Source: Polynucleobacter sp. (lineage in GTDB: Bacteria > Pseudomonadota > Gammaproteobacteria > Burkholderiales > Burkholderiaceae_D). From it: a stretch of 64,000 bases of DNA. Of the stretch, positions 1 to 64,000 are shown piece after piece (the stretch's first letter is position 1; each line of letters opens with the position of its first letter). The translations under genes were made by a program, and so were the position numbers. A model generated the notes under the pieces. The model did no database searches. It saw only the letters and a program-made list of their open reading frames with translations, and was not told the DNA's origin. The DNA lies in the NCBI GenBank assembly GCA_021737945.1, contig JAIPCX010000010.1, forward strand, positions 1-64,000, given 5' to 3'.

Positions 1-73
1 TCCGAACGAATCGCCCTCCGATCAAGCCGCGTGAAAGCTGACCATCCGCAACGTTCTGCGTAACGGTAACCAT
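1..73 (-). CDS. Partial unknown protein, N-terminus only
   Basis: An open minus-strand frame begins at an ATG at 73-71 and runs off the left edge. It encodes 24 residues beginning MVTVTQNVADG. An AAGGAG ribosome-binding site lies at 87-82, eight bases before the ATG, and that is the main reason for calling it. I do not recognise the protein from so few residues. It is divergent from infA, with about 64 bp between the two starts. Plus-strand frames across the same bases all stop quickly and carry no start. The call rests on the RBS and open frame only. Confidence 0.4.
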   Translation of the reverse strand, partial: MVTVTQNVADGQLSRGLIGGRFVR

Positions 74-90
74 CTCCAGCACTCCTTGAT

Positions 91-110
91 AAAAAACCCC
101 TCGGCGGGTT
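91..110 (-). terminator. Hairpin plus T-run in the leader of the leftward gene
   Basis: On the minus strand a short stem (AACCC pairing with GGGTT) is followed by six T residues (plus-strand A-run 91-96). It ends only a few bases before the RBS of the leftward partial gene. It could be an intrinsic terminator for leftward read-through or an attenuator of that gene. The stem is only five pairs, so it may also be inert. Confidence 0.35.
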
Positions 111-137
111 TAACCTATCGCACATTGCTGGAGCACT

Positions 138-392
138 ATGGCCAAAGAAGAAATGCTGGAAATGCAGGGCGTCGTTGATGAAATGCTGCCCGACTCACGT
201 TATCGCGTCACACTACAAAACGGCCACACCTTAATTGCCTATACTGCCGGCAAAATGCGCATGCATCACATTCGTATTTTGGCAGGTGACAAAGTAACAC
301 TCGAATTATCACCCTACGATTTAAGCAAGGGTCGGATTACATTCCGCCATATCGAAGGACAAGCGAAACGCACTTCTTCGCCAAGAAGATAA
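138..392 (+). CDS. infA: Translation initiation factor IF-1
   Basis: This 84-residue protein is a single S1/OB-fold IF-1, which binds the 30S A site during initiation together with IF-2 and IF-3. Characteristic stretches are visible: [11 protein letters not shown] at the start, [14 protein letters not shown] at about 29-42, and the hallmark [18 protein letters not shown] at about 50-67. It exceeds the usual 72 residues because of a basic tail (about 73-84). The start is ATG at 138 with GGAG six bases upstream. It lies outside the ribosomal-protein operon, so it may be the second infA copy many betaproteobacteria carry; that is inference because the other locus is not in view. Confidence 0.93.
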
Positions 393-459
393 TTCATTAC
401 CCGAGGCACACCTGCTACTGCAGTCTATGCAGTTAGCGTGGTTAGTTTCCTTAGTCTGG

Positions 460-1824
460 TTAGTGCAGCTTTACTCGCGGCTTAGTGTTATGCCTAAGCC
501 AATCGACCAATGAGTCGACCGCCATTCTAAAAAATCCATGTAAGGCCATTTGATGATTTCGGTACAGCGATAAATACAGCATTCTTGCTAAAAATCCCTG
601 AATCTTCACCGATCGTCCCACCATACGACCCATCAAATTTCCGACCGCTTCGTAATTACCGAGCGATATCAGCGATCCATAGTCACGATAAGTAAAAACA
701 GGCAGCGATTTTTTTGCCAACAAGCGATGCATGCTCTTTACCAAAGTCGACGCCTGTTGATGAGCAGCCTGTGCGCGTGGCGGAACAATTTTTCCTGAAT
801 CACCCCATGCGCACGCCGCACAATCGCCAAAAGCAAAGATATTTTTATCCGACACTGATTGCAACGTATTAGAGACAATAATCTGTCCAATACCATTTGT
901 CTCTAAACCCATCTCATGCAAAACAGCTGGCACACGGATACCGCCCGCCCACACGGTGAGATCACTCGGTAAAGATTTACCGCTAGCCGTTAGCACGGCA
1001 TCAGGGGTGACTTGCGTAACGCGATCGCCGGTCATTACATCGATATTTAAAAAACCGAGTAATCGCGCCGTTTCTATCGAAATTTTTTCTGGCAGCGGCG
1101 GAAGAATTCGTGGCCCAGCCTCCACCAAAGTAATCTGCACATCTTTTTGCGGGTCTAGCTTATGCAAACCATACGCCGCAAGAACCTCGGCGGTATTGCG
1201 TAACTCAGCGGCCAATTCAACGCCTGTTGCACCGCCACCGATAATCACCAAATGAACCTTTTTAATTGGCGCATCAGCCGATTGGAAAGCGCCACTCTGC
1301 GAACGCATACATGCCGACAAAATGCGTCTGCGTATCGTCTCTGCCTGAATGACAGTATCAACGGCCATCGCATGCTTTTCTGCACCTGGTACGTTGAAAA
1401 AATTGGTCACGCTGCCTATAGCAAGCACGAGCGTGTCGTAAGGAATCACGCGTTCTGGAAGAATCGGATTCTGATTTTCGTCTAACACCGGCGCTACGCG
1501 AAGGCACTTTTCATCGCGACTCACATCCATCATCGCACCCTGATAAAACTCGAAGTTATGCCAGCGTGCTTGAGCGACGTATTCCAACTGATGCGCACTC
1601 GGATCCATACTGCCCGCCGCCACTTCATGCAGCAGCGGCTTCCAAATATGCGTTGCGGACTTATCGACCAGAATGATTTGAGCTTTTTTAGATCTGCCGA
1701 GCGAATCACCAAGTTGAGTAACCAGCTCTAATCCTCCAGCACCGCCCCCAACAACGACAATTCGATGAATCTCTTGACCAGATGAGAGGCGCTCTTTCGG
1801 TATAACGTAAGCAGAGTTGTTCAT
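460..1824 (-). CDS. ndh: Type II NADH dehydrogenase (NDH-2)
   Basis: This is a 454-residue membrane-associated flavoprotein that passes electrons from NADH to quinone without pumping protons. The FAD-binding motif VVVGGGAGG lies at about 23-31, the NADH-binding motif VIIGGGATGVE at about 193-203, and the second FAD contact NIFAFGDCA at about 328-336. Length is normal for the family. It converges on infA with 67 bp between them and is divergent from the MarR-like gene at 2079. No membrane helix is obvious; the C-terminal part, rich in basic and aromatic residues, is where such enzymes usually attach to the membrane. Confidence 0.92.
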   Translation of the reverse strand: MNNSAYVIPKERLSSGQEIHRIVVVGGGAGGLELVTQLGDSLGRSKKAQIILVDKSATHIWKPLLHEVAAGSMDPSAHQLEYVAQARWHNFEFYQGAMMDVSRDEKCLRVAPVLDENQNPILPERVIPYDTLVLAIGSVTNFFNVPGAEKHAMAVDTVIQAETIRRRILSACMRSQSGAFQSADAPIKKVHLVIIGGGATGVELAAELRNTAEVLAAYGLHKLDPQKDVQITLVEAGPRILPPLPEKISIETARLLGFLNIDVMTGDRVTQVTPDAVLTASGKSLPSDLTVWAGGIRVPAVLHEMGLETNGIGQIIVSNTLQSVSDKNIFAFGDCAACAWGDSGKIVPPRAQAAHQQASTLVKSMHRLLAKKSLPVFTYRDYGSLISLGNYEAVGNLMGRMVGRSVKIQGFLARMLYLSLYRNHQMALHGFFRMAVDSLVDWLRHNTKPRVKLH

Positions 1825-1953
1825 TTTTTCCTAAACTGGGATAAGCAAAATTCTTTTCAGGCGCGATTATAGGCCCTCATCATCAAATGGTTTACAAACA
1901 ATGCATTGGGGCTTTTGAATTAATCCACCCCCTCATCATTACAAGTATTGAAT

Positions 1954-1980
1954 TTGACAATTTTTACGGAATTTTATAAC
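1954..1980 (+). promoter_or_regulatory. Possible promoter for the MarR-like gene
   Basis: TTGACA at 1954-1959 and TATAAC at 1975-1980 are separated by 15 bp, slightly short for sigma-70. The region lies between the divergent ndh and the regulator gene at 2079, leaving a leader of roughly 90 bp. Based on motif match only. Confidence 0.35.
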
Positions 1981-2078
1981 TTTTCTTGAGACACTTAAGG
2001 TATTAAAATGATGATTAGAGATTCGGTTACATAACCTAGCCCTACTCAACATTAACCCTCATCCCAATTAAATACATA

Positions 2079-2435
2079 ATGAAGCCAAAATCAACCAGTG
2101 CGTACCTACGTTTTCTGCACCTAGCAAAAGCAATAAAAGAAGTCCCGCTTCTACCCAACTTAGAACCTATCGAAGAAAAAATATTAGAAATCGTCGCCTA
2201 TGCACATGTTATGAAAGCGCGACTGTCCGTCAAAGATCTCATGTACAAATCGGAATTAGGATCTCCCGCCATGCTGCATGGCCGCCTGCAATCTATGCGC
2301 GAAAAAGGTTGGATCGCGCTGGCCCCAACAGAAGATGCACGCCGCAAGCAATTAGAACTAACACCAGCTTCGTTACAGTATTTTGAAAAACTCTCCAAAC
2401 TAATGAGTAAAGCCGTTAATGCCAGTGAAAAATAA
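2079..2435 (+). CDS. MarR-like winged-helix transcriptional regulator
   Basis: A 118-residue DNA-binding protein. A helix-turn-helix with wing spans about 49-92: LSVKDLMYKSELGSPAMLHG forms the helices and KGWIALAPTEDARRKQLELT the wing, the classic MarR arrangement in which a DxRxK/R loop precedes the second wing strand. The N-terminal dimerisation region is shorter than in full MarR proteins (about 140 residues). It sits alone, divergent from ndh, so its target could be ndh or itself. No ligand can be inferred. Confidence 0.7.
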   Translation: MKPKSTSAYLRFLHLAKAIKEVPLLPNLEPIEEKILEIVAYAHVMKARLSVKDLMYKSELGSPAMLHGRLQSMREKGWIALAPTEDARRKQLELTPASLQYFEKLSKLMSKAVNASEK

Positions 2436-2530
2436 ATACCTTCACTAAGAATAGGCTCAATTATTTAGGTGCTTAGTATTCGGTTACGGCACTTCTTCTT
2501 TTTGAATGATGCATTACGAAATACATAGCC

Positions 2531-3163
2531 TTACTTCGGCGGGAGAACATCCAGCATCGCTTTTCCTAAAACCTCATTACCCTGTTCGACCAGCATCTGC
2601 CCCGCATTCAGACGATCACGATTTTCACGGTTTTGGCTTAGCTTAAATTTTCCAATCAACCGCGTAATTTCAATCTCGATACCCACAATCGATTTGACCA
2701 TCATCTCCATGTAGTCACGTGGCGCATCACTCATTTTCCAAGGTTTAGGCTGACTTTCCTCGTGCTTTTTAGTTAGACGACCTACTAGTGCGCGCACATA
2801 TTTTTCATCATCATAAATAGTAATTTTTCCGTACGCGTGTACGACTCTATAATTCCAAGTCGGTACTTGTTGATGCGTTTCGTGTTTGCTGGGATACCAG
2901 TTAGGCGAAATATAAGCATCGTCCGCTTGGAATACGACTAACACCTCATCTCCATTAGTCGATAACTGCCAGACCGGATTGTTGCGCGCGACATGCGCTC
3001 TTAGGATGCCATGCGTTGAAGCGCTCGCCTCTAAATCAAATGGAATATGGTTAGCATTTAAACCGTATTCACTCTGCGTAATCAGAACACCCAAAGGATG
3101 ATGCGCGATCAGATCATGCGAGACCGCAGGGTCTGATACTTCAAAATGTGGTGGGACATACAT
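2531..3163 (-). CDS. PaiB-family FMN-binding negative transcriptional regulator
   Basis: This 210-residue protein begins MYVPPHFEVSDP, the standard start of the PaiB family, with a split-barrel flavin-binding fold. Conserved blocks include HPLGVLITQSEYGLNANHIPF (about 22-42), GILRAHVARNNPVW (about 52-65) and ISPNWYPSK (about 84-92). Related Bacillus PaiB represses sporulation and protease genes; members in proteobacteria are mostly uncharacterised. The ATG at 3163 is preceded by AGGGAG. It ends with VLPPK. It is transcribed alone, and I cannot infer a target. Confidence 0.85.
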   Translation of the reverse strand: MYVPPHFEVSDPAVSHDLIAHHPLGVLITQSEYGLNANHIPFDLEASASTHGILRAHVARNNPVWQLSTNGDEVLVVFQADDAYISPNWYPSKHETHQQVPTWNYRVVHAYGKITIYDDEKYVRALVGRLTKKHEESQPKPWKMSDAPRDYMEMMVKSIVGIEIEITRLIGKFKLSQNRENRDRLNAGQMLVEQGNEVLGKAMLDVLPPK

Positions 3164-3388
3164 GTTGCTCCCTGCTAGATGGCTATTAAAACTGAGGACA
3201 GATTTTCCGCTAAGACAGAAAACTATAAAAGAATTAAAACGCCTAGGCTACGTAATGCACTGATTGATTGGGCCGTATTTCTGACCCTACGGTCAGCCGA
3301 GGCTTTGCATTTCGATCAGCATATCTCTTTTTATGCGCGCGCGAAAGACCGGAACATTATGCAGATCACTCCTGGAGAGTTTTTCTAG

Positions 3389-3397
3389 TGTTATAAT
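3389..3397 (+). promoter_or_regulatory. Extended -10 promoter of tRNA-Arg
   Basis: TG at 3389-3390, one base, then TATAAT at 3392-3397 forms a perfect extended -10 element eleven bases upstream of the mature tRNA 5' end. No good -35 hexamer is visible at the right distance, as expected when the extended -10 carries recognition. Confidence 0.65.
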
Positions 3398-3407
3398 TTC
3401 GCCCTTC

Positions 3408-3484
3408 GCGGCCGTAGCTCAGCTGGATAGAGTACTTGGCTACGAACCAAGGGGTCGTGGGTTCAATTCCTGCCGGCCGCACCA
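3408..3484 (+). tRNA. tRNA-Arg (anticodon ACG)
   Basis: The 77-nt sequence folds as a cloverleaf: acceptor GCGGCCG pairs with CGGCCGC, D-arm AGCTCAGCTGGATAGAG, anticodon stem CTTGG/CCAAG with loop CTACGAA (anticodon ACG), T-arm GGTTCAATTCC and an encoded CCA at 3482-3484. ACG is normally deaminated to ICG and reads CGU/CGC/CGA. Confidence 0.97.
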
Positions 3485-3505
3485 GCACAAAAAGCAGCAA
3501 AATCA

Positions 3506-3540
3506 ACGGGTTAGCGCCACAAGTGCTAGCCCGTTTTTCT
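3506..3540 (+). terminator. Intrinsic terminator of tRNA-Arg
   Basis: A ten-base stem (3506-3515 with 3525-3534, one G-U pair) with a nine-base loop is followed by a T-run. It starts 21 bases after the CCA end. Confidence 0.72.
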
Positions 3541-3681
3541 TTATAACGCCACAGAGCATTTGGACATTATTTGGACACTTTGTCGCGCGACATTCAAAAA
3601 TTAGCATCTGAAGAGACCTATTCCAGTCACTTACTTCGTCTTTAATTTTTTCCAGAACATACTAAGCTACACAATTACCTC

Positions 3682-4353
3682 ATGCCCAACGCCATAATTT
3701 TTGATATCGAAGCCACTGACAAAGACAACCCTGTCCTAATCGAAGCCGCTTGGGTAGCCCTAGACAGCATCAGCCCATTTACCCTTGGTGAAGAATTTCA
3801 TCAGCGCTACAACCCCGGCAAACCCATCAGCCTAGGTGCGCTCGCCACCCACCATATATTGGATGAAGAGCTGGTCGATTGCCCTCCCGCGTCCAGCTTC
3901 ACGCTGCCCGCCGATGCCACCTACCTCATCGGCCACAACATCGATTTTGATTGGAGCGCTATAGGTCAGCCCGACATCAAACGTATCTGCACACTTGCAC
4001 TCAGCAGAAAAGCCTGGCCCACACTTGACTCGCACAGCCAGAGCGCTCTGCTTTATTACTTAGATCGCGCTCACGCGCGCGACATACTGCGCAACGCACA
4101 TTCCGCCCAAGCCGATATACACATCTGCGCCACCATTTTGGATCACCTGTGCCGCGAATTAAAAATCACTAGCCTTGAGGCACTCTGGCAAACATCAGAA
4201 AATGCCAGACTCCCCACCCACATGACCTTTGGCAAACATAAAGGCACAGCCCTCGCAGAGGTACCCAAGGATTACGTACGCTGGTTACTCGATCAACCCA
4301 ACGTCGATCCTTATTTAAGGCAAGCCTTTGCAATCTTAAGTAATAAAAAATAG
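3682..4353 (+). CDS. DnaQ-fold 3'-5' exonuclease with C-terminal DUF3820-like segment
   Basis: A 223-residue ExoX-like exonuclease. The DEDDh residues are visible: FDIEATD gives D8 and E10, GHNIDFDW supplies the second-motif aspartate (about 88), and AHSAQADIH gives H140 and D145. Residues 180-203 (HMTFGKHKGTALAEVPKDYV) match the short DUF3820-type module often appended to such nucleases. It probably trims single-stranded DNA ends; the exact role is unknown. It lies 200 bp after tRNA-Arg at the head of an accessory patch. A broken second copy of its middle (residues about 91-130) lies at 58300-58422. The RBS is weak. Confidence 0.85.
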   Translation: MPNAIIFDIEATDKDNPVLIEAAWVALDSISPFTLGEEFHQRYNPGKPISLGALATHHILDEELVDCPPASSFTLPADATYLIGHNIDFDWSAIGQPDIKRICTLALSRKAWPTLDSHSQSALLYYLDRAHARDILRNAHSAQADIHICATILDHLCRELKITSLEALWQTSENARLPTHMTFGKHKGTALAEVPKDYVRWLLDQPNVDPYLRQAFAILSNKK

Positions 4354-4389
4354 TAATTAAAGTCAGCCAAATCGACTCTAAAACACAGA

Positions 4390-4686
4390 CTATCTGTAGC
4401 CAGCTTCGCTTTGATGTTTAATCGCCAAAATCGTCACAACGTCCAAAGCTCGCTCCAGTCGATAGAGCGCAAGATAGCCACTCGCACCGAAATCAATCAC
4501 TAGTTCACGAAGATCCTCAGCATCATCAACTGGCCTGCCAAGCAATGGTGCTTCTACCAGAGAGACAAACGACGCACGAATAACCTGTGTCGCTCTCTGA
4601 GCGGCTGTTATGTTTTTACTGAGAAGAAAAGAGTGAAGACGAACCAAGTCAGATTGCGCCCGTGCCGACAACCTTACTTGTGGCAT
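4390..4686 (-). CDS. parE: RelE/ParE-family toxin
   Basis: This 98-residue basic protein has the ParE fold signature: an early LSARAQSDLVRLHSFL helix (about 6-21), a middle PLLGRPVDDAEDLRELVIDFG block (about 52-72) and the final strand LERALDVVTILAIKHQSEAGYR. ParE toxins usually poison DNA gyrase, RelE toxins cleave mRNA; the sequence favours ParE but does not prove the target. The start overlaps the end of the upstream antitoxin by 13 bp, a common TA arrangement. Confidence 0.85.
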   Translation of the reverse strand: MPQVRLSARAQSDLVRLHSFLLSKNITAAQRATQVIRASFVSLVEAPLLGRPVDDAEDLRELVIDFGASGYLALYRLERALDVVTILAIKHQSEAGYR

Positions 4687-4979
4687 TCAGGCATTGGAGT
4701 ATTCGGATCCTGTTGAACCTGATCCACCCACGAATCAAACTCATCCAACGTAATGTGAAGACCCGTTTCCTTGTAGTGAACATAAGAAGATTCAGCAGCC
4801 GCAACAAAGTTTTGTCGAGCCTCTTCTTTTTCTAAATACTCAAGAATAGCCTCCTTCATCAGGTAGTGCGGGCTTCGCTTTTTGGCATTAGCGAGAAAAG
4901 CAATTCGATCCTGATCTGCATCGTCAAGCGTAATAGTCACAGGCCCATTACGCGGCTTTTCTGATGATGAAATTGTCAT
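4674..4979 (-). CDS. parD: Ribbon-helix-helix antitoxin paired with ParE
   Basis: A 101-residue protein: an N-terminal ribbon-helix-helix DNA-binding region (VTITLDDADQDRIAFLANAK, then SPHYLMKEAILEYLEKEE) and an acidic, flexible tail that would wrap the toxin. I chose the ATG at 4979 because AAAGG lies seven bases before it; the longer frame from 4997 lacks a site. It precedes and overlaps the toxin gene. Autoregulation by binding its own promoter is expected from the family. Confidence 0.83.
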   Translation of the reverse strand: MTISSSEKPRNGPVTITLDDADQDRIAFLANAKKRSPHYLMKEAILEYLEKEEARQNFVAAAESSYVHYKETGLHITLDEFDSWVDQVQQDPNTPMPECHK

Positions 4980-5033
4980 AGAACAACCTTTGATCAATAT
5001 ATACGTTCACTTTAATTCAGACATGGTGAATGG

Positions 5034-5285
5034 TCAAAGAATCAAATTCACTTGTCGACTAAGCGTTTCTAATTTGGGCGGCTCAAAGTCGACATCTGCG
5101 TGCATAACCAGCAAGTTGACGATACTTCTGGGGCCCATAGTATTTCGTTGGTATTCCTGGAAAGTCATCTGTGCGTGCGCTGGCTTACCTCGATGAGTAA
5201 TGAAAGCGAGGCCGCTACAAGCGGCACGCTTTGCGCCGCTTGTACCTTTATTGAATGCCCTGCTGAAAAAGGACTTTATCGACAC
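5034..5285 (-). CDS. Solitary Phd/YefM-type antitoxin
   Basis: This 83-residue protein matches a Phd-like family whose members read SREFNQD..AKKAA..GPVFITDRGRPAHVL..EDYQRL (family pattern from memory). Here the visible counterparts are SRAFNKGTSGAKRAA, LAFITHRGKPAHAQMTFQEY and the C-terminal VDFEPPKL. The start is GTG at 5285 with AGAGG upstream. Such antitoxins are normally followed directly by a PIN-domain (VapC/FitB) toxin, but none is present; ParD-ParE follow on the same strand 54 bp later. It may be a relic or may join the ParDE module. Some conserved positions have changed, so function is uncertain. Confidence 0.6.
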   Translation of the reverse strand: MSIKSFFSRAFNKGTSGAKRAACSGLAFITHRGKPAHAQMTFQEYQRNTMGPRSIVNLLVMHADVDFEPPKLETLSRQVNLIL

Positions 5286-5304
5286 AGCACACCTCTGCAA
5301 AAAA

Positions 5305-5332
5305 TCTAATGTGAATACGTTGCCACATTAGA
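5305..5332 (-). promoter_or_regulatory. Inverted repeat upstream of the Phd-like gene
   Basis: TCTAATGTG (5305-5313) and CACATTAGA (5324-5332) form a nine-base perfect inverted repeat with a ten-base spacer. It lies 20 bp upstream of the GTG start, where a Phd autoregulatory operator would be expected. Operator function is inference. Confidence 0.42.
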
Positions 5333-5519
5333 CATGGCTTTTCCACCTCACCAGAAAAGTTAGTGAAATAGTACAGAATAAATTATTGGAATACTAATGG
5401 GATCAAATGCTTAGAATCTCAGCGGACGTAAAGAACGGAGCATCCAAATGCGGACTAGTTTTTAAAACGAGTCGAACAAATGAGCTTTATAAATCACGCG
5501 CTGCCTGAACCAACCATCA

Positions 5520-5786
5520 TCAGCGCTTAGCCGGATAAAGATCGTGCCCAACCTCGTGAATTTGCTGCCGTAGTGCTTTGCGCTCTTCAGGAGATAACTT
5601 AGGTGGGCGAGGTTCTGCATCGCGCTGACGGGAATCATCCTGCTTACCCGCCTGATCGGTAGCGTTGGATCCTTTGGGCCGCTCTGGACGCGGACGACCA
5701 TCCCCACCCTGCTCCGGCGCGGCCAAGGCCTGACCCTGACTAGCCGCCATAAGCGCAATAAAAACAAGGATGTTGAGGGGTTTCAT
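5520..5786 (-). CDS. Small secreted protein, unknown function
   Basis: An 88-residue protein with a signal peptide (MKPLNILVFIALMAASQGQALAA, cleavage near 23), a low-complexity Gly/Arg/Pro/Asp middle, and a conserved-looking C-terminal helix LSPEERKALRQQIHEVGHDL (about 65-84). I prefer the ATG at 5786 because it opens directly onto the signal peptide; the open frame extends upstream to 5930 without one. It is divergent from ompR, a placement I recall for similar short secreted proteins in this group. No function can be assigned. Confidence 0.65.
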   Translation of the reverse strand: MKPLNILVFIALMAASQGQALAAPEQGGDGRPRPERPKGSNATDQAGKQDDSRQRDAEPRPPKLSPEERKALRQQIHEVGHDLYPAKR

Positions 5787-5917
5787 GGGGCTAGTTAGCC
5801 ATTTACTCGTAGGGTGGAAAACATTCAATACCATGGTCGGCTGGCCGATTTTGTAAAGCTTTGTAATCATGACACGGTCAAACACGATATTCGCAAGAAC
5901 GAAGTTACCATACGACC

Positions 5918-6685
5918 ATGGACTCGACAAACACTCCCAAGCCTGTGCCCTCGCGCCGCACGCCTAACAGTCAGGCAAAAATACTGGTGGTTGATGATGA
6001 CGCCCGTCTACGTGACCTGCTCAAGCGTTTTTTGACTGAGCATGGATTTTCTGTGTCGGTTGCCGTTAACGCCATCGAAATGAATCGTCTTTGGATACGT
6101 GAACGCTTTGATCTGCTTGTGCTTGATTTGATGCTGCCGGGTGAAGATGGTCTCTCCATTTGCCGGCGCCTGCGTGGTGGTGGTGATGTCACCCCCATCA
6201 TCATGCTCACTGCCAAAGGCGAAGATGCAGATCGCATCACAGGCCTAGAAATTGGCGCCGATGATTATCTACCTAAGCCCTTCAATCCACGTGAACTGGT
6301 TGCCCGCATCAGCGCGGTACTGCGGCGTGTAACACCTACTGATCTGCCGGGTGCACCGTCGGATCATAATGAGATTTTTTTATTCGGCGAATTCGAATTC
6401 GATCTTGCGAAACGATCGTTGACCAAATCCGGAAAGCCGATTGCACTCACCACCGGTGAGTACTCAGTATTAAAAGTTCTAGCACGCCATGCACGTCAGC
6501 CGCTCTCACGCGAAAAACTTATGGAGCTTGCGCGTGGTCGTGAATATGAAGTCTTTGACCGCAGCCTTGATGTACAAATCTCACGACTACGCAAACTGAT
6601 TGAACCTGATCCCGCACTACCTCGCTACATACAGACCGTGTGGGGATTAGGTTACGTTTTCATACCGGATGAACAAACCCGCTAA
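5918..6685 (+). CDS. ompR: OmpR-family response regulator
   Basis: A 255-residue response regulator. The receiver domain (about 20-137) has acidic pocket DDD at 26-28, phospho-acceptor D70 (LLVLDLMLPGEDG) and conserved K120 (DDYLPKPF). The C-terminal winged helix (about 150-250) includes LSREKLMELARGREYEVFDR and the recognition segment VQISRLRKLIE. It overlaps the kinase gene by 17 bp, so the two are co-transcribed. OmpR proteins control outer-membrane porins and envelope genes in response to osmolarity; here the target is inferred from family only. Confidence 0.93.
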   Translation: MDSTNTPKPVPSRRTPNSQAKILVVDDDARLRDLLKRFLTEHGFSVSVAVNAIEMNRLWIRERFDLLVLDLMLPGEDGLSICRRLRGGGDVTPIIMLTAKGEDADRITGLEIGADDYLPKPFNPRELVARISAVLRRVTPTDLPGAPSDHNEIFLFGEFEFDLAKRSLTKSGKPIALTTGEYSVLKVLARHARQPLSREKLMELARGREYEVFDRSLDVQISRLRKLIEPDPALPRYIQTVWGLGYVFIPDEQTR

Positions 6686-8021
6686 TCAATCGCTTTCGCA
6701 GTTTTTAACAGGTTTGCGCAGCGGCCTGTTTTGGCGCACTTTTTTTCTGCTGACATTTTTAATCGCCACCAGCATGGCGGCATGGGTTGCTAGTTTTCGT
6801 ATCGTTGAACGTGTTCCGCGCGGAGAGCAAGTCGCTGCGCAAGTCGTCTCTATTGTCACCATCACACGCGCTGCCTTATTACACTCAGCGCCGGCATTGC
6901 GACGAGAGCTCTTGTTTGATCTGGCCAGTACACAAGGCATACGTGTCTATCCGCGCGAAGATGATGACGACACCGAGCCCATGCCAGACAGCGATTTAAT
7001 ACAAGTCATTGAAGATAACGTCCAAGCTCGCTTAGGTGAAGACACTCACTTCGCAGGCTATGTGAATGATATCCGCGGCTTTTGGGTCAGTTTCCGAATT
7101 GATGATGATGACTACTGGCTCATGCTGGATCGTGAGCGTGTAGAACAAGCCTCTGGCGTGCAATGGCTTAGCTGGGCTACCGTCACCTTGTTGTTATCGT
7201 TGGTCGGCGCAGCATTCATTAGCCGACTAATTAATCAACCGCTATCGCGCCTATCCACCGCTGCGCGCGCAGTGGCGCGTGGAGATACCCCTGCGGTCTT
7301 ACCCGAACTAGGTCCGACTGAAATTCGCGAAGCGAATCAAAGTTTCAATCAAATGGCGCACGATTTAAAACAAGTGGAATCAGATCGGGCTGTGATCTTA
7401 GCGGGTATATCGCATGATTTACGCACACCGATTTCGCGCATGCTGCTCGAAGTAGAAATGGCGGGGCTGTCGGAAGACGCACTAAAAGGCATGCAATCTG
7501 ATTTGGCACAGATGGAAACGATCATCGCGCAATTTTTAGACTATGCTCGTCCTGCAGATCCCGAGCGCTTTACCCCACATGATCTGGCGGCCTCACTCAA
7601 AAAAATTGCCGGTGAATATCAACGTCGATCCGATATCAACATAACGATCACTATTCCCGAAAAACTCAGCTTGCGCTGTAACGCTACTGAGATCGATCGA
7701 TTAGTACGTAACTTGATTGAGAATGCCAAGCGCTACGGCAAAACACCTGGCACATCGATCACGGATATTGATATCAATGCCTACCAAGAAGTAACAACGA
7801 TACGACTAGAAATCGCCGACCATGGAAGCGGCCTACCCGACGACCAGCTGAATCATGTACTGCGACCATTCACTCGTCTGGATGCAGCACGCAGCCAGGC
7901 AAACGGTGCGGGCTTGGGATTAGCGATTGTTGATCGCGTCGTGCAACGCCATCAAGGAAAGCTAGAAATAAAAAACCGCGAGGGTGGTGGCCTCGCGGTT
8001 CATATCATTCTGCCTACTTAA
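6669..8021 (+). CDS. envZ: EnvZ-like sensor histidine kinase
   Basis: A 450-residue inner-membrane kinase. Transmembrane helices lie at about 21-43 and 166-186, flanking a periplasmic sensor rich in acidic residues (DDDD runs near 98 and 145). HAMP follows at about 187-240, then the H-box GISHDLRTPISR with phospho-His249, the N-box NLIENAKRYG and glycine-rich ATP-lid motifs (ADHGSGLPD, GAGLGLAIV). It partners with the overlapping ompR. The last coding bases hold the terminator of the facing operon on the other strand, and the stop codon lies in a 14-bp tandem duplication. Confidence 0.92.
   Translation: MNKPANQSLSQFLTGLRSGLFWRTFFLLTFLIATSMAAWVASFRIVERVPRGEQVAAQVVSIVTITRAALLHSAPALRRELLFDLASTQGIRVYPREDDDDTEPMPDSDLIQVIEDNVQARLGEDTHFAGYVNDIRGFWVSFRIDDDDYWLMLDRERVEQASGVQWLSWATVTLLLSLVGAAFISRLINQPLSRLSTAARAVARGDTPAVLPELGPTEIREANQSFNQMAHDLKQVESDRAVILAGISHDLRTPISRMLLEVEMAGLSEDALKGMQSDLAQMETIIAQFLDYARPADPERFTPHDLAASLKKIAGEYQRRSDINITITIPEKLSLRCNATEIDRLVRNLIENAKRYGKTPGTSITDIDINAYQEVTTIRLEIADHGSGLPDDQLNHVLRPFTRLDAARSQANGAGLGLAIVDRVVQRHQGKLEIKNREGGGLAVHIILPT
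7969..8000 (-). terminator. Intrinsic terminator of the rubrerythrin operon, inside envZ
   Basis: A ten-base perfect stem (7974-7983 with 7991-8000), seven-base loop and six T residues on the minus strand form a textbook terminator for the leftward operon ending at 8065. It lies wholly within the last codons of envZ on the other strand. Confidence 0.78.
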
Positions 8022-8039
8022 CTTCGCCTACTTAACTTC
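8012..8039. repeat. 14-bp tandem duplication at the envZ stop
   Basis: GCCTACTTAACTTC occurs twice head to tail (8012-8025, 8026-8039). The first copy contains the envZ stop codon. It is probably a slippage duplication with no effect on the protein. Confidence 0.8.
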
Positions 8040-8064
8040 GCCGACGAAAATATTCCATCTAAAA

Positions 8065-8646
8065 TCATGAAAGATCTTTGAGCAGTGCTGCGAGAGTTTC
8101 TTGTGGAATTTCTTCCACATGCACAGGGTAATTCGGATGATCACAACCCATCATGATTTGTGCGCCACTCTTGAGCGCTGATTTCATTTCAGGGGTGAGC
8201 TCAAAGCGCACGAAGTGAACCGCTGATGTTTTTTCTTCTGTTTCGCGTTCAAGATCTTCATCAGCAATCGCATAGACGCGGCTCTGACCCTCGACCTGCA
8301 CAAACAAGCGGTCTTCAATACCGATCAACTTTGCCAGCGCCACTTTACGTTCTGCGACATTGCCATACTGAATCAGCATAGTCGCTTTAAAATTACTACC
8401 ATCTGGGCACAAAGGGTTGTAGGCATCTAACTCCGATTGAATGCCTTCATCTTCAAAAATCTTTTCAATGCGCAGCATTTCTTGAATTTGATAACGCAAA
8501 GTCAGCTCATCTTCAAACAGCAAGCTAACGTGGTTACCAAGATAAACGGTGCGATCTTTTTTATGCTCAATCACCTGTTTACGAAAATCGTTGCGCTGCT
8601 TCGAATAGGTTTCCAGCGACATTAAGCTTTCACGGGAAATAATCAT
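8065..8646 (-). CDS. DUF3501 family protein
   Basis: This 193-residue protein belongs to DUF3501, a family of unknown function almost always encoded after a rubrerythrin and a CCG-type Fe-S protein, as here. The recognisable stretch is YLGNHVSLLFEDELTLRYQIQEMLRIE (about 35-61); near the C-terminus is MMGCDHPNYPV. The ATG at 8646 has AAGGAG upstream and is 18 bp from the preceding stop, so it is the last gene of the operon. A role in peroxide or redox stress is inferred from neighbours only. Confidence 0.85.
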   Translation of the reverse strand: MIISRESLMSLETYSKQRNDFRKQVIEHKKDRTVYLGNHVSLLFEDELTLRYQIQEMLRIEKIFEDEGIQSELDAYNPLCPDGSNFKATMLIQYGNVAERKVALAKLIGIEDRLFVQVEGQSRVYAIADEDLERETEEKTSAVHFVRFELTPEMKSALKSGAQIMMGCDHPNYPVHVEEIPQETLAALLKDLS

Positions 8647-8664
8647 GGTGTACTCCTTAGTTAA

Positions 8665-9999
8665 TCAAATAGCGTAGGCTTTGCGCAGCAGCGTTAATGG
8701 ATGTGCCATTTCGGCCTTTTTCAATCCATTCTCTTCCATGCCCTGCACAATATGGTGTCCGGCGAGCTGACAGTCGGATGAAATGTAATCCGGCTCATCG
8801 TTGGCCATAGCCTTAAATACAGGTTTACCAATTTTCATCGAATTAGCATGAAATTCTTTTTTCACGCCATAGGTACCTGCATGGCCAGAGCAACGCTCAA
8901 CGACATTTAGTTTCGTGTCGGGCACCAGTTGCAACATGTCGGCTGTTTTACGTCCCACATTTTGCACTCGTGAGTGACACGGTATGTGATACGAGATATG
9001 ACCTAATGAATGTTTGAAATCGATATTCAACAATCCATCACGGTTACGCGCCACAAAATACTCAAACGGATCCCACATCGCTTGTTTCACTAATTGTGTA
9101 TCTGCACAATCAGGGAACATGAGCGGCAACTCTTGTTTGTACATCAGAGTGCACGAAGGAATCGGGGTCAGGATGGCATAGCCTTCGCGTGCCAACTTAG
9201 CCAAATGAGGAATGTTGATCGCTTTTTTTTCTGCGACGCCTTCAAGGTCACCCTGCTCTAACTTAGGCATACCGCAGCATGCTTCCTTATCGACCATCAC
9301 ATAAGGAATTTTATTGTGGTCGAGGATCGCCAATAAATCATGGCCAATACCTGGCTCGTTGTAATTCACGTAGCAGGTCGAATAGATCGCAACCTTGCCG
9401 GGTGTGTTTTTACCTTCTTTAGCGGGATAGTCAGCCGATTTTTTCGCACCGGAGCGGAATTTGGTGCTCGCAAATTCAGGCAACCAGGCTTTTTTATCCA
9501 CACCTAATACATTTTCTAGCAGCCCGCGCGTTGCTTGCGCCTTGTTAACTGCATTCACAGCCTGAGTCACAATCGGTATACCTGCAAATTTACCGAGGCC
9601 GTCTGTATTAGAAAGAAATTTATCGCGCGCTGTTACATGACCTTGTTTATATTTCACGGCTTTGGCACGCAACATCAAATGAGGGAAATCAAGATTCCAT
9701 TCATGTGGCGGTGTGTAAGGACATTTCGTCATGTAGCAGAGATCGCACAGGTAGCATTGATCAACCACTTTCATGTAGTCTTTTTTGTCGACGCCATCGA
9801 CTTCCATCGTCTCGGACTCATCAACGAGATCGAACAACGTGGGGAACGACTGGCATAACGACACACATCGCCGACAACCATGACAAATATCGAACACGCG
9901 CTCAAGCTCAGTGTTCAAAGCGTCTTCGTCATAAAACTCTTTGGAGACCCAATCCAGCGGATGCCGAGTCGGTGCTTCCAGATTACCTTCACGTGCCAT
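8665..9999 (-). CDS. Fe-S oxidoreductase with CCG domain (heterodisulfide-reductase/GlpC-like)
   Basis: A 444-residue protein. Two 4Fe-4S motifs lie near the N-terminus: CHGCRRCVSLCQ and CYLCDLCYMTKCPY. The C-terminal half has cysteine-rich CCG-type segments (ACCGMPKLEQG and CSGHAGTYG), as in HdrB, GlpC and lactate-utilisation proteins. It probably relays electrons, perhaps to the rubrerythrin encoded upstream (inference). I chose the ATG at 9999 because homologues I recall start just before REGNLEAPTRHPLDW; the frame extends to 10071. It lies between rubrerythrin and DUF3501 in one operon, with paired hairpins in the upstream spacer. Confidence 0.85.
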   Translation of the reverse strand: MAREGNLEAPTRHPLDWVSKEFYDEDALNTELERVFDICHGCRRCVSLCQSFPTLFDLVDESETMEVDGVDKKDYMKVVDQCYLCDLCYMTKCPYTPPHEWNLDFPHLMLRAKAVKYKQGHVTARDKFLSNTDGLGKFAGIPIVTQAVNAVNKAQATRGLLENVLGVDKKAWLPEFASTKFRSGAKKSADYPAKEGKNTPGKVAIYSTCYVNYNEPGIGHDLLAILDHNKIPYVMVDKEACCGMPKLEQGDLEGVAEKKAINIPHLAKLAREGYAILTPIPSCTLMYKQELPLMFPDCADTQLVKQAMWDPFEYFVARNRDGLLNIDFKHSLGHISYHIPCHSRVQNVGRKTADMLQLVPDTKLNVVERCSGHAGTYGVKKEFHANSMKIGKPVFKAMANDEPDYISSDCQLAGHHIVQGMEENGLKKAEMAHPLTLLRKAYAI

Positions 10000-10030
10000 G
10001 GTGGAATCTCTCGAAGAAAAATGTGATGTT

Positions 10031-10098
10031 GTCAGGCTCTGCACTGCACGAGTGGGTTGTGCCTGACACAAACCTCTCTGGCAAGCAGAGAGGTTTGT
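10031..10098 (-). promoter_or_regulatory. Two adjacent hairpins in the rubrerythrin/Fe-S gene spacer
   Basis: A seven-base outer stem (10031-10037 GTCAGGC with 10061-10067 GCCTGAC) directly abuts a twelve-base perfect stem (10068-10079 with 10087-10098). On the coding (minus) strand no T-run follows, so termination is unlikely. mRNA processing or stabilisation that sets the ratio of the first gene to the later ones is more plausible. Confidence 0.5.
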
Positions 10099-10166
10099 TC
10101 AGTTTTTTAGTGCCTCATGCCCAAACTACAGAACATGACTCACTATCTAACAATGATGCTTATTAC

Positions 10167-10589
10167 TTAGTCGACCAGTGCGTCGAGCGCTTTTTGATAG
10201 CGATTGGCGTGTGAACGCTCAGCCTTAGCCAGCGTCTCAAACCAGTCAGCGATTTCATCAAAGCCTTCTTCACGCGCTGTTTTGGCCATGCCTGGGTACA
10301 TGTCAGTGTACTCATGCGTTTCGCCAGCAACAGCTGCCATCAGGTTTTGACGTGACGAACCGATAGGCATACCGGTTGCTGGATCACCCACTTGCTCGAG
10401 GTACTCGAGGTGACCGTGCGCATGACCTGTTTCGCCTTCTGCGGTCGAACGGAACAATGCTGCAACATCATTTTGGCCTTCAATGTCAGCCTTGTTCGCG
10501 AAATACAAATAACGACGGTTAGCCTGAGATTCGCCTGAGAAAGCGTCTTTCAGATTGGATTCCGTTTTGGAACCTTTCAGTTTGGACAT
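10167..10589 (-). CDS. Rubrerythrin-family diiron protein, rubredoxin domain absent
   Basis: A 140-residue four-helix protein with paired ExxH-type iron ligands: [17 protein letters not shown] (first helix), [28 protein letters not shown] and [13 protein letters not shown]. It reduces hydrogen peroxide or protects against oxidative damage in the cytoplasm. The C-terminal rubredoxin domain of classical rubrerythrin (CxxC pairs) is missing, so electrons must come from another protein, plausibly the Fe-S protein of the same operon. The start at 10589 has AAGGAG eight bases upstream; the longer frame is not supported. Confidence 0.9.
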
Positions 10590-10790
10590 AGGTATCTCCT
10601 TAGTAATTCGGTGGGGAAAACGCGGCGTCAAGACCATCTACTTGATAAAAAGCAAACGGGCGAGACTGAAAACCGACTGCGAAGTTTAGGCTTTCAGATC
10701 GCGATTGTGGCCCTGTAAGACCAAAATCTCAAATTGAGGTTCTTAATGTAGCCGATAGCCAAAATAAATCGAATTTATGTTATCGCTAGA

Positions 10791-10805
10791 TGAGAACTAT
10801 TATCA
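10791..10805 (-). promoter_or_regulatory. Fur-like box
   Basis: TGAGAACTATTATCA resembles the 7-1-7 Fur/PerR-type palindrome TGATAATnATTATCA, with the right half exact and two changes in the left half. It overlaps the ispF stop and lies about 200 bp upstream of the rubrerythrin start. Regulation by a Fur-family protein is inference. Confidence 0.28.
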
Positions 10806-11294
10806 TTTGATGTGAATAAGCACTATCGCTTGGGCGCCGATACCTTCTTGGCGCCCTTCCCAACCCAGACGTTCATTGGTTTTTGCCTTGATGTTTATCT
10901 GTTCAGGGGTCAAATCAAGGTCAGCAGAGATATGGCTGATCATTAAGGGTATGTGCGGGGCCATCTTGGGTGCCTCTGCAATAATCGTTGCATCAACATT
11001 GCCTATTTCATAACCCGCCTGTTTTACCCTGCTCGCCGCCTCCCTGAGCAAAATCCGGGAATCCTCACCTGAATATTTGGGGTCAGTATCTGGAAAAAGG
11101 CGCCCAATATCCCCCAGGGCTGCGGCACCTAGCAAGGCGTCGATAATTGCATGTATCAACACATCCGCATCCGAATGACCTAGCAAACCCAATCGGTGAG
11201 GAATTTTTACGCCACCGATAATGAGAGGCCTACCCGGTACCAATGCGTGGCAGTCATAGCCTTGACCAATGCGATAGGGTGGTGCTTTTTTCAT
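10803..11294 (-). CDS. ispF: 2-C-methyl-D-erythritol 2,4-cyclodiphosphate synthase
   Basis: A 163-residue enzyme of the MEP isoprenoid pathway. It converts the CDP-ME-2-phosphate intermediate into MEcPP with loss of CMP, acting as a zinc-dependent trimer. Family motifs are visible: [19 protein letters not shown] (metal ligands D and H), [18 protein letters not shown] (second His) and [15 protein letters not shown] near the C-terminus. Length is normal. Its start overlaps ispD by 4 bp, so the two are translationally coupled. Confidence 0.96.
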
Positions 11295-11971
11295 GCGATT
11301 CCTTTGATATACAGCTCAGCCAATAAAACATCGTGCGGCAAGGTGACTTTAAAATTACGCGGACTGCCTTCAACCAATGTTGGTTTAAGACCCAGAGCCT
11401 CGATCGCACTCGCCTCATCCGTCACATGACTACCTGTTTGTAAGGCCGATAACAACTGCGCATGTTTAAACATTTGCGGTGTTTGTGCAGCCCACAAATG
11501 CTCGCGCGACACCGTATGGTCAGCATGGCCGTGCGCATCGCTGCGCTTAATCGTATCCACAACAGGCATTGCCAGCAAACCGCCCACAGGATCATCCTTT
11601 ACCGCGGCAATCAGTTTATTTATCAGAGCGACTGTCAGACCCGGGCGAGCGGCATCGTGCACCAGCACCCAATCATTAGCATTCACCTGCGACTGCATGG
11701 CCTGTAAACCATTCGTCACTGACGCTTGCCGAGTCGCGCCACCGCAGCGAAGTATCTGCGTACGTGATTTCGTCGGAATATCCTCGATATAGGCATCGTC
11801 GGCGCTGACCACTACAAAAATCTGGTGAATCTGAGCGCAATCGACAAACGTATCCATCACATGTTCTAGCATAGGCTTACCGAGCAGCTCGGCATACTGC
11901 TTGGGTACTGTGGCACCCATACGCGCACCCACACCAGCGGCGGGTATTAATGCAATAAATCGCGGTAAATT
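11291..11971 (-). CDS. ispD: 2-C-methyl-D-erythritol 4-phosphate cytidylyltransferase
   Basis: This 226-residue enzyme joins MEP to CTP in the isoprenoid pathway. The nucleotide-binding signature [20 protein letters not shown] lies at the N-terminus, with [12 protein letters not shown] in the middle and [14 protein letters not shown] at the C-terminus. I chose the ATG at 11971, directly before the AAG loop; an in-frame GTG at 11998 is possible. It is upstream of and overlaps ispF, and is divergent from mfd. Confidence 0.95.
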
Positions 11972-12126
11972 CATCAGACCCAATAAAGGAAAATCCACAA
12001 ATAAACGGAAAATCGCTTTCCGTAAACGCGCTGCATCAACAGAGCTCAGCCGAATTCAAACAATTGCAAACGAATTCAACCAAATCACCGTATTTTGATG
12101 GCATCTCTGAAAATCAAGAATTAATT

Positions 12127-12132
12127 TATAAT
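12127..12132 (+). promoter_or_regulatory. Candidate -10 element for mfd-serB
   Basis: A perfect TATAAT lies 87 bp upstream of the mfd ATG in the ispD/mfd divergent spacer. No convincing -35 is present at 16-18 bp, so support is partial. Confidence 0.33.
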
Positions 12133-12218
12133 CGTACTACGGTTTTTTACTGTCAATTAAGCCTCGTACTCGGCCCGATGAGCCGTCATTCGCGAAGACA
12201 GTAGCGTCTTTGCAAACC

Positions 12219-15200
12219 ATGCCCCTGAACTCAACTACCCCGCTACCGAAGCCCGGCAACCGATTTGTACTTCCCGCCCTGCACGGCGCGGGTGAGGCCT
12301 ATGTGCTCGCGCAAGCAGCACACACGCTCAAAACAGAAGGCCGAATGCTGACCATTGTGGTGGCTGACGCGCCCGATGCCCAGCGGCTGCTCACAGAAAT
12401 ACATTGGTTTGGCCAATCCGGCGAGCAAGCGCTGCGATGTCACATGCTCCCCGACTGGGAAACACTGCCCTACGACGCCTTCTCACCGCATCAAGATCTG
12501 GTCTCAGAACGACTCGCCACGCTGCATGAAATTCAAAACAAGCAATGTGACGTTCTGATTGTGCCCGCCACCACGGCTTTAGTACGTATGGGTCCGCCTT
12601 CGTTTCTGGCCTCCTACACCTTCTTTTTTAAGCAAGGTGAGCGTCTGGATGAAGGTCGTCTCAAATCACAACTCACCTTAGCGGGCTATTCGCATGTCGC
12701 GCAAGTCATGTCACCCGGTGAATACTCCGTGCGTGGTGGTTTGATTGATTTGTTCCCGATGGGCTCAGTGCTCCCCTACCGACTGGATTTATTCGGTGAC
12801 AGCATCGAGACCATACGTACCTTTGATGTAGATACGCAGCGATCGCTGTATCCCGTCAAAGAAGTACGACTACTGCCTGGCCGTGAATTTCCTATGGATG
12901 AAAATTCACGCTGCACCTTCCGTAGTCGCTGGCGCGAAGTGTTTGAAGGCGATCCCACTCGCACCAGCATTTATCGTGACATTGGCAATGGGATTGCCTC
13001 AGCAGGTATTGAATACTACCTGCCACTGTTTTTTGAACAAACAGCGACCTTATTTGATTACTTACCCGAAGACGCTAGTTTTACCCTCTGCGGTGATATT
13101 GACGCATCGATCAAACGCTTCTGGACCGATACTCGCTCGCGCTACAATTTTTTAAAGTCTGATCGCGAACGCCCGCTGCTATCGCCCGAAGAAATTTTTC
13201 TTAGCGATGAAGATTTTTTCACTTTGCTAAAGCCTTTTGGTCGCTGGGTCATGTCGCACTCACCGGCTGCTTCCGATCTTTCAGCGCTGGTACCTGACAT
13301 CGCTGTTAACCGCCGCCAGGATGATCCACTCGCTAATTTGCGTTCGTTCGTGCTGCAATCGCCTGCTCGAATTATGATCTGCGCAGAATCGAGCGGACGG
13401 CGTGAAACGCTGCGCGAGTACTTCAACGAATACCAATTACCGCTCGCGGTCTGTGAGAGTCTGGATGATTTTTTAAATCATCACGAAAAATTAATGCTGT
13501 GCGTTTCACCGCTGCATTCAGGCTGCTTGCTATCCGACGCTCTCGGGAATATCGCTTTTATTACTGAGACCGAGCTGTACGCCGGCAGTGGTCGCCGCGC
13601 TGGACGCAAAAAACAAGAAGCTGTCACGCAAGTTGATTCCATGGTGCGGGATTTATCCGAACTAAAAATCGGTGATCCGGTCGTTCATATTAATCATGGC
13701 ATTGGTCGCTATCACGGCCTGATCAGCATGGATTTAGGTGAAGGTGAAACCGAGTTTCTGCATCTTGAATACGCCAAAGAAACCAAGCTGTATGTACCCG
13801 TATCGCAGCTGCATGTCATTTCACGTTACTCTGGTGCTGCGCCTGAAGATGCGCCACTTCATGCACTAGGCTCGGGGCAATGGGATAAAGCCAAGCGCAA
13901 AGCCGCCGAACAAATTCGCGATACCGCTGCCGAACTTTTAAATTTATATGCACGACGCGCACTGCGCCAAGGTCATTCGTTTGAATACTCAGCGCATGAT
14001 TACGAAGCCTTTGCTGAAAGCTTCGGCTTTGAGGAAACGCCGGATCAAGCGGCAGCAATTAATTCCGTTATTAAAGATATGACTTCCGGCAAACCGATGG
14101 ATCGTTTGATTTGCGGTGATGTCGGATTTGGAAAAACTGAAGTCGCACTGCGTGCAGCGTTTGTCGCGGTAATGGGTGGCAAACAGGTCGCGATCCTAGC
14201 GCCCACCACCCTGCTGGCTGAACAACATGCACAAACCTTTGCCGATCGCTTTGCTGACTGGCCCGTAAAAATCGCTGAGCTATCACGCTTTCGCACCGGT
14301 AAAGAAATCACAATAGCACTCAAAGGTATGGCAGAAGGCACGATAGACATCGTGATCGGCACCCACAAGCTGTTGTCATCGGATGTGAAATTTCAACGTC
14401 TGGGTTTAGTCATCATCGATGAAGAACATCGTTTCGGTGTGCGCCAAAAAGAAGCCTTGAAAGCTCTACGCGCTGAAGTCGATGTACTGACGCTGACCGC
14501 CACACCGATACCTAGAACACTCGGCATGGCGCTTGAAGGCTTGCGCGATTTTTCTATCATCGCCACAGCACCACAAAAACGCTTAGCGATTAAGACCTTT
14601 GTACGCAGCGAATCGGATTCGGTTATACGTGAAGCCTGTTTGCGCGAACTGAAACGTGGCGGTCAAGTTTATTTTCTGCACAATGAAGTCGAAACAATAC
14701 AAAACCGAAAAGTACGTTTAGAAGAATTAATTCCCGAAGCGCGCATAGCGATTGCGCATGGCCAGATGCATGAGCGTGATCTGGAAAAAGTCATGCGCGA
14801 TTTCGTGTCACAGCGCTTCAATATTCTGCTCTGCACCACCATTATCGAAACAGGTATTGATGTACCCACCGCTAATACTATCGTGATGCATAGAGCAGAT
14901 CGATTTGGTTTAGCTCAATTGCATCAGTTACGCGGCCGAGTCGGTCGCTCGCATCATCAAGCCTATGCCTATTTACTGGTGCATGATGTGAATTCTCTAA
15001 CCAAACAAGCGGATCGTCGTCTCGAAGCGATTCAGCAAATGGAAGAATTGGGCAGTGGTTTTTATCTGGCGATGCATGATTTGGAAATTCGCGGCGCCGG
15101 TGAAGTGCTGGGCGAAAACCAATCCGGTGAAATGACAGAAATCGGTTTCCAACTCTATTCCGATATGTTGATGGCGGCGGTGCGATCACTGAAAAATGGT

Positions 15201-15665
15201 AAAGAGCCTGACCTAGCCGCACCCCTATCGACGACCACCGAAATTAATTTGCATGTACCTGCCCTCTTACCTAGCGATTTCTGTGGCGACGTACATGAAC
15301 GACTTTCTATCTACAAGCGACTAGCAAATAGCCAGTCGCTCGATGCGATTGACGACATGCAGGAAGAGATGATCGATCGCTTTGGCAAATTACCTGATCC
15401 CGTGAAAGCCTTAGTCGAAACCCATCGCTTGCGCATATCTGCAAAAACGGTAGGCATCATAAAAATTGATGCTCACGCCGAGTCGGCGACGCTGCAATTC
15501 GAACCCAAACCACCGATTGACCCGATTCGTATCATCGACCTAGTACAAAAAAGCAAAAACATAAAATTATCCGGACAAGATAAATTGAAAATCACTATCG
15601 CCATGCCCGATTTGAGCTCGCGTGTTTTACAACTCAAATCGACTATTCGTGCGCTAGTGTCTTGA
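12219..15665 (+). CDS. mfd: Transcription-repair coupling factor Mfd
   Basis: A 1148-residue ATP-driven DNA translocase that removes RNA polymerase stalled at lesions and recruits UvrA. Domains in order: UvrB-like N-terminal region (about 1-350), RNA-polymerase-interaction domain starting IGDPVVHINHGIGRYHG (about 484-500), helicase core with Walker A CGDVGFGKTE (about 632), DEEH box (about 733) and TATPIPRTLGMA motif, second RecA lobe ending in QLRGRVGRSHHQAYAYL, and the C-terminal UvrA-binding-inhibitory domain. The ATG at 12219 is preferred over an in-frame TTG nine bases earlier. serB follows after 24 bp. Confidence 0.97.
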   Translation: MPLNSTTPLPKPGNRFVLPALHGAGEAYVLAQAAHTLKTEGRMLTIVVADAPDAQRLLTEIHWFGQSGEQALRCHMLPDWETLPYDAFSPHQDLVSERLATLHEIQNKQCDVLIVPATTALVRMGPPSFLASYTFFFKQGERLDEGRLKSQLTLAGYSHVAQVMSPGEYSVRGGLIDLFPMGSVLPYRLDLFGDSIETIRTFDVDTQRSLYPVKEVRLLPGREFPMDENSRCTFRSRWREVFEGDPTRTSIYRDIGNGIASAGIEYYLPLFFEQTATLFDYLPEDASFTLCGDIDASIKRFWTDTRSRYNFLKSDRERPLLSPEEIFLSDEDFFTLLKPFGRWVMSHSPAASDLSALVPDIAVNRRQDDPLANLRSFVLQSPARIMICAESSGRRETLREYFNEYQLPLAVCESLDDFLNHHEKLMLCVSPLHSGCLLSDALGNIAFITETELYAGSGRRAGRKKQEAVTQVDSMVRDLSELKIGDPVVHINHGIGRYHGLISMDLGEGETEFLHLEYAKETKLYVPVSQLHVISRYSGAAPEDAPLHALGSGQWDKAKRKAAEQIRDTAAELLNLYARRALRQGHSFEYSAHDYEAFAESFGFEETPDQAAAINSVIKDMTSGKPMDRLICGDVGFGKTEVALRAAFVAVMGGKQVAILAPTTLLAEQHAQTFADRFADWPVKIAELSRFRTGKEITIALKGMAEGTIDIVIGTHKLLSSDVKFQRLGLVIIDEEHRFGVRQKEALKALRAEVDVLTLTATPIPRTLGMALEGLRDFSIIATAPQKRLAIKTFVRSESDSVIREACLRELKRGGQVYFLHNEVETIQNRKVRLEELIPEARIAIAHGQMHERDLEKVMRDFVSQRFNILLCTTIIETGIDVPTANTIVMHRADRFGLAQLHQLRGRVGRSHHQAYAYLLVHDVNSLTKQADRRLEAIQQMEELGSGFYLAMHDLEIRGAGEVLGENQSGEMTEIGFQLYSDMLMAAVRSLKNGKEPDLAAPLSTTTEINLHVPALLPSDFCGDVHERLSIYKRLANSQSLDAIDDMQEEMIDRFGKLPDPVKALVETHRLRISAKTVGIIKIDAHAESATLQFEPKPPIDPIRIIDLVQKSKNIKLSGQDKLKITIAMPDLSSRVLQLKSTIRALVS

Positions 15666-15689
15666 TCAACTTTACTCTCTGCATAGGCA

Positions 15690-16532
15690 ATGAAACTGAT
15701 TCTGCAAGGTCCTGGAGCCATTAGTCACACCATAGAGCGAATCGCTGCCCTCGCTCATGCCACACACATTACCGCGATTGCGGATTCTGCCTTTCGCTGT
15801 GATGGCGTAATTGATACCCCTTCCATTCGCGAAGCGGTAGAAAATAGCTGTATCGAAGAACACATCGATCACAGCTTTATCAGTAAAGACTATCGCCTCG
15901 ATGATTTTCGCGTACTGGTGATGGATATGGATTCGACCTTGATCACCATCGAATGCATAGATGAAATCGCCGATCTGCACGGATTAAAATCTGAAGTCGC
16001 AGAGATCACCGAATCGGCCATGCGGGGCGAACTAGATTTTCGTTCCAGCTTGACGCGTCGTGTTGCTTTGTTAAAAGGGCTTGATGCATCGGCATTGCAT
16101 CAGGTATTTGATCAGCGACTACGCCTCTCTCCCGGGGCACGCGAATTACTCAAAGGCGTGAAAGCCGCTGGCATACGCACAGTGTTAGTTTCGGGTGGAT
16201 TCACTTATTTCACTGAACGATTGAAACACGAACTCGCTATCGATTACACGCGCGCAAATGTGCTTGAAATCGTTGATGGCAAACTCACAGGCAACGTTAT
16301 CGGCGATATTATTGATGCTGCGATTAAACGACACACTGTTGAAAATGAATGTGCCGCATTGCATGTACCTACAAGCGCTGCGATGGTGATTGGCGATGGC
16401 GCGAATGATCTGGAAATGATGTCAGTGGCAGGCTTATCCGTGGCTTACCGCGCAAAACCCGTAGTGCAACAGCACGCTGATGTTACATTGAATTTTTCTG
16501 GCTTAGATGGTGTATTGAATCTTTTCAGTTAA
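15690..16532 (+). CDS. serB: Phosphoserine phosphatase
   Basis: This 280-residue HAD-superfamily enzyme dephosphorylates L-phosphoserine in the last step of serine synthesis. The catalytic DxDST motif is VMDMDSTLI (nucleophile D79, acid D81). Motif II is VLVSGGFTYF and motif IV is IGDGANDLEMM. The N-terminal ~65 residues are a shortened regulatory ACT-like region. It follows mfd closely and is probably co-transcribed, an arrangement I recall from many Burkholderiales. Confidence 0.95.
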   Translation: MKLILQGPGAISHTIERIAALAHATHITAIADSAFRCDGVIDTPSIREAVENSCIEEHIDHSFISKDYRLDDFRVLVMDMDSTLITIECIDEIADLHGLKSEVAEITESAMRGELDFRSSLTRRVALLKGLDASALHQVFDQRLRLSPGARELLKGVKAAGIRTVLVSGGFTYFTERLKHELAIDYTRANVLEIVDGKLTGNVIGDIIDAAIKRHTVENECAALHVPTSAAMVIGDGANDLEMMSVAGLSVAYRAKPVVQQHADVTLNFSGLDGVLNLFS

Positions 16533-16566
16533 TGCTGCCACACTCCGACTAGGCTGATTGATTTTT

Positions 16567-16929
16567 ATGGATCATCAAATCTACTACGACGTTGATACCG
16601 AAGCCCAGAAAAATATGCTCTGGTGGCTGTATGTTGGGCATGCGGCGTCGGTATTTTTCTCTCTCGGCTTGCTCTCGTTTATTCCCTTAATCATCAATTA
16701 CGTTAAACGCGGTCGAACCGAAGACAGCTTTTTGTATAGCCATCACGCTTGGCAAATACGCTCGTTTTGGTGGTATCTGGTGTGGGTGGGAATCGGCGGA
16801 TTGGTCGCGCTATCGATCATCGGCATTCCGCTGTCGATGTTGATTTGGGGTGTGGCGTGGTTATGGAAAGCGTATCGCTTGATTCGAGGTTTTATTGACC
16901 TTACCGATAATCAAGCTATGCCAACGTAG
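16567..16929 (+). CDS. DUF4870-type small membrane protein
   Basis: A 120-residue protein with three likely transmembrane helices (about 17-43, 66-88 and 90-104). The segment FLYSHHAWQIRSFWWYLVWVG is typical of the Tic20-like DUF4870 family, in which a conserved H/Q-rich loop precedes the second helix. Function is unknown. The ATG at 16567 is chosen over an upstream TTG. Its 3' end overlaps the convergent metC gene by 14 bp. Confidence 0.75.
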   Translation: MDHQIYYDVDTEAQKNMLWWLYVGHAASVFFSLGLLSFIPLIINYVKRGRTEDSFLYSHHAWQIRSFWWYLVWVGIGGLVALSIIGIPLSMLIWGVAWLWKAYRLIRGFIDLTDNQAMPT

Positions 16930-18082
16930 CAAGTGCCTGCTCTAAATCAGCAATCAAATCACGCGTATCTTCCAAACCTATATTCAAACGCACTAGCTGG
17001 CCTTGGTGCGGCCAATGACTGCGCATGACCGCAATTCGATACGGTACTGCGAGGCTATTCGCTCCACCCCAGCTGTAACCGATCTTGAATAATTTCAGGC
17101 TATCGATAAAACGATCGGTTTGTGCTTCAGTAAACCGTGGATCAAACAACACAGAAAACAATCCACCGGCACCTGTGAAATCTCGCTTCCACGTGGCATG
17201 TCCAGGACAATCGTCGAAAGCGGGGTGCAAGATATGAGTAATCTCTGAGCGCGACTTTAACCACGTAGCGATCTCGCGCGCGCTGTGATCATGCGCTTCG
17301 AAACGCAGTTTCATACTGGGTAGCCCACGCAAAACCAAGAACGTATCATCAGCCGACACACCCAAGCCGAGTCGCATATGCGCACTCTCTATTTTTTGAT
17401 GAACGTCTTTAGCGTGCGTAATCACTGCACCCATCAACACATCCGATCCACCCGAGTGATATTTGGTTAAGGCCTGCATCACAATATCCACACCATGATC
17501 AAAGGCACGAAATGCCAGACCCGCTGACCACGTGTTATCCAGCGCCACACGTACATTTTTTTCTTTAGCTACACGACAAATCGCCGGTATATCCGGCACT
17601 TCCATCGAAACCGATCCCGGCGCTTCCGTCCAAATCAAACGTGTTTTCGTATTGATCAGCTCGGCAATACCTTCAGCTATCATAGGATCGTAATAGCGCG
17701 CGGTGATGCCAAAGGATTCGCTTAACCAGTTACCTAATTCGCGATTTGGGTTGTAGACATTATCTGGCATCAGCACCTCATCACCTGTGCTGAGCAGCGC
17801 GAGATCAATCATCGCAATCGCTGCAAGCCCACTGGGTGCAAGTAAGCAGTGTGTACCGCCTTCAATCTCGGCGAGTCGTGCTTCTAGCGTAAAGGTAGTA
17901 GGCGTGCCATGCAGACCATAGGTGTAGGCATTTTTATCTTGCCAGTTGCGCGCACGAAGTGCAGCAACGTCTTTGAAAATAACCGTCGATGCGTGATGAA
18001 TCGCGGTGGGGAAAGCGCTAAAGCCTTCCGGTGGACGATAGTCCGTGGTGGTTAGCAATGTCTGCAGATGTTTTTTATCCAT
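16916..18082 (-). CDS. metC: Cystathionine beta-lyase
   Basis: A 388-residue PLP-dependent enzyme that cleaves cystathionine to homocysteine, ammonia and pyruvate in methionine synthesis. The Cys/Met-metabolism family features are NAYTYGLHGTPTTFTLEARLA (substrate region), TEAPGSVSMEVPDI, VALDNTWSAGLAF and the PLP-lysine motif ALTKYHSGGSDVLMG (Lys near 207). Specificity for the beta-lyase rather than gamma-synthase is inferred from overall resemblance to MetC. The ATG at 18082 is chosen; a GTG lies three codons upstream. rimO ends 24 bp upstream on the same strand. Confidence 0.88.
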   Translation of the reverse strand: MDKKHLQTLLTTTDYRPPEGFSAFPTAIHHASTVIFKDVAALRARNWQDKNAYTYGLHGTPTTFTLEARLAEIEGGTHCLLAPSGLAAIAMIDLALLSTGDEVLMPDNVYNPNRELGNWLSESFGITARYYDPMIAEGIAELINTKTRLIWTEAPGSVSMEVPDIPAICRVAKEKNVRVALDNTWSAGLAFRAFDHGVDIVMQALTKYHSGGSDVLMGAVITHAKDVHQKIESAHMRLGLGVSADDTFLVLRGLPSMKLRFEAHDHSAREIATWLKSRSEITHILHPAFDDCPGHATWKRDFTGAGGLFSVLFDPRFTEAQTDRFIDSLKLFKIGYSWGGANSLAVPYRIAVMRSHWPHQGQLVRLNIGLEDTRDLIADLEQALATLA

Positions 18083-18106
18083 GGTGCTCACAGAAAAACA
18101 ATAGCC

Positions 18107-19462
18107 TCAATCAACGCTGCCCCACAGATCATGAGCATCAGCCGCGGTGACGGTGACATCAACGAATTCACCCACCTTGAGTTGGCGCGCAGGATCGTAA
18201 GGCCGTTTTACGTACACCACGCCATCGATTTCAGGAGCATCAGCAGAGGAGCGCGCAACCGCACCATTGCGATCGACTGAATCAATTAAAACGCGCTGAG
18301 TTTTACCGATTTTGGCTTGCAGACGGTCGCGCGAAATTTTTTCCTGTAACTGCATCACACGGCCGCGACGTTCTTCACGTAAATCATCCGGTATGGCGGC
18401 TGCGAGTGCATTCGCTGCAGCGCCTTCGACAGGTGAGTAAGCAAAACATCCCAGCCTATCGATTTGTGCTTCTTGTAAAAAAGCTAGCAGATGCTGAAAT
18501 TCTTCTTCAGTCTCACCTGGGAAACCTGCGATAAAGGTCGAACGTATCGTTATATCTGGGCAGATTTTTCGCCACGCCTGAATGCGCTCGATATTTTTTT
18601 CACCATTCGCCGGACGCTTCATACGTTTCAAAACATCGGGATGCGAATGCTGAAGCGGCACATCAAGATAAGGTAAAACATGACCACCATTCATCAGTGG
18701 AATGATGTCGTCGACATGCGGATAGGGATACACATAATGCAGCCTGACCCAGGCATCGTAGTTTTTTGCCAGCTCACCTAATGAAGCCACAAGCTCGGTC
18801 ATGTGAGTCCGCACCGGTTTGCCATTCCAAAAACCAGTGCGGAACTTGATATCGACGCCATACGCACTGGTGTCTTGCGAAATCACTAGCAATTCTTTAA
18901 CGCCGGATGTAAATAAATTTTCTGCTTCAAGCATGACATCGGCAATCGGTCGCGACACCAGATCACCGCGCATAGAAGGAATAATGCAAAAGCTGCAGCG
19001 ATGATTGCAGCCTTCAGAAATTTTTAGATAGGCGTAATGCTTGGGGGTGAGCTTGACGCCCTGCGGTGGTAACAAATCTAGAAAAGGTTCGTGCGGCTTG
19101 GGCAAGTGCAGGTGCACGGCATTCATTACCTCACCCAAGGCATGCGGGCCGGTTACGGCCAAGACTTTAGGATGAACTTTTTGCACAATATCTTCACCCG
19201 CCGCATCTTTTTTACTACCTAGGCAACCGGTGACGATGACCTTGCCATTTTCATTCAACGCTTCGCCAATCGCATCGAGCGATTCCTGAACGGCTGAATC
19301 AATAAAACCGCAGGTATTAACGATCACCAGATCAGCGCCGTCATAGGACTTAGCCGTTTCATAGCCCTCGGCGCGCAGCTGAGTCAGAATTTGCTCAGAA
19401 TCGACTAAGGCCTTGGGACATCCAAGCGAGACGAAACCAACTTTAGGTGGAGTAGCTGACAT
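18107..19462 (-). CDS. rimO: Ribosomal protein S12 methylthiotransferase RimO
   Basis: This 451-residue radical-SAM enzyme adds a methylthio group to an aspartate of ribosomal protein S12. The N-terminal cluster-binding cysteines are C15, C51 and C80 ([27 protein letters not shown]). The radical-SAM triad is C152/C156/C159 ([11 protein letters not shown]), and a TRAM domain occupies the C-terminal ~65 residues. This set separates RimO from MiaB. Gene order phaR-rimO-metC on one strand is familiar in Burkholderiales. Confidence 0.95.
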
Positions 19463-19555
19463 GAGGAAGGTGAGAGAAAAATCGCTGATAAGAAGTAGCG
19501 TGACCCAGCATTGTAACCTTTACCGCTTTGTCACTTTACCGAACTGTGCTGCCTT

Positions 19556-19594
19556 AAAAATAAAAGCCGGGCTGAGTAAAATCTCAGTCCGGCT
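19556..19594 (-). terminator. Intrinsic terminator of phaR
   Basis: A twelve-base stem with one mismatch (19565-19576 with 19583-19594) and a six-base loop is followed on the minus strand by a T-rich tract. It lies 18 bp after the phaR stop and separates phaR from rimO. Confidence 0.72.
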
Positions 19595-19612
19595 CTGCAT
19601 CATTCAAATGAC

Positions 19613-20182
19613 TTATTTTGTGTCGGTACCACCAGCGGTAGGCACGCCTGGGAAGGGGAAAACACCAAAAACATTTTTCGCCTGACTTTGCATCTGATCC
19701 TGCATCTGCATAAACAAGCTCTTACTCTGTTCAATGTAGTTGCTCATCATCCCTTGCATCATCGGAGCTTGAACGCTCATGAACTGCGTCCACATTTCTG
19801 GGCTGAAGGATTTTTCATCGATCACACCACGGGAGTTTTCCGCCATCTTGTTTTGGATGTCGATAAACACTTGAATATTTTTTTCGAGGTAGGAGCCCAT
19901 CATGCCCTGCATAGAATGGCCGTAATAGCGAATGATCTGAGACAGCGATGAACTAGAAAACATCGGTTGACCGTTCGCTTCTTCTTCCAAAATAATCTGC
20001 AACAAAATACTGCGCGTCAGATCGTCTTCCGATTTAGCATCGATCACCACAAATTGTTCATTTGCCAAAACCAGCTGCTTCACATCAGCAAGCGTGATGT
20101 AGGAGCTCGTCTGGGTGTCATACAAACGGCGATTAGGGTATTTCTTTATCAGGCGTTCCGCTGCCTTTTTTGAGCTACTCAT
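19613..20182 (-). CDS. phaR: Polyhydroxyalkanoate synthesis regulator PhaR
   Basis: A 189-residue repressor that binds both DNA and PHA polymer and controls phasin and granule genes. The N-terminal DNA-binding domain is unmistakable: LIKKYPNRRLYDTQTSSYIT, LADVKQLV and FVVIDAKSEDDLTRSILLQI (about 10-70), followed by the PHB-accumulation regulatory domain and a Met/Gln-rich tail that likely contacts granules. It lies 230 bp downstream of phaC on the same strand with its own terminator. phaA and phaB, often between phaC and phaR, are absent. Confidence 0.94.
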   Translation of the reverse strand: MSSSKKAAERLIKKYPNRRLYDTQTSSYITLADVKQLVLANEQFVVIDAKSEDDLTRSILLQIILEEEANGQPMFSSSSLSQIIRYYGHSMQGMMGSYLEKNIQVFIDIQNKMAENSRGVIDEKSFSPEMWTQFMSVQAPMMQGMMSNYIEQSKSLFMQMQDQMQSQAKNVFGVFPFPGVPTAGGTDTK

Positions 20183-20238
20183 GGGCTAATCCAGTTATTT
20201 TGCGTCGCAATGAAAACCAGCGACATTATGATCAAATT

Positions 20239-20254
20239 TCGAACTTTAGTTCGA
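20239..20254. promoter_or_regulatory. Palindrome upstream of phaR
   Basis: TCGAAC, four bases, GTTCGA lies 56 bp upstream of the phaR start. PhaR proteins often autoregulate, so this is a candidate operator; I cannot match it to a known PhaR consensus. Confidence 0.25.
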
Positions 20255-20323
20255 TTCTCCGTCCGCTATAGTGCACCAAAACAAGACCTTGGGAAAGCAT
20301 GGACGGGGTAAACGGGCATTTAT

Positions 20324-20378
20324 TGCGGCGCAGGAGCCGTTTGGATTTCAAAATACTATCAGGTCAGAGGGCGCCGCA
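20324..20378. other. Long-range inverted repeat downstream of phaC
   Basis: TGCGGCGC (20324-20331) and GCGCCGCA (20371-20378) are perfect complements separated by 39 bp, within 90 bp of the phaC stop. They could form a 3' hairpin on the phaC transcript. No T-run follows, so a role in termination is doubtful. Confidence 0.35.
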
Positions 20379-20412
20379 GCATGTCGATAAATCAGACCTC
20401 AAAAAACATACG

Positions 20413-22164
20413 TCAGGCCTTAGCTTTTACATAACGACCCGGTGCCGGTTCAATCGGTGGGTGAACTTTGTTGCCCAGCTTGCGCGGCGCGGCTATCTGT
20501 TCCCCGGCATGACTGGCTAAAAAATCAGCCCACTCACCCCACCAACTACCCGGATGCTCGGTCGCACCCTCCATCCAGGCGCTCGCTGTTTCAGGTAATT
20601 GGTCATTACTCCAGTAGCTGCGTTTCTTTTTCGCGGGGGGATTAATCACGCCGGCAATGTGGCCGGAAGCCCCCAAAACAAATCGATTATTTTTACGCTT
20701 ACCCGCATTGATCAAATTGGTGCTTGAATAGGCACTGTGCCAGGGCACGATATGGTCTTCGCGCGAGGCGTAAATAAAACTAGCTACCTGCACCTTGCCA
20801 AGATCAATCGGATCACCTGCTACAGATAACTTCCCCGGAACTTTCAAATTATTTTCCAGATACATATTGCGCAAGTAGTAGCAAAACATCGGGCCGGGCA
20901 AATTGGTGCTATCAGAATTCCAATACAGCAGATCAAACGCCGGCGGCGCTTCACCTTTGAGGTAATTCGCTTCCACATAATTCCAGACCAGATCATTGGA
21001 TCGAAGACTAGAAAACGCCGTCGCAAAATCACGGCCGGGCATCAGACCACCCTTGCCTATAGCTTGCTCTCGCTGCGCAACTTGAGCTTCATCGACATAC
21101 ACATCGATAGAACCCACATCAGTGAAATCCAACATACTCGTTAACAGCGTCAAACTAGAAACCGGTTTTTTGCCGCGTGCAGCCATCACCGCAAGTGCAC
21201 TGGCTAACAACGTGCCGCCAACACAAAAGCCCAAGGCATTCACCTGCTTTTCACCGCTAATTTGTTGGGCAACTTCAAGCGCATTGATCACACCTTTTTC
21301 TACATAGTCATCCCAACCCAAATGACCCAAGCTCTGATCAGGATTGACCCATGAAACGACAAATACGGTGTGTCCCTGTTCAACGGCATAACGGATCAAG
21401 GAATTTTCTGGCTGCAGATCGAGGATGTAAAACTTGTTGATACAGGGTGGCACAATCACTAAAGGGCGTTGATACACCTGCTTGGTGAGCGGCCGATATT
21501 GCAGCAGCTGAATGACGTCGTTTTCAAAAACAACCGATCCCTCACTAGCAGCGACATTACGTCCCACTTCAAAGGCCGTTTCATCGGTCTGCGATATTTG
21601 GCCTTTGCGCATATCGGTGAGCATTTGCATGATGCCGCGCTGCAGACTTTCACCTTTTGAATCAATCAGTAATTGCTGTGCCTCGGGATTGGTTGCGAGA
21701 AAATTCGCGGGTGACATCGCATCAACGGTTTGCTGAGTCGCGAAGCGTATTTTTTTCTTGGTCTGTTCATCCACCTCGATTGACTCAGCCAAGGCATTTA
21801 AAAATTGGGCATTCAGTAAATACGTGGCTGCATTAAATGCATACAAAGGATTGGCGTGCCATGCAGGCGCAGAAAAACGTCGATCACTAATTTCAGAAGT
21901 TTTCGATTCCAGTAAGCCTGACCACAAAGCAGAAAATTTTTCCGTGTAGTCTTGTTGCATCTGCATCAGCTTTTCCTGAGGCACCAACGCCATCACGTTT
22001 TGCGTCTCGCTGTGTCCAGACATTCCCGACATTCCTGGCATGCCAGACTGCATCAAATTCATCATCGATTGCCAACCTTTGGGGTCAGACATCTGCGCCA
22101 ACCAGGCCTGAGCGTCATAAGCTGTCTGAGGTTTAGGCTGCGCTTTGCTTTCGGATTTACTCAT
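20413..22164 (-). CDS. phaC: Class I polyhydroxyalkanoate synthase
   Basis: A 583-residue cytoplasmic, granule-surface enzyme that polymerises hydroxyacyl-CoA into PHA. The lipase-like box is GFCVGG with catalytic C314. The other triad members lie in the C-terminal half near SREDHIVPW (Asp) and ASGHIAGV (His). The N-terminal ~200 residues form the usual PhaC domain, with a Met/Gly-rich stretch near 35-50. Length matches class I enzymes that act without PhaE or PhaR subunits. A 70-bp spacer separates it from the divergent small membrane gene. Confidence 0.95.
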   Translation of the reverse strand: MSKSESKAQPKPQTAYDAQAWLAQMSDPKGWQSMMNLMQSGMPGMSGMSGHSETQNVMALVPQEKLMQMQQDYTEKFSALWSGLLESKTSEISDRRFSAPAWHANPLYAFNAATYLLNAQFLNALAESIEVDEQTKKKIRFATQQTVDAMSPANFLATNPEAQQLLIDSKGESLQRGIMQMLTDMRKGQISQTDETAFEVGRNVAASEGSVVFENDVIQLLQYRPLTKQVYQRPLVIVPPCINKFYILDLQPENSLIRYAVEQGHTVFVVSWVNPDQSLGHLGWDDYVEKGVINALEVAQQISGEKQVNALGFCVGGTLLASALAVMAARGKKPVSSLTLLTSMLDFTDVGSIDVYVDEAQVAQREQAIGKGGLMPGRDFATAFSSLRSNDLVWNYVEANYLKGEAPPAFDLLYWNSDSTNLPGPMFCYYLRNMYLENNLKVPGKLSVAGDPIDLGKVQVASFIYASREDHIVPWHSAYSSTNLINAGKRKNNRFVLGASGHIAGVINPPAKKKRSYWSNDQLPETASAWMEGATEHPGSWWGEWADFLASHAGEQIAAPRKLGNKVHPPIEPAPGRYVKAKA

Positions 22165-22237
22165 GCAATCTTCCCCGTCACTCGTTCTTAGGATTTCACG
22201 TATGCTGCCAGTTATCCTTTGTTAGGGAACTAGACAC

Positions 22238-22468
22238 ATGCATATCGCTGCAGTTGGATGGATTTATGTGGTTCTGATGATGGCTATCACTGAGGAATCA
22301 GTGATAGCAGCCATTATGACTTTTTTCTTTTATGGCGTGTTGCCGGTGTCGATCATTGTTTATCTCGCGGGCACGGGCACCCGTAAACGACGTCGCCAGC
22401 AAAAACAACTACAAGCAATGCAAGAGCGACAACAAGCCGAGCAGAACGATACGCCGCAAGCTCACTGA
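22238..22468 (+). CDS. Small membrane protein, unknown function
   Basis: A 76-residue protein with two likely transmembrane helices (about 3-28 and 29-46) and a highly charged cytoplasmic tail (GTRKRRRQQKQLQAMQERQQ). Similar short proteins occur beside phaC or pgeF in Burkholderiales as I recall, which supports it being a real gene. It converges with pgeF with one base between stops. No function can be given. Confidence 0.7.
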   Translation: MHIAAVGWIYVVLMMAITEESVIAAIMTFFFYGVLPVSIIVYLAGTGTRKRRRQQKQLQAMQERQQAEQNDTPQAH

Positions 22469-22469
22469 G

Positions 22470-23231
22470 CTACTTGATCCAAATCATCGTCGCCATCCGC
22501 CCCGTCACGCGATCGCGACGAAAGGAATAAAACTCCGAAGCTTCGCTGACGGTACAACGATCACCGCCCGCTACCTGCACAACACCCACACTAGCCAGGA
22601 CTAACCGCGCGAGAGCCGGTAAATTAGCCAAATACTTGCCGGACTTGTCAGGTATTGGGACAAAGGCTGGCTGAGCTGCTTGGGCCAAGTGTGAAAAGGC
22701 ATCCAGCACATCGTCGCCAACTTCAAAATGTTCAGGTCCTATCCCAGGCCCCAACCAAGCCACAATCTCATCGGCCCCAGCCTCGCGTAACTGAATTACC
22801 GTGTTTTGCAGCACCCCATTGGCCAGACCACGCCACCCAGCGTGTGCCGCGCCCACCAATTTTCCGCGTTTATCCGCCAGGAGCACGGGCATGCAATCGG
22901 CGGTCATGATGGTGCATACCGCCCCTGCTGATGTAGCCAGAATCGCATCAGCACGCGGAGTAATTCCACTGGCCGACAGGCTTTGAGCACTCACCACCTC
23001 AGTTCCATGCACTTGCTCCAGCCAGATCGGATTAGCAGGTAAAAGGCTGCGCAGCAATGCACGGTTTTCAGCCACGGCTTCTGGAGCATCGCCCACATGC
23101 GTGCCCAGATTTAGCCCGCCCTCGCCTTGCGCATCGGAATAAGCACCCGTGCTGACACCGCCAGACCTAAGGGTGGAAAGCACGCCCACGCCCTTAGGTA
23201 AATCAGGCCAATGAATGTCTAGAGTACGCAT
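22470..23231 (-). CDS. pgeF: Peptidoglycan editing factor / multicopper laccase-domain protein
   Basis: This 253-residue YfiH/COG1496 protein belongs to a family shown to correct misincorporated L-serine in peptidoglycan and to have purine-nucleoside or laccase-like activity. Conserved blocks: LEQVHGTEVV (about 75-84), TIMTADCMPVLLAD (metal ligand Cys, about 107-120), AAHAGWRGLANGV (His, about 127-139) and AWLGPGIGPEHFEVG. It follows rluD after 42 bp on the same strand, the usual arrangement. Confidence 0.93.
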   Translation of the reverse strand: MRTLDIHWPDLPKGVGVLSTLRSGGVSTGAYSDAQGEGGLNLGTHVGDAPEAVAENRALLRSLLPANPIWLEQVHGTEVVSAQSLSASGITPRADAILATSAGAVCTIMTADCMPVLLADKRGKLVGAAHAGWRGLANGVLQNTVIQLREAGADEIVAWLGPGIGPEHFEVGDDVLDAFSHLAQAAQPAFVPIPDKSGKYLANLPALARLVLASVGVVQVAGGDRCTVSEASEFYSFRRDRVTGRMATMIWIK

Positions 23232-23273
23232 AGTAAAGCTGAGGTCTGGTGATACGGGGTCTGTTGGATGCGG

Positions 23274-24299
23274 TCAAACCGCCATGCCCGCTTGCTGCAG
23301 CAAATCAGCCATATCGGCTGGCAAAGCGGCATGCCATTCAGTGTGAGTACCGCTGATCGGGTGGACCAAGCCCAGTCGCTCAGCATGCAACGCTTGTCGC
23401 GGAAAAACAGAAACTAGATGCGCCTTGCCATACACAGCATCGCCAACAATCGGAAAACCCAGCGATTGCAAATGGACACGGATTTGATGCGTGCGCCCAG
23501 TCTCAAGCTGACAGCGCAGCAGCGTCACTGTGCGGCCGTCTAGCTGACCACTGACTACTTTTTGGTAATGCGTAATCGCCAATTTGGCTTGTGGTGATTT
23601 ACTGATCGCCATGCGTGTGCGCTCACGCGGATGACGTCCAATAGCGGCTTCGATTCGGCCACTAGATACTGGCTGCCCCCAAACTAGCGCCAGATACTGG
23701 CGACTAACGGTGCGCTGCTGCAGCTGCCGAACCAAATCGGTTTGCGCCTTGAGCGTCTTGGCAATCACCAACAAGCCGCTCGTGTCTTTATCCAGGCGAT
23801 GCACGATACCCGCCCGCGGCACCCCCATTAGCTGCGGCGAATGATGCAAAAGACCATTCAATAGCGTGCCCGACCAATTCCCCGCGGCCGGATGAACCAC
23901 CAGGCCAGCCGGTTTGTTGACGATGATCAGTGCATCGTCCTCATGCACAATCCTTAGGTCCAGTGGCTCTGCAACAAATGCCTGATCATGATCAGCTGCT
24001 TGTGGCTCTACGCTGATGTTCTCACCGCCCAGCACTGTGGTGCGAATTTTGGCCGGTTTGCCGTCAACCAGCACCCAACCTTCTTCTATCCATTGTTGCA
24101 AACGGGCGCGGGAAAACTGTGGCAACAGCGTGGCGAGCACCTTATCTAGCCGTTCGCCCTGATAAATATCGTCCAACTGCAGGCTAAAGGGCTCAAGTCC
24201 GGTCGAGGCAACCTCAAAATCGTCGGCATCATCAATGACCTCATTGTCCATCGTTAATTCGGGAGCTGACTGGCGGGGTGGTTTCACAAAGATGTCCAT
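23274..24299 (-). CDS. rluD: 23S rRNA pseudouridine synthase RluD
   Basis: A 341-residue enzyme that forms pseudouridines in helix 69 of 23S rRNA. An S4 RNA-binding domain (about 45-105: LDKVLATLLPQFSRARLQQWIEEG) precedes the catalytic domain with RluA-family motif GIVHRLDKDTSGLLV (catalytic Asp). GRTHQIRVHLQSLGFPIVGD is the conserved third block. The first ~40 residues are an acidic extension. It is divergent from bamD and co-directional with pgeF. Confidence 0.94.
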   Translation of the reverse strand: MDIFVKPPRQSAPELTMDNEVIDDADDFEVASTGLEPFSLQLDDIYQGERLDKVLATLLPQFSRARLQQWIEEGWVLVDGKPAKIRTTVLGGENISVEPQAADHDQAFVAEPLDLRIVHEDDALIIVNKPAGLVVHPAAGNWSGTLLNGLLHHSPQLMGVPRAGIVHRLDKDTSGLLVIAKTLKAQTDLVRQLQQRTVSRQYLALVWGQPVSSGRIEAAIGRHPRERTRMAISKSPQAKLAITHYQKVVSGQLDGRTVTLLRCQLETGRTHQIRVHLQSLGFPIVGDAVYGKAHLVSVFPRQALHAERLGLVHPISGTHTEWHAALPADMADLLQQAGMAV

Positions 24300-24303
24300 C
24301 GGC

Positions 24304-24309
24304 TATAAT
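24304..24309 (+). promoter_or_regulatory. Candidate -10 element of bamD
   Basis: TATAAT sits five bases beyond the rluD start, on the bamD strand, placing transcription start about 30 bp before the bamD ATG. The -35 region would lie inside rluD and is weak. Confidence 0.4.
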
Positions 24310-24347
24310 CGCCGCACTAATTTGATGAAGTGAATTCGCCCCATCCC

Positions 24348-25151
24348 ATGTTAAAAAAAATTCTGACTCTTGCCTTGATGGCGCTTGCACTCATGTTTTC
24401 CGGCTGCGGCTCGCTGGGAGAAAAAGCGGATGAGACCAAAGGATGGTCGCCTGAGAAATTATACGCTGAGGCCAAAGACGAAATCAAAAGCGGTAACTAC
24501 GAACGCGCTATCAAGTATTTAGAAAAACTTGAATCACGCTACCCTTTCGGTAAATACGCGCAGCAAGCGCAAATGGAAATTGCGTATTCCTATTTCCGCC
24601 AAAACGATCAAGCACAATGTTTAGCTGCGGTTGACCGTTTTATTCGCTTGCATCCGAATCACCCTAACGTCGACTACATGTATTACCTGCGTGGCCTAGC
24701 AAACTTCAACGATAAAAAAGGCTTGTTTGATTTCATCAGCAGCCAGGATCCCACTGAACGCGATCCTAAAGCAGCGCGCAACGCTTTTGATGCCTTCAAG
24801 CAGTTAGCCGATCGCTTCCCAGACAGCAAATACGCTGATGATGCACGTGATCGTTTGCGCTACCTAGTAGAGGCCATGGCGCAGTATGAAGTTCACGTCG
24901 CAGATTATTATTTACGCCGCTCAGCCTTTGTGGCTGCGATCAACCGCGCGCAAAACGTGATTCGCGACTATCCTGCATCGCCTTCCGTGCGGAATGCGTT
25001 GCGAATCCAAATCCGCGCCTATGATGCGCTGGGCATGAAGGATTTGCGAGATGATGCTGAGCGCGTATTCGAGTTGAACTACAAAACCAACTCAGCCGCG
25101 CAGATTAATCCTGATGCTGAAAAATCTTGGTGGAAATTCTGGGGTAATTAA
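24348..25151 (+). CDS. bamD: Outer-membrane assembly lipoprotein BamD
   Basis: A 267-residue lipoprotein of the BAM complex that inserts beta-barrel proteins with BamA. The lipoprotein signal peptide ends in the lipobox MFSGC (lipidated C20). Five TPR-like units follow: LYAEAKDEIKSGNYERAIKYLEKLESRYPFGKYA begins the first, with LADRFPDSKYADDARDR and VADYYLRRSAFVAAINRAQNV later. The ATG at 24348 is chosen because it opens directly onto the signal peptide; a GTG lies six codons earlier. Essential in most proteobacteria. Confidence 0.95.
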   Translation: MLKKILTLALMALALMFSGCGSLGEKADETKGWSPEKLYAEAKDEIKSGNYERAIKYLEKLESRYPFGKYAQQAQMEIAYSYFRQNDQAQCLAAVDRFIRLHPNHPNVDYMYYLRGLANFNDKKGLFDFISSQDPTERDPKAARNAFDAFKQLADRFPDSKYADDARDRLRYLVEAMAQYEVHVADYYLRRSAFVAAINRAQNVIRDYPASPSVRNALRIQIRAYDALGMKDLRDDAERVFELNYKTNSAAQINPDAEKSWWKFWGN

Positions 25152-25154
25152 ATT

Positions 25155-25184
25155 GAATTACGGGCCTTCTGAGGCCCGTAATTC
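25155..25184. terminator. Hairpin between convergent bamD and yaaA
   Basis: A twelve-base perfect stem (25155-25166 with 25173-25184) and six-base loop begins three bases after the bamD stop. The T-tract is poor, but the stem is strong and well placed to end transcription from both sides. Confidence 0.55.
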
Positions 25185-25235
25185 ATTAGTGGCCCCTAAT
25201 TGCTCTGTTGTTCTTGCCATTTTATTAGTGCCGCA

Positions 25236-26012
25236 TTAATCCGATACTTTGCGTCGAAACACCCAACTTGTCTCAGTCGAGCTTTTCGGCTCGTAAGCAT
25301 AACCTTCTGTATCAAACAATCGTAGTTGATCAGGCTTAGTAATTTTCTTTTCAATCGCATAGCGCGCCATTAAACCCCGTGCACGCTTGGCATAAAACGA
25401 GATGATCTTGTAGTTGCCGCCTTTCCAATCTTCGAACACCGGAGTAATTACAGGCACGGCTAAATTTTTAGGCTTAACTGATTTAAAGTATTCCTCTGAT
25501 GCGAGGTTGATCAAGGCAGAGGATTTAACTGCCGCCAAGGACTCATTCAAAGAGTCTGTCACTTCATCACCCCAAAATGCATACAGATCTTTGCCATGCG
25601 CGTTCTGCAAGCGCGTACCCATTTCCAGTCGATACGGCTGCATCAAATCCAACGGCCGCAATACGCCATAAAGGCCAGAGAGTATGCGCAAATGATCTTG
25701 CGCCCAGCTTAGTTGTTTTTCATTCAAGGTGGGTGCATCTAAACCTTCATACACATCACCATTGAAAGCGAGCAGCGCCTGTCGAGAATTTTTGAAATTA
25801 AATTTCTTTGACCAACTAGCGTAACGATCAACATTTAAATGCGCTAGCTGATCAGAAATTTTCATCAGCGTGCCCAACTTATCCGGCGACAGCTCGCGCA
25901 GAGTATTGATTAGCTCAGCCGAACGCGGGATAAAATCCGGCAGGCTGTGTGCTTCAGTCGTCAAGGGCGATTCATAATCCAGCGTCTTTGCCGGCGAAAG
26001 TACCATCAGCAT
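25236..26012 (-). CDS. yaaA: Peroxide stress protein YaaA
   Basis: This 258-residue YaaA/DUF328 protein limits free iron and DNA damage during peroxide stress and has a DNA-binding fold in E. coli. It begins [16 protein letters not shown], the family hallmark. Further conserved stretches are [36 protein letters not shown] and [17 protein letters not shown]. The ATG at 26012 is chosen with AGGAAA upstream; the longer frame uses TTG. Divergent from the PIN-domain gene. Confidence 0.94.
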
Positions 26013-26046
26013 GGGCAATTTCCTAATTCGTCATAAAACTTCACGC

Positions 26047-26535
26047 ATGATACCCAAAGCTACGCAAACCGCTCTACAGCGCATAGTCATCGACACTAAT
26101 GTCTGCCTCGACTTGTTTATGTTTCGTGATCCGCGCTGGCAGGCACTGATGGATGGGCTTAAGAGTGGCGAAATGGAGGCCGTCACTAGCGCGAGCTGTC
26201 GCATGGAATTCACGCTAGTGCTAGCCTACGAAAAAATGCAGTTATCTACGCAATCTCAAGCTGCGATTCTGCAAGAATTTGATCAGTTCATCCGCTTGAT
26301 CGATTTGCCTGCGTCCACCTCAGAAAACAGTGCCATTAAGCTACCACTGTGCAAAGATCGCGATGACCAAAAATTTCTTGAACTGGCCTATGCCAGCCAA
26401 GCCGATACGTTGATCACCAAAGATAAAGCCCTGCTGAAATTAGCCCGGAAAACAATACGATCGCAATTATTCAGGATTTTTTCGCCCGAATCGTGGCTTG
26501 CTTCATATGTACCGAAGCTAGACTTAAGAAAATAA
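26047..26535 (+). CDS. PIN-domain putative toxin
   Basis: A 162-residue PIN-fold nuclease. Acidic active-site residues appear in VIDTNVCLDLF (D16), in CRMEFTLVL (Glu), and in KDRDDQKFLELAYASQADTLITKDKALL (Asp cluster). It matches the COG1569-type putative toxin family. No adjacent antitoxin gene is present; in Burkholderiales such PIN genes often sit alone next to yaaA (recollection), so it may be a resident housekeeping RNase rather than a mobile toxin. The ATG at 26047 is chosen over an upstream one at 26011, which would overlap yaaA. Confidence 0.75.
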   Translation: MIPKATQTALQRIVIDTNVCLDLFMFRDPRWQALMDGLKSGEMEAVTSASCRMEFTLVLAYEKMQLSTQSQAAILQEFDQFIRLIDLPASTSENSAIKLPLCKDRDDQKFLELAYASQADTLITKDKALLKLARKTIRSQLFRIFSPESWLASYVPKLDLRK

Positions 26536-26574
26536 AAACGACATCAACATGCTTAAAAGTGATGTCGTTTTTTT
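26535..26574. terminator. Bidirectional intrinsic terminator
   Basis: A twelve-base perfect stem (26535-26546 with 26560-26571) begins at the PIN gene stop codon. On the plus strand a T-run follows; on the minus strand the complement of the left-flanking A-run gives another T-run. It serves the PIN gene and the convergent GST gene. Confidence 0.78.
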
Positions 26575-26597
26575 ATCGATTACAGAGAGAATAAAGA

Positions 26598-27254
26598 TCA
26601 GCTTCTGCTCTTAATTCGTTCAGCTAATTCAGCCGCATTCGCCTTGCGATCTTCCGTAACTTTTTTTACTGTCGGACGTTCACCAACAAGTTTCATGTAG
26701 TCGCGTACTGGATAGGCCGCCATCATATCTTCGCCATAAATCGCTTTAGTTGCCATGCCAATTAAGGGCAAGTGCACCGTTGCAGCACAATCAGCCATGG
26801 TAAATTCACTGCCCGCAATATACGGTGAAAAACTCGCTATCTGACCAAAGGCGGCGATATTTCGCTTCAATTGTTTTTGCACGCGAATTTTCACATCATC
26901 AGCGATTTTCCCTCCGAAAAACGCTTCAAAATACAATTCACGCGCGACTAATTCAAGGTGCAATTCCATGAATTGAATCAATTGCCGTATGCGCGCTGCT
27001 TCATACGGATCAGCTGGAATCAAAGGCTTTTGAGGATAGGCAGACTCAACATAATCGAGCATCACTTGCGATTCGAATAACACCTTACCGTCTATCTCAA
27101 AGAAAGGCACTTTACCCAACGGAGATTTTTCTAATAGCGCAGGCGATCGATCTGTCCAGACCTGCTTTTCTTCAAAAGGCACGCCTTTTTCTAGTAAAGC
27201 CAACTTCACTTTATTGTAGTAATTACTCGCCGAAAAACCGCATAAAGTTAGCAT
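26598..27254 (-). CDS. Glutathione S-transferase family protein
   Basis: A 218-residue cytosolic GST. The N-terminal thioredoxin-like domain (1-78) begins MLTLCGFSASNYYNKVKLAL, with an SNYYNK stretch at the usual catalytic Ser position and the glutathione-binding cis-proline motif GKVPFFEID then ESQVMLDYVE (about 48-69). The helical C-terminal domain (about 88-218) includes FTMADCAATVHLPL. Substrate is unknown. It stands alone upstream of an acyl-CoA cluster on the opposite strand. Confidence 0.85.
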   Translation of the reverse strand: MLTLCGFSASNYYNKVKLALLEKGVPFEEKQVWTDRSPALLEKSPLGKVPFFEIDGKVLFESQVMLDYVESAYPQKPLIPADPYEAARIRQLIQFMELHLELVARELYFEAFFGGKIADDVKIRVQKQLKRNIAAFGQIASFSPYIAGSEFTMADCAATVHLPLIGMATKAIYGEDMMAAYPVRDYMKLVGERPTVKKVTEDRKANAAELAERIKSRS

Positions 27255-27402
27255 TCTGTATCCTTCTGAGCTGGGTTAGGGGCACCTGAGCAAACCAAAT
27301 AAAATGGGTCGTAACAGGTACAATGTTTGATATGAAGTCTACCACCTCTCAACTCACGTAATCCGGCCGATACGACCGTCCCCTAGCCATCTAAAACTCC
27401 TC

Positions 27403-28182
27403 ATGTCTGCTGAATTACTTGCCACACGTCGTGAGGCCACGCTAATCCTAACGCTCTCCAATCCTGGTGCGCGCAATGCGCTGCATCCCGATATGTATGC
27501 CGCGGGTATTGAAGCGCTTGAAACCGCTGAGCGCGACCCCGACATACGCGCGGTCATACTGACCGGCGCAGGGGATATGTTCTGCGCCGGAGGCAACCTC
27601 AATCGTCTGCTCGAAAATCGCAACAAAGACCGCTCTGTCGCTGCCGATTCGGTGGGTAAATTACACGCATGGGTAGAAGCTCTGCGCGATTGTCCGAAAC
27701 CGGTGATTGCTGCAGTTGAAGGCCCTGCAGCTGGCGCTGGTTTTTCGCTCGTGCTGGCATGTGATTTGATCGTGGCGGCGCACTCAGCGCAATTTATCGC
27801 GGCTTATGTGAAGGTTGGACTCTCACCGGATGGCGGAATGAGTTGGTCCTTATCGCAATCGCTACCACCCCAACTCGTGACAGAAATTTTGATGGAAGGT
27901 AAGCCACTACCCGCGGCACGATTACATCAACACGGCATCATTAACCGCGTGGTGAGTGATGGTCAGGCATTGAATGCCGCGCTCGATTGGAGTGATGAAC
28001 TGGCACGACAATCACCCCACTCCATTAGCTCGATTAAATCGCTGGTACGAGAGGCATCAACTGCTACTTTGCCAGAGCAGCTTAAATCTGAACAACATGC
28101 TTTTGTCGAGTGCTTGCATCATCGTGATGCACTCGAAGGCATGACTGCATTCCTAGAAAAAAGAAAGCCGAATTACACATGA
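27403..28182 (+). CDS. Enoyl-CoA hydratase/isomerase family protein
   Basis: This 259-residue crotonase-fold enzyme hydrates or isomerises enoyl-CoA. The oxyanion-hole segments are GDMFCAGGNLNRL (about 57-69) and EGPAAGAGFSLVLACD (about 107-122), and the catalytic region is KVGLSPDGGMSWSL; the second glutamate of the classic hydratase is replaced by Asp (SPDGG). Exact reaction is unknown. It overlaps the next gene by 4 bp, so it is the first gene of an operon with phosphatase, kinase and dehydrogenase. Confidence 0.88.
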   Translation: MSAELLATRREATLILTLSNPGARNALHPDMYAAGIEALETAERDPDIRAVILTGAGDMFCAGGNLNRLLENRNKDRSVAADSVGKLHAWVEALRDCPKPVIAAVEGPAAGAGFSLVLACDLIVAAHSAQFIAAYVKVGLSPDGGMSWSLSQSLPPQLVTEILMEGKPLPAARLHQHGIINRVVSDGQALNAALDWSDELARQSPHSISSIKSLVREASTATLPEQLKSEQHAFVECLHHRDALEGMTAFLEKRKPNYT

Positions 28183-28883
28183 GTTTCACTAAACGACGTC
28201 GCGTTTTTTTAATGCGGCATGGCAGCGTGACGTACTTTGACACCAACGGTAAACCATTTTTGCCAGAGACCGTTCCGCTGAATGAACAAGGACGCGCACA
28301 AGCCACCGCAGCAGGCAAGGTATTTGCAAAGGTCGGCATACAGTTTGATAAGGTGATTGTCTCCGGTCTGCCCCGCACATTGGAAACTGCCACGCGAGTA
28401 ATGGCAGAGACAGGTCAACAGATTGACTTTGAAGAATGGCCCGAATTAGTAGAAATTCGCGGTGGCAAATTATCTGCGATTCCTGATGAAAAATTACGCG
28501 AAGCTTTTACCGGTGCCTTTGAAGGCGTGGCTCTCGAGCATCAACAATTTCTTGGTGGTGAAACTATCGGCGAGCTAATGGATCGAGTGCATCCGCAAGT
28601 CGATACATTACGCTCTGATTCTGAGTGGGATACGGTATTGATGGTGCTGCATGGTGGCGTGAACCGCGCCATCTTGTCGTATGCTCTGACAGGGCAACGA
28701 CTGTTTCTAGGAAATCTAGCCCAAACAGCCGGCTGCATTAATGCTCTCGATGTGGGTGAATCGCGGATGGACTGGGTGGTGCGATTGATGAATTATTCAC
28801 CACCTTCCGAGCTTCAACACGAATCGCGCGGAACCACCATGGAAGCCCTGTTTGAGCAATACAAGAAAGTACGTGGCTTGTAA
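28179..28883 (+). CDS. Histidine phosphatase family protein
   Basis: A 234-residue protein with the phosphoglycerate-mutase-like fold. The phospho-His motif is FLMRHGSVTYF (His about 14), with SGLPRTLETA supplying the arginine and MVLHGGVNRA the second catalytic His. The segment between, VEIRGGKLSAIPDEKL, carries the proton-donor acid. Substrate is unknown. Its position between a crotonase and an APH-type kinase suggests it removes the phosphate the kinase adds, or acts on a CoA-linked metabolite; that is inference. Confidence 0.85.
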   Translation: MSFTKRRRVFLMRHGSVTYFDTNGKPFLPETVPLNEQGRAQATAAGKVFAKVGIQFDKVIVSGLPRTLETATRVMAETGQQIDFEEWPELVEIRGGKLSAIPDEKLREAFTGAFEGVALEHQQFLGGETIGELMDRVHPQVDTLRSDSEWDTVLMVLHGGVNRAILSYALTGQRLFLGNLAQTAGCINALDVGESRMDWVVRLMNYSPPSELQHESRGTTMEALFEQYKKVRGL

Positions 28884-28934
28884 GCTTGGCCCAGTAAACT
28901 AAACCCCATAATAAAAGTAGCGAGGATAGAAGTA

Positions 28935-30002
28935 ATGTACGAAGAATTCATGGGCACTAAGCCCGTCGCCGAACGATTGAAAGTCGACTTAGACGCTTTG
29001 TCAGCGTACATGAGTGAGCATGTCGATAATTTTAGGGGTAATCCCAGTATCGAACAATTCAAAGGTGGACAATCGAATCCAACCTTCAGACTTACCTCGG
29101 GCAGTCAGCATTATGTGCTGCGCACCAAGCCAGCACCTGCGGCCAAGTTGCTGCCTTCCGCACATGCGATTAATCGCGAATACCGTGTCATGGATGCGCT
29201 TTCAAAAGCTGGCTTCCCTGCCCCCAAACAATATGCATTGTGCGAAGACGAATCAGTAATAGGTCGCGCCTTCTACATCATGGAATGCGTTGATGGTCGC
29301 GTGCTCTGGGATCAATCATTGCCTGGCATGAGTAATGAACAACGTGCAGCACACTACGACGAGATGAATCGCGTTATAGCTCAGCTGCATAGCTTGGATT
29401 ACAAAAAACTTGATCTGGAAAGTTATGGCAAACCCGGCAATTATTTTGGCCGCCAAATCGATCGCTGGATACATCAATACAAAGCCGCTGAGACCGAACA
29501 CATCCCTGAGATGGAGCACTTGATCGAGTGGCTACCAAAAAATATTCCTACCGGTGAGATCACGACGATTGTTCACGGCGACTATCGTCTCGACAATATG
29601 ATTTTTCATCCTACCGAGCCGCGCATTCTTGCTGTGCTTGATTGGGAATTATCCACACTGGGACATCCACTCGCCGATTTTTCTTATCACTGCATGAGTT
29701 GGCATGTCGACCCTGATTTATTCCGCGGTATTGGTGGCCTCGATCTGAAAGCACTCGGCATTCCGAGTAGAGATGATTACATCGCACGTTACAGCGAGCG
29801 CACTGGTATTAGCATCAACAAAGATGATTTCCGTTTTTACCTGGCTTACAACATGTTCCGCATGGCAGGTATTTTGCAAGGCATCATGAAGCGCTACCAG
29901 GATGGCACGGCCAGTAGCGAGCAAGCACTCAAAAGCGGTCAAGCCGCCAAACCTATGGCAATCATGGGTTGGCAGTTCGCTTCAGGACAAAAAAGCCTTT
30001 AA
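28935..30002 (+). CDS. APH-type phosphotransferase (ACAD10/11 kinase-domain-like)
   Basis: A 355-residue aminoglycoside-phosphotransferase-fold kinase. Visible motifs: glycine-rich FKGGQSNPTFRL, catalytic IVHGDYRLDNMIF (HGDxxxxN) and metal-binding AVLDWELSTLGHPLADF. This subfamily matches the kinase half of ACAD10/ACAD11 rather than antibiotic resistance enzymes. It is followed 40 bp later by an acyl-CoA dehydrogenase, reproducing that kinase-dehydrogenase pairing as two genes. Known relatives phosphorylate 4-hydroxyacyl-CoA as a step to remove the hydroxyl group; substrate here is inferred. Confidence 0.87.
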   Translation: MYEEFMGTKPVAERLKVDLDALSAYMSEHVDNFRGNPSIEQFKGGQSNPTFRLTSGSQHYVLRTKPAPAAKLLPSAHAINREYRVMDALSKAGFPAPKQYALCEDESVIGRAFYIMECVDGRVLWDQSLPGMSNEQRAAHYDEMNRVIAQLHSLDYKKLDLESYGKPGNYFGRQIDRWIHQYKAAETEHIPEMEHLIEWLPKNIPTGEITTIVHGDYRLDNMIFHPTEPRILAVLDWELSTLGHPLADFSYHCMSWHVDPDLFRGIGGLDLKALGIPSRDDYIARYSERTGISINKDDFRFYLAYNMFRMAGILQGIMKRYQDGTASSEQALKSGQAAKPMAIMGWQFASGQKSL

Positions 30003-30042
30003 GCACTCATAATTCACCCACAATAACAATCGAGGACACCTT

Positions 30043-31305
30043 ATGGATTTCGAATACTCCCCACGTTGCATGGAGCTGCGCGAAAAACTGAACCAGTTTA
30101 TGGATGAATTTATTTATCCGAATGAGCGCACGTACAAAGACGAAGTCGATCGCAATGGCCGTGAGAAAGGTAATCGCTGGATCCCCACCAAGATTGTGGA
30201 AGAACTGAAACCGATTGCTCGCGAACGTGGCTTATGGAATTTGTTCCTACCAAAATCGCATCGTGCACCCGAAGGTTTATCGAATCTCGATTACGCACCT
30301 CTGTGCGAAATCATGGGCCGTATTACCTGGGCACCTGAAGTTTTCAATTGCTCCGCACCCGATACCGGCAACATGGAAACCATCGAGCGCTATGGTTCAG
30401 AAGAGCATAAAAAACAATGGCTGGAGCCTTTGCTTCGCGGTGAAATTCGTTCAGCATTCGCGATGACAGAACCGGATGTCGCTTCCTCCGATGCCACCAA
30501 CATCGCTACCCGCATTGAGCGTTCTGGTAATGAATACATTATCAACGGCACGAAATGGTGGACCTCAGGCGCGGGCGATCCACGCTGCAAGATTTATATC
30601 TTGATGGGTAAAACAGATGGCGATGCACCACGTCACTCGCAACAATCGATGATCTTGGTGCCTGCTGATACCCAAGGCGTCACCGTTGTTCGTCCGTTGT
30701 CTGTGTTTGGTTACGATGATGCGCCACACGGTCATTGCGAAGTTAAATTTGAGAATGTGCGTGTTCCAGCGTCAAATATATTGTTGGGTGAAGGCCGTGG
30801 TTTTGAAATTGCTCAAGGTCGCCTTGGCCCTGGCCGTATTCACCACTGCATGCGCGCCATCGGTACTGCAGAACGAGCACTTGAGCTGATGTGCAAACGC
30901 ATCGATTCGCGTGTCGCTTTTGGTAAAAAAGTGTCTGAGCAAGGTGTCTGGCGTGAGCGTATCGCTGAGTCACGCATCATGATTGATAGTGCTCGCTTAT
31001 TAGTGCTTAAAGCAGCCTACATGATGGATACGGTTGGTAATAAAGTCGCGAAGAGCGAAATCGCTATGATTAAAGTTCTCGCACCCGTCATGGCGCAACA
31101 AATCATCGACTGGTCGATCCAGGCGCATGGCGGTGGCGGTGTGTCGGACGATTTCGCTGTAGCTCAATTATGGGCGCACAACCGTACCCTACGTATTGCT
31201 GACGGTCCGGATGAAGTGCATCGTAATGCTATCGCTAAAATTGAATTGTCGAAGTATGCCAGCCTACCTGGTGAGACACTCGACCTTCCAGTAACGCGCT
31301 CGTAA
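30043..31305 (+). CDS. Acyl-CoA dehydrogenase (ACAD10/11-like)
   Basis: A 420-residue FAD enzyme. Landmarks: [16 protein letters not shown] and [11 protein letters not shown] (FAD and substrate-binding strands, about 141-183), [17 protein letters not shown] (recognised as IHHCMRAIG in full) and the C-terminal [17 protein letters not shown]. The DGPDEVH ending is typical of the ACAD11 group. It follows the kinase gene and a strong hairpin follows it, so it closes the operon. Electrons would go to ETF. Confidence 0.9.
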
Positions 31306-31367
31306 TTGGATGCGTTTGTTTGAGTGAATTTTTTACTGTGTCTTTTGAGTCTATTATTTGACTAACT

Positions 31368-31397
31368 AAGCGCCGGGATATCCCGGCGCTTCTTTAT
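31368..31397 (+). terminator. Perfect palindromic terminator
   Basis: Bases 31368-31391 form a 24-bp perfect palindrome (twelve-base arms, no free loop bases before strain) followed by TCTTTATT. It lies 63 bp after the acyl-CoA dehydrogenase and directly before the RBS of the next gene. Confidence 0.62.
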
Positions 31398-31411
31398 TGG
31401 AGAATCTTACG

Positions 31412-32104
31412 ATGATCGACGTCTACTCCATGGCCACTCCGAATGGTCACAAAGTGCATATCCTGCTTGAAGAATGCGGGCTGGCTTATCGAGCGCACAA
31501 CATCGATATTGGTGAAGGCGATCAATTCAAACCTGAATTTTTGGCGATCTCTCCCAACAATAAAATCCCAGCCATCGTTGATCCGCATGGCCCCGATGGC
31601 AAACCATTTTCTGTATTTGAATCGGGAGCCATACTGATTTATCTCGCTAGCAAAGTAGATAAATTTTTAGGTAAAACCGATAGAGAAAAATTCACTGTTT
31701 TACAGTGGCTCATGTTTCAGATGGGGGGATTGGGTCCTATGCTCGGTCAGGCGCATCATTTTCGTATCTACGCGCCAGAAAAAATTGACTACGCTGTGAA
31801 TCGCTACACCAACGAAGCCAAACGACTGTATGGCGTCATGGATAGGCAGCTTGCCAATCATGCCTATATCGCTGGAGATGACTATACCATCGCCGACATC
31901 GCGTGCTTTCCATGGACACGATCATGGAAAAATCAAGGTATCGATTGGGATGAATATCCTCACGCCAAGCGCTGGCATGATGAGATTGCTGCGCGCCCAG
32001 CTGTTCAACGCGGCGTTGAAGTGCTTACGCATCTGCGCAAACCACTGGTGGATGATAAAGCTAGAGAAATGATGTTTGGCGCGACTCAATATCAAAAGCG
32101 TTGA
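31412..32104 (+). CDS. Nu-class GST / disulfide-bond oxidoreductase (YfcG/YghU-like)
   Basis: A 230-residue GST. The N-terminus MIDVYSMATPNGHKVHILLEE is the YfcG-type start in which TPNG replaces the catalytic Tyr/Ser, followed by SPNNKIPAIVDPHGPDG and FESGAILIYLASK. The C-terminal helical domain has YTIADIACFPWTRSW. E. coli relatives reduce disulfides using two glutathiones. The ATG at 31412 follows GGAG; the earlier TTG is less likely. The stop codon is within the downstream bidirectional hairpin. Confidence 0.87.
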   Translation: MIDVYSMATPNGHKVHILLEECGLAYRAHNIDIGEGDQFKPEFLAISPNNKIPAIVDPHGPDGKPFSVFESGAILIYLASKVDKFLGKTDREKFTVLQWLMFQMGGLGPMLGQAHHFRIYAPEKIDYAVNRYTNEAKRLYGVMDRQLANHAYIAGDDYTIADIACFPWTRSWKNQGIDWDEYPHAKRWHDEIAARPAVQRGVEVLTHLRKPLVDDKAREMMFGATQYQKR

Positions 32105-32121
32105 TAGTTTCAACGCTTTTG
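32093..32121. terminator. Hairpin between convergent GST and MaoC genes
   Basis: A twelve-base stem (32093-32104 with 32110-32121) with five-base loop incorporates the GST stop codon; its A- and T-rich ends give short T-runs in both directions. Confidence 0.58.
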
Positions 32122-32136
32122 ATGTTTGTACTTAGC

Positions 32137-32592
32137 TTAGAAATATTTTCTGAGTACTGACTCAGCAACGCACACAGGCTTGTCAGATCCTTCGCGCTCT
32201 ATCGTCATTTGCCAAATACTCTGTACGCAGCCATCCATAGGCTCGACAGCTAATAGTTTAAACCGTCCGCGCAATCGTCCTCCCACAAGCATGGGTGATG
32301 GAAAGCGAACTTTATTTAAGCCATAGTTAATACTCATTTTTCCTGGTGGTAGATCAACTACTGCTTCAAACAAGGCAGGAATCAGTGACAGTGTCATGTA
32401 GCCATGGGCGATCGTGCCACCAAAAGGTGATTCGCGTTTTGCACGCTCTACATCCACATGTATCCATTGCGGATCATCAGTCGCTTCGGCGAATTGATTG
32501 ACTCGCTCTTGCGAGATCATCATCCAGTCGGAAACAGCAATTTCCTTTCCTACGTCGGCTTGTAAATCAGCTACGGTGGCAAATTTGCGCAT
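32137..32592 (-). CDS. MaoC-type (R)-enoyl-CoA hydratase family protein
   Basis: A 151-residue hot-dog-fold protein. The hydratase motif is visible as DPQWIHVDVERAKRESPFGG then IAHGYMTLSLIP, giving the catalytic Asp and His. It resembles the NodN/MaoC group (MRKFATVADLQADVGKEI start). (R)-specific hydratases can link beta-oxidation to PHA synthesis, but this one is encoded with two acyl-CoA dehydrogenases. ATG at 32592 with AGGAAA upstream; 17 bp after the preceding stop, so one operon. Confidence 0.85.
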   Translation of the reverse strand: MRKFATVADLQADVGKEIAVSDWMMISQERVNQFAEATDDPQWIHVDVERAKRESPFGGTIAHGYMTLSLIPALFEAVVDLPPGKMSINYGLNKVRFPSPMLVGGRLRGRFKLLAVEPMDGCVQSIWQMTIEREGSDKPVCVAESVLRKYF

Positions 32593-32609
32593 AAAAATTT
32601 CCTGAAAAA

Positions 32610-33749
32610 TCAAGCCACACTGGCAAAGCCAGCTTGAGCAATAAATCGCGCCAGATGATGATCGGTATCACCCAAGGTCAGTTCAATCGTTGAGAGTCTT
32701 TTGAAATAATGCGAAGCGGGCATTTCATTCGTCACGCCCATGCCACCATGCAGCTGAACCGCTTGCTGGCCAATGAATTTCATCGCCTCGCCGACCCTCG
32801 CTTTCGCCGCTGATACCACGCGACGACGTTCAGCTGCATCCGTTGAAGCGACTTTCACTGCAGCGAGCATTGTCATAGAACGCGCTTGTTCCAGCTGCAT
32901 GAACATATCAGCCATGCGATGCTGTAGCACTTGAAATTTACCAATCGGCACACCGAATTGTTGACGTGTGCGAATGTACTCCAGGGTCGCTGCCTGCAAG
33001 GCTTCCATCACACCCAGAGCTTCAGAACACAACAAGCTCACACCATGATCTGCTGCTGCATCCAGCATATCCCAGCCCTCTGCTTCCTTACCCAACAGCG
33101 CTGTGGCTGGTACATGTACCTGTTTACATTGAACAGTCGCACTACGCATGCCATCGTTATTGCGACTCTCATGCAACGTCACACCAGCACTATCCACGGG
33201 CACCACAAATAAAGAAATTCCATTGGTGTCTCGTGCATCACCACGACTACGCGCTGAAACAATCAAATAATCGGCTTGGCCTGCGTGCAGCACATTCACC
33301 TTTTCGCCATCCAACAGCCAACCATCGCCTTGTCGGGTAGCGCTCAAACTAATGTTGTGCAACTCATGACGTGACTGGCGCTCGCTTAACGCGCACGCGA
33401 GCTTTATTTCTCCACTGGCTACTTTAGCTAGTAATGCACCATGTCCGGTTGCGAGTTTTAAAAACTCCACACCTAGTAAAGTAGCAAACACAGGTTCAAC
33501 AATTAACGCACGACCGAGTGCCTGCATGACCACCATCTGATCAACCGCTGTACCATCAAATCCATCATAGTCAGCGGGCACAGGCAAAGCCAGGACACCT
33601 AATTCGGCGAGTGCATTCCACGCCGCATCAGAATGGCCACTCTCTGAGTGAATAATTTTTTTACGAGTCTCAAAGCCGTAATCTTTTTCAGCCCAGCGGG
33701 TAATCGCATCGGAAAGCTGCTGCTGCTCAGGCGACAAATCAAAGTCCAT
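32610..33749 (-). CDS. Acyl-CoA dehydrogenase family protein (small subunit type)
   Basis: A 379-residue acyl-CoA dehydrogenase. It begins MDFDLSPEQQQLSDAITRW, has the FAD-binding RTRQQFGVPIGKFQVLQHRMADM (about 262-284) and QAVQLHGGMGVTNEMP (about 332-347). The central beta domain is divergent from canonical enzymes (no clear MTEPxxGSD motif), as in the variable partner of heteromeric acyl-CoA dehydrogenases. It is paired with the dehydrogenase at 33773, 23 bp upstream, so the two may form a heterotetramer (inference). Confidence 0.87.
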   Translation of the reverse strand: MDFDLSPEQQQLSDAITRWAEKDYGFETRKKIIHSESGHSDAAWNALAELGVLALPVPADYDGFDGTAVDQMVVMQALGRALIVEPVFATLLGVEFLKLATGHGALLAKVASGEIKLACALSERQSRHELHNISLSATRQGDGWLLDGEKVNVLHAGQADYLIVSARSRGDARDTNGISLFVVPVDSAGVTLHESRNNDGMRSATVQCKQVHVPATALLGKEAEGWDMLDAAADHGVSLLCSEALGVMEALQAATLEYIRTRQQFGVPIGKFQVLQHRMADMFMQLEQARSMTMLAAVKVASTDAAERRRVVSAAKARVGEAMKFIGQQAVQLHGGMGVTNEMPASHYFKRLSTIELTLGDTDHHLARFIAQAGFASVA

Positions 33750-33772
33750 AGTTATCTCCTTGAATAGTCGCT

Positions 33773-34969
33773 CTATAAACCCAGAATCATCTGGGTAATA
33801 ATATTGCGCTGAATTTCATTTGAACCACCGTAGATAGTCGTCTTACGATAATTAAAGTAATACGGCATCAGTGGGGCGGCATCGTCATCCTGCGCCATGC
33901 TGTGTTCAGATTCACATTCCAGATAGGTTGGATCAAACGGCAGACTCATAGGACCGGCTGCCTCAACCATCAGCTCAGTCAGGCGTTGCTGTATCTCGGT
34001 GCCTTTGATTTTTAGCATTGAGGCTTCAGGGCCCGGTGCGCGTTGTTTGGCTTCTTGGTAAATCACACGCAGCACCGTCACTTCTAAGGCCATTAAGTCC
34101 ATCTCGAGTGCTGCCACTTTGTGGGCGTATACAGGGTCGTGAAGTAGTGGCTGTCCGTTTTTTTGCATGCGGGTTGCGAGTCGCTTAATGAACATCAGCT
34201 CACGCTTAGAGCGTCCCACCGCAGCGATGTTTGTGCGTTCATGGCCCAGTAAATATTTCGCGTAGGTCCAGCCGCGATTTTCTTCACCAACGAGATTTTG
34301 TGCGGGTACACGCACATTGTCGAAGAAGACTTCATTCACTTCATGATCTTCATCGAGCGTAATGATAGGACGCACAGTGATACCCGGCGTCTTCATGTCG
34401 ATCAGCAGAAACGAAATACCTTCTTGCTTACGCACGCCGGTATCGGTTCTGACCAAACAAAACATCATGTCGGCGTACTGAGCCAATGTGGTCCAGGTTT
34501 TTTGGCCATTGACGATGTAGTGATCGCCTTTGTTTTCTGCGCGTGTTTTTAGCGAGGCGAGATCTGACCCCGAGCCAGGCTCAGAATACCCTTGGCACCA
34601 CCAATCGTCGCACGCAAGAATACGCGGCAGATAGTGTTTCTTCTGCGTTTCGTTACCGAAGGCAATGATCACCGGCCCCACCATATTCACACCAAAAGCA
34701 AGAATCGGCGGCGATCCAGCGCGCGCGCATTCTTCTTCCCAAATATGCTGTTGAACCTTGGTCCAGCCCGTGCCGCCATACTCCACCGGCCAGGCGGGTG
34801 CAACCCAACCCTGCTGGTACACAATCTTGTGCCAGCGCGCATAGTCCTCGCGCTGTAAGCGTTTGTGATTCAAGACCTTATGCTGCAAGTCTTTGGGAAG
34901 CTTCGCTGCTATCCACGTGCGTACCGTGTCGCGAAAGGCCAGATCATCTGGCGCGTAGTTCAGATCCAT
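33773..34969 (-). CDS. Acyl-CoA dehydrogenase family protein (large subunit type)
   Basis: A 398-residue acyl-CoA dehydrogenase with clear FAD/substrate motif CQGYSEPGSGSDLASLKT (about 134-151), QKTWTTLAQYADMMF and the C-terminal TTIYGGSNEIQRNIITQMIL. In the last motif GG occupies the place where medium-chain enzymes have the catalytic Glu, so the base must lie elsewhere or in the partner subunit. First gene of the operon with the second dehydrogenase and the MaoC gene. Substrate unknown. Confidence 0.9.
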   Translation of the reverse strand: MDLNYAPDDLAFRDTVRTWIAAKLPKDLQHKVLNHKRLQREDYARWHKIVYQQGWVAPAWPVEYGGTGWTKVQQHIWEEECARAGSPPILAFGVNMVGPVIIAFGNETQKKHYLPRILACDDWWCQGYSEPGSGSDLASLKTRAENKGDHYIVNGQKTWTTLAQYADMMFCLVRTDTGVRKQEGISFLLIDMKTPGITVRPIITLDEDHEVNEVFFDNVRVPAQNLVGEENRGWTYAKYLLGHERTNIAAVGRSKRELMFIKRLATRMQKNGQPLLHDPVYAHKVAALEMDLMALEVTVLRVIYQEAKQRAPGPEASMLKIKGTEIQQRLTELMVEAAGPMSLPFDPTYLECESEHSMAQDDDAAPLMPYYFNYRKTTIYGGSNEIQRNIITQMILGL

Positions 34970-35137
34970 GCAGTCTCCGTTCAGTCTTTTTAAGCACGAC
35001 CGTTCAGATTTTACCTGAAGAACTTTTCAGCAGAGGAACTTTTGCATTCTGTAAATTTGACTAGCCAAATAACCGATGACCAACCGGACAAACGCGCAAG
35101 CGCGTCAACCGGTGGTCGGGTACTTAGTTTAAAAACA

Positions 35138-35263
35138 TCAATCAATGTAGGAATGAAAGACGTCTGGATGCACAACCGCACTGGATTGTGCGGACGTATT
35201 TGCGGGTAAATGGCTGCAAGCCGCAAGCGACAGGAACGCCATAAGGATCAGGCAGGTTTTCAT
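35138..35263 (-). CDS. Tiny lipoprotein, unknown function
   Basis: A 41-residue product: signal peptide MKTCLILMAFLSLAAC with lipobox SLAAC (lipidated Cys16), then a 25-residue Ser/Ala/His tail. GAGGAAA lies just upstream of the ATG at 35263, which decides the start; a longer frame begins at 35326 without a site. It resembles entericidin-sized lipoproteins in size only. Mature part is too short to classify. Confidence 0.55.
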   Translation of the reverse strand: MKTCLILMAFLSLAACSHLPANTSAQSSAVVHPDVFHSYID

Positions 35264-35532
35264 GATTTTCCTCTTATCAATTACTGGTGGTTGGTCCACA
35301 GGCTGCTTGCTGATCGGCATGGCCAATCGCTCGCGGACCTGCGTTCAGAGCATGTGTTTAATTGATAGCTTCATCGATCAGGTAGTTCACGATTTTTATT
35401 AAGTTTATTTTGACTGAATACCGCCCAATGAGGCGACTATCGACGGAACTCACACACCCACTCAGCAGAACACATAAGCCTTACGTCTGATCGATTGAAT
35501 AAAGCACAAACTACCGCTCAATTTGATTTTGA

Positions 35533-35925
35533 TCAGCGTTGAGAGCAAATCCCTTTCCAGATAGCCTCGTGCCTTCGGCTCTGATCTGAAGCAAGCCAGG
35601 CCTGAGCTTCCGCCTCTTTATGCAAAGTGGGGCCCATAGCCATGTTTTCAGGAAAAATCTCTAAGCTAACCTGGCGAATTTTCTTTCCATCACAATCGAT
35701 GTCATACCAAGCTTTGGCGCTTAGATAATCATGACCATTCAATGTTTGAGGTTTATGGAAATCTTGTGTACTCATAACACGCAGTATATTTCCGTTTTTT
35801 TCAGCAGCTTCTTTGTCAATGTACAAAATTCCATCACGCGTCTCAACCAAAATACTCAACGCCGCTTGTGCAGACCAACTGCACATGGATAACATCAAAC
35901 TGAATAAAAAAATACGCATCATCAA
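35533..35925 (-). CDS. Surface-adhesin E-like secreted protein
   Basis: A 130-residue exported protein with signal peptide (MMMRIFLFSLMLSMCSWSAQA). The mature part matches the small surface-adhesin E fold: LYIDKEAAEKNGN, LSAKAWYDIDCDGKKIRQVSLEIF and the C-terminal GICSQR, with two cysteines likely forming a disulfide. Such proteins are common short envelope proteins in betaproteobacteria; a binding partner cannot be inferred. It follows the Sel1 gene by 14 bp on the same strand. Confidence 0.65.
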   Translation of the reverse strand: MMMRIFLFSLMLSMCSWSAQAALSILVETRDGILYIDKEAAEKNGNILRVMSTQDFHKPQTLNGHDYLSAKAWYDIDCDGKKIRQVSLEIFPENMAMGPTLHKEAEAQAWLASDQSRRHEAIWKGICSQR

Positions 35926-35939
35926 TCTCCGAATTAGGA

Positions 35940-37178
35940 TTAGTTGTCTTTATGTTCTGCTAAGTTATAAATGAAACTATCAACTCGCCAATCAGCCATT
36001 TCAATCTCGCCCAAGGTTAATTTTTTGGCGGTATATTCCATCGACTTTTTTGCCAAGGGATAACCGCGCAAGTGGCTTATGCGATACCACTCGTAGGCTT
36101 TCAGCATATCTTGATCTACACCCTGCCCATAGGCATACAAAAATCCAATATTAAATTGTGCCTTCGCATGGCCTTGTCGCGCGGATAATTCATACCAACG
36201 CCTAGCCTCTTCAAATAACTGAGCGGTACCGAGACCCTGTGCATACATCTGACCCGCTTCAAACTGTGCATCGGCATTACCCTGCTCAGCTGCCATCATG
36301 AAAAACGTTAAGGCACTGATTAAATCAGGATCTGTATTTCGTTTAAATACCGATTTTTTATGAAACGTTGGCGCCTCATGCGCTATTGGATTTTGCAGCG
36401 GTGCTATCCAATCGCCTCGAAGTAAATAACCCAACCTCAACTGAGCTAGTGCATAGCCTTGCTTCGCCGCAGATTCATACAAATGCCTGACTTGGCCCTT
36501 AGTTTGTATCAGCTTGGGATGTTGCTCAAGTAATTTAGCCCAGTGATAACGCGCTTCGTGATGATCTTGTTCGGATGACAGCTGAAGTAATCGCAAGGCC
36601 TCAGTAATGTTTTTTCGTATGCCATGACCCGTGGCATACGCCAACCCCAAGTGACACTGCGCGTCGGAATTATTTCGATGCGTTGCACGCTGCAACCATT
36701 CCACCGCCATAGTGGAATCCTGCTCTACATCCACTCCTGCAAGCAGTTGCGCACCCAGCGCAGCCATCGCTGGAACATTGCCTTCATCTTCCGGGTTACG
36801 TGCTGCCACAAGCCAGCTCACTGCCTTATTCACTTCGACCATCATTTGTAGAGCGCGACGCGCATCTATCGCCGTCATTTCTTCACTCAACATAGTAATT
36901 TGCGAAGCTGCTCGAGGTTCGTCACGACCATCTGCCAGCCTAAACCACATCAACGCACGCACCTTATCGTTGGCACCTGCCTCGCCACGCAGGTTCATTA
37001 CACCCAACTGATAGCGGGCTCCAGAGTGACGGCACAAGGCAAGAAAACCAAACACACGTCGAGCGCTGTATAAATCAGTAGCTAAGCCGTCGCCATGACG
37101 CCAGCGCAGTGCATGATCATACAAGGCACCCGGCTCATGCTTTAGCAATGTATCTAGACTAAGCTTAGAAAATGTCAT
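35940..37178 (-). CDS. Sel1-like TPR repeat protein
   Basis: A 412-residue protein composed largely of Sel1 repeats of about 36 residues. Clear units include DAQCHLGLAYATGHGIRKNITEALRLLQ, ALAQLRLGYLLRG, NADAQFEAGQMYAQGLGTAQLFEEARRWYE and KAQFNIGFLYAYGQGVDQDMLKAYEWY (positions quoted in part: about 169-200, 242-255, 299-330, 335-365). No signal peptide, so cytoplasmic. These repeats form protein-protein interaction solenoids; the partner is unknown. Confidence 0.87.
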   Translation of the reverse strand: MTFSKLSLDTLLKHEPGALYDHALRWRHGDGLATDLYSARRVFGFLALCRHSGARYQLGVMNLRGEAGANDKVRALMWFRLADGRDEPRAASQITMLSEEMTAIDARRALQMMVEVNKAVSWLVAARNPEDEGNVPAMAALGAQLLAGVDVEQDSTMAVEWLQRATHRNNSDAQCHLGLAYATGHGIRKNITEALRLLQLSSEQDHHEARYHWAKLLEQHPKLIQTKGQVRHLYESAAKQGYALAQLRLGYLLRGDWIAPLQNPIAHEAPTFHKKSVFKRNTDPDLISALTFFMMAAEQGNADAQFEAGQMYAQGLGTAQLFEEARRWYELSARQGHAKAQFNIGFLYAYGQGVDQDMLKAYEWYRISHLRGYPLAKKSMEYTAKKLTLGEIEMADWRVDSFIYNLAEHKDN

Positions 37179-37271
37179 CGACGTAGTACGGACTACTTAA
37201 GTGATTAAATCGCCTGAGTAGTCTGCCACAAAAGATGCGCTCATCCACAACTTGGCTAAGCAAGCACCTGT

Positions 37272-38879
37272 CTAAGCCGCTAAAGGCGCTTTACCTAAAA
37301 TAAGATCCGCTGCTTTTTCCGCCACCATCATGGTCGGTGCGCCGGTATTACCAGAAGGCATAGTCGGCATGACAGAGGCATCCACAATGCGTAATCCATC
37401 AATACCTTTAAATCGCAGATCGGCATCGACTACCTTACCCATACTGCAGGTACCCACAAAGTGCCATCCGGTTGTGCCACGCTGACGTGCGCAATCGAGC
37501 AATTCAGAATCACTCTCAGCGCTCGGAGGTGGAAATTCATCGCGCTCAATGAAGGGCATCAGCGGCGCGCTATGCATTAAATGCCGCGACAATCTCAATC
37601 CATCGATAGCAACTTGCTGATCTTCCGAACTCTGTAAATAGTTAGGCTGTACCAGCGGCAAATCAAACGGATCACGCGAACGTAAACTAACCTGCCCTGT
37701 ACTGGTTGGACGCAACTGATAAAAACCTAAAGTCATACCCGGAAAATTATCTAGCTGACCCGCCACACCCGAGGCATAACTACCTGGTGAAAAATGGAAC
37801 TGCAGATCATTTAAATCAAGCTCAGGGCGTGACTTCGTAAACGCAAAGGCTACCGATGGACTAATAGTGATCACACTCGGCTTACCCATCAACCATTTTG
37901 CTACTTCACCGATTAATCGAATACCACGCGCAGTGTGATTAATGGTGGTCACGCCTTTGACGCGCAAAATAGTTCGAATCATGTAGTGATCTTGAAAATT
38001 CTCACCCACGTGTTCCGATGCATGAACTACCCGTATACCCATTTTTTGTAATTCATCAACTGGACCCACACCAGAGAGCTTCAAAATTTTTGGTGTATTC
38101 GCAGCACCGGCTGAGAGGATTACTTCACGCTTGGCATTCACTGTATGCACAGCGCCGCCGCGTTCGTGTTGATAGCTCACACCGACTGCGCGCTTGCCTT
38201 CAAACAGTATCTTGTTGACATGCGCCTTGGTCTTAATCGTCAAACGGCCTGTGGCCTTCGCCGGATTAAGAAAGGCCGTCGCCGCACTAAAGCGTCGACC
38301 TTTGTGTATCCAGCGCTGGTAGTAGCCTGCGCCGGTTTGATCGCCGCGGTTGTAATCTACATGCGTGGGCAAACCGTACAGACCTGCAGATTCAATAAAC
38401 GCATCACATAAGGGATGACGCCAGTCGCAATCACTAATGGGTAGCAAACCATCACGACCACGCACACTAGAATCACCCTTACCTAAAAATCGTTCCGAAC
38501 GTTTGAAATACGGCAGGATGTCTTGATAACGCCAGCCCGGATTACCTAACGCGGCCCATTGATCGAAATCTTCAGGCTGACCACGGGTGTAGTTAAAACC
38601 ATTAATCGAACTCGACCCACCCAGAGTGCGACCCATACGTGTCGTCACACGTCGACCGGCAGAACCTTCGGAAGGTTCGGTTGAAAAATCCCACGTGTAA
38701 CTAGGATTGTGACCCACATAAATAAAGCCCGCGGGAATGTGAATAAACGGATGTAAATCGGAGGGTCCTGCCTCTAGCAAACAAACGCTATAGCGCCCGT
38801 CTTCACATAAGCGATGCGCCAACACACAACCTGCAGCACCAGCTCCGACGATGACATAATCAAACGATTGATTTTCCAT
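37272..38879 (-). CDS. GMC-family FAD oxidoreductase (choline-dehydrogenase-like)
   Basis: A 535-residue flavoenzyme that oxidises an alcohol. The FAD dinucleotide motif is VIVGAGAAGCVLAHRL (about 9-24). The GMC signature 1 is GRTLGGSSSINGFNYTRG (about 83-100), signature 2 is ILSAGAANTPKILKLSG, and the catalytic pair is in GWHFVGTCSMG (His) and MPSGNTGAPT (Asn). Substrate is unknown. It lies 14 bp downstream of a second GMC gene, so the two are one operon. Confidence 0.92.
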   Translation of the reverse strand: MENQSFDYVIVGAGAAGCVLAHRLCEDGRYSVCLLEAGPSDLHPFIHIPAGFIYVGHNPSYTWDFSTEPSEGSAGRRVTTRMGRTLGGSSSINGFNYTRGQPEDFDQWAALGNPGWRYQDILPYFKRSERFLGKGDSSVRGRDGLLPISDCDWRHPLCDAFIESAGLYGLPTHVDYNRGDQTGAGYYQRWIHKGRRFSAATAFLNPAKATGRLTIKTKAHVNKILFEGKRAVGVSYQHERGGAVHTVNAKREVILSAGAANTPKILKLSGVGPVDELQKMGIRVVHASEHVGENFQDHYMIRTILRVKGVTTINHTARGIRLIGEVAKWLMGKPSVITISPSVAFAFTKSRPELDLNDLQFHFSPGSYASGVAGQLDNFPGMTLGFYQLRPTSTGQVSLRSRDPFDLPLVQPNYLQSSEDQQVAIDGLRLSRHLMHSAPLMPFIERDEFPPPSAESDSELLDCARQRGTTGWHFVGTCSMGKVVDADLRFKGIDGLRIVDASVMPTMPSGNTGAPTMMVAEKAADLILGKAPLAA

Positions 38880-38893
38880 GATTTTTATTATTG

Positions 38894-40546
38894 TTAGAAA
38901 TTAGTGGGTACTAAAGGGGCATGTCCTCGTATCAGATCAGCGGCTTTTTCAGCAATCATCATCGTCGCAGCACATATGTTAGCTGACGGTATAGTTGGCA
39001 TCACAGATGAATCAGCGATCCGTAAATTTTGAATTCCATGGACTCGGCATTCATCATCAACCACTGCTCCACTGTCATCGGCTTTACCCATACGCGCCGT
39101 GCCATTCAGATGATATGAAGAGACACCGTACTGTCGTATAAAACTTAACAATTCATCGTCAGTGGTCTTATCACTACCCGGCATCGATTCCGACTGTACA
39201 TACGGCACTAACTCAGGCGTTTGCAACAAACGGCGCGCTAGGCGCACGCCACGAATCAAGGTCTGCTGATCACGTTCGTGACTCAGGTAGTTAGGTTGTA
39301 TCAAAGGATCCTCAAACGGATCTGAACTACGCAGCTGCACATTACCCCGACTCTCTGGCCTATGCTGCCATACCCCACACGTCATACCGGGATAGGTATC
39401 CAACATACCGACGTAACCTTCGCGATAGCTCGCTGGTGAAAACACACCTTGTAAATCAGGGCGACTCGCATCGCCTTGTGAGTTACAGAAAAAATGAATC
39501 AATGAAGGACTCAACGCCAATATGCTGGGCTTACCCATTAGCCAACGCGACACCTGCCCTGCTAAATGTAAGCCACGCGACATTTCGTTCATGGTGCGTG
39601 CATTTTTCGCACGTGCGACCAGTCGTATAGAAAAATGATCAGATAAATTCTGCCCCACACCCGGCAAGTGACGGTTAACGCGTATTCCTTTAGATTGCAA
39701 AAATTCAGCATCACCAATACCTGAAAGCTGTAACAACCTAGGTGTATTAATCGCCCCCGCACATATAATCACTTCGCGGCGTGCATGGACTTCACTCAGA
39801 TTGTCAGACGAGGTACCACGCACATACTGCACGCCCGTTGCGCACCCTCCATCCACCACAATGCGAGTAACTCGCGCATGCGTTCGAATAGCCAAGTTAT
39901 TGCGAGATTTAACAGGCTTAAGAAAGGTGCGCGATGTACTCATGCGCCAGCCTTGATGAATCGTGCGCTGAAAAAAACCTACCCCCGCTTGCGAGGCACC
40001 GTTGTAATCATCATTGCGTGGAATTCCCAAACCTTGCGCACCAGCGATGAACGCATCATTGATTGGATGTTGCCAATCAATGTCAGTCACTGGCAGTAAT
40101 CCATCACGACCACGATAGGTAGCATCACCCAACGCATACTGCTCACTCTGTTTAAAGTAAGGTAAAACATCGGCATAACTCCAGCCGCGGTTACCTAATG
40201 CAGCCCACTCATCATAGTCTTCACGCTGACCGCGGTTGTACACCAAGCCATTAATAGAACTTGAACCACCGAGAACACGCCCCTGCGGCAAAGGCACGCG
40301 CCGACCCATCGTTTGTGCATTAGGTTCGGATGAAAATTGCCAAGTGAATTGAGGATCAAACAGAACTTTGACGAAACCGGCAGGAATATGTAGCCAAGGA
40401 TGCCAGTCACTTGGGCCCGCCTCGAGCAAACACACGGTGGTATTTGTATCTTCGCTGAGGCGGTTAGCTAGAATTGCTCCAGCGGCGCCTGCCCCCACGA
40501 TAACGTAATCAAAAGTCTCAGGAGGCCTGCTAAGCGATGTGGTTGC
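38894..40546 (-). CDS. GMC-family FAD oxidoreductase, tandem paralogue
   Basis: A 550-residue paralogue of the preceding gene product. FAD motif VIVGAGAAGAILANRL, signature GRVLGGSSSINGLVYNRGQ, IICAGAINTPRLLQLSG, and catalytic region SSYHLNGTARMG with SANICAAT. The ATG at 40546 aligns the FAD motif at the same distance as in the partner; the frame extends to 40618. The two proteins differ around the active-site loops (WHFVGTCS against YHLNGTAR), suggesting different substrates or a heteromer. Confidence 0.9.
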   Translation of the reverse strand, partial: ATTSLSRPPETFDYVIVGAGAAGAILANRLSEDTNTTVCLLEAGPSDWHPWLHIPAGFVKVLFDPQFTWQFSSEPNAQTMGRRVPLPQGRVLGGSSSINGLVYNRGQREDYDEWAALGNRGWSYADVLPYFKQSEQYALGDATYRGRDGLLPVTDIDWQHPINDAFIAGAQGLGIPRNDDYNGASQAGVGFFQRTIHQGWRMSTSRTFLKPVKSRNNLAIRTHARVTRIVVDGGCATGVQYVRGTSSDNLSEVHARREVIICAGAINTPRLLQLSGIGDAEFLQSKGIRVNRHLPGVGQNLSDHFSIRLVARAKNARTMNEMSRGLHLAGQVSRWLMGKPSILALSPSLIHFFCNSQGDASRPDLQGVFSPASYREGYVGMLDTYPGMTCGVWQHRPESRGNVQLRSSDPFEDPLIQPNYLSHERDQQTLIRGVRLARRLLQTPELVPYVQSESMPGSDKTTDDELLSFIRQYGVSSYHLNGTARMGKADDSGAVVDDECRVHGIQNLRIADSSVMPTIPSANICAATMMIAEKAADLIRGHAPLVPTNF

Positions 40547-40743
40547 CATGAATCGTCGTTTTGCCAAGGTTGCCAAGCATCGCGAACACGTTTCATGCTC
40601 GCTTACTTCTAGCAGCACATTTTATCAATCTAGCTTGCTACCTATCGCCCGCCGATTGAATAATTAACTTCGCAATCGCAGAAGTCTGGCCTTAGCAAAT
40701 GCAAAGCTGCTAATACAACTCGATAGCAGCTTTGCAAGTGAGA

Positions 40744-41571
40744 TTAATCCAGAAAGTCTGGCTGCTCTTTCAGTATGCGCGCATACAGTGGCTGAAATTG
40801 GAACCAACCGGCATAGGGAGAACCGACGATGTCGTAGGTTTGACGGGCCGACTCAGGGGATATGGTTTTAAGTGGCTTGCCATGAGACGCCGCTTCGGCC
40901 AACAGCTGTACCTGGCAGCTACGCTCAAGACAGATGTACCACCAGGCAGCCGCATCGACGGTTTGACCCGCAGTGATAATGCCGTGGTTCTGCAAGATGG
41001 CTGCCTTGTGCTGACCTAAAGCTTGAGCGATGCGAACACCTTCATCGACTTCGACCGCCACGCCACCAAAATTTTCATAGACGGCATGATCATTATAGAA
41101 AGCGCAGGCATCTTGAGTAATGCAATCCAAGGTGCGGCCTAGTGCTGACCACGCACGGCCATACGGCGAGTGCGTATGAGCCGCTGCATTTACATCAGGG
41201 CGCAAGGTATGAACAGCGGCATGAATCGCAAAGGCGGCGCAGTTCACCGGGTAATCACCCTCAACCACATTACCTTCGTGATCAACGCGAATCAGATTCG
41301 ATACCTTGACCTGACTGAAGTGAACGCCGTAAGGATTTACCCAAAACGAATCCGTAAACTCAGGATCACGCGCAGTGATATGACCAGCTACCCCCTCGTC
41401 AAAGCCAAAACGAGAGAACAGTCGAAACGCACCAGCTAGCTTTTGCTTGCGATGCAGCCTTTCTTCAGCCAACGTCTTAAATACCGGAATAGATGGCAGG
41501 CTGGGAGAATTCCCATTCCCCAAATATTGTTGATTGAGTTGGATGGCGGACAACTCGGACTGGTCATTCAT
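40744..41571 (-). CDS. Class II aldolase/adducin-fold protein
   Basis: A 275-residue metal-dependent protein. The zinc ligands are visible in AAHTHSPYGRAW (two His, about 136) and LQNHGIITAG (third His, about 199). The N-terminal region has GVAGHITARDPE in place of the usual GNxS phosphate-binding stretch. Such proteins include fuculose-phosphate aldolases and decarboxylases; the lack of a phosphate-binding GNxS motif argues against a sugar-phosphate substrate. It sits upstream of the GMC pair on the same strand with a 197-bp gap. Confidence 0.85.
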   Translation of the reverse strand: MNDQSELSAIQLNQQYLGNGNSPSLPSIPVFKTLAEERLHRKQKLAGAFRLFSRFGFDEGVAGHITARDPEFTDSFWVNPYGVHFSQVKVSNLIRVDHEGNVVEGDYPVNCAAFAIHAAVHTLRPDVNAAAHTHSPYGRAWSALGRTLDCITQDACAFYNDHAVYENFGGVAVEVDEGVRIAQALGQHKAAILQNHGIITAGQTVDAAAWWYICLERSCQVQLLAEAASHGKPLKTISPESARQTYDIVGSPYAGWFQFQPLYARILKEQPDFLD

Positions 41572-41677
41572 GGCTTCTTCCCATAATTAAGCGGTTAATG
41601 CCCAAATGTTAGCATTTATTGGGGAAGCCTCTTATTGCCAAACCAGACAACCAATCGGCACTCGCGGTTGACCGATT

Positions 41678-42496
41678 CTATCCAGCCATCATGCGTAGTT
41701 TTATGTTGGAGCTAATTTTTTGCTCTGGAAATTTATACATCTGCTCCAACACTTCTTTACTGTTAATACTGACATGACGAGCTCTTACATTAATCGCGCC
41801 GATTCGGCCGAATTGAGAAAATGAGCGACTCACGGTCTCCATCGACAAACCCAAGTAGCTACCTATCTCTTCTCTACTCATGCGAAGAATAAATGATTTA
41901 GCCGAATAACCCATCAAGTGAAACCTATCCGATAGCTGCACCAGAAAAAAAGCTACTCGCGATTCTGCATTCTGAGAGCCCATGATGCCAATCATCTCTT
42001 GCTCACGAATTAATTCCGAACTGATCATTCGGTACAACAATTCTTCTAATTCACTGTTATCACGCGCCGCCAAAATAAGTGTTTTCAAAGGTAAGCTAAT
42101 TAAATTGCAATCAGATAAAGCAGTCACCTCAGATTTATAGTTTTTGGTGTGAATACCATCTACACCTACGATGTCACCCTTCATCGGGAAACATAAAATT
42201 TGTTCGCTGCCAGACCTACTGATTGAGGAAGTTTTTAAAAATCCTGAATGAACAATATAAATTGAGCTGAACTCTTGCCCTGTAGTGAATACTTTTTGTC
42301 CCGATTTGAATTGCAAGTGCTGAAAATAAAATTCACTACTTTTGCGACTACTAGGCACGGACATACCTAGTAAGCTACACAGATCAGACAAGCTAAATCT
42401 GCATGAGTCGTTAACATGACTTTCTGATTTTTCGGTTGGAGTAATGGCTCTGGAAAATGGGATTTGATGGTTAACAACTGCCGATGCTGCATTCAT
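41678..42496 (-). CDS. Crp/Fnr-family transcriptional regulator with FNR-type recognition helix
   Basis: A 272-residue regulator. The cNMP-binding-like domain (about 50-150) includes LQFKSGQKVFTTGQEFSSIYIVHSGFL. The HTH segment is MSREEIGSYLGLSMETVSRSFSQF, where E..SR matches the FNR residues that read TTGAT half-sites. N-terminal cysteines (DSCRFSLSDLC) and a central one (LSDCNLI) recall FNR, but the spacing differs and a fourth Cys is missing, so a 4Fe-4S oxygen sensor is doubtful. ATG at 42496 with GGCGAG upstream is chosen over a GTG at 42553. Confidence 0.87.
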   Translation of the reverse strand: MNAASAVVNHQIPFSRAITPTEKSESHVNDSCRFSLSDLCSLLGMSVPSSRKSSEFYFQHLQFKSGQKVFTTGQEFSSIYIVHSGFLKTSSISRSGSEQILCFPMKGDIVGVDGIHTKNYKSEVTALSDCNLISLPLKTLILAARDNSELEELLYRMISSELIREQEMIGIMGSQNAESRVAFFLVQLSDRFHLMGYSAKSFILRMSREEIGSYLGLSMETVSRSFSQFGRIGAINVRARHVSINSKEVLEQMYKFPEQKISSNIKLRMMAG

Positions 42497-42995
42497 TCTC
42501 GCCGCCTGTCTATTTGAAGATTGTCGTACAAGGTATGACAGCTTTCTTGTCACAATGAGACCATTTACAAACTCGTCCTAGCATTTAGCTGGGCCAAAGG
42601 AACCAAACACAATAACGGCACAGGCAATAGGGTTATTGGTCTGTGCTAAAGCACACCAAGCGCGAAAACAAAAAAAAGCAAAGCCGCAAGGCCACAGATC
42701 GTTGACACACCCCTAGGAAAATTTAGTGCAGGTTCGAAGGGGTGTATGCCAGTCAATAGCATTCACGAACCATTGTTTCAAGCAGAGATCGGTCTACGAC
42801 TTCAACACGAGAATTAGATGAACCCATCATAGGCTCTAAATTCGATCACGTAACCAATAATTTATATTGATTATCAAATCGTTCTAATTACTAGTTTCAT
42901 TTAATGGCTTACGAAATTACTTGTCGTTATGAACACAGTCGATTGAATAAGGACTAAACAAGTGAATACGTAACGAGCTTGTTAAGAGCCTTACC
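42497..42995. other. Intergenic region between livF and the Crp/Fnr gene
   Basis: About 500 bp without a convincing gene. It contains an eight-base inverted repeat (42707-42714 ACACCCCT with 42738-42745 AGGGGTGT) and the 11-bp palindrome TTGATTATCAA at 42867-42877. The latter has FNR-like half-sites but one spacer base instead of four, so it is not a standard FNR box. No terminator with a T-run was seen after livF. Confidence 0.5.
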
Positions 42996-43703
42996 TTACC
43001 CTACGCCCAGGTAAATTTTTCGGATTCTATCGTCCGTTGCTAAACCAGATGCACTGCCTTCCTGCGCAACAGATCCGTGCTCCAGCACATAAGCACGATC
43101 GGCAATATGCAGGGCTGATTGCGCATCTTGTTCAGCCATGAGTATGGCCACGCCACCATCGCAAATTTTTCTAATCGCGGCAAAAATTTCCATTTTCAAG
43201 CGATGCGCGATACCGACAGAGGGCTCATCTAGCAATAACAATTGTGGATCACCCATCAAGGCACGACCAATGGCAACCATCTGCTGCTGTCCACCAGATA
43301 GCGTGCTGACAATCTGATCTTGGCGTTCCGACAAAATGGGAAACAGAGAAAATACTCGCGTGAGATCGTTTTCAACTTCTTGACGATTGGTTCGAAGATA
43401 GGCGCCTAACTGGAGATTTTTCATCACCGATAATTCAGGGAATAAACGCCGTCCTTCAGGACAATGACAAATACCTAAACCTACCACTTGCTCTGTTGAA
43501 TAAGCATGTAATGACTGCCCATTAAATTCGAGCGTGCCGTGCGAATTCATCGCACGAGATATCACTTTAAGTAGTGTCGATTTACCAGCACCATTAGGGC
43601 CGAGTATTGCTACCAACTCACCGGGGTGTATCTGTAACTGAATTTTTTCTAGCGCTATTGCCTGCCCATACGCCGCAGTTAACTGACCAAGTTTAAGCAG
43701 CAT
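42996..43703 (-). CDS. livF: Branched-chain amino acid-type ABC transporter ATP-binding protein
   Basis: A 235-residue ATPase of a HAAT-family importer. Walker A is GPNGAGKST (about 35-43), signature LSGGQQQ, Walker B LLLLDEP followed by SVGIAH. The Q-loop and H-switch regions are normal. It overlaps livG by 11 bp and is the last gene of the five-gene operon. LivF forms a heterodimer with LivG on the LivHM pore. Confidence 0.93.
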   Translation of the reverse strand: MLLKLGQLTAAYGQAIALEKIQLQIHPGELVAILGPNGAGKSTLLKVISRAMNSHGTLEFNGQSLHAYSTEQVVGLGICHCPEGRRLFPELSVMKNLQLGAYLRTNRQEVENDLTRVFSLFPILSERQDQIVSTLSGGQQQMVAIGRALMGDPQLLLLDEPSVGIAHRLKMEIFAAIRKICDGGVAILMAEQDAQSALHIADRAYVLEHGSVAQEGSASGLATDDRIRKIYLGVG

Positions 43704-44442
43704 GATGCACCGCCATCTCAGTTTGTTTGCCTATATACGCTTCAATCACTTTAGGATGCGCAACGATTTCAGCCGGCGAGCCCTCAGCAATTACTTCACC
43801 AAAATCAAGTGCGATTACACGTGAAACCAATTGCATGAACTCACGCAGCTTATGCTCGATTAATAAAATGGTGAGCTGCTTCTCAGCATGTAATTGACGT
43901 ATCAAGGATGAGATCGCTTCAATCTCCGATGAGCCTAGGCCAGCAAAAGGCTCATCAAGCAATAGCAATTCAGGCTCGGCAGCTAATGCACGGGCAATTT
44001 CTAAGCGCCGCAAGTCTCCATACGAAAGCAACTCTGATGGCGTGTGCGCCTTGGCTTCCAGACCAACTTGTTTGAGTAATTGCATGGCTCGATCACCTAG
44101 ACCATCGTGCCGAACACGCGGGCCTAAGCTGCCCACCAATACATTTTCTAAGACAGATAAACCAACAAATGGACGACACAATTGAAATGTGCGTGCAATG
44201 CCTAAGGTGACAATTTTATGTGGCTTCACACCTTGCAACGACTGACCATTGAAAATGACTCGACCGTTATCGGGAGGAATGAAGTTCGTGAGCATATTAA
44301 ACAGTGTGGTCTTGCCCGCACCATTCGGCCCGAGTATGCCGACAATCTCGCCTCGGCGAATTTGCATACTCACCTGCTTGACCGCGTGCAGCCCGCCAAA
44401 GTGCTTATCAACGCTATCGACTTCCAGCAGTACCGAACTCAT
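43693..44442 (-). CDS. livG: Branched-chain amino acid-type ABC transporter ATP-binding protein
   Basis: A 249-residue ATPase. Walker A GPNGAGKTT (about 37-45), LivG-type insertion ARTFQLCRPFVGLSVLENVLVG, signature LSYGDLRRLEIARAL and Walker B LLLLDEPFAGLG. The insertion and the LSYGxxR signature separate it from LivF. It overlaps both neighbours (4 bp with livM, 11 bp with livF). Confidence 0.93.
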   Translation of the reverse strand: MSSVLLEVDSVDKHFGGLHAVKQVSMQIRRGEIVGILGPNGAGKTTLFNMLTNFIPPDNGRVIFNGQSLQGVKPHKIVTLGIARTFQLCRPFVGLSVLENVLVGSLGPRVRHDGLGDRAMQLLKQVGLEAKAHTPSELLSYGDLRRLEIARALAAEPELLLLDEPFAGLGSSEIEAISSLIRQLHAEKQLTILLIEHKLREFMQLVSRVIALDFGEVIAEGSPAEIVAHPKVIEAYIGKQTEMAVHHAA

Positions 44443-45386
44443 GCTCTATCTCCCCATCCCGATCGCACTCGTTTCCATAGCGGTGCAATAAATCCATTCG
44501 GAAGAAAAAATAAAATAAAAATCAGCAAGAGGCTATAAATCATCAACCGCCATTCACCAAAATTGCGTAAGCCTTCGGTTAAAAGCGTCAGCAGCAACGC
44601 ACCACCCACGGGTCCATAGATAGTACCCATGCCACCTACGTACACCATGGTGATGATGGTCACTGACGTTACGACGGCAAATAATTGAGGGCTAACTTGT
44701 AGCTGATAGTGGGCATACAAAGCACCGCCTAAACCAGCGAATGCAGCACTAATCACCAGCGAGACAATTTTGTAGGTGGTGATCGGAATACCTGCTGCCA
44801 AACAGGTTGCTTCGTCCCCTCGTATCGCCCGTAGAATCAGCCCCCAACGCGATCGTGCCATCCAACTCAATATGAATGTGGTGGCAGCCAGCACCACTAA
44901 CACAAACCAATAATAGTGAAGATTGTTTCGAATCAGTGGGGCGATATCTTGTATGCCCTCTTCGCCTCCGGTGTACTCCCAAAAAATCAACATCAAGCGT
45001 TGCATAATGACGGCAGCAGAAAGCATCGCTAGCGCAAAATATGGGCCTTTTAATCGGAGCGTAGGAAAACCAAGCAATAAAGCAAACGCCACTGCTAACA
45101 ACATAGAGGCAGGCAAACTCCACCATGGTCCGAGTTCCATCTGCACATTAACAACGCCAGCAACATAAGCACCCACACCAATAAATAATGAGTGCCCAAA
45201 ATTTTCTCGGCCCGTTAAGCCGGACATGAAATCCCAACTCACTGCCCAGATGCCATAGATGGCGGCAACGGTTAATACACCGATCAGATAATTTCCAGGA
45301 AAGACTAAAGGTGCCACTGCTAGAACGACAAGCGCTGCTGCACCAGCCACGCCACTGAGTTTGTCGATTTGCTGAAATCCGTTCAC
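44439..45386 (-). CDS. livM: Branched-chain amino acid-type ABC transporter permease
   Basis: A 315-residue inner-membrane protein with eight or more hydrophobic helices. LivM-family stretches: GLTGRENFGHSLFIGVGAYVAG (about 55-76), GLILRAIRGDEATCLAAGIP (EAA-like cytoplasmic loop contacting the ATPases) and VYVGGMGTIYGPVGGALLLTLL. It forms the pore with LivH. Confidence 0.92.
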   Translation of the reverse strand: MNGFQQIDKLSGVAGAAALVVLAVAPLVFPGNYLIGVLTVAAIYGIWAVSWDFMSGLTGRENFGHSLFIGVGAYVAGVVNVQMELGPWWSLPASMLLAVAFALLLGFPTLRLKGPYFALAMLSAAVIMQRLMLIFWEYTGGEEGIQDIAPLIRNNLHYYWFVLVVLAATTFILSWMARSRWGLILRAIRGDEATCLAAGIPITTYKIVSLVISAAFAGLGGALYAHYQLQVSPQLFAVVTSVTIITMVYVGGMGTIYGPVGGALLLTLLTEGLRNFGEWRLMIYSLLLIFILFFLPNGFIAPLWKRVRSGWGDRA

Positions 45387-45396
45387 GTAGTCGCCC

Positions 45397-46260
45397 CTAG
45401 AATGCAGCTCGTTTGCCGAAAATGCCTGCAGGCCTGAATACCAAAGTCAGCAGCGTCGCTAACACAGACACGATTTCAGTCCAGCTGGTTGAAATCAAAT
45501 AGGCGACCAGTGTCTCGGCGTAGCCCAACATGAGCGCAGCCAAAATACTTCCGGGAATAGAACCAAGGCCACCCACAATCACAATCGCGAAGGCTTTAAC
45601 GATGGGTAGTAAATGCATAGAGGGCTGCACTGAAAGAAATGGACCAGCCAACACACCTGCAAGTGCCGCTAACGCTGCTGAGATCGCCATGACTAATGAA
45701 AAAATTCGATCGCTCGGTATACCCATGTATTTAGCGGCTTCCGCGTCTTGCGAAATAGCGAGGATGGCACTACCAAGACGGGTTCGCTGAATAAATAAAT
45801 ACAGCGCACCAATCGCAACCACCGCAACGACGAGCGTAAGCAAACGCTGGCCTGCTACATCCACGCCTCCGATACTGACTTTTGTGTCAATAAAGGCAGG
45901 AACATTACGATACTCTGAACCGAAAATTAAAAATAACGCCTGCTCTACTACCAGTGATACTGCCAGCGTAATCATCAATACACCCAGTTGTGAGTAGCGC
46001 AGTGGGCGAATCAACGCTTTTTCAACCACGACACCAAAGACAGATACACCAGCAATCGCCAAGAGTGCAGCCAACCACAGTGGTAATCCAACGATTGAAG
46101 TCAGCACATAGGTACCATAGGCTCCCAGTGCATAAAATGATCCGTGCGCGAGATTAAGCACGCGGGCCACGCCAAAAATTAGCGTGAACCCGACGGCCAG
46201 CATGGCATAAATGGCGCTAGTGACTGCGCCGTAGATAAGAATTTCCACTACTTCATCCAA
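45397..46260 (-). CDS. livH: Branched-chain amino acid-type ABC transporter permease
   Basis: A 287-residue inner-membrane protein. It begins with the LivH pattern LIYGAVTSAIYAMLAVGFTLIFGVARVLNLAHG (quoted in part, about 8-40), has ILAISQDAEAAKYMGIP as EAA-like loop and IVGGLGSIPGSILAALMLG near the C-terminus. Its start overlaps the end of the binding-protein gene by 13 bp. Confidence 0.92.
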   Translation of the reverse strand: MDEVVEILIYGAVTSAIYAMLAVGFTLIFGVARVLNLAHGSFYALGAYGTYVLTSIVGLPLWLAALLAIAGVSVFGVVVEKALIRPLRYSQLGVLMITLAVSLVVEQALFLIFGSEYRNVPAFIDTKVSIGGVDVAGQRLLTLVVAVVAIGALYLFIQRTRLGSAILAISQDAEAAKYMGIPSDRIFSLVMAISAALAALAGVLAGPFLSVQPSMHLLPIVKAFAIVIVGGLGSIPGSILAALMLGYAETLVAYLISTSWTEIVSVLATLLTLVFRPAGIFGKRAAF

Positions 46261-47489
46261 GGCGGCAGGATGAAATTACCCGTGCGCAGTTCTTTGGGAT
46301 AGATGACGACGCGTTCGCCTTTATCTTGCCATTGCGCGAAGATTAAATTCGTTTTGCCTTTACCCGTCATCAGATCATGATTTTCATCGAAAGAAATTTC
46401 GCCGGCGATACCTTCGTGTTTTGTTTTTTCTAGTTCTTTGATAATTTTGTCTGTGTCGAAACTACCTGCACGCTTTACCGCATCGGCATACAGGAAGACA
46501 GCGTCATACGCAAAATAGGCGGTATACACGGGATAGTTTGGCGACAGTTTTTTGAATGCGTCAAAAAACGGAACGGTCTTTTTAGTTAACGGTGCGCGCA
46601 CAGCAAAATTAGCGGCCACTTCAGAAATTGATTTGCCACCGATGCGATTATAAAAATCACCATCCATGCTCTTCACATCAATGCCACCATACGGCACAGG
46701 AACTTGCGCATCGTGCCATTGCTTGGCGAACGTATCGCTGGAGCCGTGTGAAACAGTAACGATCAGATACTGAGCTCCACTCGCTTTTATTTTTGCTAGC
46801 AAAGGAGAAAAATCGGATGTCTGTGTATCGAATAATTCAGTCATTCGAATATCAGCACCCACTTCTTTGGCACCCTTACTCAACACAGGCAATAAATCTT
46901 GAACCCATTTGGCATTCTCGCCGACAATTGCAATTTTTTTGTAACCTAATTCGCCGATCACAAAATTAGAAATAAAGTCGACCAAGCCGCGCGCCTGATG
47001 CGCTGCATTGATAGGCCCGACACGAAAAATATACTTATAGTTGTCGTAATCAGTTTTAACTTTGTTAGTGATACTTGGAGAAGCCGCTCCTACGCCTAAG
47101 TAAATCGTCTTAGCTGCTGCGATATGCGGCAACTGAGCTAAGGTTACGCCGCTAGTGTAACCACCAATCAGTACATCGACTTTTTCATCGGCTACCAACT
47201 TACGTATAGCACTAATACCTGTCTCAGGGTTTTCCGTCTCATCCGCCGAAACAAACTCTAATTTTCGCCCTAGAACGCCGCCCTTTTTGTTGACTTCATC
47301 CACCGCCATTTTGATGGCGGTGAGCGTATCTCTACCCACCTGCAATTGAACCGATGTGGGAACGCCAATGCGTATGGGTTTAGTTTCTTGAGCATCGACG
47401 GTCGCCGACACTGACAAGCCCAATAGAATAAACAAACTTGCAAGAAGGCGAACGCTCCAACGAGGAACACGCCATGAATGGATTGCCAT
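46248..47489 (-). CDS. ABC transporter periplasmic substrate-binding protein (LivK-like)
   Basis: A 413-residue exported binding protein. Signal peptide at about 1-33 (RLLASLFILLGLSVSATVDAQ), then KPIRIGVPTSVQLQVGRDTLTAIKMAVDEVNKKGG, a classical type-I ligand-binding fold. The ATG at 47489 has AAGGAG upstream; the frame extends to 47540 without one. Its pocket residues do not tell the ligand: members bind amino acids, amides, aromatic acids or urea. First gene of the transporter operon, and the neighbours suggest an organic acid or alcohol-derived substrate. Confidence 0.9.
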   Translation of the reverse strand: MAIHSWRVPRWSVRLLASLFILLGLSVSATVDAQETKPIRIGVPTSVQLQVGRDTLTAIKMAVDEVNKKGGVLGRKLEFVSADETENPETGISAIRKLVADEKVDVLIGGYTSGVTLAQLPHIAAAKTIYLGVGAASPSITNKVKTDYDNYKYIFRVGPINAAHQARGLVDFISNFVIGELGYKKIAIVGENAKWVQDLLPVLSKGAKEVGADIRMTELFDTQTSDFSPLLAKIKASGAQYLIVTVSHGSSDTFAKQWHDAQVPVPYGGIDVKSMDGDFYNRIGGKSISEVAANFAVRAPLTKKTVPFFDAFKKLSPNYPVYTAYFAYDAVFLYADAVKRAGSFDTDKIIKELEKTKHEGIAGEISFDENHDLMTGKGKTNLIFAQWQDKGERVVIYPKELRTGNFILPPWMK

Positions 47490-47826
47490 ACTGTCTCCTT
47501 GTCCGGCTATGTTATCGCCCCATAGCGGAGGCTCATTCATTTAAGAGACCTTCACTCATTGGTGAGATCTTCTCTTTTCGTTATGTTGTGCCGGACTATT
47601 AAGGACCGACAACCCCAATGTAGTCGGAACAAGAATTTTTCGCAATGACGCGCTGCCGCAAGAATGAGAGGAAACAGGTTGCGGATATACTCATTTTGGA
47701 AATACGCTGAACTACCTTAACCCATGAAGGACTGTGCTATAACAACATCAGACTTCTAACGCACAGCGGCCACATGATAAAAAAACAAACTCTGATATCG
47801 GTGACCGGAATACTAGGAAAAACTGA
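47490..47826. other. Divergent promoter region between liv operon and thioredoxin gene
   Basis: No gene is visible. It contains an imperfect inverted repeat at about 47543-47580 (AGAGACCTTCAC with GTGAGATCTTCTCT) in the divergent promoter zone, which could be an operator for either side, and a TATAAC-like -10 near 47738. Neither is strongly supported. Confidence 0.35.
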
Positions 47827-48207
47827 ATGCGATTTTTTAAACAATTTTTTGTATTGATTTTCTTACTGACGATCGAACATTCTCAGGCCGCAGGTAAATT
47901 TTATACCCAGCAGGAATTCGATACCCTGCTAGCAGAAGGAAAAACTCTGGTCGTTCACATCCATGCTGACTGGTGCGGAACCTGTAAGGCACAGGATATT
48001 CAAATCAATGCAGCTATTAATTCTGCTGAATTTAAGGATGTCGTATTTTTTGAAGTAGATTACGACACTCAAAGAAAACATGTGAAATTTTTCAATGGAA
48101 AATTACAAAGCACTATCATCATTTTTAAAGCAGGAAAAGAAATAGACAGAGTCGTGGCTGAACGCGATGCCAGCGAATTACAGGCATTCTTAAAAAAATC
48201 CTTATAA
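47827..48207 (+). CDS. Exported thioredoxin-family protein
   Basis: A 126-residue thioredoxin-fold protein with a cleavable signal peptide (FFVLIFLLTIEHSQAAG, about 7-23). The redox motif is WCGTC (C50, C53). The mature domain is about 103 residues, enough for a minimal thioredoxin fold; the cis-Pro position is replaced by Thr in LQSTIIIF (about 93-100), which is unusual. It probably acts on periplasmic disulfides. Divergent from the liv operon. Confidence 0.83.
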   Translation: MRFFKQFFVLIFLLTIEHSQAAGKFYTQQEFDTLLAEGKTLVVHIHADWCGTCKAQDIQINAAINSAEFKDVVFFEVDYDTQRKHVKFFNGKLQSTIIIFKAGKEIDRVVAERDASELQAFLKKSL

Positions 48208-48228
48208 AAATTATTCATCGGATCCCCT

Positions 48229-48531
48229 ATGCCAAAAGCTTTTCTTATTGCCGAATTAACCGTTACTGATCAAGCAATCTATGAAACCTATCGCTCACAG
48301 GTACTGTCAACCATAGAAGCAATCGGTGGAAGATTCGTTGTGCGCGGAGGCAAGCGAATGCAGGTTGAAGGTGTGGATGAAGGTCACCACAATATGCTGC
48401 GTACCGTTGTGGTTGAATTTCCCTCAATGGATATAGCAACGGCGTGGTACAACTCACCGGCTTATACAACCTTAAAAAATCTGCGCATGAGCTGCTCAGT
48501 AGGTCGAGCATTTATAGTTGAAGGTGTTTAG
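48229..48531 (+). CDS. DUF1330 family protein
   Basis: A 100-residue dimeric alpha/beta-barrel (ferredoxin-like) protein. Conserved features are MPKAFLIAELTVTDQAIYETY, IGGRFVVRGGKRMQVEG and TAWYNSPAY near the C-terminus, all typical of DUF1330. Function is unknown; relatives often accompany catabolic genes. It lies 21 bp after the thioredoxin gene, so co-transcription is likely. Confidence 0.87.
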   Translation: MPKAFLIAELTVTDQAIYETYRSQVLSTIEAIGGRFVVRGGKRMQVEGVDEGHHNMLRTVVVEFPSMDIATAWYNSPAYTTLKNLRMSCSVGRAFIVEGV

Positions 48532-48599
48532 CAACGATGCAATAAGGTAAATCACTACCTGCTTTGGCAGGTGCAATTGACCAACTCACTTAAATTTTC

Positions 48600-49328
48600 A
48601 TGAACAAATCAGACCAGCTCGGTGATTTGCCGAATATCGACGAACACTGTTTCTCACCGATTGATACAGCGCTGCTATCGCAGACTAAACAATCAAACCA
48701 TCCTGCTCGAATTTTGCTTTTGTATGGTTCGCTTCGCACTCGCTCATTTAGCCGCTTACAAGCGGAAGAAGCGGCTCGTTTACTGAAAGCGTATGGCGCT
48801 GAAGCTCGTTTCTTTAATCCTAGTGGCCTACCACTACCCGATGACGCACCCGATACGCATCCCAAAGTAGTTGAGCTGCGCGAACTATGCGCTTGGTCGG
48901 AGGGCATGATCTGGTCTTCGCCAGAACGCCATGGCGCGATGACTGGCATCATGAAAGCGCAGATCGATTGGATACCTTTGGCGCTAGGTGCTGTACGCCC
49001 TACTCAAGGCAAAACACTCGCTGTGATGCAGGTTAATGGTGGCTCGCAATCGTTTAACGCCGTTAATCAGATGCGAGTGCTTGGGCGTTGGATGCGCATG
49101 CTGACGATTCCTAACCAATCGTCTGTACCAAAAGCCTATGAAGAATTTGACGAGGCCGGTCGAATGAAACCTTCTAGCTATTACGATCGTCTGGTCGATG
49201 TGGTGGAAGAATTAGTGAAGTTCACTTTACTGACGCGAGATATCTCGCCTTATTTGGTTGACCGCTACAGCGAACGAAAAGAAAGTCTTGAAGCGGCTTC
49301 AGCGCGAGTATCGCAGCAGAAAATTTAA
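48600..49328 (+). CDS. arsH: ArsH-type NADPH-dependent FMN reductase
   Basis: A 242-residue flavodoxin-like flavoprotein. ArsH features are [21 protein letters not shown] (FMN phosphate loop, about 38-58), [20 protein letters not shown] and [19 protein letters not shown]. ArsH proteins oxidise trivalent organoarsenicals or reduce quinones and metals. No other ars gene is nearby, so it is an orphan and may serve general redox stress. Confidence 0.9.
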
Positions 49329-49342
49329 TGCAGCCTAAAAAT

Positions 49343-50032
49343 TTACTGCACGAGATCAGCTAATACGTCAAGCTCATCAAAGTAATAGGTCTGACTACCG
49401 TATTCTGGAGGCGATACGAACGTTTTTTTTCCGATACTCACCCACTGAACAGGGTTTATAAAATTCGGCCCATCATAGACAAAAGTATGAAACTCGCCAT
49501 TCTCTCCGCAAGCGTCAACGCCTGCTGGCAAACGATCAATAAAGCTCTGATCAAATTCGCAGCCAACGAACGTCTCATCTAAAAATCGCCCATCAACGCA
49601 GGTCACTCTGGCCTTAAATTCCAAGCGGAAAAATTCTTTTACCAACTCTAACCTATCAGCGTTCCATAAAGGTAAACAGGCGCTAATACCAACTGAAGAG
49701 CAAACTTTTTCTTCCCACTCGCGATGCGGTACCAGATCAATGTCACCAAAAATACCTGATTTAATCCCAAAGGATTTAAGTGAAGAGAGTTTTTCGATGA
49801 ATTTTTGTTCGTATTCTTTCCATGAAGCGGATAGAAATTCAATCTCAAGTTTAAGCGCAGTAGCTTGAGCTCGCATCAACGCCACGGAAACGCCATGCGA
49901 CCTTACACGAGATCCGGTCTCTTCTAAAGCGGTCAAAAGATGAGTTACCTGGAAGCCAAGCTGCTGTGATCGCCAAAGCGCAAGGCAAGAATCTTTACCA
50001 CCACTCCACGACACAAAAGAAAAATTATCCAC
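49343..50032 (-). CDS. Dph6-related ATP-pyrophosphatase
   Basis: A 229-residue PP-loop ATPase. The P-loop is FVSWSGGKDSCLAL (SGGKDS, about 8-13) at the N-terminus, with FGIKSGIFGDIDLVPHREWEE further on, the pattern of diphthine-ammonia-ligase-like proteins. Bacteria lack diphthamide, so the bacterial members act on another, unknown substrate. It begins five bases after the stop of the DUF1111 gene and is probably co-transcribed with it. Confidence 0.85.
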   Translation of the reverse strand: MDNFSFVSWSGGKDSCLALWRSQQLGFQVTHLLTALEETGSRVRSHGVSVALMRAQATALKLEIEFLSASWKEYEQKFIEKLSSLKSFGIKSGIFGDIDLVPHREWEEKVCSSVGISACLPLWNADRLELVKEFFRLEFKARVTCVDGRFLDETFVGCEFDQSFIDRLPAGVDACGENGEFHTFVYDGPNFINPVQWVSIGKKTFVSPPEYGSQTYYFDELDVLADLVQ

Positions 50033-50037
50033 TTCAA

Positions 50038-51459
50038 TTAAAGCGAATTCAGAAACGCGATCACATCATTTCTCTCGGTTGCCGATAGCTTGGCAAATAA
50101 ATCGCGCGATGCAGCCGCCTCGCCACCGTGCCAGACCACCGCCTCTAGCAAATTACGCGCGCGGCCATCGTGAAGGAAATTTGTGCTGCCATTGACCTGC
50201 TTAGAAAGTCCAATTCCCCATAGCGGTGGCGTACGCCAATCACGTCCACCGGCTTTGAAATCCGGTCGGCCATCTGCCAACTCTGGGCCCATGTCATGCA
50301 ACAGCAAGTCGGTATAGGGTCGAATCGTCTTACTCGATAACTGAGGCAGCAACGCTGATTTACCCGCCGTTAGTGAAGGCACATGGCACTGTGAACATTT
50401 AGCGGAATCAAATAATTTTTCGCCGCGAACAACCGCCGGCTTATCACTATCACGCTGTGGTGGTGCATCGAGTGCTGTTACCCAAAACGTCAAAGAATCC
50501 CATAATTCTTGGCGTAGTTCAGGCTTGCCACTGTGCTTAGCTGATATACATTCTTGCTGCACAGCTGTGCAATTTTGCGTTGGATAGATCGCTGACGTGG
50601 TGCCAATGTCGCTTAGGAATGCCGTTGCCAAATGCTGTTTAAGACTAGGTTGATTCGCCTTCCAACCAAATCTACCTAAAGAGACCTTATCGTTAATATC
50701 ATCGCGAACATAATTAGGCCGACCATTTAAACCTATCGTCTTCTGCCATTTTGATAGCGCAAGAATATCTTCTTCACTGACAGCTTCTAGATAGCCAAGA
50801 CCAAAGATAGCCTGCGAATTTCGTAACGATGTCATGACATTTGGCGCTAGTGGGCCAAATCCCAAATTCTCTAGTCTTACTTGTGGCTGGCGCAACTCAA
50901 GCGTTGAACCATCAGGGAACGTAAAGCGGCTCGTCTTCCAATCTATGTGAACTTCCCCCTCACCGAACTTAACGTTTTCACGCTGCGACGAATCGAAGGA
51001 TTGAATTTGAGTGCCGTAATTAGGATCGGGCTTGGGCCCACCATGCGGGCCATCACCAGGAATAGATAAACGCAGCGATTGCATAAAAACCGGGCCGCCA
51101 CCTGCATCCGATGTACGGCCGCGCCCCGCTTGAATATGGCAAGACACACAGGACTGAGCAAGAAAAGTAGGACCCAAGCCCCATTCGCTTCCGCCGGGTC
51201 CAGGTTGAGATAAATCCCACCACTTTGAAATCTGGTCTTCCGGAACAGCAATCCACAGAGTGTTGAATACTTTTTCGCCATCTCGGAATAGTTGCTTATC
51301 CGCGCCCTGCAAGCCCGGCACAGCTTGCAAATAAGCCGTATGCGGCAAAACCGCGGCCGGAGCAGACGATGTAGTTTCCGTAAGTGCAGGCTTTAATACA
51401 CCAGCAAATACTACAAAGATCATCCCCAGCAAAACTACTTTTATGACCTTATTAGGCAT
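50038..51459 (-). CDS. Di-haem DUF1111 oxidoreductase
   Basis: A 473-residue exported c-type cytochrome. The N-terminal signal is VIKVVLLGMIFVVFAGVL. Two haem motifs: CVSCH (C104, C107, H108) and CSQCH (C355, C358, H359). The C-terminal region includes DMGPELADGRPDFKAGGRDWRTPPLWGIG and ARNLLEAVVWHGGEA, typical of DUF1111 'thiol oxidoreductases' often found with imelysin iron-uptake genes. No imelysin gene is present here. Periplasmic. Confidence 0.9.
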   Translation of the reverse strand: MPNKVIKVVLLGMIFVVFAGVLKPALTETTSSAPAAVLPHTAYLQAVPGLQGADKQLFRDGEKVFNTLWIAVPEDQISKWWDLSQPGPGGSEWGLGPTFLAQSCVSCHIQAGRGRTSDAGGGPVFMQSLRLSIPGDGPHGGPKPDPNYGTQIQSFDSSQRENVKFGEGEVHIDWKTSRFTFPDGSTLELRQPQVRLENLGFGPLAPNVMTSLRNSQAIFGLGYLEAVSEEDILALSKWQKTIGLNGRPNYVRDDINDKVSLGRFGWKANQPSLKQHLATAFLSDIGTTSAIYPTQNCTAVQQECISAKHSGKPELRQELWDSLTFWVTALDAPPQRDSDKPAVVRGEKLFDSAKCSQCHVPSLTAGKSALLPQLSSKTIRPYTDLLLHDMGPELADGRPDFKAGGRDWRTPPLWGIGLSKQVNGSTNFLHDGRARNLLEAVVWHGGEAAASRDLFAKLSATERNDVIAFLNSL

Positions 51460-51504
51460 TGTTGACTATGGTTGGGCTCATTTAGTGATCAAATTAATGA
51501 CCGA

Positions 51505-52596
51505 TTATTTTCGAATACTTGTTGGCCCAAGTTTATCAGAACGGACAAATTCATTTTGTCCCCAAATACCTTCTCGCTTTCTTCCATCCGCAGCAGTATA
51601 TGTGCCCTTACCGGTTCGTAAACCATCTTGGAAATCTCCGGTATACCTATCTCCATTGGCAAATACGTACATACCCCGGCCGGTTCGAATTCCGTCTTTG
51701 AATTCGCCTACATATTTTTCGCCATTGGCAAACGAATAGTTGCCCTTACCGTGATATTTGCCTTCTTTGAATTCCCCAACGTATTTATCGCCGTTAGCTA
51801 AATTTTCAGTTCCTCGGCCGTGGTATTCGCCGTCTTTAAATTCACCCGCATACGAATCGCCATTTGCTAGAACTAAGGTACCTTGGCCCGTACGTATATT
51901 GTCTTTAAACTCACCTGAGTAGACATCACCATTGGCAAGAGAGAGTTTGCCCTGACCATTGCGAATACTATATTTGAATTCACCCTCATATTCGTCACCA
52001 TTCACCAGTACTAACTTACCTTGTCCATGGTACTTACCATCGTCAAATTTACCGGTGTATTTTTCACCGTTAGCCATGGTTAATGAGCCATGTCCATTAC
52101 GCCAGCCATTTTTAAATTCACCGATAAACTTCTCGCCATTAGGCAGTGTTAACGTGCCTTGGCCATTACGTTTACCGTCTTTGAACTCTCCCACGTATTT
52201 TTCGTTTGATACAAGTGTCAAGTCACCTTGTCCATGATAAATACCTTGCTTAAATTCGCCGGAATACCTATCGCCATTGGCAAAGGTTAAAGTACCTTGG
52301 CCATGGTATCTGCCTTCTTTGAACTCTCCCACATACTTATCCAAATTGGCAAAAGTTAATGAGCCCTGACCATGGTAATTACCTTCTTTGAATTCACCCA
52401 CATATTTGCTTCCATTCGCAAATGTTAAGGTACCCTGACCTTGGTATTTACCATTCTTGAATTCCCCAACATAGCCATCGCCATTTTCTAAAGTCAATGC
52501 ACTGTGACCATTGATAGACGTTGTTTGACATCCCGCAAGTACTAGCAGAACACCCACGAGTAATACCGAACACGATGATTTTGAAAGTCGATTCAT
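51505..52596 (-). CDS. MORN-repeat lipoprotein
   Basis: A 363-residue lipoprotein. The signal peptide ends in lipobox VLAGC, then a short linker and thirteen consecutive 23-residue MORN repeats of the form GxGxLxxANGxKYxGEFKxG, then a 20-residue tail. MORN repeats form an elongated beta-sheet for membrane or protein contact, possibly at the outer membrane or periplasm. The ATG at 52596 is chosen because GAGGG lies eight bases upstream; it is too close to the ATG at 52602. Its neighbours do not suggest a role. Confidence 0.88.
   Translation of the reverse strand: MNRLSKSSCSVLLVGVLLVLAGCQTTSINGHSALTLENGDGYVGEFKNGKYQGQGTLTFANGSKYVGEFKEGNYHGQGSLTFANLDKYVGEFKEGRYHGQGTLTFANGDRYSGEFKQGIYHGQGDLTLVSNEKYVGEFKDGKRNGQGTLTLPNGEKFIGEFKNGWRNGHGSLTMANGEKYTGKFDDGKYHGQGKLVLVNGDEYEGEFKYSIRNGQGKLSLANGDVYSGEFKDNIRTGQGTLVLANGDSYAGEFKDGEYHGRGTENLANGDKYVGEFKEGKYHGKGNYSFANGEKYVGEFKDGIRTGRGMYVFANGDRYTGDFQDGLRTGKGTYTAADGRKREGIWGQNEFVRSDKLGPTSIRK
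51568..52464 (-). repeat. Thirteen degenerate 69-bp tandem repeats encoding MORN units
   Basis: The coding sequence from codon 47 to 345 of the longest frame repeats with a 69-bp period. Units keep protein-level identity while third-codon positions differ, so the array is old rather than a recent expansion. Confidence 0.85.
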
Positions 52597-53025
52597 TGCC
52601 ATTCCCTCTTTTTTTCAGAGTGCTTACTTTTTTAATTTTATTGATGACTGGTTGACGTTACTAAAACGTTGATTCAAAAAGTCGGATTTTTTCTGTCATG
52701 CTCACTGCGATCTATTACAAGAGATTCTCTTAGTGATCGCTGCAAAGAGCTTGGTCTTGTAATCCACCTGATGTTCTCAGTGGTTCAAATGAATTCTTAG
52801 TGACCAAGCGCGCTAAACCATTAATAATTTTGTTATTAAAAACAAAACCTTGACGATACATTTACACAATTTACACTGTAGATACTATAACAACTAATCT
52901 GCAGGTAACCGATTGAATTGGTAATGCAGTCTGTTGTTTTTTATGCTGACTTTGAAAGATTGGGCACTGCAGAATGGGTGGGTAATCGAAATGTTAAGAG
53001 AAAAGCTGGATTAGTTATTTAATTC
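52597..53025. other. AT-rich intergenic region
   Basis: About 430 bp without an open frame of credible composition. It is AT-rich with T- and A-runs at about 52619-52645 and 52820-52850. No clear promoter, hairpin or tRNA was seen. It marks the left edge of the accessory region. Confidence 0.5.
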
Positions 53026-53418
53026 TTAACTGTAATCCATGATTAACGCATCAATTGCATGATTGATACTGGAAATTGATTGTTCAAGACGTTGCCAGTC
53101 ACTGGCTTCTGCTGAAAGTCGTTTAGACGCTGAAAAGACGGGCATCAAGTCATTTAACTTAAAACCTGCGACTTGCATGTCCATTGTATTGAGTGTTCGT
53201 ATCATCATGAGCGTCGAAAAAAACACTAGCCGATAATAGAGGGCATGGGCGGCTTCCTCGGACAAATCATTTTCGCCCACGTACTTGGTGAACAATGTTT
53301 TTATCGTGCCGAGTAAATGAACGCGTTCAGGAGCGATATTAAATTCTTGCTGTAGTAATTCAGTCGCCGTATCCCATTTATCGGAAATATTCCGATCATC
53401 TTCATAAGGCAATTTCAC
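53026..53418 (-). CDS. Hypothetical protein, helical
   Basis: A 130-residue protein I do not recognise. It looks mostly alpha-helical, with a hydrophobic centre (ALYYRLVFFSTLMMIRTLNT, about 65-84) and no signal peptide. The segment is probably a buried helix rather than a membrane span because charged residues surround it. It is a stand-alone gene with a weak RBS; coding-like amino-acid composition supports it. Confidence 0.5.
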   Translation of the reverse strand: MKLPYEDDRNISDKWDTATELLQQEFNIAPERVHLLGTIKTLFTKYVGENDLSEEAAHALYYRLVFFSTLMMIRTLNTMDMQVAGFKLNDLMPVFSASKRLSAEASDWQRLEQSISSINHAIDALIMDYS

Positions 53419-53507
53419 ACGTAGTTCCTTTGCAATGAATATCGTATGCAGCCGGTGAATTTTACTTGGTCTTTACTACGCTCGACATTTTGTGAAAATT
53501 AGCTTCT

Positions 53508-53732
53508 ATGGATGATTTGAAATCACTGATGGAAGAAATCAGAGCGCATCATTCGGAGGGGGTAGCAATTAGCGAATTAGAGAATTACTGCAAGCGTTAC
53601 ATGCAGTACTACCACCTTCAGATTGAGCGGCAGCCGAGTCGCTTCTATGGAGCCTGGGGATGGTCAGAAGCTCGACGTAGAGAATTCAGAAAAGCGTTTG
53701 ATGCCGCTCAGATGAGAATATTCAAAAGCTAA
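53508..53732 (+). CDS. Hypothetical small protein
   Basis: A 74-residue, strongly charged and aromatic protein (MQYYHLQIERQPSRFYGAWGWSEARRREF, about 32-60). It is soluble and predicted helical. It is divergent from the 53026 gene with 89 bp between starts. No family recognised; it could be a phage or plasmid-type accessory protein. Confidence 0.45.
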   Translation: MDDLKSLMEEIRAHHSEGVAISELENYCKRYMQYYHLQIERQPSRFYGAWGWSEARRREFRKAFDAAQMRIFKS

Positions 53733-53789
53733 AGCAAAGCAGCTTATTGGGATGCACGAGAGTTGCAGCGAACTGAATCAAACCAAGAA

Positions 53790-54101
53790 TCAGTGCGCAG
53801 CCGCTTCATCTAATAAAGAACAGCGCTGAATTGAGTCAAGTCTCTTTCCTAACTCTCGGCGAGCCACATGGGTATCGTGATGAGACTGCACAGCTAACCA
53901 CCAACCATCGCTCAAACCAAAATATCGGCACAGCAGCAAATCGGTTTCTGCAGTCACAGCCCGTTTGCCTGAAACAATGTCGTAAACCCGTGTAGCCGGA
54001 ACATCAATATCTTTCGCCAGTCGATACGGCGTCAGTCCTAAAGGTTTGAGGAATTCTTCCTGCAGCATTTCGCCAGGAGAAACGGGGGCTATTTTTTTCA
54101 T
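53790..54101 (-). CDS. higA: HigA-type antitoxin, orphan
   Basis: A 103-residue protein with a Cro/C1-type HTH (PGEMLQEEFLKPLGLTPYRLAKDIDVPATRVYDIVSGKRAVTAETDLLLCRYFG in parts, about 9-62) characteristic of the HigA/VapI family that begins with PxxPGEML. The ATG at 54101 has AAAGGA upstream. The normal upstream HigB toxin gene is absent: the next gene upstream is on the other strand. It may repress its own promoter or the divergent mazE-doc promoter. Confidence 0.82.
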   Translation of the reverse strand: MKKIAPVSPGEMLQEEFLKPLGLTPYRLAKDIDVPATRVYDIVSGKRAVTAETDLLLCRYFGLSDGWWLAVQSHHDTHVARRELGKRLDSIQRCSLLDEAAAH

Positions 54102-54183
54102 AATCTGAATCCTTTGGTGATGTTGGATCATCAGAAACCCACAAGACTAGGAACGTCAGGGTTAGCAATAGGATAATTCAAGG

Positions 54184-54212
54184 TTGAACCCTGTTATAAC
54201 TAACGTTATAAT
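54184..54212 (+). promoter_or_regulatory. mazE-doc promoter with overlapping palindromes
   Basis: TTGAAC at 54184-54189 and TATAAT at 54207-54212 are separated by 17 bp, a near-consensus sigma-70 promoter. GTTATAAC (54193-54200) and GTTATAAT (54205-54212) are two palindrome-like repeats, four bases apart, filling the spacer and -10. They are likely operators for autoregulation by the MazE/Doc complex; the divergent HigA could also bind nearby. Confidence 0.68.
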
Positions 54213-54235
54213 TATCTCTCACACAAAGGATCGCC

Positions 54236-54463
54236 ATGATCAATACATTAAAACTCACCACCGTAGGAAACTCGATTGGGGTCGTACTACCGAAAGAACT
54301 TTTGAGCAAACTTCGCGTTGATAAAGGCGACACGCTGTATGTCGTTGAGACGCCGGATGGTATTGAACTAACGGCCTATCGACCAGATTTTGCCACTCAA
54401 ATGGATGCTGCAGAAACTATCATGCGCGAAAACAAAGACGTACTTCGTAAGTTGGCGCGTTAA
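54236..54463 (+). CDS. AbrB/MazE-type antitoxin
   Basis: A 75-residue swapped-hairpin (SpoVT-AbrB) DNA-binding protein. The AbrB core is LKLTTVGNSIGVVLPKELLSKLRVDKGDTLYVV (about 5-37), followed by an acidic C-terminal tail that would bind the toxin (FATQMDAAETIMRENKD). AAAGGA lies upstream of the ATG. Its stop directly abuts the Doc start, so the two are translationally coupled. Pairing of an AbrB-type antitoxin with Doc rather than Phd is a known but less common arrangement. Confidence 0.87.
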   Translation: MINTLKLTTVGNSIGVVLPKELLSKLRVDKGDTLYVVETPDGIELTAYRPDFATQMDAAETIMRENKDVLRKLAR

Positions 54464-54862
54464 ATGGCAGCCAGCCCGATCTGGGTCATGCACGAAGCAG
54501 TTATCGCCATTCATAAACGTCAAATTGCTGAACATGGTGGCGGTCCAGGCATCAGAGATAGTAGCTTGCTGGAATCTGCTCTAGCCAAACCTAAGAATGC
54601 TTTTTCGTATAGCGACGAACAGTTATCTATACCTTCGCTGGCATCTGCTTACGCATACGGAATTGCGAGGAATCATCCTTTTGTTGACGGCAATAAGCGA
54701 ACTTCTTTAATTATCAGTTTACTTTTTTTGGAATTGAATAACTGGGAACTACTCTGCGACGCCGAAAATTTATACGGCACCTTCATGAAGCTTGCCGACG
54801 GAAGCCTATCCGCAGAAGACCTATCAGCATGGTTCACAAAACACTCACAGAAGAAAGCCTAG
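54464..54862 (+). CDS. doc: Doc-family toxin (Fic fold)
   Basis: A 132-residue toxin of the Fic/Doc fold. The active-site motif is HPFVDGNKRTS (H71 to R79). Doc toxins phosphorylate elongation factor Tu and block translation; whether this one does so or transfers AMP is not shown by the motif. The ATG at 54464 follows the antitoxin stop with no gap. Intact and of normal length. Confidence 0.87.
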   Translation: MAASPIWVMHEAVIAIHKRQIAEHGGGPGIRDSSLLESALAKPKNAFSYSDEQLSIPSLASAYAYGIARNHPFVDGNKRTSLIISLLFLELNNWELLCDAENLYGTFMKLADGSLSAEDLSAWFTKHSQKKA

Positions 54863-54916
54863 CGTGTGAGTGAAGCTAAAAAAAGGCAGGGCCAAGTAAA
54901 CTAGAAAGAAATTTGC

Positions 54917-55009
54917 TGGTGCCCGAGACCGGAATCGAACCGGTACGCCCCCTCGCGGGTAAGCGGCGGATTTTAAGTCCGCTGTGTCTACCAATTTCAC
55001 CACTCGGGC
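54917..55009 (-). tRNA. tRNA-Leu (anticodon TAA)
   Basis: A 93-nt sequence including CCA. Acceptor GCCCGAG pairs with CTCGGGC. Anticodon stem GCGGA/TCCGC with loop CTTAAAA gives anticodon TAA. The long variable arm (class II tRNA) and T-arm CGGTTCGATTCCG are visible. CCA is encoded. In Burkholderiales this gene usually follows tRNA-Gly and tRNA-Cys; here it is about 6.6 kb away. Confidence 0.95.
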
Positions 55010-55054
55010 TGGAGAGTGATTGGACGGCAATCCCGTCCAGCCCGCTATTGTAAA

Positions 55055-57292
55055 TTAGAACCGGTAATGTAGTCCTACCAAAATTGCCCTGGGTGCGCCC
55101 GGGGCCACAAAACGGCTGGCGCCTACGGTAGAAGAAGCAACGCCCGCAGAATTAAACAGACTGTCTGACATCAACCCATAGGTCTCATAGCGGCGGTCAA
55201 ACACATTATTGAGGCGGGCAAAGTAATCTAAGCCTTTGGTGACTGAGTACTTAGCATGCATATTCAACAGTAAGTAGCCGTCTACCTTGGCGTTTGCTGG
55301 TCCTTCTTCCGACTGACCGTCTTCGTTACCTTGCGAGACCAAATTCGACGTTGCGATCACGGTGCCTCCCACCAACCACTTGGGTGCGACACGCCAATCA
55401 GCGTTCAATTTGATAGTGTGCTCTGGTAAACCAGCGATACGGGCACCGCGCTTAATGGTGATCTCACGCTCGCCACCAAACAACTCACCCTCGGCTTCGT
55501 AAGTCGCTTGTAAATAGCTGTAGCTGATACGAAGATCAACTTGGTTGATACGGGTGTAGGCCGACAAATCAAGGCCTTGACGGCGCGTTTTTGAGAAGTT
55601 ACTGAAATAACCTAAGCCCGTCTGATCGGTTGGTGTAAACAAAATATCATTTGTATTATCGGACCGATAAATTGAAGCGGTGTAGCCGGAATCGTTAGTA
55701 AGCTTCCATCGAGTACCGAATTCAAACGTGCGTGCAATGACTTGCTTAAGGTACGGATCGGCCTGCAAACCCGTTGGCAAGCGACATCCAACCGTTGCAT
55801 CAGCACAGCCGAGCTCAATGACTGTCGGCACGCGATTGCTTTGACCAACATTACCAAACACGTCGACACTTTCATTGAGCTTGTGGCTCAAGCCCAGTGA
55901 AGGATTCAAACTGTTATAGCTAAAAGTTTCGTTGGGCTTCTCACTACCTACGCCCGCCGTGTAATTAGTCAGCGTGTTGCTAACGCGTGCGTGATTAAAG
56001 CGTGCAGCCGCCGTTAAGTGAGTGGCTGGCGTAACAGAATACGTATCCGACGCATACAGACCTAGCGCGTATGATTTACCTTTAACACCCACATCTTGCT
56101 CTGAGGCGGATGCACAATCATCTACCCGCCGTGATGTATCAATCTCACAGTCAGCCGCTTGGTAGGCACCGTAAGAAACGCGACTAGCATCTAAGCTAGC
56201 GCCCGTCGTTATCTGATGGGCATCAATAATTTTAGTTAAGTTAACACTCGTACCGTAACTTGTTTGACGGGTACGCGTTTGATTGATCACACCTTCGGTG
56301 GTGCTCTCAGCATCACCACCAACAGTCGATCGAGTGCTGTAGCGAACATAAGCATTAGTAGCTAATTCAGTCGAGCCATCCAAGATACGCTGCAGGTTGA
56401 AATTCACCATACTCAGTTCGTTCTTGGTCCGATCAGTGTAGGTGTAACCCCAGCGTCGATTGGTTTCGTACATACCTTTAGTACGAGCGCCTTCATCGTC
56501 ATACGCATAGCTTGGCAACAAACCATTACCGATCAGATTGCTACGGCCGTGCAAGAAAGAGAGATCCCAATTCACATCGGATTGAGTACGACCAATTTTT
56601 GCAAACACGTTTCCGAGCTGCCCTTCTGATTCTTTGCGCCAGCCGTCTTCATGAAAGGCAGTTGTTGATACAAATTTGTGCCAACCATCGGCTGATTTTT
56701 CACCATAGCTGACATCGGCACGCTTACGCATCCAACTACCTAAAGATAACTTCAACTCTGTTCCTGGCGCGGTCAGACCTGACTTCGTAGTAAAGGCTAA
56801 AGCACCACCCAGCGAATTTAATCCATACACAGGATTCGAACCTGGCACGAGCGTGACATTGCTGATGGCAGCCTCAGGAATCATGTCCCAGTTAACGACA
56901 TCACCAAATGGTTCGTTCACACGTACGCCATCAAGATAAACCGATAGGCCTTGCGGTGAACCTAAAATGCCTGACAATCTAAAACCGCGATAGGTAATAT
57001 CCGCCTGAAACGGACTACCTTGTATATCGTTGATATTGACACCCGTGAGATTGCGCGACATGAACTCGGTCAAATTCAAACTCTGACCTTTGTTAATCTG
57101 TTCGCTAGTCACCGACTGCACATCGTAGGGAAGCTTATTTTTTTCTATGCCCAAGCCCGGCAATGGTGAGGTGCCGACCACTTCAACAGCTTGAAGTTTT
57201 TTATCAGATTGTTCAGCGTAAGCGAAATGACCTGAAAACAAAGTAGCTATTGCCACCGCCATTGCAGTGGCTCTATAAGGAAATGGATTCAT
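55055..57292 (-). CDS. TonB-dependent outer-membrane receptor
   Basis: A 745-residue outer-membrane importer. The signal peptide is MNPFPYRATAMAVAIATLFSGHFAYA. The plug domain (about 50-165) includes NKGQSLNLTEFMSRNLTGVNINDIQG and YLDGVRVNEPFGDVVNW, and the beta-barrel ends with the outer-membrane signature HYRF. Substrate is unknown: siderophore, haem or other. It lacks the N-terminal signalling extension, so it does not use an anti-sigma partner. Located between tRNA-Leu and a response regulator. Confidence 0.92.
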   Translation of the reverse strand: MNPFPYRATAMAVAIATLFSGHFAYAEQSDKKLQAVEVVGTSPLPGLGIEKNKLPYDVQSVTSEQINKGQSLNLTEFMSRNLTGVNINDIQGSPFQADITYRGFRLSGILGSPQGLSVYLDGVRVNEPFGDVVNWDMIPEAAISNVTLVPGSNPVYGLNSLGGALAFTTKSGLTAPGTELKLSLGSWMRKRADVSYGEKSADGWHKFVSTTAFHEDGWRKESEGQLGNVFAKIGRTQSDVNWDLSFLHGRSNLIGNGLLPSYAYDDEGARTKGMYETNRRWGYTYTDRTKNELSMVNFNLQRILDGSTELATNAYVRYSTRSTVGGDAESTTEGVINQTRTRQTSYGTSVNLTKIIDAHQITTGASLDASRVSYGAYQAADCEIDTSRRVDDCASASEQDVGVKGKSYALGLYASDTYSVTPATHLTAAARFNHARVSNTLTNYTAGVGSEKPNETFSYNSLNPSLGLSHKLNESVDVFGNVGQSNRVPTVIELGCADATVGCRLPTGLQADPYLKQVIARTFEFGTRWKLTNDSGYTASIYRSDNTNDILFTPTDQTGLGYFSNFSKTRRQGLDLSAYTRINQVDLRISYSYLQATYEAEGELFGGEREITIKRGARIAGLPEHTIKLNADWRVAPKWLVGGTVIATSNLVSQGNEDGQSEEGPANAKVDGYLLLNMHAKYSVTKGLDYFARLNNVFDRRYETYGLMSDSLFNSAGVASSTVGASRFVAPGAPRAILVGLHYRF

Positions 57293-57620
57293 ATCTTTTT
57301 TGTAATTTTGAAATAAGGAAGCGTCTCAACATCAAGCCGGCATAGTAAGCAGCGGCTGGATCTTAGGGAATAGGAAAACTTCCCAACGTATCCCGATTTA
57401 AAGCAATTTATATAAAAAAATATATTTTTACTAATGAAAAGCCATGGAATAACTTAACCTGGACGAATTCCCATCGTGTTGGGAATTTCTACTATTGTCT
57501 TACGCAGGTTTGATGAGGGACTATCCGTTGAGCAGGAAATTTGTTGTCCATCCAGTTTCCTACCTCTCAAGTAGGAGTTGTTTTACTTTGAATTCTAGTG
57601 ACTCCACGTGAAGGGTCTTT
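57293..57620 (+). ncRNA. Possible leader RNA or small RNA upstream of the response regulator
   Basis: This gene-free 330-bp stretch contains a CCTAC/GTAGG hairpin at about 57567-57583 followed by T-rich sequence, and it leads into a strong intrinsic terminator at 57621-57652 that ends nine bases before the regulator's ATG. The arrangement suggests a small RNA or an attenuated leader for the regulator. The first part holds the receptor promoter, with A/T runs near 57412-57432. No ORF of credible composition is present. Confidence 0.35.
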
Positions 57621-57652
57621 AAGGCGATTACAATTGTGATCGCCTTTTTTTA
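57621..57652 (+). terminator. Intrinsic terminator just before the response-regulator start
   Basis: AAGGCGAT (57621-57628) pairs with ATCGCCTT (57639-57646), extended by inner pairs of a near-perfect palindrome, and is followed by a run of seven T. It ends nine bases before the ATG at 57661, so a transcript from upstream must pass it to express the regulator. Confidence 0.68.
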
Positions 57653-57660
57653 TTCGCTCA

Positions 57661-58299
57661 ATGAATAGCTCCTCTGTTTCTGTAATGCTGGTAGACGATC
57701 ATGCTGTGGTCAGGGCTGGCTATAAGCGCTTTATTGAGCTCGATCCTATGTTGAAGGTGATTGCTGAAGCTAGCAGTGGCGAAGAGGCCTACTCCCTGCT
57801 CGAATCAAGGTCGGTTGATGTGATCATCATGGATCTCTCAATGCCAGGCCAAGGTGGGTTTGAAACATTACGTCGGCTACTCAATCGTTTTCCGCAACAA
57901 AAAATACTGATTTTCACGATGCATGAGAATGCATCGATTGCGAATCAGGCATTGACGCTTGGCGCGAGTGGCTATCTGACTAAAAGTATGGAGCCTGATT
58001 TGATCGTGCAGGCGATTCATGAGGTGATGTCGGGCGGCACGCCGATTGCCAAAGCGATTGCCGAAGGGCTCAAAGACCTGGGCGAAAATCGTTTACCGCA
58101 TATGGAATTACTACCACGCGAGTTTGAAATTTTTATCTGCTTAGCGAATGGTGAAAGTATTGAGCAGATCAGTGACAAGCTTCACCTCAGCCCAAAAACG
58201 GCAGCGAATTATCAAGCATCGATACGAAAAAAATTAAATGCAAACTCGACACTGGATGTTTACCAGTATGCGAAAGAGCATGGACTGTTGAGTAGTTGA
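57661..58299 (+). CDS. NarL/FixJ-family response regulator
   Basis: A 212-residue regulator. The receiver domain has acidic pocket DDH near 12-14, phospho-acceptor D58 (VIIMDLSMPGQGGF) and conserved Lys in GYLTKSMEPD. The C-terminal LuxR HTH is LLPREFEIFICLANGESIEQISDKLHLSPKTAANYQASIRKKLN (about 149-193, quoted in part). No sensor kinase gene is nearby. The stop codon marks the exact edge of the exonuclease fragment that follows. Confidence 0.9.
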   Translation: MNSSSVSVMLVDDHAVVRAGYKRFIELDPMLKVIAEASSGEEAYSLLESRSVDVIIMDLSMPGQGGFETLRRLLNRFPQQKILIFTMHENASIANQALTLGASGYLTKSMEPDLIVQAIHEVMSGGTPIAKAIAEGLKDLGENRLPHMELLPREFEIFICLANGESIEQISDKLHLSPKTAANYQASIRKKLNANSTLDVYQYAKEHGLLSS

Positions 58300-58422
58300 T
58301 ATTGGGGTGCTGTAGGTCAGCCAGACATCAAACGTATCTGCACACTCGCACTCAGCAGAAAAGCCCGACCAACACTTGACTCGCATACTCAGAGCGCTCT
58401 GCTTTATTACCTAGATCGCTGA
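58300..58422 (+). pseudogene. Fragment of a second DnaQ-fold exonuclease gene
   Basis: This stretch is a close copy of codons about 91-130 of the exonuclease gene at 3682-4353. By eye about nine mismatches occur over roughly 105 aligned bases. It reads WGAVGQPDIKRICTLALSRKARPTLDSHTQSALLYYLDR then stop (in parts), so the frame is kept but both ends are missing. It starts directly after the response-regulator stop codon. It is a remnant with no function. Confidence 0.85.
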
Positions 58423-58599
58423 TTTCATACGCATGAACAGTGGGGTAAATAAGACGCAAAACATACCAACTCCTCTAAAAAAACTAAATCCCAAAACAGC
58501 AGTGCCTGTAAATCGATCCTTACTTCGATTAGTAATAGATCATCTAGGGAAGCAGTTCAAAACCACCAGCCACAGTTGCTAGTTAAGTACGTTAGATAA

Positions 58600-58701
58600 C
58601 GACCCCGATTAATTACAGTTGCTGATGATCGATATGACGAACATTTGGCGACCCTAGCCCAGCAGAGTAAGGAGTCCAATCATGGTAAAAAAACTCGATG
58701 A
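58600..58701 (+). pseudogene. C-terminal remnant of a RelE-type toxin
   Basis: In the frame ending TGA at 58699-58701 the translation is RPRLITVADDRYDEHLATL followed by a short basic tail. The VADxxxDEHLxxL ending is typical of RelE/HigB-type toxins paired with XRE antitoxins like the next gene, and the stop overlaps the antitoxin start, as in intact modules. An in-frame stop lies immediately upstream (58597-58599) and no start is present, so the N-terminal part is deleted. Confidence 0.65.
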
Positions 58702-59041
58702 CATCATGGCAGCACTGCCCAAAGAACGGCGCCAGCGTATCAATGCCCGTACTATGGAACTGGCAACCCTGAAAGATTTGCGGCAAGCAGCGCAACAGAC
58801 ACAAGAGCAGTTGGCGGCAACCTTAGGTGTCGGTCAAGATACCATCTCCCGGCTAGAAAAACGCAGCGACATACTGCTCTCCACGCTGAGACACTACGTT
58901 GAAAGTATGGGAGGCCGGCTGAACTTGGTAGCTCAATTTCCTAACCGTCCGCCGGTGGTGATTCAGCACCTGGGAGTTGAGCAACCAATCACACGAAAAA
59001 AAAATAGCCCTACCCAGCGGAGAGTTCGTTCACCTGCTTGA
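58682..59041 (+). CDS. XRE-family antitoxin (HigA-like)
   Basis: A 119-residue protein with an N-terminal helical linker (VKKLDDIMAALPKERRQRINART) and an HTH at about 37-85 (ATLKDLRQAAQQTQEQLAATLGVGQDTISRLEKRSDILLSTLRHYVESMG in parts). This family forms the antitoxin of RelE-type TA pairs. The overlapping toxin gene is reduced to a remnant, so the antitoxin is solitary. AGTAAGGAG gives a good RBS. The basic tail from 100 on is longer than usual. Confidence 0.84.
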   Translation: MVKKLDDIMAALPKERRQRINARTMELATLKDLRQAAQQTQEQLAATLGVGQDTISRLEKRSDILLSTLRHYVESMGGRLNLVAQFPNRPPVVIQHLGVEQPITRKKNSPTQRRVRSPA

Positions 59042-59157
59042 TTACATTCTCACAGAATCAAGTTTGGTTTTTTTATACACTGATTTGTACAAGATCGAAC
59101 GAATCTTTTACTCGTGTGTCATTATTTTCATGGATTTAGGAATCACACCCTAACAAC

Positions 59158-60171
59158 TCACCCGTTAATGCAGCTTTGCAGTTCAGAGCACACGGTCATG
59201 ATTTCCTCAAAGCTCGGCTGGTTAGTCGATAACAATCCATCTTCCAACATCGCATCGTAGTCTTTTTCAAGCGTATCTAATGCAGTGCCCTCAGGAACAA
59301 TCTGAAGTTCAGAACTAACTGCTGCTTTGTAATCAATGGCATTTTTGTCGGAATCTTTTTCGGCAAAAAACATTGACTTGTGTTCGGCAACTGCATAAGC
59401 AAGCTCTCTATCTGCAATCGCATTCTGAGCATGTCCAGATTGGGCCATAGCAGCTAAGTCATACCAGTGTCGTGAATAGCGTTCACCACGCAGTCGATGC
59501 TGCCTGCAATACACATGAGTTGCAGTAGCTTTTTCCCAAAAGGTTCTTTCAACAGACATCGCCAGCGGCTGAGCCATCGGAAATTCAATCCCATTAATCA
59601 CAGAGGCAATATCACATGTGACTGTGTGTCGATGATGTGGCTCACCCGTAGCCCTACCGCCAAACTCAAGCTGAATCGTTGGGGAGCTATAGCCGGTGCC
59701 AAATCGGATCGGTTCGTAAGAGAGAATCAGTTTTTCTTTTTCATTACCTGTAAGGTTTAAAGTAGCTTTTATTCCCTCACGCTGAAACTCTGACTGCAAA
59801 ACCGGTACCACTTCACCTTCAATCCACTGAGGTAATCGATCACGAACCCGATCTGTGATTTTTTTAGCTTGACTCGATGTGGCTGGTATCGGATTCCCAT
59901 CACGCAAAAGCTCTGGCACCACTTCGCGAATATCGTAGGTGAGATCAATGTCCTCTGAGAACCGGTCAATGATTTTATAAACCTTGGACAGTGATGTACC
60001 GCCTTTGAAAGTCAGTTTGTCCGCAAGATTTGATTTGTATATCGCTGACAGCGTCAGCACAACCCAAATGTCTTTTTCTAATAGATGCGGAGGGCGACCA
60101 GTCTGAGCGGCGGCTACTTCAAGTGCCTCGGCCTGATCTTTTCGACTGAGGGCAAACCACGAATCAGCCAA
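59158..60171 (-). CDS. abiEii: AbiEii-type nucleotidyltransferase toxin
   Basis: A 337-residue toxin of the abortive-infection system AbiE. The nucleotidyltransferase motif is FKGGTSLSKVY (GGTSLSK, 57-63) with SEDIDL (72-77) carrying the two metal-binding Asp, and RHWYDL later supplies another conserved Asp. AbiEii toxins modify tRNA acceptor ends with nucleotides. The start is an unusual TTG at 60171; GAGGTGA lies about five bases upstream and the frame is closed above it. Overlaps the antitoxin gene by 8 bp. Confidence 0.9.
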   Translation of the reverse strand: MADSWFALSRKDQAEALEVAAAQTGRPPHLLEKDIWVVLTLSAIYKSNLADKLTFKGGTSLSKVYKIIDRFSEDIDLTYDIREVVPELLRDGNPIPATSSQAKKITDRVRDRLPQWIEGEVVPVLQSEFQREGIKATLNLTGNEKEKLILSYEPIRFGTGYSSPTIQLEFGGRATGEPHHRHTVTCDIASVINGIEFPMAQPLAMSVERTFWEKATATHVYCRQHRLRGERYSRHWYDLAAMAQSGHAQNAIADRELAYAVAEHKSMFFAEKDSDKNAIDYKAAVSSELQIVPEGTALDTLEKDYDAMLEDGLLSTNQPSFEEIMTVCSELQSCING

Positions 60172-60757
60172 TGGTCACCTCGCTTACCGCTTTAGCCATC
60201 CAGCTTGGTAACCCAGCGCGAGCATTTCGCATAGCCTCCCATTCCTGGCTAGGCAGTTTTTTCCTCAGCACTTCCAAGACCGAGGGCGCTCGTTCAGGAC
60301 CAAACCAGATAAGTGCACGTACTGCTTGGCCTGCTGGACGTTTACCCAAAAGCATCTGCGATCGGTTGCCATGCTTGAGCTCGACTTCCCGATTTCCTAG
60401 TTTCAAGCACCGAGATGGACCGGTAGTCAGATAGACCTCGCGCGTAGGGACCTGCGTCGTTAACCCCAACGCATTGGCCTCGGCAGCACCGCTACCTACG
60501 ACTATCTCCCCACTAGCAGACTCAATCGCTTCGACCACGGATTCGGTCGAAGGAGGACGCACGCCAAAGCGACCATGAACTTGGAGGGAGTAAGCACCCC
60601 GCCCGACCCTAAGAAGTTTTCCTTCACGGGCCAGACGAGAAAGAGTCTGATCAATCGCCGCGCGTGATCCCAAATGCAGGAATTCCTTAGGCGAAAGCAG
60701 TCCTCCTTCGGGTAAGGACTGGGCTTGCGAAAGGATGGATTGGGCAAGTTGGCTCAT
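60164..60757 (-). CDS. abiEi: AbiEi-type antitoxin/transcriptional autorepressor
   Basis: A 197-residue DUF6088/AbiEi-like protein: N-terminal winged helix (GGLLSPKEFLHLGSRAAIDQTLSRLAREGKLLRVGRGAYSL in parts, about 18-58) and a C-terminal antitoxin domain. AbiEi proteins bind inverted repeats in their own promoter and neutralise AbiEii. CGGAG lies upstream of the ATG. The operon with the toxin is intact and of normal length. Confidence 0.87.
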   Translation of the reverse strand: MSQLAQSILSQAQSLPEGGLLSPKEFLHLGSRAAIDQTLSRLAREGKLLRVGRGAYSLQVHGRFGVRPPSTESVVEAIESASGEIVVGSGAAEANALGLTTQVPTREVYLTTGPSRCLKLGNREVELKHGNRSQMLLGKRPAGQAVRALIWFGPERAPSVLEVLRKKLPSQEWEAMRNARAGLPSWMAKAVSEVTIG

Positions 60758-60768
60758 AGCAGACTCCG

Positions 60769-60807
60769 TTTGTCAGAATATTATAGTAGTTTCTGACAAA
60801 TTGGCAA
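60769..60807 (-). promoter_or_regulatory. abiE promoter with inverted-repeat operator
   Basis: On the minus strand TTGCCA (60807-60802) and TATAAT (60785-60780) are 16 bp apart. TTTGTCAGAA (60769-60778) and TTCTGACAAA (60791-60800) form a perfect ten-base inverted repeat with a 12-base spacer that encloses the -10. This is where an AbiEi autorepressor would bind. Confidence 0.7.
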
Positions 60808-60998
60808 CCCAAGGCCAATATTAGGGATGAATTATTCTTCGTGAACAGCTTTGGACAGGCAATTACGCAATCTTTTAGAGAAATAAATGCAATTGCTTTT
60901 TTTGTAATTTTGACAGAATTCGTCGCGGTAGCACGCGAGCATTCAAAAATTTGAAGCCTAACTATCACTTGCAGCCCTGCTGCTTTTACTTGTGTATT

Positions 60999-61118
60999 TC
61001 ACAGGGCTTGCACTTCGTGGCGACCGGCATTACGTGCTTTCACAAACAGCGCCCACTCAGCACCAACAAACAAAACCAACACCACGCAAGCAAAAATAAA
61101 GTGAGAAGAAATAGTCAT
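60999..61118 (-). CDS. Possible very small membrane protein
   Basis: A 39-residue frame: MTISSHFIFACVVLVLFVGA forms one transmembrane helix and the rest is a short basic tail. It is of a size seen in phage-type membrane peptides. RBS is weak and the frame lies on the opposite strand to, and just upstream of, the integrase remnant. It may be a chance frame. Confidence 0.25.
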   Translation of the reverse strand: MTISSHFIFACVVLVLFVGAEWALFVKARNAGRHEVQAL

Positions 61119-61196
61119 ATCAACTGCCCTTCTGCTCGCACAAAGGCTTGCTGCAATGAGTCCAATGAATTCTCTGGTTGGCCAAAGCCTGCACCG

Positions 61197-61504
61197 GGCA
61201 AGCTTGCCCATAATGACGACACTTTTTTTATAGCTCAGCCATTGAAAGAGTTTGGTTATTTCAGAAGCCTCTTTGACAAGGCAAGAGACGCCGCAGAGCA
61301 AGAAGCTAAAGAACTCGGCATTTCTTTTGAACGGTTTCAGTTCCGTGATCTTCGTCCAAAGACAGTATCAGACATCGACGCAATGCACGATATCAAAGCG
61401 GCACAAAAATTTTACGACACACAACGGAGCAAATGACAGCGGGCTATATCCGCTCAAGACGGGAGGATGTGGTGCAGCCTTTGAAGAGAAAAACCAGCAA
61501 CTGA
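61197..61504 (+). pseudogene. C-terminal remnant of a tyrosine recombinase (integrase), frameshifted
   Basis: Two frames together give the end of a phage-type integrase. Frame one reads FERFQFRDLRPKTVSDID (containing the catalytic Arg of the RDLRPK motif) up to about 61410. The continuation in another frame reads AQKILRHTTEQMTAGYIRSRR, with the catalytic His and Tyr region, to the stop at 61502-61504. A single missing base in the A/T run at about 61403-61412 explains the shift. The N-terminal two-thirds is absent. It lies 100 bp from the 3' end of tRNA-Cys. Confidence 0.75.
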
Positions 61505-61560
61505 AGAAAAGTCTTTTCTTAATTTTAGTCTGAACGGGCAAAAGTCTTTTGCCCACTTTC

Positions 61561-61593
61561 ACAAAAAAATAACAGCTCCTATCAGTAGGAGCC
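61561..61593 (-). terminator. Intrinsic terminator of tRNA-Cys
   Basis: On the minus strand an eight-base stem (61574-61581 with 61586-61593; loop four) is followed by a T-rich tract. It lies 11 bases after the CCA end of tRNA-Cys and closes the leftward tRNA transcript. Confidence 0.7.
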
Positions 61594-61603
61594 GCATGAA
61601 TAG

Positions 61604-61677
61604 TGGAGGCGGGGGCCGGAATCGAACCGGCGTACACGGCTTTGCAGGCCGCTGCATAACCACTTTGCTACCCCGCC
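61604..61677 (-). tRNA. tRNA-Cys (anticodon GCA)
   Basis: A 74-nt cloverleaf including CCA. Acceptor GGCGGGG pairs with CCCCGCC, discriminator U73 as expected for Cys, anticodon loop CTGCAAA (GCA), T-arm GCCGGTTCGATTCCGGC. Its 3' end faces the integrase remnant. Confidence 0.96.
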
Positions 61678-61773
61678 AAGGGTGCGTATTGTAACTGTGA
61701 ATGCGCTACTTCGCTCGATGTAGAACAAGGATTGATAACACCGAAAAGTGTCTAAATCAGCGCTTCCATCAAC

Positions 61774-61804
61774 GAAAAAGGGAAGCCTTGTGAGCTTCCC
61801 TTTT
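61774..61804 (-). terminator. Hairpin between tRNA-Gly and tRNA-Cys
   Basis: A stem of about ten bases (61776-61785 with 61794-61803), eight-base loop, T-run on the minus strand. It sits just downstream of tRNA-Gly and could end or attenuate its transcript before tRNA-Cys. Confidence 0.62.
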
Positions 61805-61810
61805 GTATCT

Positions 61811-61886
61811 TGGAGCGGGAGAAGAGTCTCGAACTCTCGACCTCAACCTTGGCAAGGTTGCGCTCTACCAACTGAGCTACTCCCGC
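61811..61886 (-). tRNA. tRNA-Gly (anticodon GCC)
   Basis: A 76-nt cloverleaf including CCA. Acceptor GCGGGAG pairs with CTCCCGC, anticodon loop TTGCCAA (GCC), T-arm GAGAGTTCGAGACTC. Between pgsA and tRNA-Cys, the standard position in Burkholderiales. Confidence 0.96.
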
Positions 61887-61927
61887 GAAAACAGAAGCGG
61901 GATTATAGCGATATAGTGGAAATTTTG

Positions 61928-62533
61928 TCAAGCCGGCCCATCGTTTGCAGGATGGTCTGTCTCGGGTCGCTCTTTAATCAACGGCCACGCCTTGCGCAAA
62001 TAGTAAAACATGGACCAAAGCGTTAGCACCGCCGCCAAATCGAGCAAACGCTGACCCACGAACAACGTATCGATCACACCAAACAATGGGTAGGCATACA
62101 AAAGCATCGGTATCGCTACCATTTGCGCTGCTGTTTTTATTTTTCCAATCGAGCTTACAGCCACTGATTTCGATGCGCCCATCTGTGCCATCCACTCGCG
62201 CAATGCAGTAATAGCGATCTCACGTCCCACAATAATGAAAGCAATCACAGAGTTGGTTCGTCCTAACTGCACCAGAAGTAGCAGCGCGCCAGCGACAATT
62301 AATTTATCCGCTACGGGATCAAGAAACGCGCCAAACGATGTGGTCTCATTCCATCGACGAGCAAGGTAGCCATCAAACCAATCGGTGATGGCAGCAATAA
62401 CAAAAATGACCGTCGCTGCCACGCCTTGTTCATACGGTGTTAACCAATGCCCAGGCAGAAAAAAAACTCCTACCATCAGCGGTATCAACGCCATGCGCAA
62501 CCACGTCAACAAAATAGGAATATTAAAAGGCAT
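61928..62533 (-). CDS. pgsA: CDP-diacylglycerol-glycerol-3-phosphate 3-phosphatidyltransferase
   Basis: A 201-residue inner-membrane enzyme that makes phosphatidylglycerol-phosphate, the committed step to phosphatidylglycerol and cardiolipin. The CDP-alcohol phosphotransferase motif is DWFDGYLARRWNETTSFGAF then LDPVADKL, giving all conserved Asp residues (DGxxAR...G...D...D). Five or six helices are predicted. It begins MPFNIPILLTWLRM, normal for the family. It lies between uvrC and the tRNAs. Confidence 0.95.
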   Translation of the reverse strand: MPFNIPILLTWLRMALIPLMVGVFFLPGHWLTPYEQGVAATVIFVIAAITDWFDGYLARRWNETTSFGAFLDPVADKLIVAGALLLLVQLGRTNSVIAFIIVGREIAITALREWMAQMGASKSVAVSSIGKIKTAAQMVAIPMLLYAYPLFGVIDTLFVGQRLLDLAAVLTLWSMFYYLRKAWPLIKERPETDHPANDGPA

Positions 62534-62619
62534 GGGTCGGTGTAAAACAATAAGCCATCAGTTCGGTGAGTTGTCGCTAATGTAGCGTTAATCGTGAATG
62601 CAGGAAAGAGGCTTTCGAC

Positions 62620-64000
62620 TTAATGTAGCTGGCGGTAGATATCCTCGGCCAATTGACGTGAAATTCCCTCCACTGACGCGAGTTCTTCGACGCTAGCATC
62701 AGCGACCCCGCGCAAGCCACCAAAGCGCGCCAACAGCTTTTGGCGACGCTTGGCACCTATGCCCTCGATCTCTTCAAGGCGCGAGGCCTGGCGGGCTTTG
62801 GCGCGCTTGGCACGCATGCCGGTGATAGCAAAGCGGTGTGCCTCATCACGAATCTGGGCAATTAACATCAGGGCGGCCGATTCTTTGCCTAATTCAAGTT
62901 CTGCTCGACCATCAGCAAAAATCAAGGTCTCAAGGCCTACTTTGCGGCCCTCGCCTTTGGCTACACCGACGATCAAGCTAATGTCCAACCCCAACTCAGA
63001 TAGCACCTGGCGCGCAATTTCGACCTGCCCCTTACCACCATCGATTAAAACCACTTCAGGAAGAACGCCGTCGCCATTCAAGACTTTTTCATAGCGCCGC
63101 GTCAGTACCTGACGCATCGCTGCGTAATCATCGCCGGGAGTAATGTCGGTGATGTTGTAACGCCGATATTCGCCGTTCTGCATTTGATGATGGTGATACA
63201 CCACGCACGATGCTTGAGTCGCTTCACCGGATGTGTGGCTAATATCAAAACACTCTATTCTGAGCGCATCGATATCGGCGGTATCCAACGACAAGGTATC
63301 GACCAATATACGAGTGCGCGACTGCTGCGATCCTTGCTCGGACAATAATCGAGCCAGCGCAATTTCAGCGCCTTTAACGGCCATCTCTTGCCAATGCCGT
63401 CGCTGCCCTTGGGGTTGAAAAATTAAATGTATGCGATGCCCGCACTGCTCCATGAGCACAATCATGAGCTCTGGCTCATCAAGCTCCATGTTAAGAACCA
63501 GCGTCGATGGAATAAATTTATCGATGTAATGCTGCGCGAGGAATGCTTTGAGTACTTCGGCTTCTACCGTGCTATCCACGGGCGCGGCATCAACGTGCGC
63601 CGGAAAATAGGCGCGATCACCCAAATGTCGCCCACCGCGCACCATCGCTAAATTCACACACGCACGGCCACCGTGAACGACCACGGCAATAATATCGATA
63701 TCGGCATCACCGCTGGTTTCCATACTTTGCTGATGCAGAACGCGCGACAGTGCCGAGATTTGATTGCGCACTAAGGCGGCTTGCTCAAATTTGAGTTCTT
63801 CGGCAAACGCATGCATTTTTTTCTCTAGCGTTTGCATTAACTCAGTTTGCCGACCACGCAAAAATTGAGCCGCGTTATCCACATCGACTGCGTAATCTTC
63901 GTTGGATATTAAATTCACACACGGGCCGCTGCAGCGATTGATCTGATGCAAAAGACAGGGGCGCGTACGATTCTGAAAGACGGAATCTTCACAGGTACGC
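62620..64000 (-). CDS. uvrC: Excinuclease ABC subunit C, C-terminal part
   Basis: The right-edge gene is open across 64000 without a start, so the N-terminal GIY-YIG nuclease domain lies outside the window; about 459 residues of a protein usually near 600 are present. Visible: cysteine segment [20 protein letters not shown], the UVR domain that binds UvrB ([20 protein letters not shown]), the RNase H-like nuclease half ([11 protein letters not shown] with catalytic Asp, then [10 protein letters not shown]) and the C-terminal helix-hairpin-helix pair ([18 protein letters not shown]). It performs dual incision in nucleotide excision repair, partner of the Mfd route. Confidence 0.95.

What the first reader, a model, noticed from the sequence alone, without database searches (positions are those of the whole stretch)
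10031..10098. Back-to-back hairpins in the rubrerythrin/Fe-S spacer
Two perfect stems (7 and 12 bases) abut without a T-run on the coding strand. This suggests mRNA processing and stabilisation to give more rubrerythrin than Fe-S protein.
Basis: seen in the sequence. Interest (0 to 1): 0.35.

Follow-up and report, generated by a model that had tools for sequence, protein, structure and literature searches.

The report
Conserved hairpins after a rubrerythrin gene
Between a rubrerythrin gene and its iron-sulphur partner gene the messenger RNA can form back-to-back hairpins of the ordinary kind thought to let the first gene of an operon be expressed more than the next; a hairpin keeps this place in many related bacteria although its sequence changes.

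Summary
The hairpins are real. On the coding (minus) strand, in the 167-nt rubrerythrin–RFO (Fe-S oxidoreductase) spacer, a perfect 13-bp stem (10098-10068) abuts an 8-bp stem with a 23-nt loop (10068-10030). They share one base; a weaker third hairpin (10145-10108) precedes them. H1 is far from chance; H2 alone is marginal. The element is single-copy and matches no Rfam family.

A hairpin at this place is conserved: 60 of 75 distinct spacers (window included) carry a strong one, against 16 of 79 other co-directional gaps in the relatives' loci. Within the window's genus it is 10 of 18. Covariation is strong in 14 hand-picked Comamonadaceae/Limnohabitans-type spacers, uninformative in the window's three-sequence set. 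Where rubrerythrin points away from RFO, it ends in a T-run terminator, 8 of 8 loci. Rubrerythrin's codon adaptation exceeds all 252 ORFs compared; RFO's is lower.

Best reading: a 3' boundary protecting rubrerythrin mRNA while transcription reads on into RFO–DUF3501; partial termination is the main rival. The mechanism is known; this is a new example.

The parts
10167..10589 (-). rubrerythrin gene (rbr), upstream gene
   Evidence: Pfam PF02915 Rubrerythrin 1.4e-28; start MSKLKG preceded by TAAGGAGAT ribosome-binding site; codon adaptation higher than all 252 background ORFs
10108..10145 (-). H0, third and weaker hairpin upstream of the reported pair
   Evidence: -15.7 kcal/mol, z -3.65, 0 of 200 shuffles
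10068..10098 (-). H1, perfect 13-bp hairpin with 5-nt loop, no T-run immediately after
   Evidence: pairing kept in the two nearest relatives but for one terminal pair in L036, with one A-U to G-C double change
10030..10068 (-). H2, 8-bp hairpin with 23-nt loop abutting H1 (shares base 10068)
   Evidence: 7 bp counted on A2, 95.2% of cells paired, no double change
10017..10024 (-). U-rich stretch between H2 and the RFO ribosome site; possible RNase E entry site (inference)
   Evidence: matches ACATT and ATTTT at 10024 and 10022 to RNWUU, a motif recalled and not from a call; the T-run is not kept in L036
8665..9999 (-). [quoted passage not shown]
   Evidence: Pfam CCG 4.7e-14 and Fer4_17 7.2e-05; weaker-looking ribosome site GAGAG
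8065..8646 (-). DUF3501 gene, third gene, 18 nt after RFO
   Evidence: Pfam PF12007 5.8e-76; coordinates

Best explanation
The hairpins are a 3' boundary element for rubrerythrin mRNA inside the rbr–RFO–DUF3501 operon. RNA polymerase mostly reads through them because they lack a good U-tract (inferred). The U-rich stretch and the less well translated RFO coding region downstream are cut by an endonuclease such as RNase E (inferred). 3'-to-5' exonucleases then stop at H2 and H1, leaving a stable rubrerythrin-only mRNA (inferred). The result is more rubrerythrin than RFO and DUF3501. Shown here: the structure, its placement and the conservation of a hairpin at that place, the missing clean U-tract, and the codon-usage and ribosome-site difference. 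Everything about RNA fate, co-transcription included, is inference.
For: H1 and the spacer fold far better than shuffles. A strong hairpin lies in 60 of 75 rbr–RFO spacers, against 16 of 79 other co-directional gaps in the relatives' loci (Fisher p 7e-14) and 15 of 58 in the sampled part of the own genome. With a looser loop limit it is 68 of 75, against 88 of 1500 shuffled spacers; two abutting hairpins occur in 20 of 75, against 25 of 1500. Covariation in 14 Comamonadaceae/Limnohabitans-type spacers: 9 of 17 pairs with double changes, 0 of 500 shuffles as good on four of five measures and 14 of 500 on the fifth. Where rbr is divergent from RFO (8 loci), its 3' end carries a hairpin with a T-run in 8 of 8 and the RFO 5' side shows no comparable hairpin by eye, so the hairpin goes with the rbr 3' end. 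In the own genome, 7 of the 10 strong hairpins in convergent gaps have T-runs of six or more by eye, unlike H1. No sigma-70-like promoter was found in the spacer on the minus strand. RFO–DUF3501 gaps are 13-67 nt in 74 of the 80 kept by the script, rbr–RFO gaps 76-229 nt in 75 of 76. Codon adaptation: rbr 0.798, RFO 0.639, DUF3501 0.703. Documented precedent: PMC5927463 (passages).
Against: No RNA data. Within the window's own genus the evidence is mixed: 8 of the 18 genus spacers (window included) have no hairpin reaching the score of 22 with loops up to 12, several of them having longer-loop or interrupted ones instead; and the 3 alignable sequences show only 1 compensatory pair, a pattern that 167 of 500 shuffles reach. 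H2 alone is marginal (6 of 200 shuffles), and the minimum-energy fold of the whole spacer pairs the H2 region otherwise. 26 of the 60 strong hairpins, the window's included, have at least 5 T in 8 by a lenient count, so termination may be as good a reading. Lacking a U-tract is not rare: 7 of the 15 strong hairpins in co-directional gaps of the own genome have fewer than 5 T. The covariation group was hand-picked and its structure predicted from the same alignment. Related spacers are not independent counts.
Confidence: 0.5

Rival explanations
1. H1 is a weak intrinsic terminator: most transcripts end after rbr, a fraction reads into RFO–DUF3501, and the ratio is set by termination rather than decay.
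For: 26 of the 60 strong hairpins at this place have at least 5 T in 8, some of them clear T-runs (L069 and L076: hairpin followed by TTTTTTT). The window has 5 T of 8 if stem-base T's are counted. In rearranged loci the rbr end has a hairpin with a T-run, 8 of 8.
Against: No terminator-like site on the minus strand at H1 by the scan. The bases after the stem are GTCAGGCA, unlike the T-runs at 7 of 10 strong convergent-gap hairpins of the own genome (by eye). Only 3 of the 18 genus spacers (window, L034, L009) reach 5 T in 8.
Confidence: 0.31
2. H1 and H2 are the end of a separate rbr transcript, and RFO–DUF3501 has its own promoter inside the spacer.
For: In 8 loci RFO is separated from rbr and presumably has its own upstream signals.
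Against: No promoter-like site on the minus strand within 10000-10166 (consensus scan of one promoter type only). Hairpins fill much of 10145-10030, leaving 30 nt before the start codon.
Confidence: 0.08
3. The hairpin serves the other strand: H1 plus TCAGTTTTTT ends antisense transcripts before they cross rubrerythrin.
For: flags H1 as terminator-like on the + strand.
Against: The T-run is absent in both nearest relatives at the aligned place. The nearest + strand ORF of over 200 codons upstream ends at 8021, 2 kb away; a 169-codon + strand ORF at 9705-10214 runs across H1 itself.
Confidence: 0.04
4. Chance or a mobile repeat (REP- or MITE-like) with no role.
For: Other perfect 13- to 14-bp hairpin arms occur in the window; 15 of 58 co-directional gaps sampled have a strong hairpin.
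Against: Single copy in the genome; hairpin placement conserved in relatives with changing sequence.
Confidence: 0.04

Closest known systems
malE–malF type intergenic 3' protective structures and differential operon decay in E. coli (PMC5927463, passages seen)
   Same: Stable hairpin after the first gene of a co-directional pair, not followed by a clean uridine tract; upstream gene expected to be the abundant one; structure conserved in relatives; consecutive protective hairpins are reported there for menBCE.
   Different: No RNA ends or half-lives known here; these hairpins lie in the spacer, whereas the paper says such structures are often inside coding regions; different operon.
puf operon segmental mRNA stability in Rhodobacter (PMC6238624, passages and a reference title seen)
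   Same: Intercistronic hairpin region and RNase E sites between operon segments of different abundance.
   Different: Photosynthesis genes of another lineage; cleavage mapped there, not here.
Intrinsic (Rho-independent) terminators
   Same: Stable hairpin after a stop codon; relatives at the same place often have T-runs.
   Different: No T-run after the stem in the window on the coding strand.
RBR–RFO–DUF3501 gene cluster of aerobic-type rubrerythrins (PMC5114695, passages seen)
   Same: Same three gene families.
   Different: In the passages seen that paper describes the genes; the term 'intergenic' has 0 occurrences in its main text.

Membership tests
Intercistronic 3' protective hairpin (malE type, differential decay) | Energetically stable hairpin at the end of the upstream gene of a co-directional pair | tested here: met
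Intercistronic 3' protective hairpin (malE type, differential decay) | Not followed by a uridine tract | tested here: met
   H1 is followed by GTCAGGCA, H2 by ACATCACA; no minus-strand terminator-like site there; borderline if T's inside the stem base are counted (5 of 8)
Intercistronic 3' protective hairpin (malE type, differential decay) | Structure conserved in relatives | tested here: met
   60 of 75 against 16 of 79, but 10 of 18 in the genus; covariation in A4; A2 uninformative
Intercistronic 3' protective hairpin (malE type, differential decay) | Steady-state mRNA 3' end at the hairpin and longer half-life of the upstream segment | not testable with these tools
   needs Term-seq and rifampicin RNA-seq
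Intercistronic 3' protective hairpin (malE type, differential decay) | Both genes on one transcript | tested here: inconclusive
   No promoter-like site in the spacer, and rbr–RFO order on one strand in 93 of 114 loci (the same genome can appear twice), but 8 loci have rbr on the other strand
Intrinsic terminator | GC-containing stem followed directly by a T-rich tract on the coding strand | tested here: not met
   one search lists none on the minus strand at H1 or H2; relatives vary (26 of the 60 strong hairpins with at least 5 T in 8 by a lenient count)
REP/MITE-type repeat | Many dispersed copies in the genome | tested here: not met
   only this place
Known structured RNA family (Rfam 15) | Covariance-model match over the family's gathering score | tested here: not met
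   (9900-10850): only a sub-threshold sR44 match (17.2 bits against 45) inside rbr, taken as chance

The most novel reading that the evidence does not exclude
H1 and H2 form a two-state switch. In some genus members (L003, L005, L006, L008) the 3' arm of H1 can instead pair in a long H2, and in 8 of the 14 spacers of A4 the T-run after H1 lies in the 5' arm of H2. A signal such as translation, peroxide or iron could thus shift between release of rubrerythrin mRNA alone and read-through into RFO–DUF3501. In the window the two stems overlap by only one base, so the switch would be weakest there.
Probability: 0.07. Interest if true: 0.5.

Novelty: new member of a known kind. Interest (0 to 1): 0.22.

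Why it matters
It gives a testable reason why rubrerythrin should be made in excess over its two partner proteins, whose roles are unknown (DUF3501) or only predicted (RFO) (PMC5114695). Relatives offer natural variants from T-run terminators to hairpins without one at one locus, useful for asking how a terminator turns into a read-through stabiliser when a gene becomes the first of an operon, or the reverse.

Tried and rejected
A repeat family (own-genome DNA and pattern searches): single copy. Rfam: only a match at chance level. DNA-level search of 21 genomes of the genus: only G000 and G010 matched, so conservation was judged by position and folding instead. A conserved primary motif (GAGAGGGTT, then TTGnG and CnCAA): seen in a number of genus members but not in all, not pressed. 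Ribosomal-protein reference for codon usage failed because neither family tried was found in the assembly, so GroEL and the two ORFs read from L135 and L136 (taken, from recall of the family, as ATP synthase alpha and beta) were used; that reference set is small (3 genes). Alignment A1 used a misplaced 10-base stretch and was discarded. A3 was aligned and folded but its pairs were not counted. Background gene calls are crude ORFs of 100 codons or more; the window's RFO was called from an upstream TTG, which cut its spacer and lowered its hairpin score to 22.6. Literature searches (the last two gave 0 papers) listed no paper that by title or abstract start describes this spacer; passages only were seen of PMC5114695, PMC5927463 and PMC6238624, search listings of the rest.

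Full report
OBSERVATION. The genes lie on the minus strand: rubrerythrin (10167-10589), RFO Fe-S oxidoreductase (8665-9999) and DUF3501 (8065-8646). The 167-nt spacer between the first two holds H1 (13 bp, 5-nt loop, 10098-10068) and H2 (8 bp, 23-nt loop, 10068-10030), sharing one base. H1 is well beyond chance (z -6.4); H2 alone is marginal (6 of 200 shuffles as good); both together z -4.6. The whole spacer has z -4.3, but its minimum-energy fold keeps H1 and pairs the H2 region otherwise. H1 is flagged as terminator-like only on the other strand, and that T-run is not kept in the two nearest relatives.

HOW SPECIAL IN ITS OWN GENOME. In the window plus about 297 kb of the same genome, 15 of 58 co-directional gaps, 10 of 18 convergent gaps and 1 of 22 divergent gaps of 60-300 nt hold a hairpin of score 22 or more (crude ORF calls). 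By eye, 7 of the 10 convergent ones have T-runs of six or more. Of the 15 co-directional ones, 7 have fewer than 5 T in 8. So strong hairpins after genes are common in this genome, and one without a U-tract between co-directional genes is not rare.

RELATIVES. rbr was found in 40 of 56 genomes searched, own included (30 gave loci), and the RFO search kept its best 80 of 587 confirmed loci. Of 114 loci, 93 have rbr followed by RFO on the same strand, giving 76 distinct spacers with the window's own; 8 have rbr on the other strand and 13 lack an rbr match. By title the named loci are mostly Betaproteobacteria. Of the 76, 66 have folding z below -2 and 56 below -3. With one scoring rule, 60 of 75 spacers (L049 left out) hold a strong hairpin, against 16 of 79 other co-directional gaps in the relatives' loci (Fisher p 7e-14). 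Allowing loops up to 35, it is 68 of 75 against 88 of 1500 shuffles, and abutting pairs 20 of 75 against 25 of 1500. These counts include related species and are not independent events. Within the 18 genus spacers (window included), 10 reach the score of 22 and 8 do not under the short-loop rule.

COVARIATION. In 14 spacers picked by hand from Comamonadaceae/Limnohabitans-type loci, both hairpins covary: 9 of 17 pairs with double changes, 97.1% of cells paired, against 40.7-55.9% when slid, and 0 of 500 shuffles reach the observed value on four of five measures (14 of 500 on the fifth). That structure was predicted from the same alignment, which favours it. In the three alignable sequences nearest the window, pairing is kept (96.7%; 26.7-58.3% when slid) but with one double change only, which 167 of 500 shuffles reach: not informative.

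NATURAL COMPARISON. In 8 of 8 loci where rbr points away from RFO, rbr ends in a hairpin with a run of 5 or more T, and the RFO 5' region has no comparable hairpin, judged by eye. The hairpin therefore goes with the rbr 3' end; in the operon arrangement a hairpin is mostly kept while the U-tract is often weaker or missing. Among the 60 strong hairpins, 26 have at least 5 T in 8 when T's of the stem base are counted, the window's with exactly 5, so lineages differ.

EXPRESSION HINTS. With GroEL and two ORFs taken as ATP synthase alpha and beta as reference, rbr (0.798) exceeds all 252 background ORFs in codon adaptation; RFO is at the 90th percentile (0.639) and DUF3501 at the 98th (0.703). rbr and DUF3501 have AAGGAG ribosome sites, RFO a weaker-looking GAGAG. 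DUF3501 being better adapted than RFO means the ratio is not a simple fall along the operon. RFO–DUF3501 gaps are mostly 13-67 nt (74 of the 80 kept), rbr–RFO gaps 76-229 nt in 75 of 76.

MECHANISM. The E. [quoted passage not shown] By analogy H1 and H2 would stop 3' exonucleases after cleavage downstream, for example in the U-rich stretch 10024-10017 (inference; the T-run is not conserved in L036). Partial termination is the main rival and would give the same ratio. Nothing here separates the two.

VERDICT. Real, conserved in placement across relatives though not in every genus member, ordinary in kind. The gene cluster is known (PMC5114695, passages); searches listed no paper on this spacer. 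On re-checking, the genus count was mended from 7 to 8 of 18 without a strong short-loop hairpin and the own-genome U-tract comparison was softened; the odds moved from 0.52 to 0.50 for the best reading and from 0.30 to 0.31 for partial termination.

Noticed in passing
L090, L093, L092, L079, L094, L088, L083, L078: rbr is divergent from RFO in these loci (4 of 8 titled Polynucleobacter), with a T-run hairpin after rbr.
   Followed up: yes
10099-10108 +: On the + strand H1 is followed by TCAGTTTTTT; the T-run is not kept in L035 or L036.
   Followed up: partly
10108-10145: A third hairpin precedes the reported two; by eye L035 has a longer uninterrupted stem at the aligned place.
   Followed up: partly
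L049: 836-nt rbr–RFO spacer, far longer than the other 75 (76-229 nt).
   Followed up: no
10732-10704 -: Promoter-like site (TTGAGA, 17, CACAAT; 9 of 12) upstream of rubrerythrin; the region holds fewer such sites (3) than its shuffles (6.8).
   Followed up: no
G000 whole genome: No match to ribosomal S12 or L22 families although the assembly is listed as 100% complete; perhaps withheld or missing stretches.
   Followed up: no
L057, L080: MAG records titled Bordetella parapertussis whose rbr (76-77%) and RFO (72-74%) identities to the window resemble those of records titled Polynucleobacter (L066, L068, L070); the species title looks doubtful.
   Followed up: no
L099: MAG titled Candidatus Fonsibacter lacus whose rbr and RFO are 88% and 70% identical to the window's, like the betaproteobacterial records; title may be wrong.
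   Followed up: no
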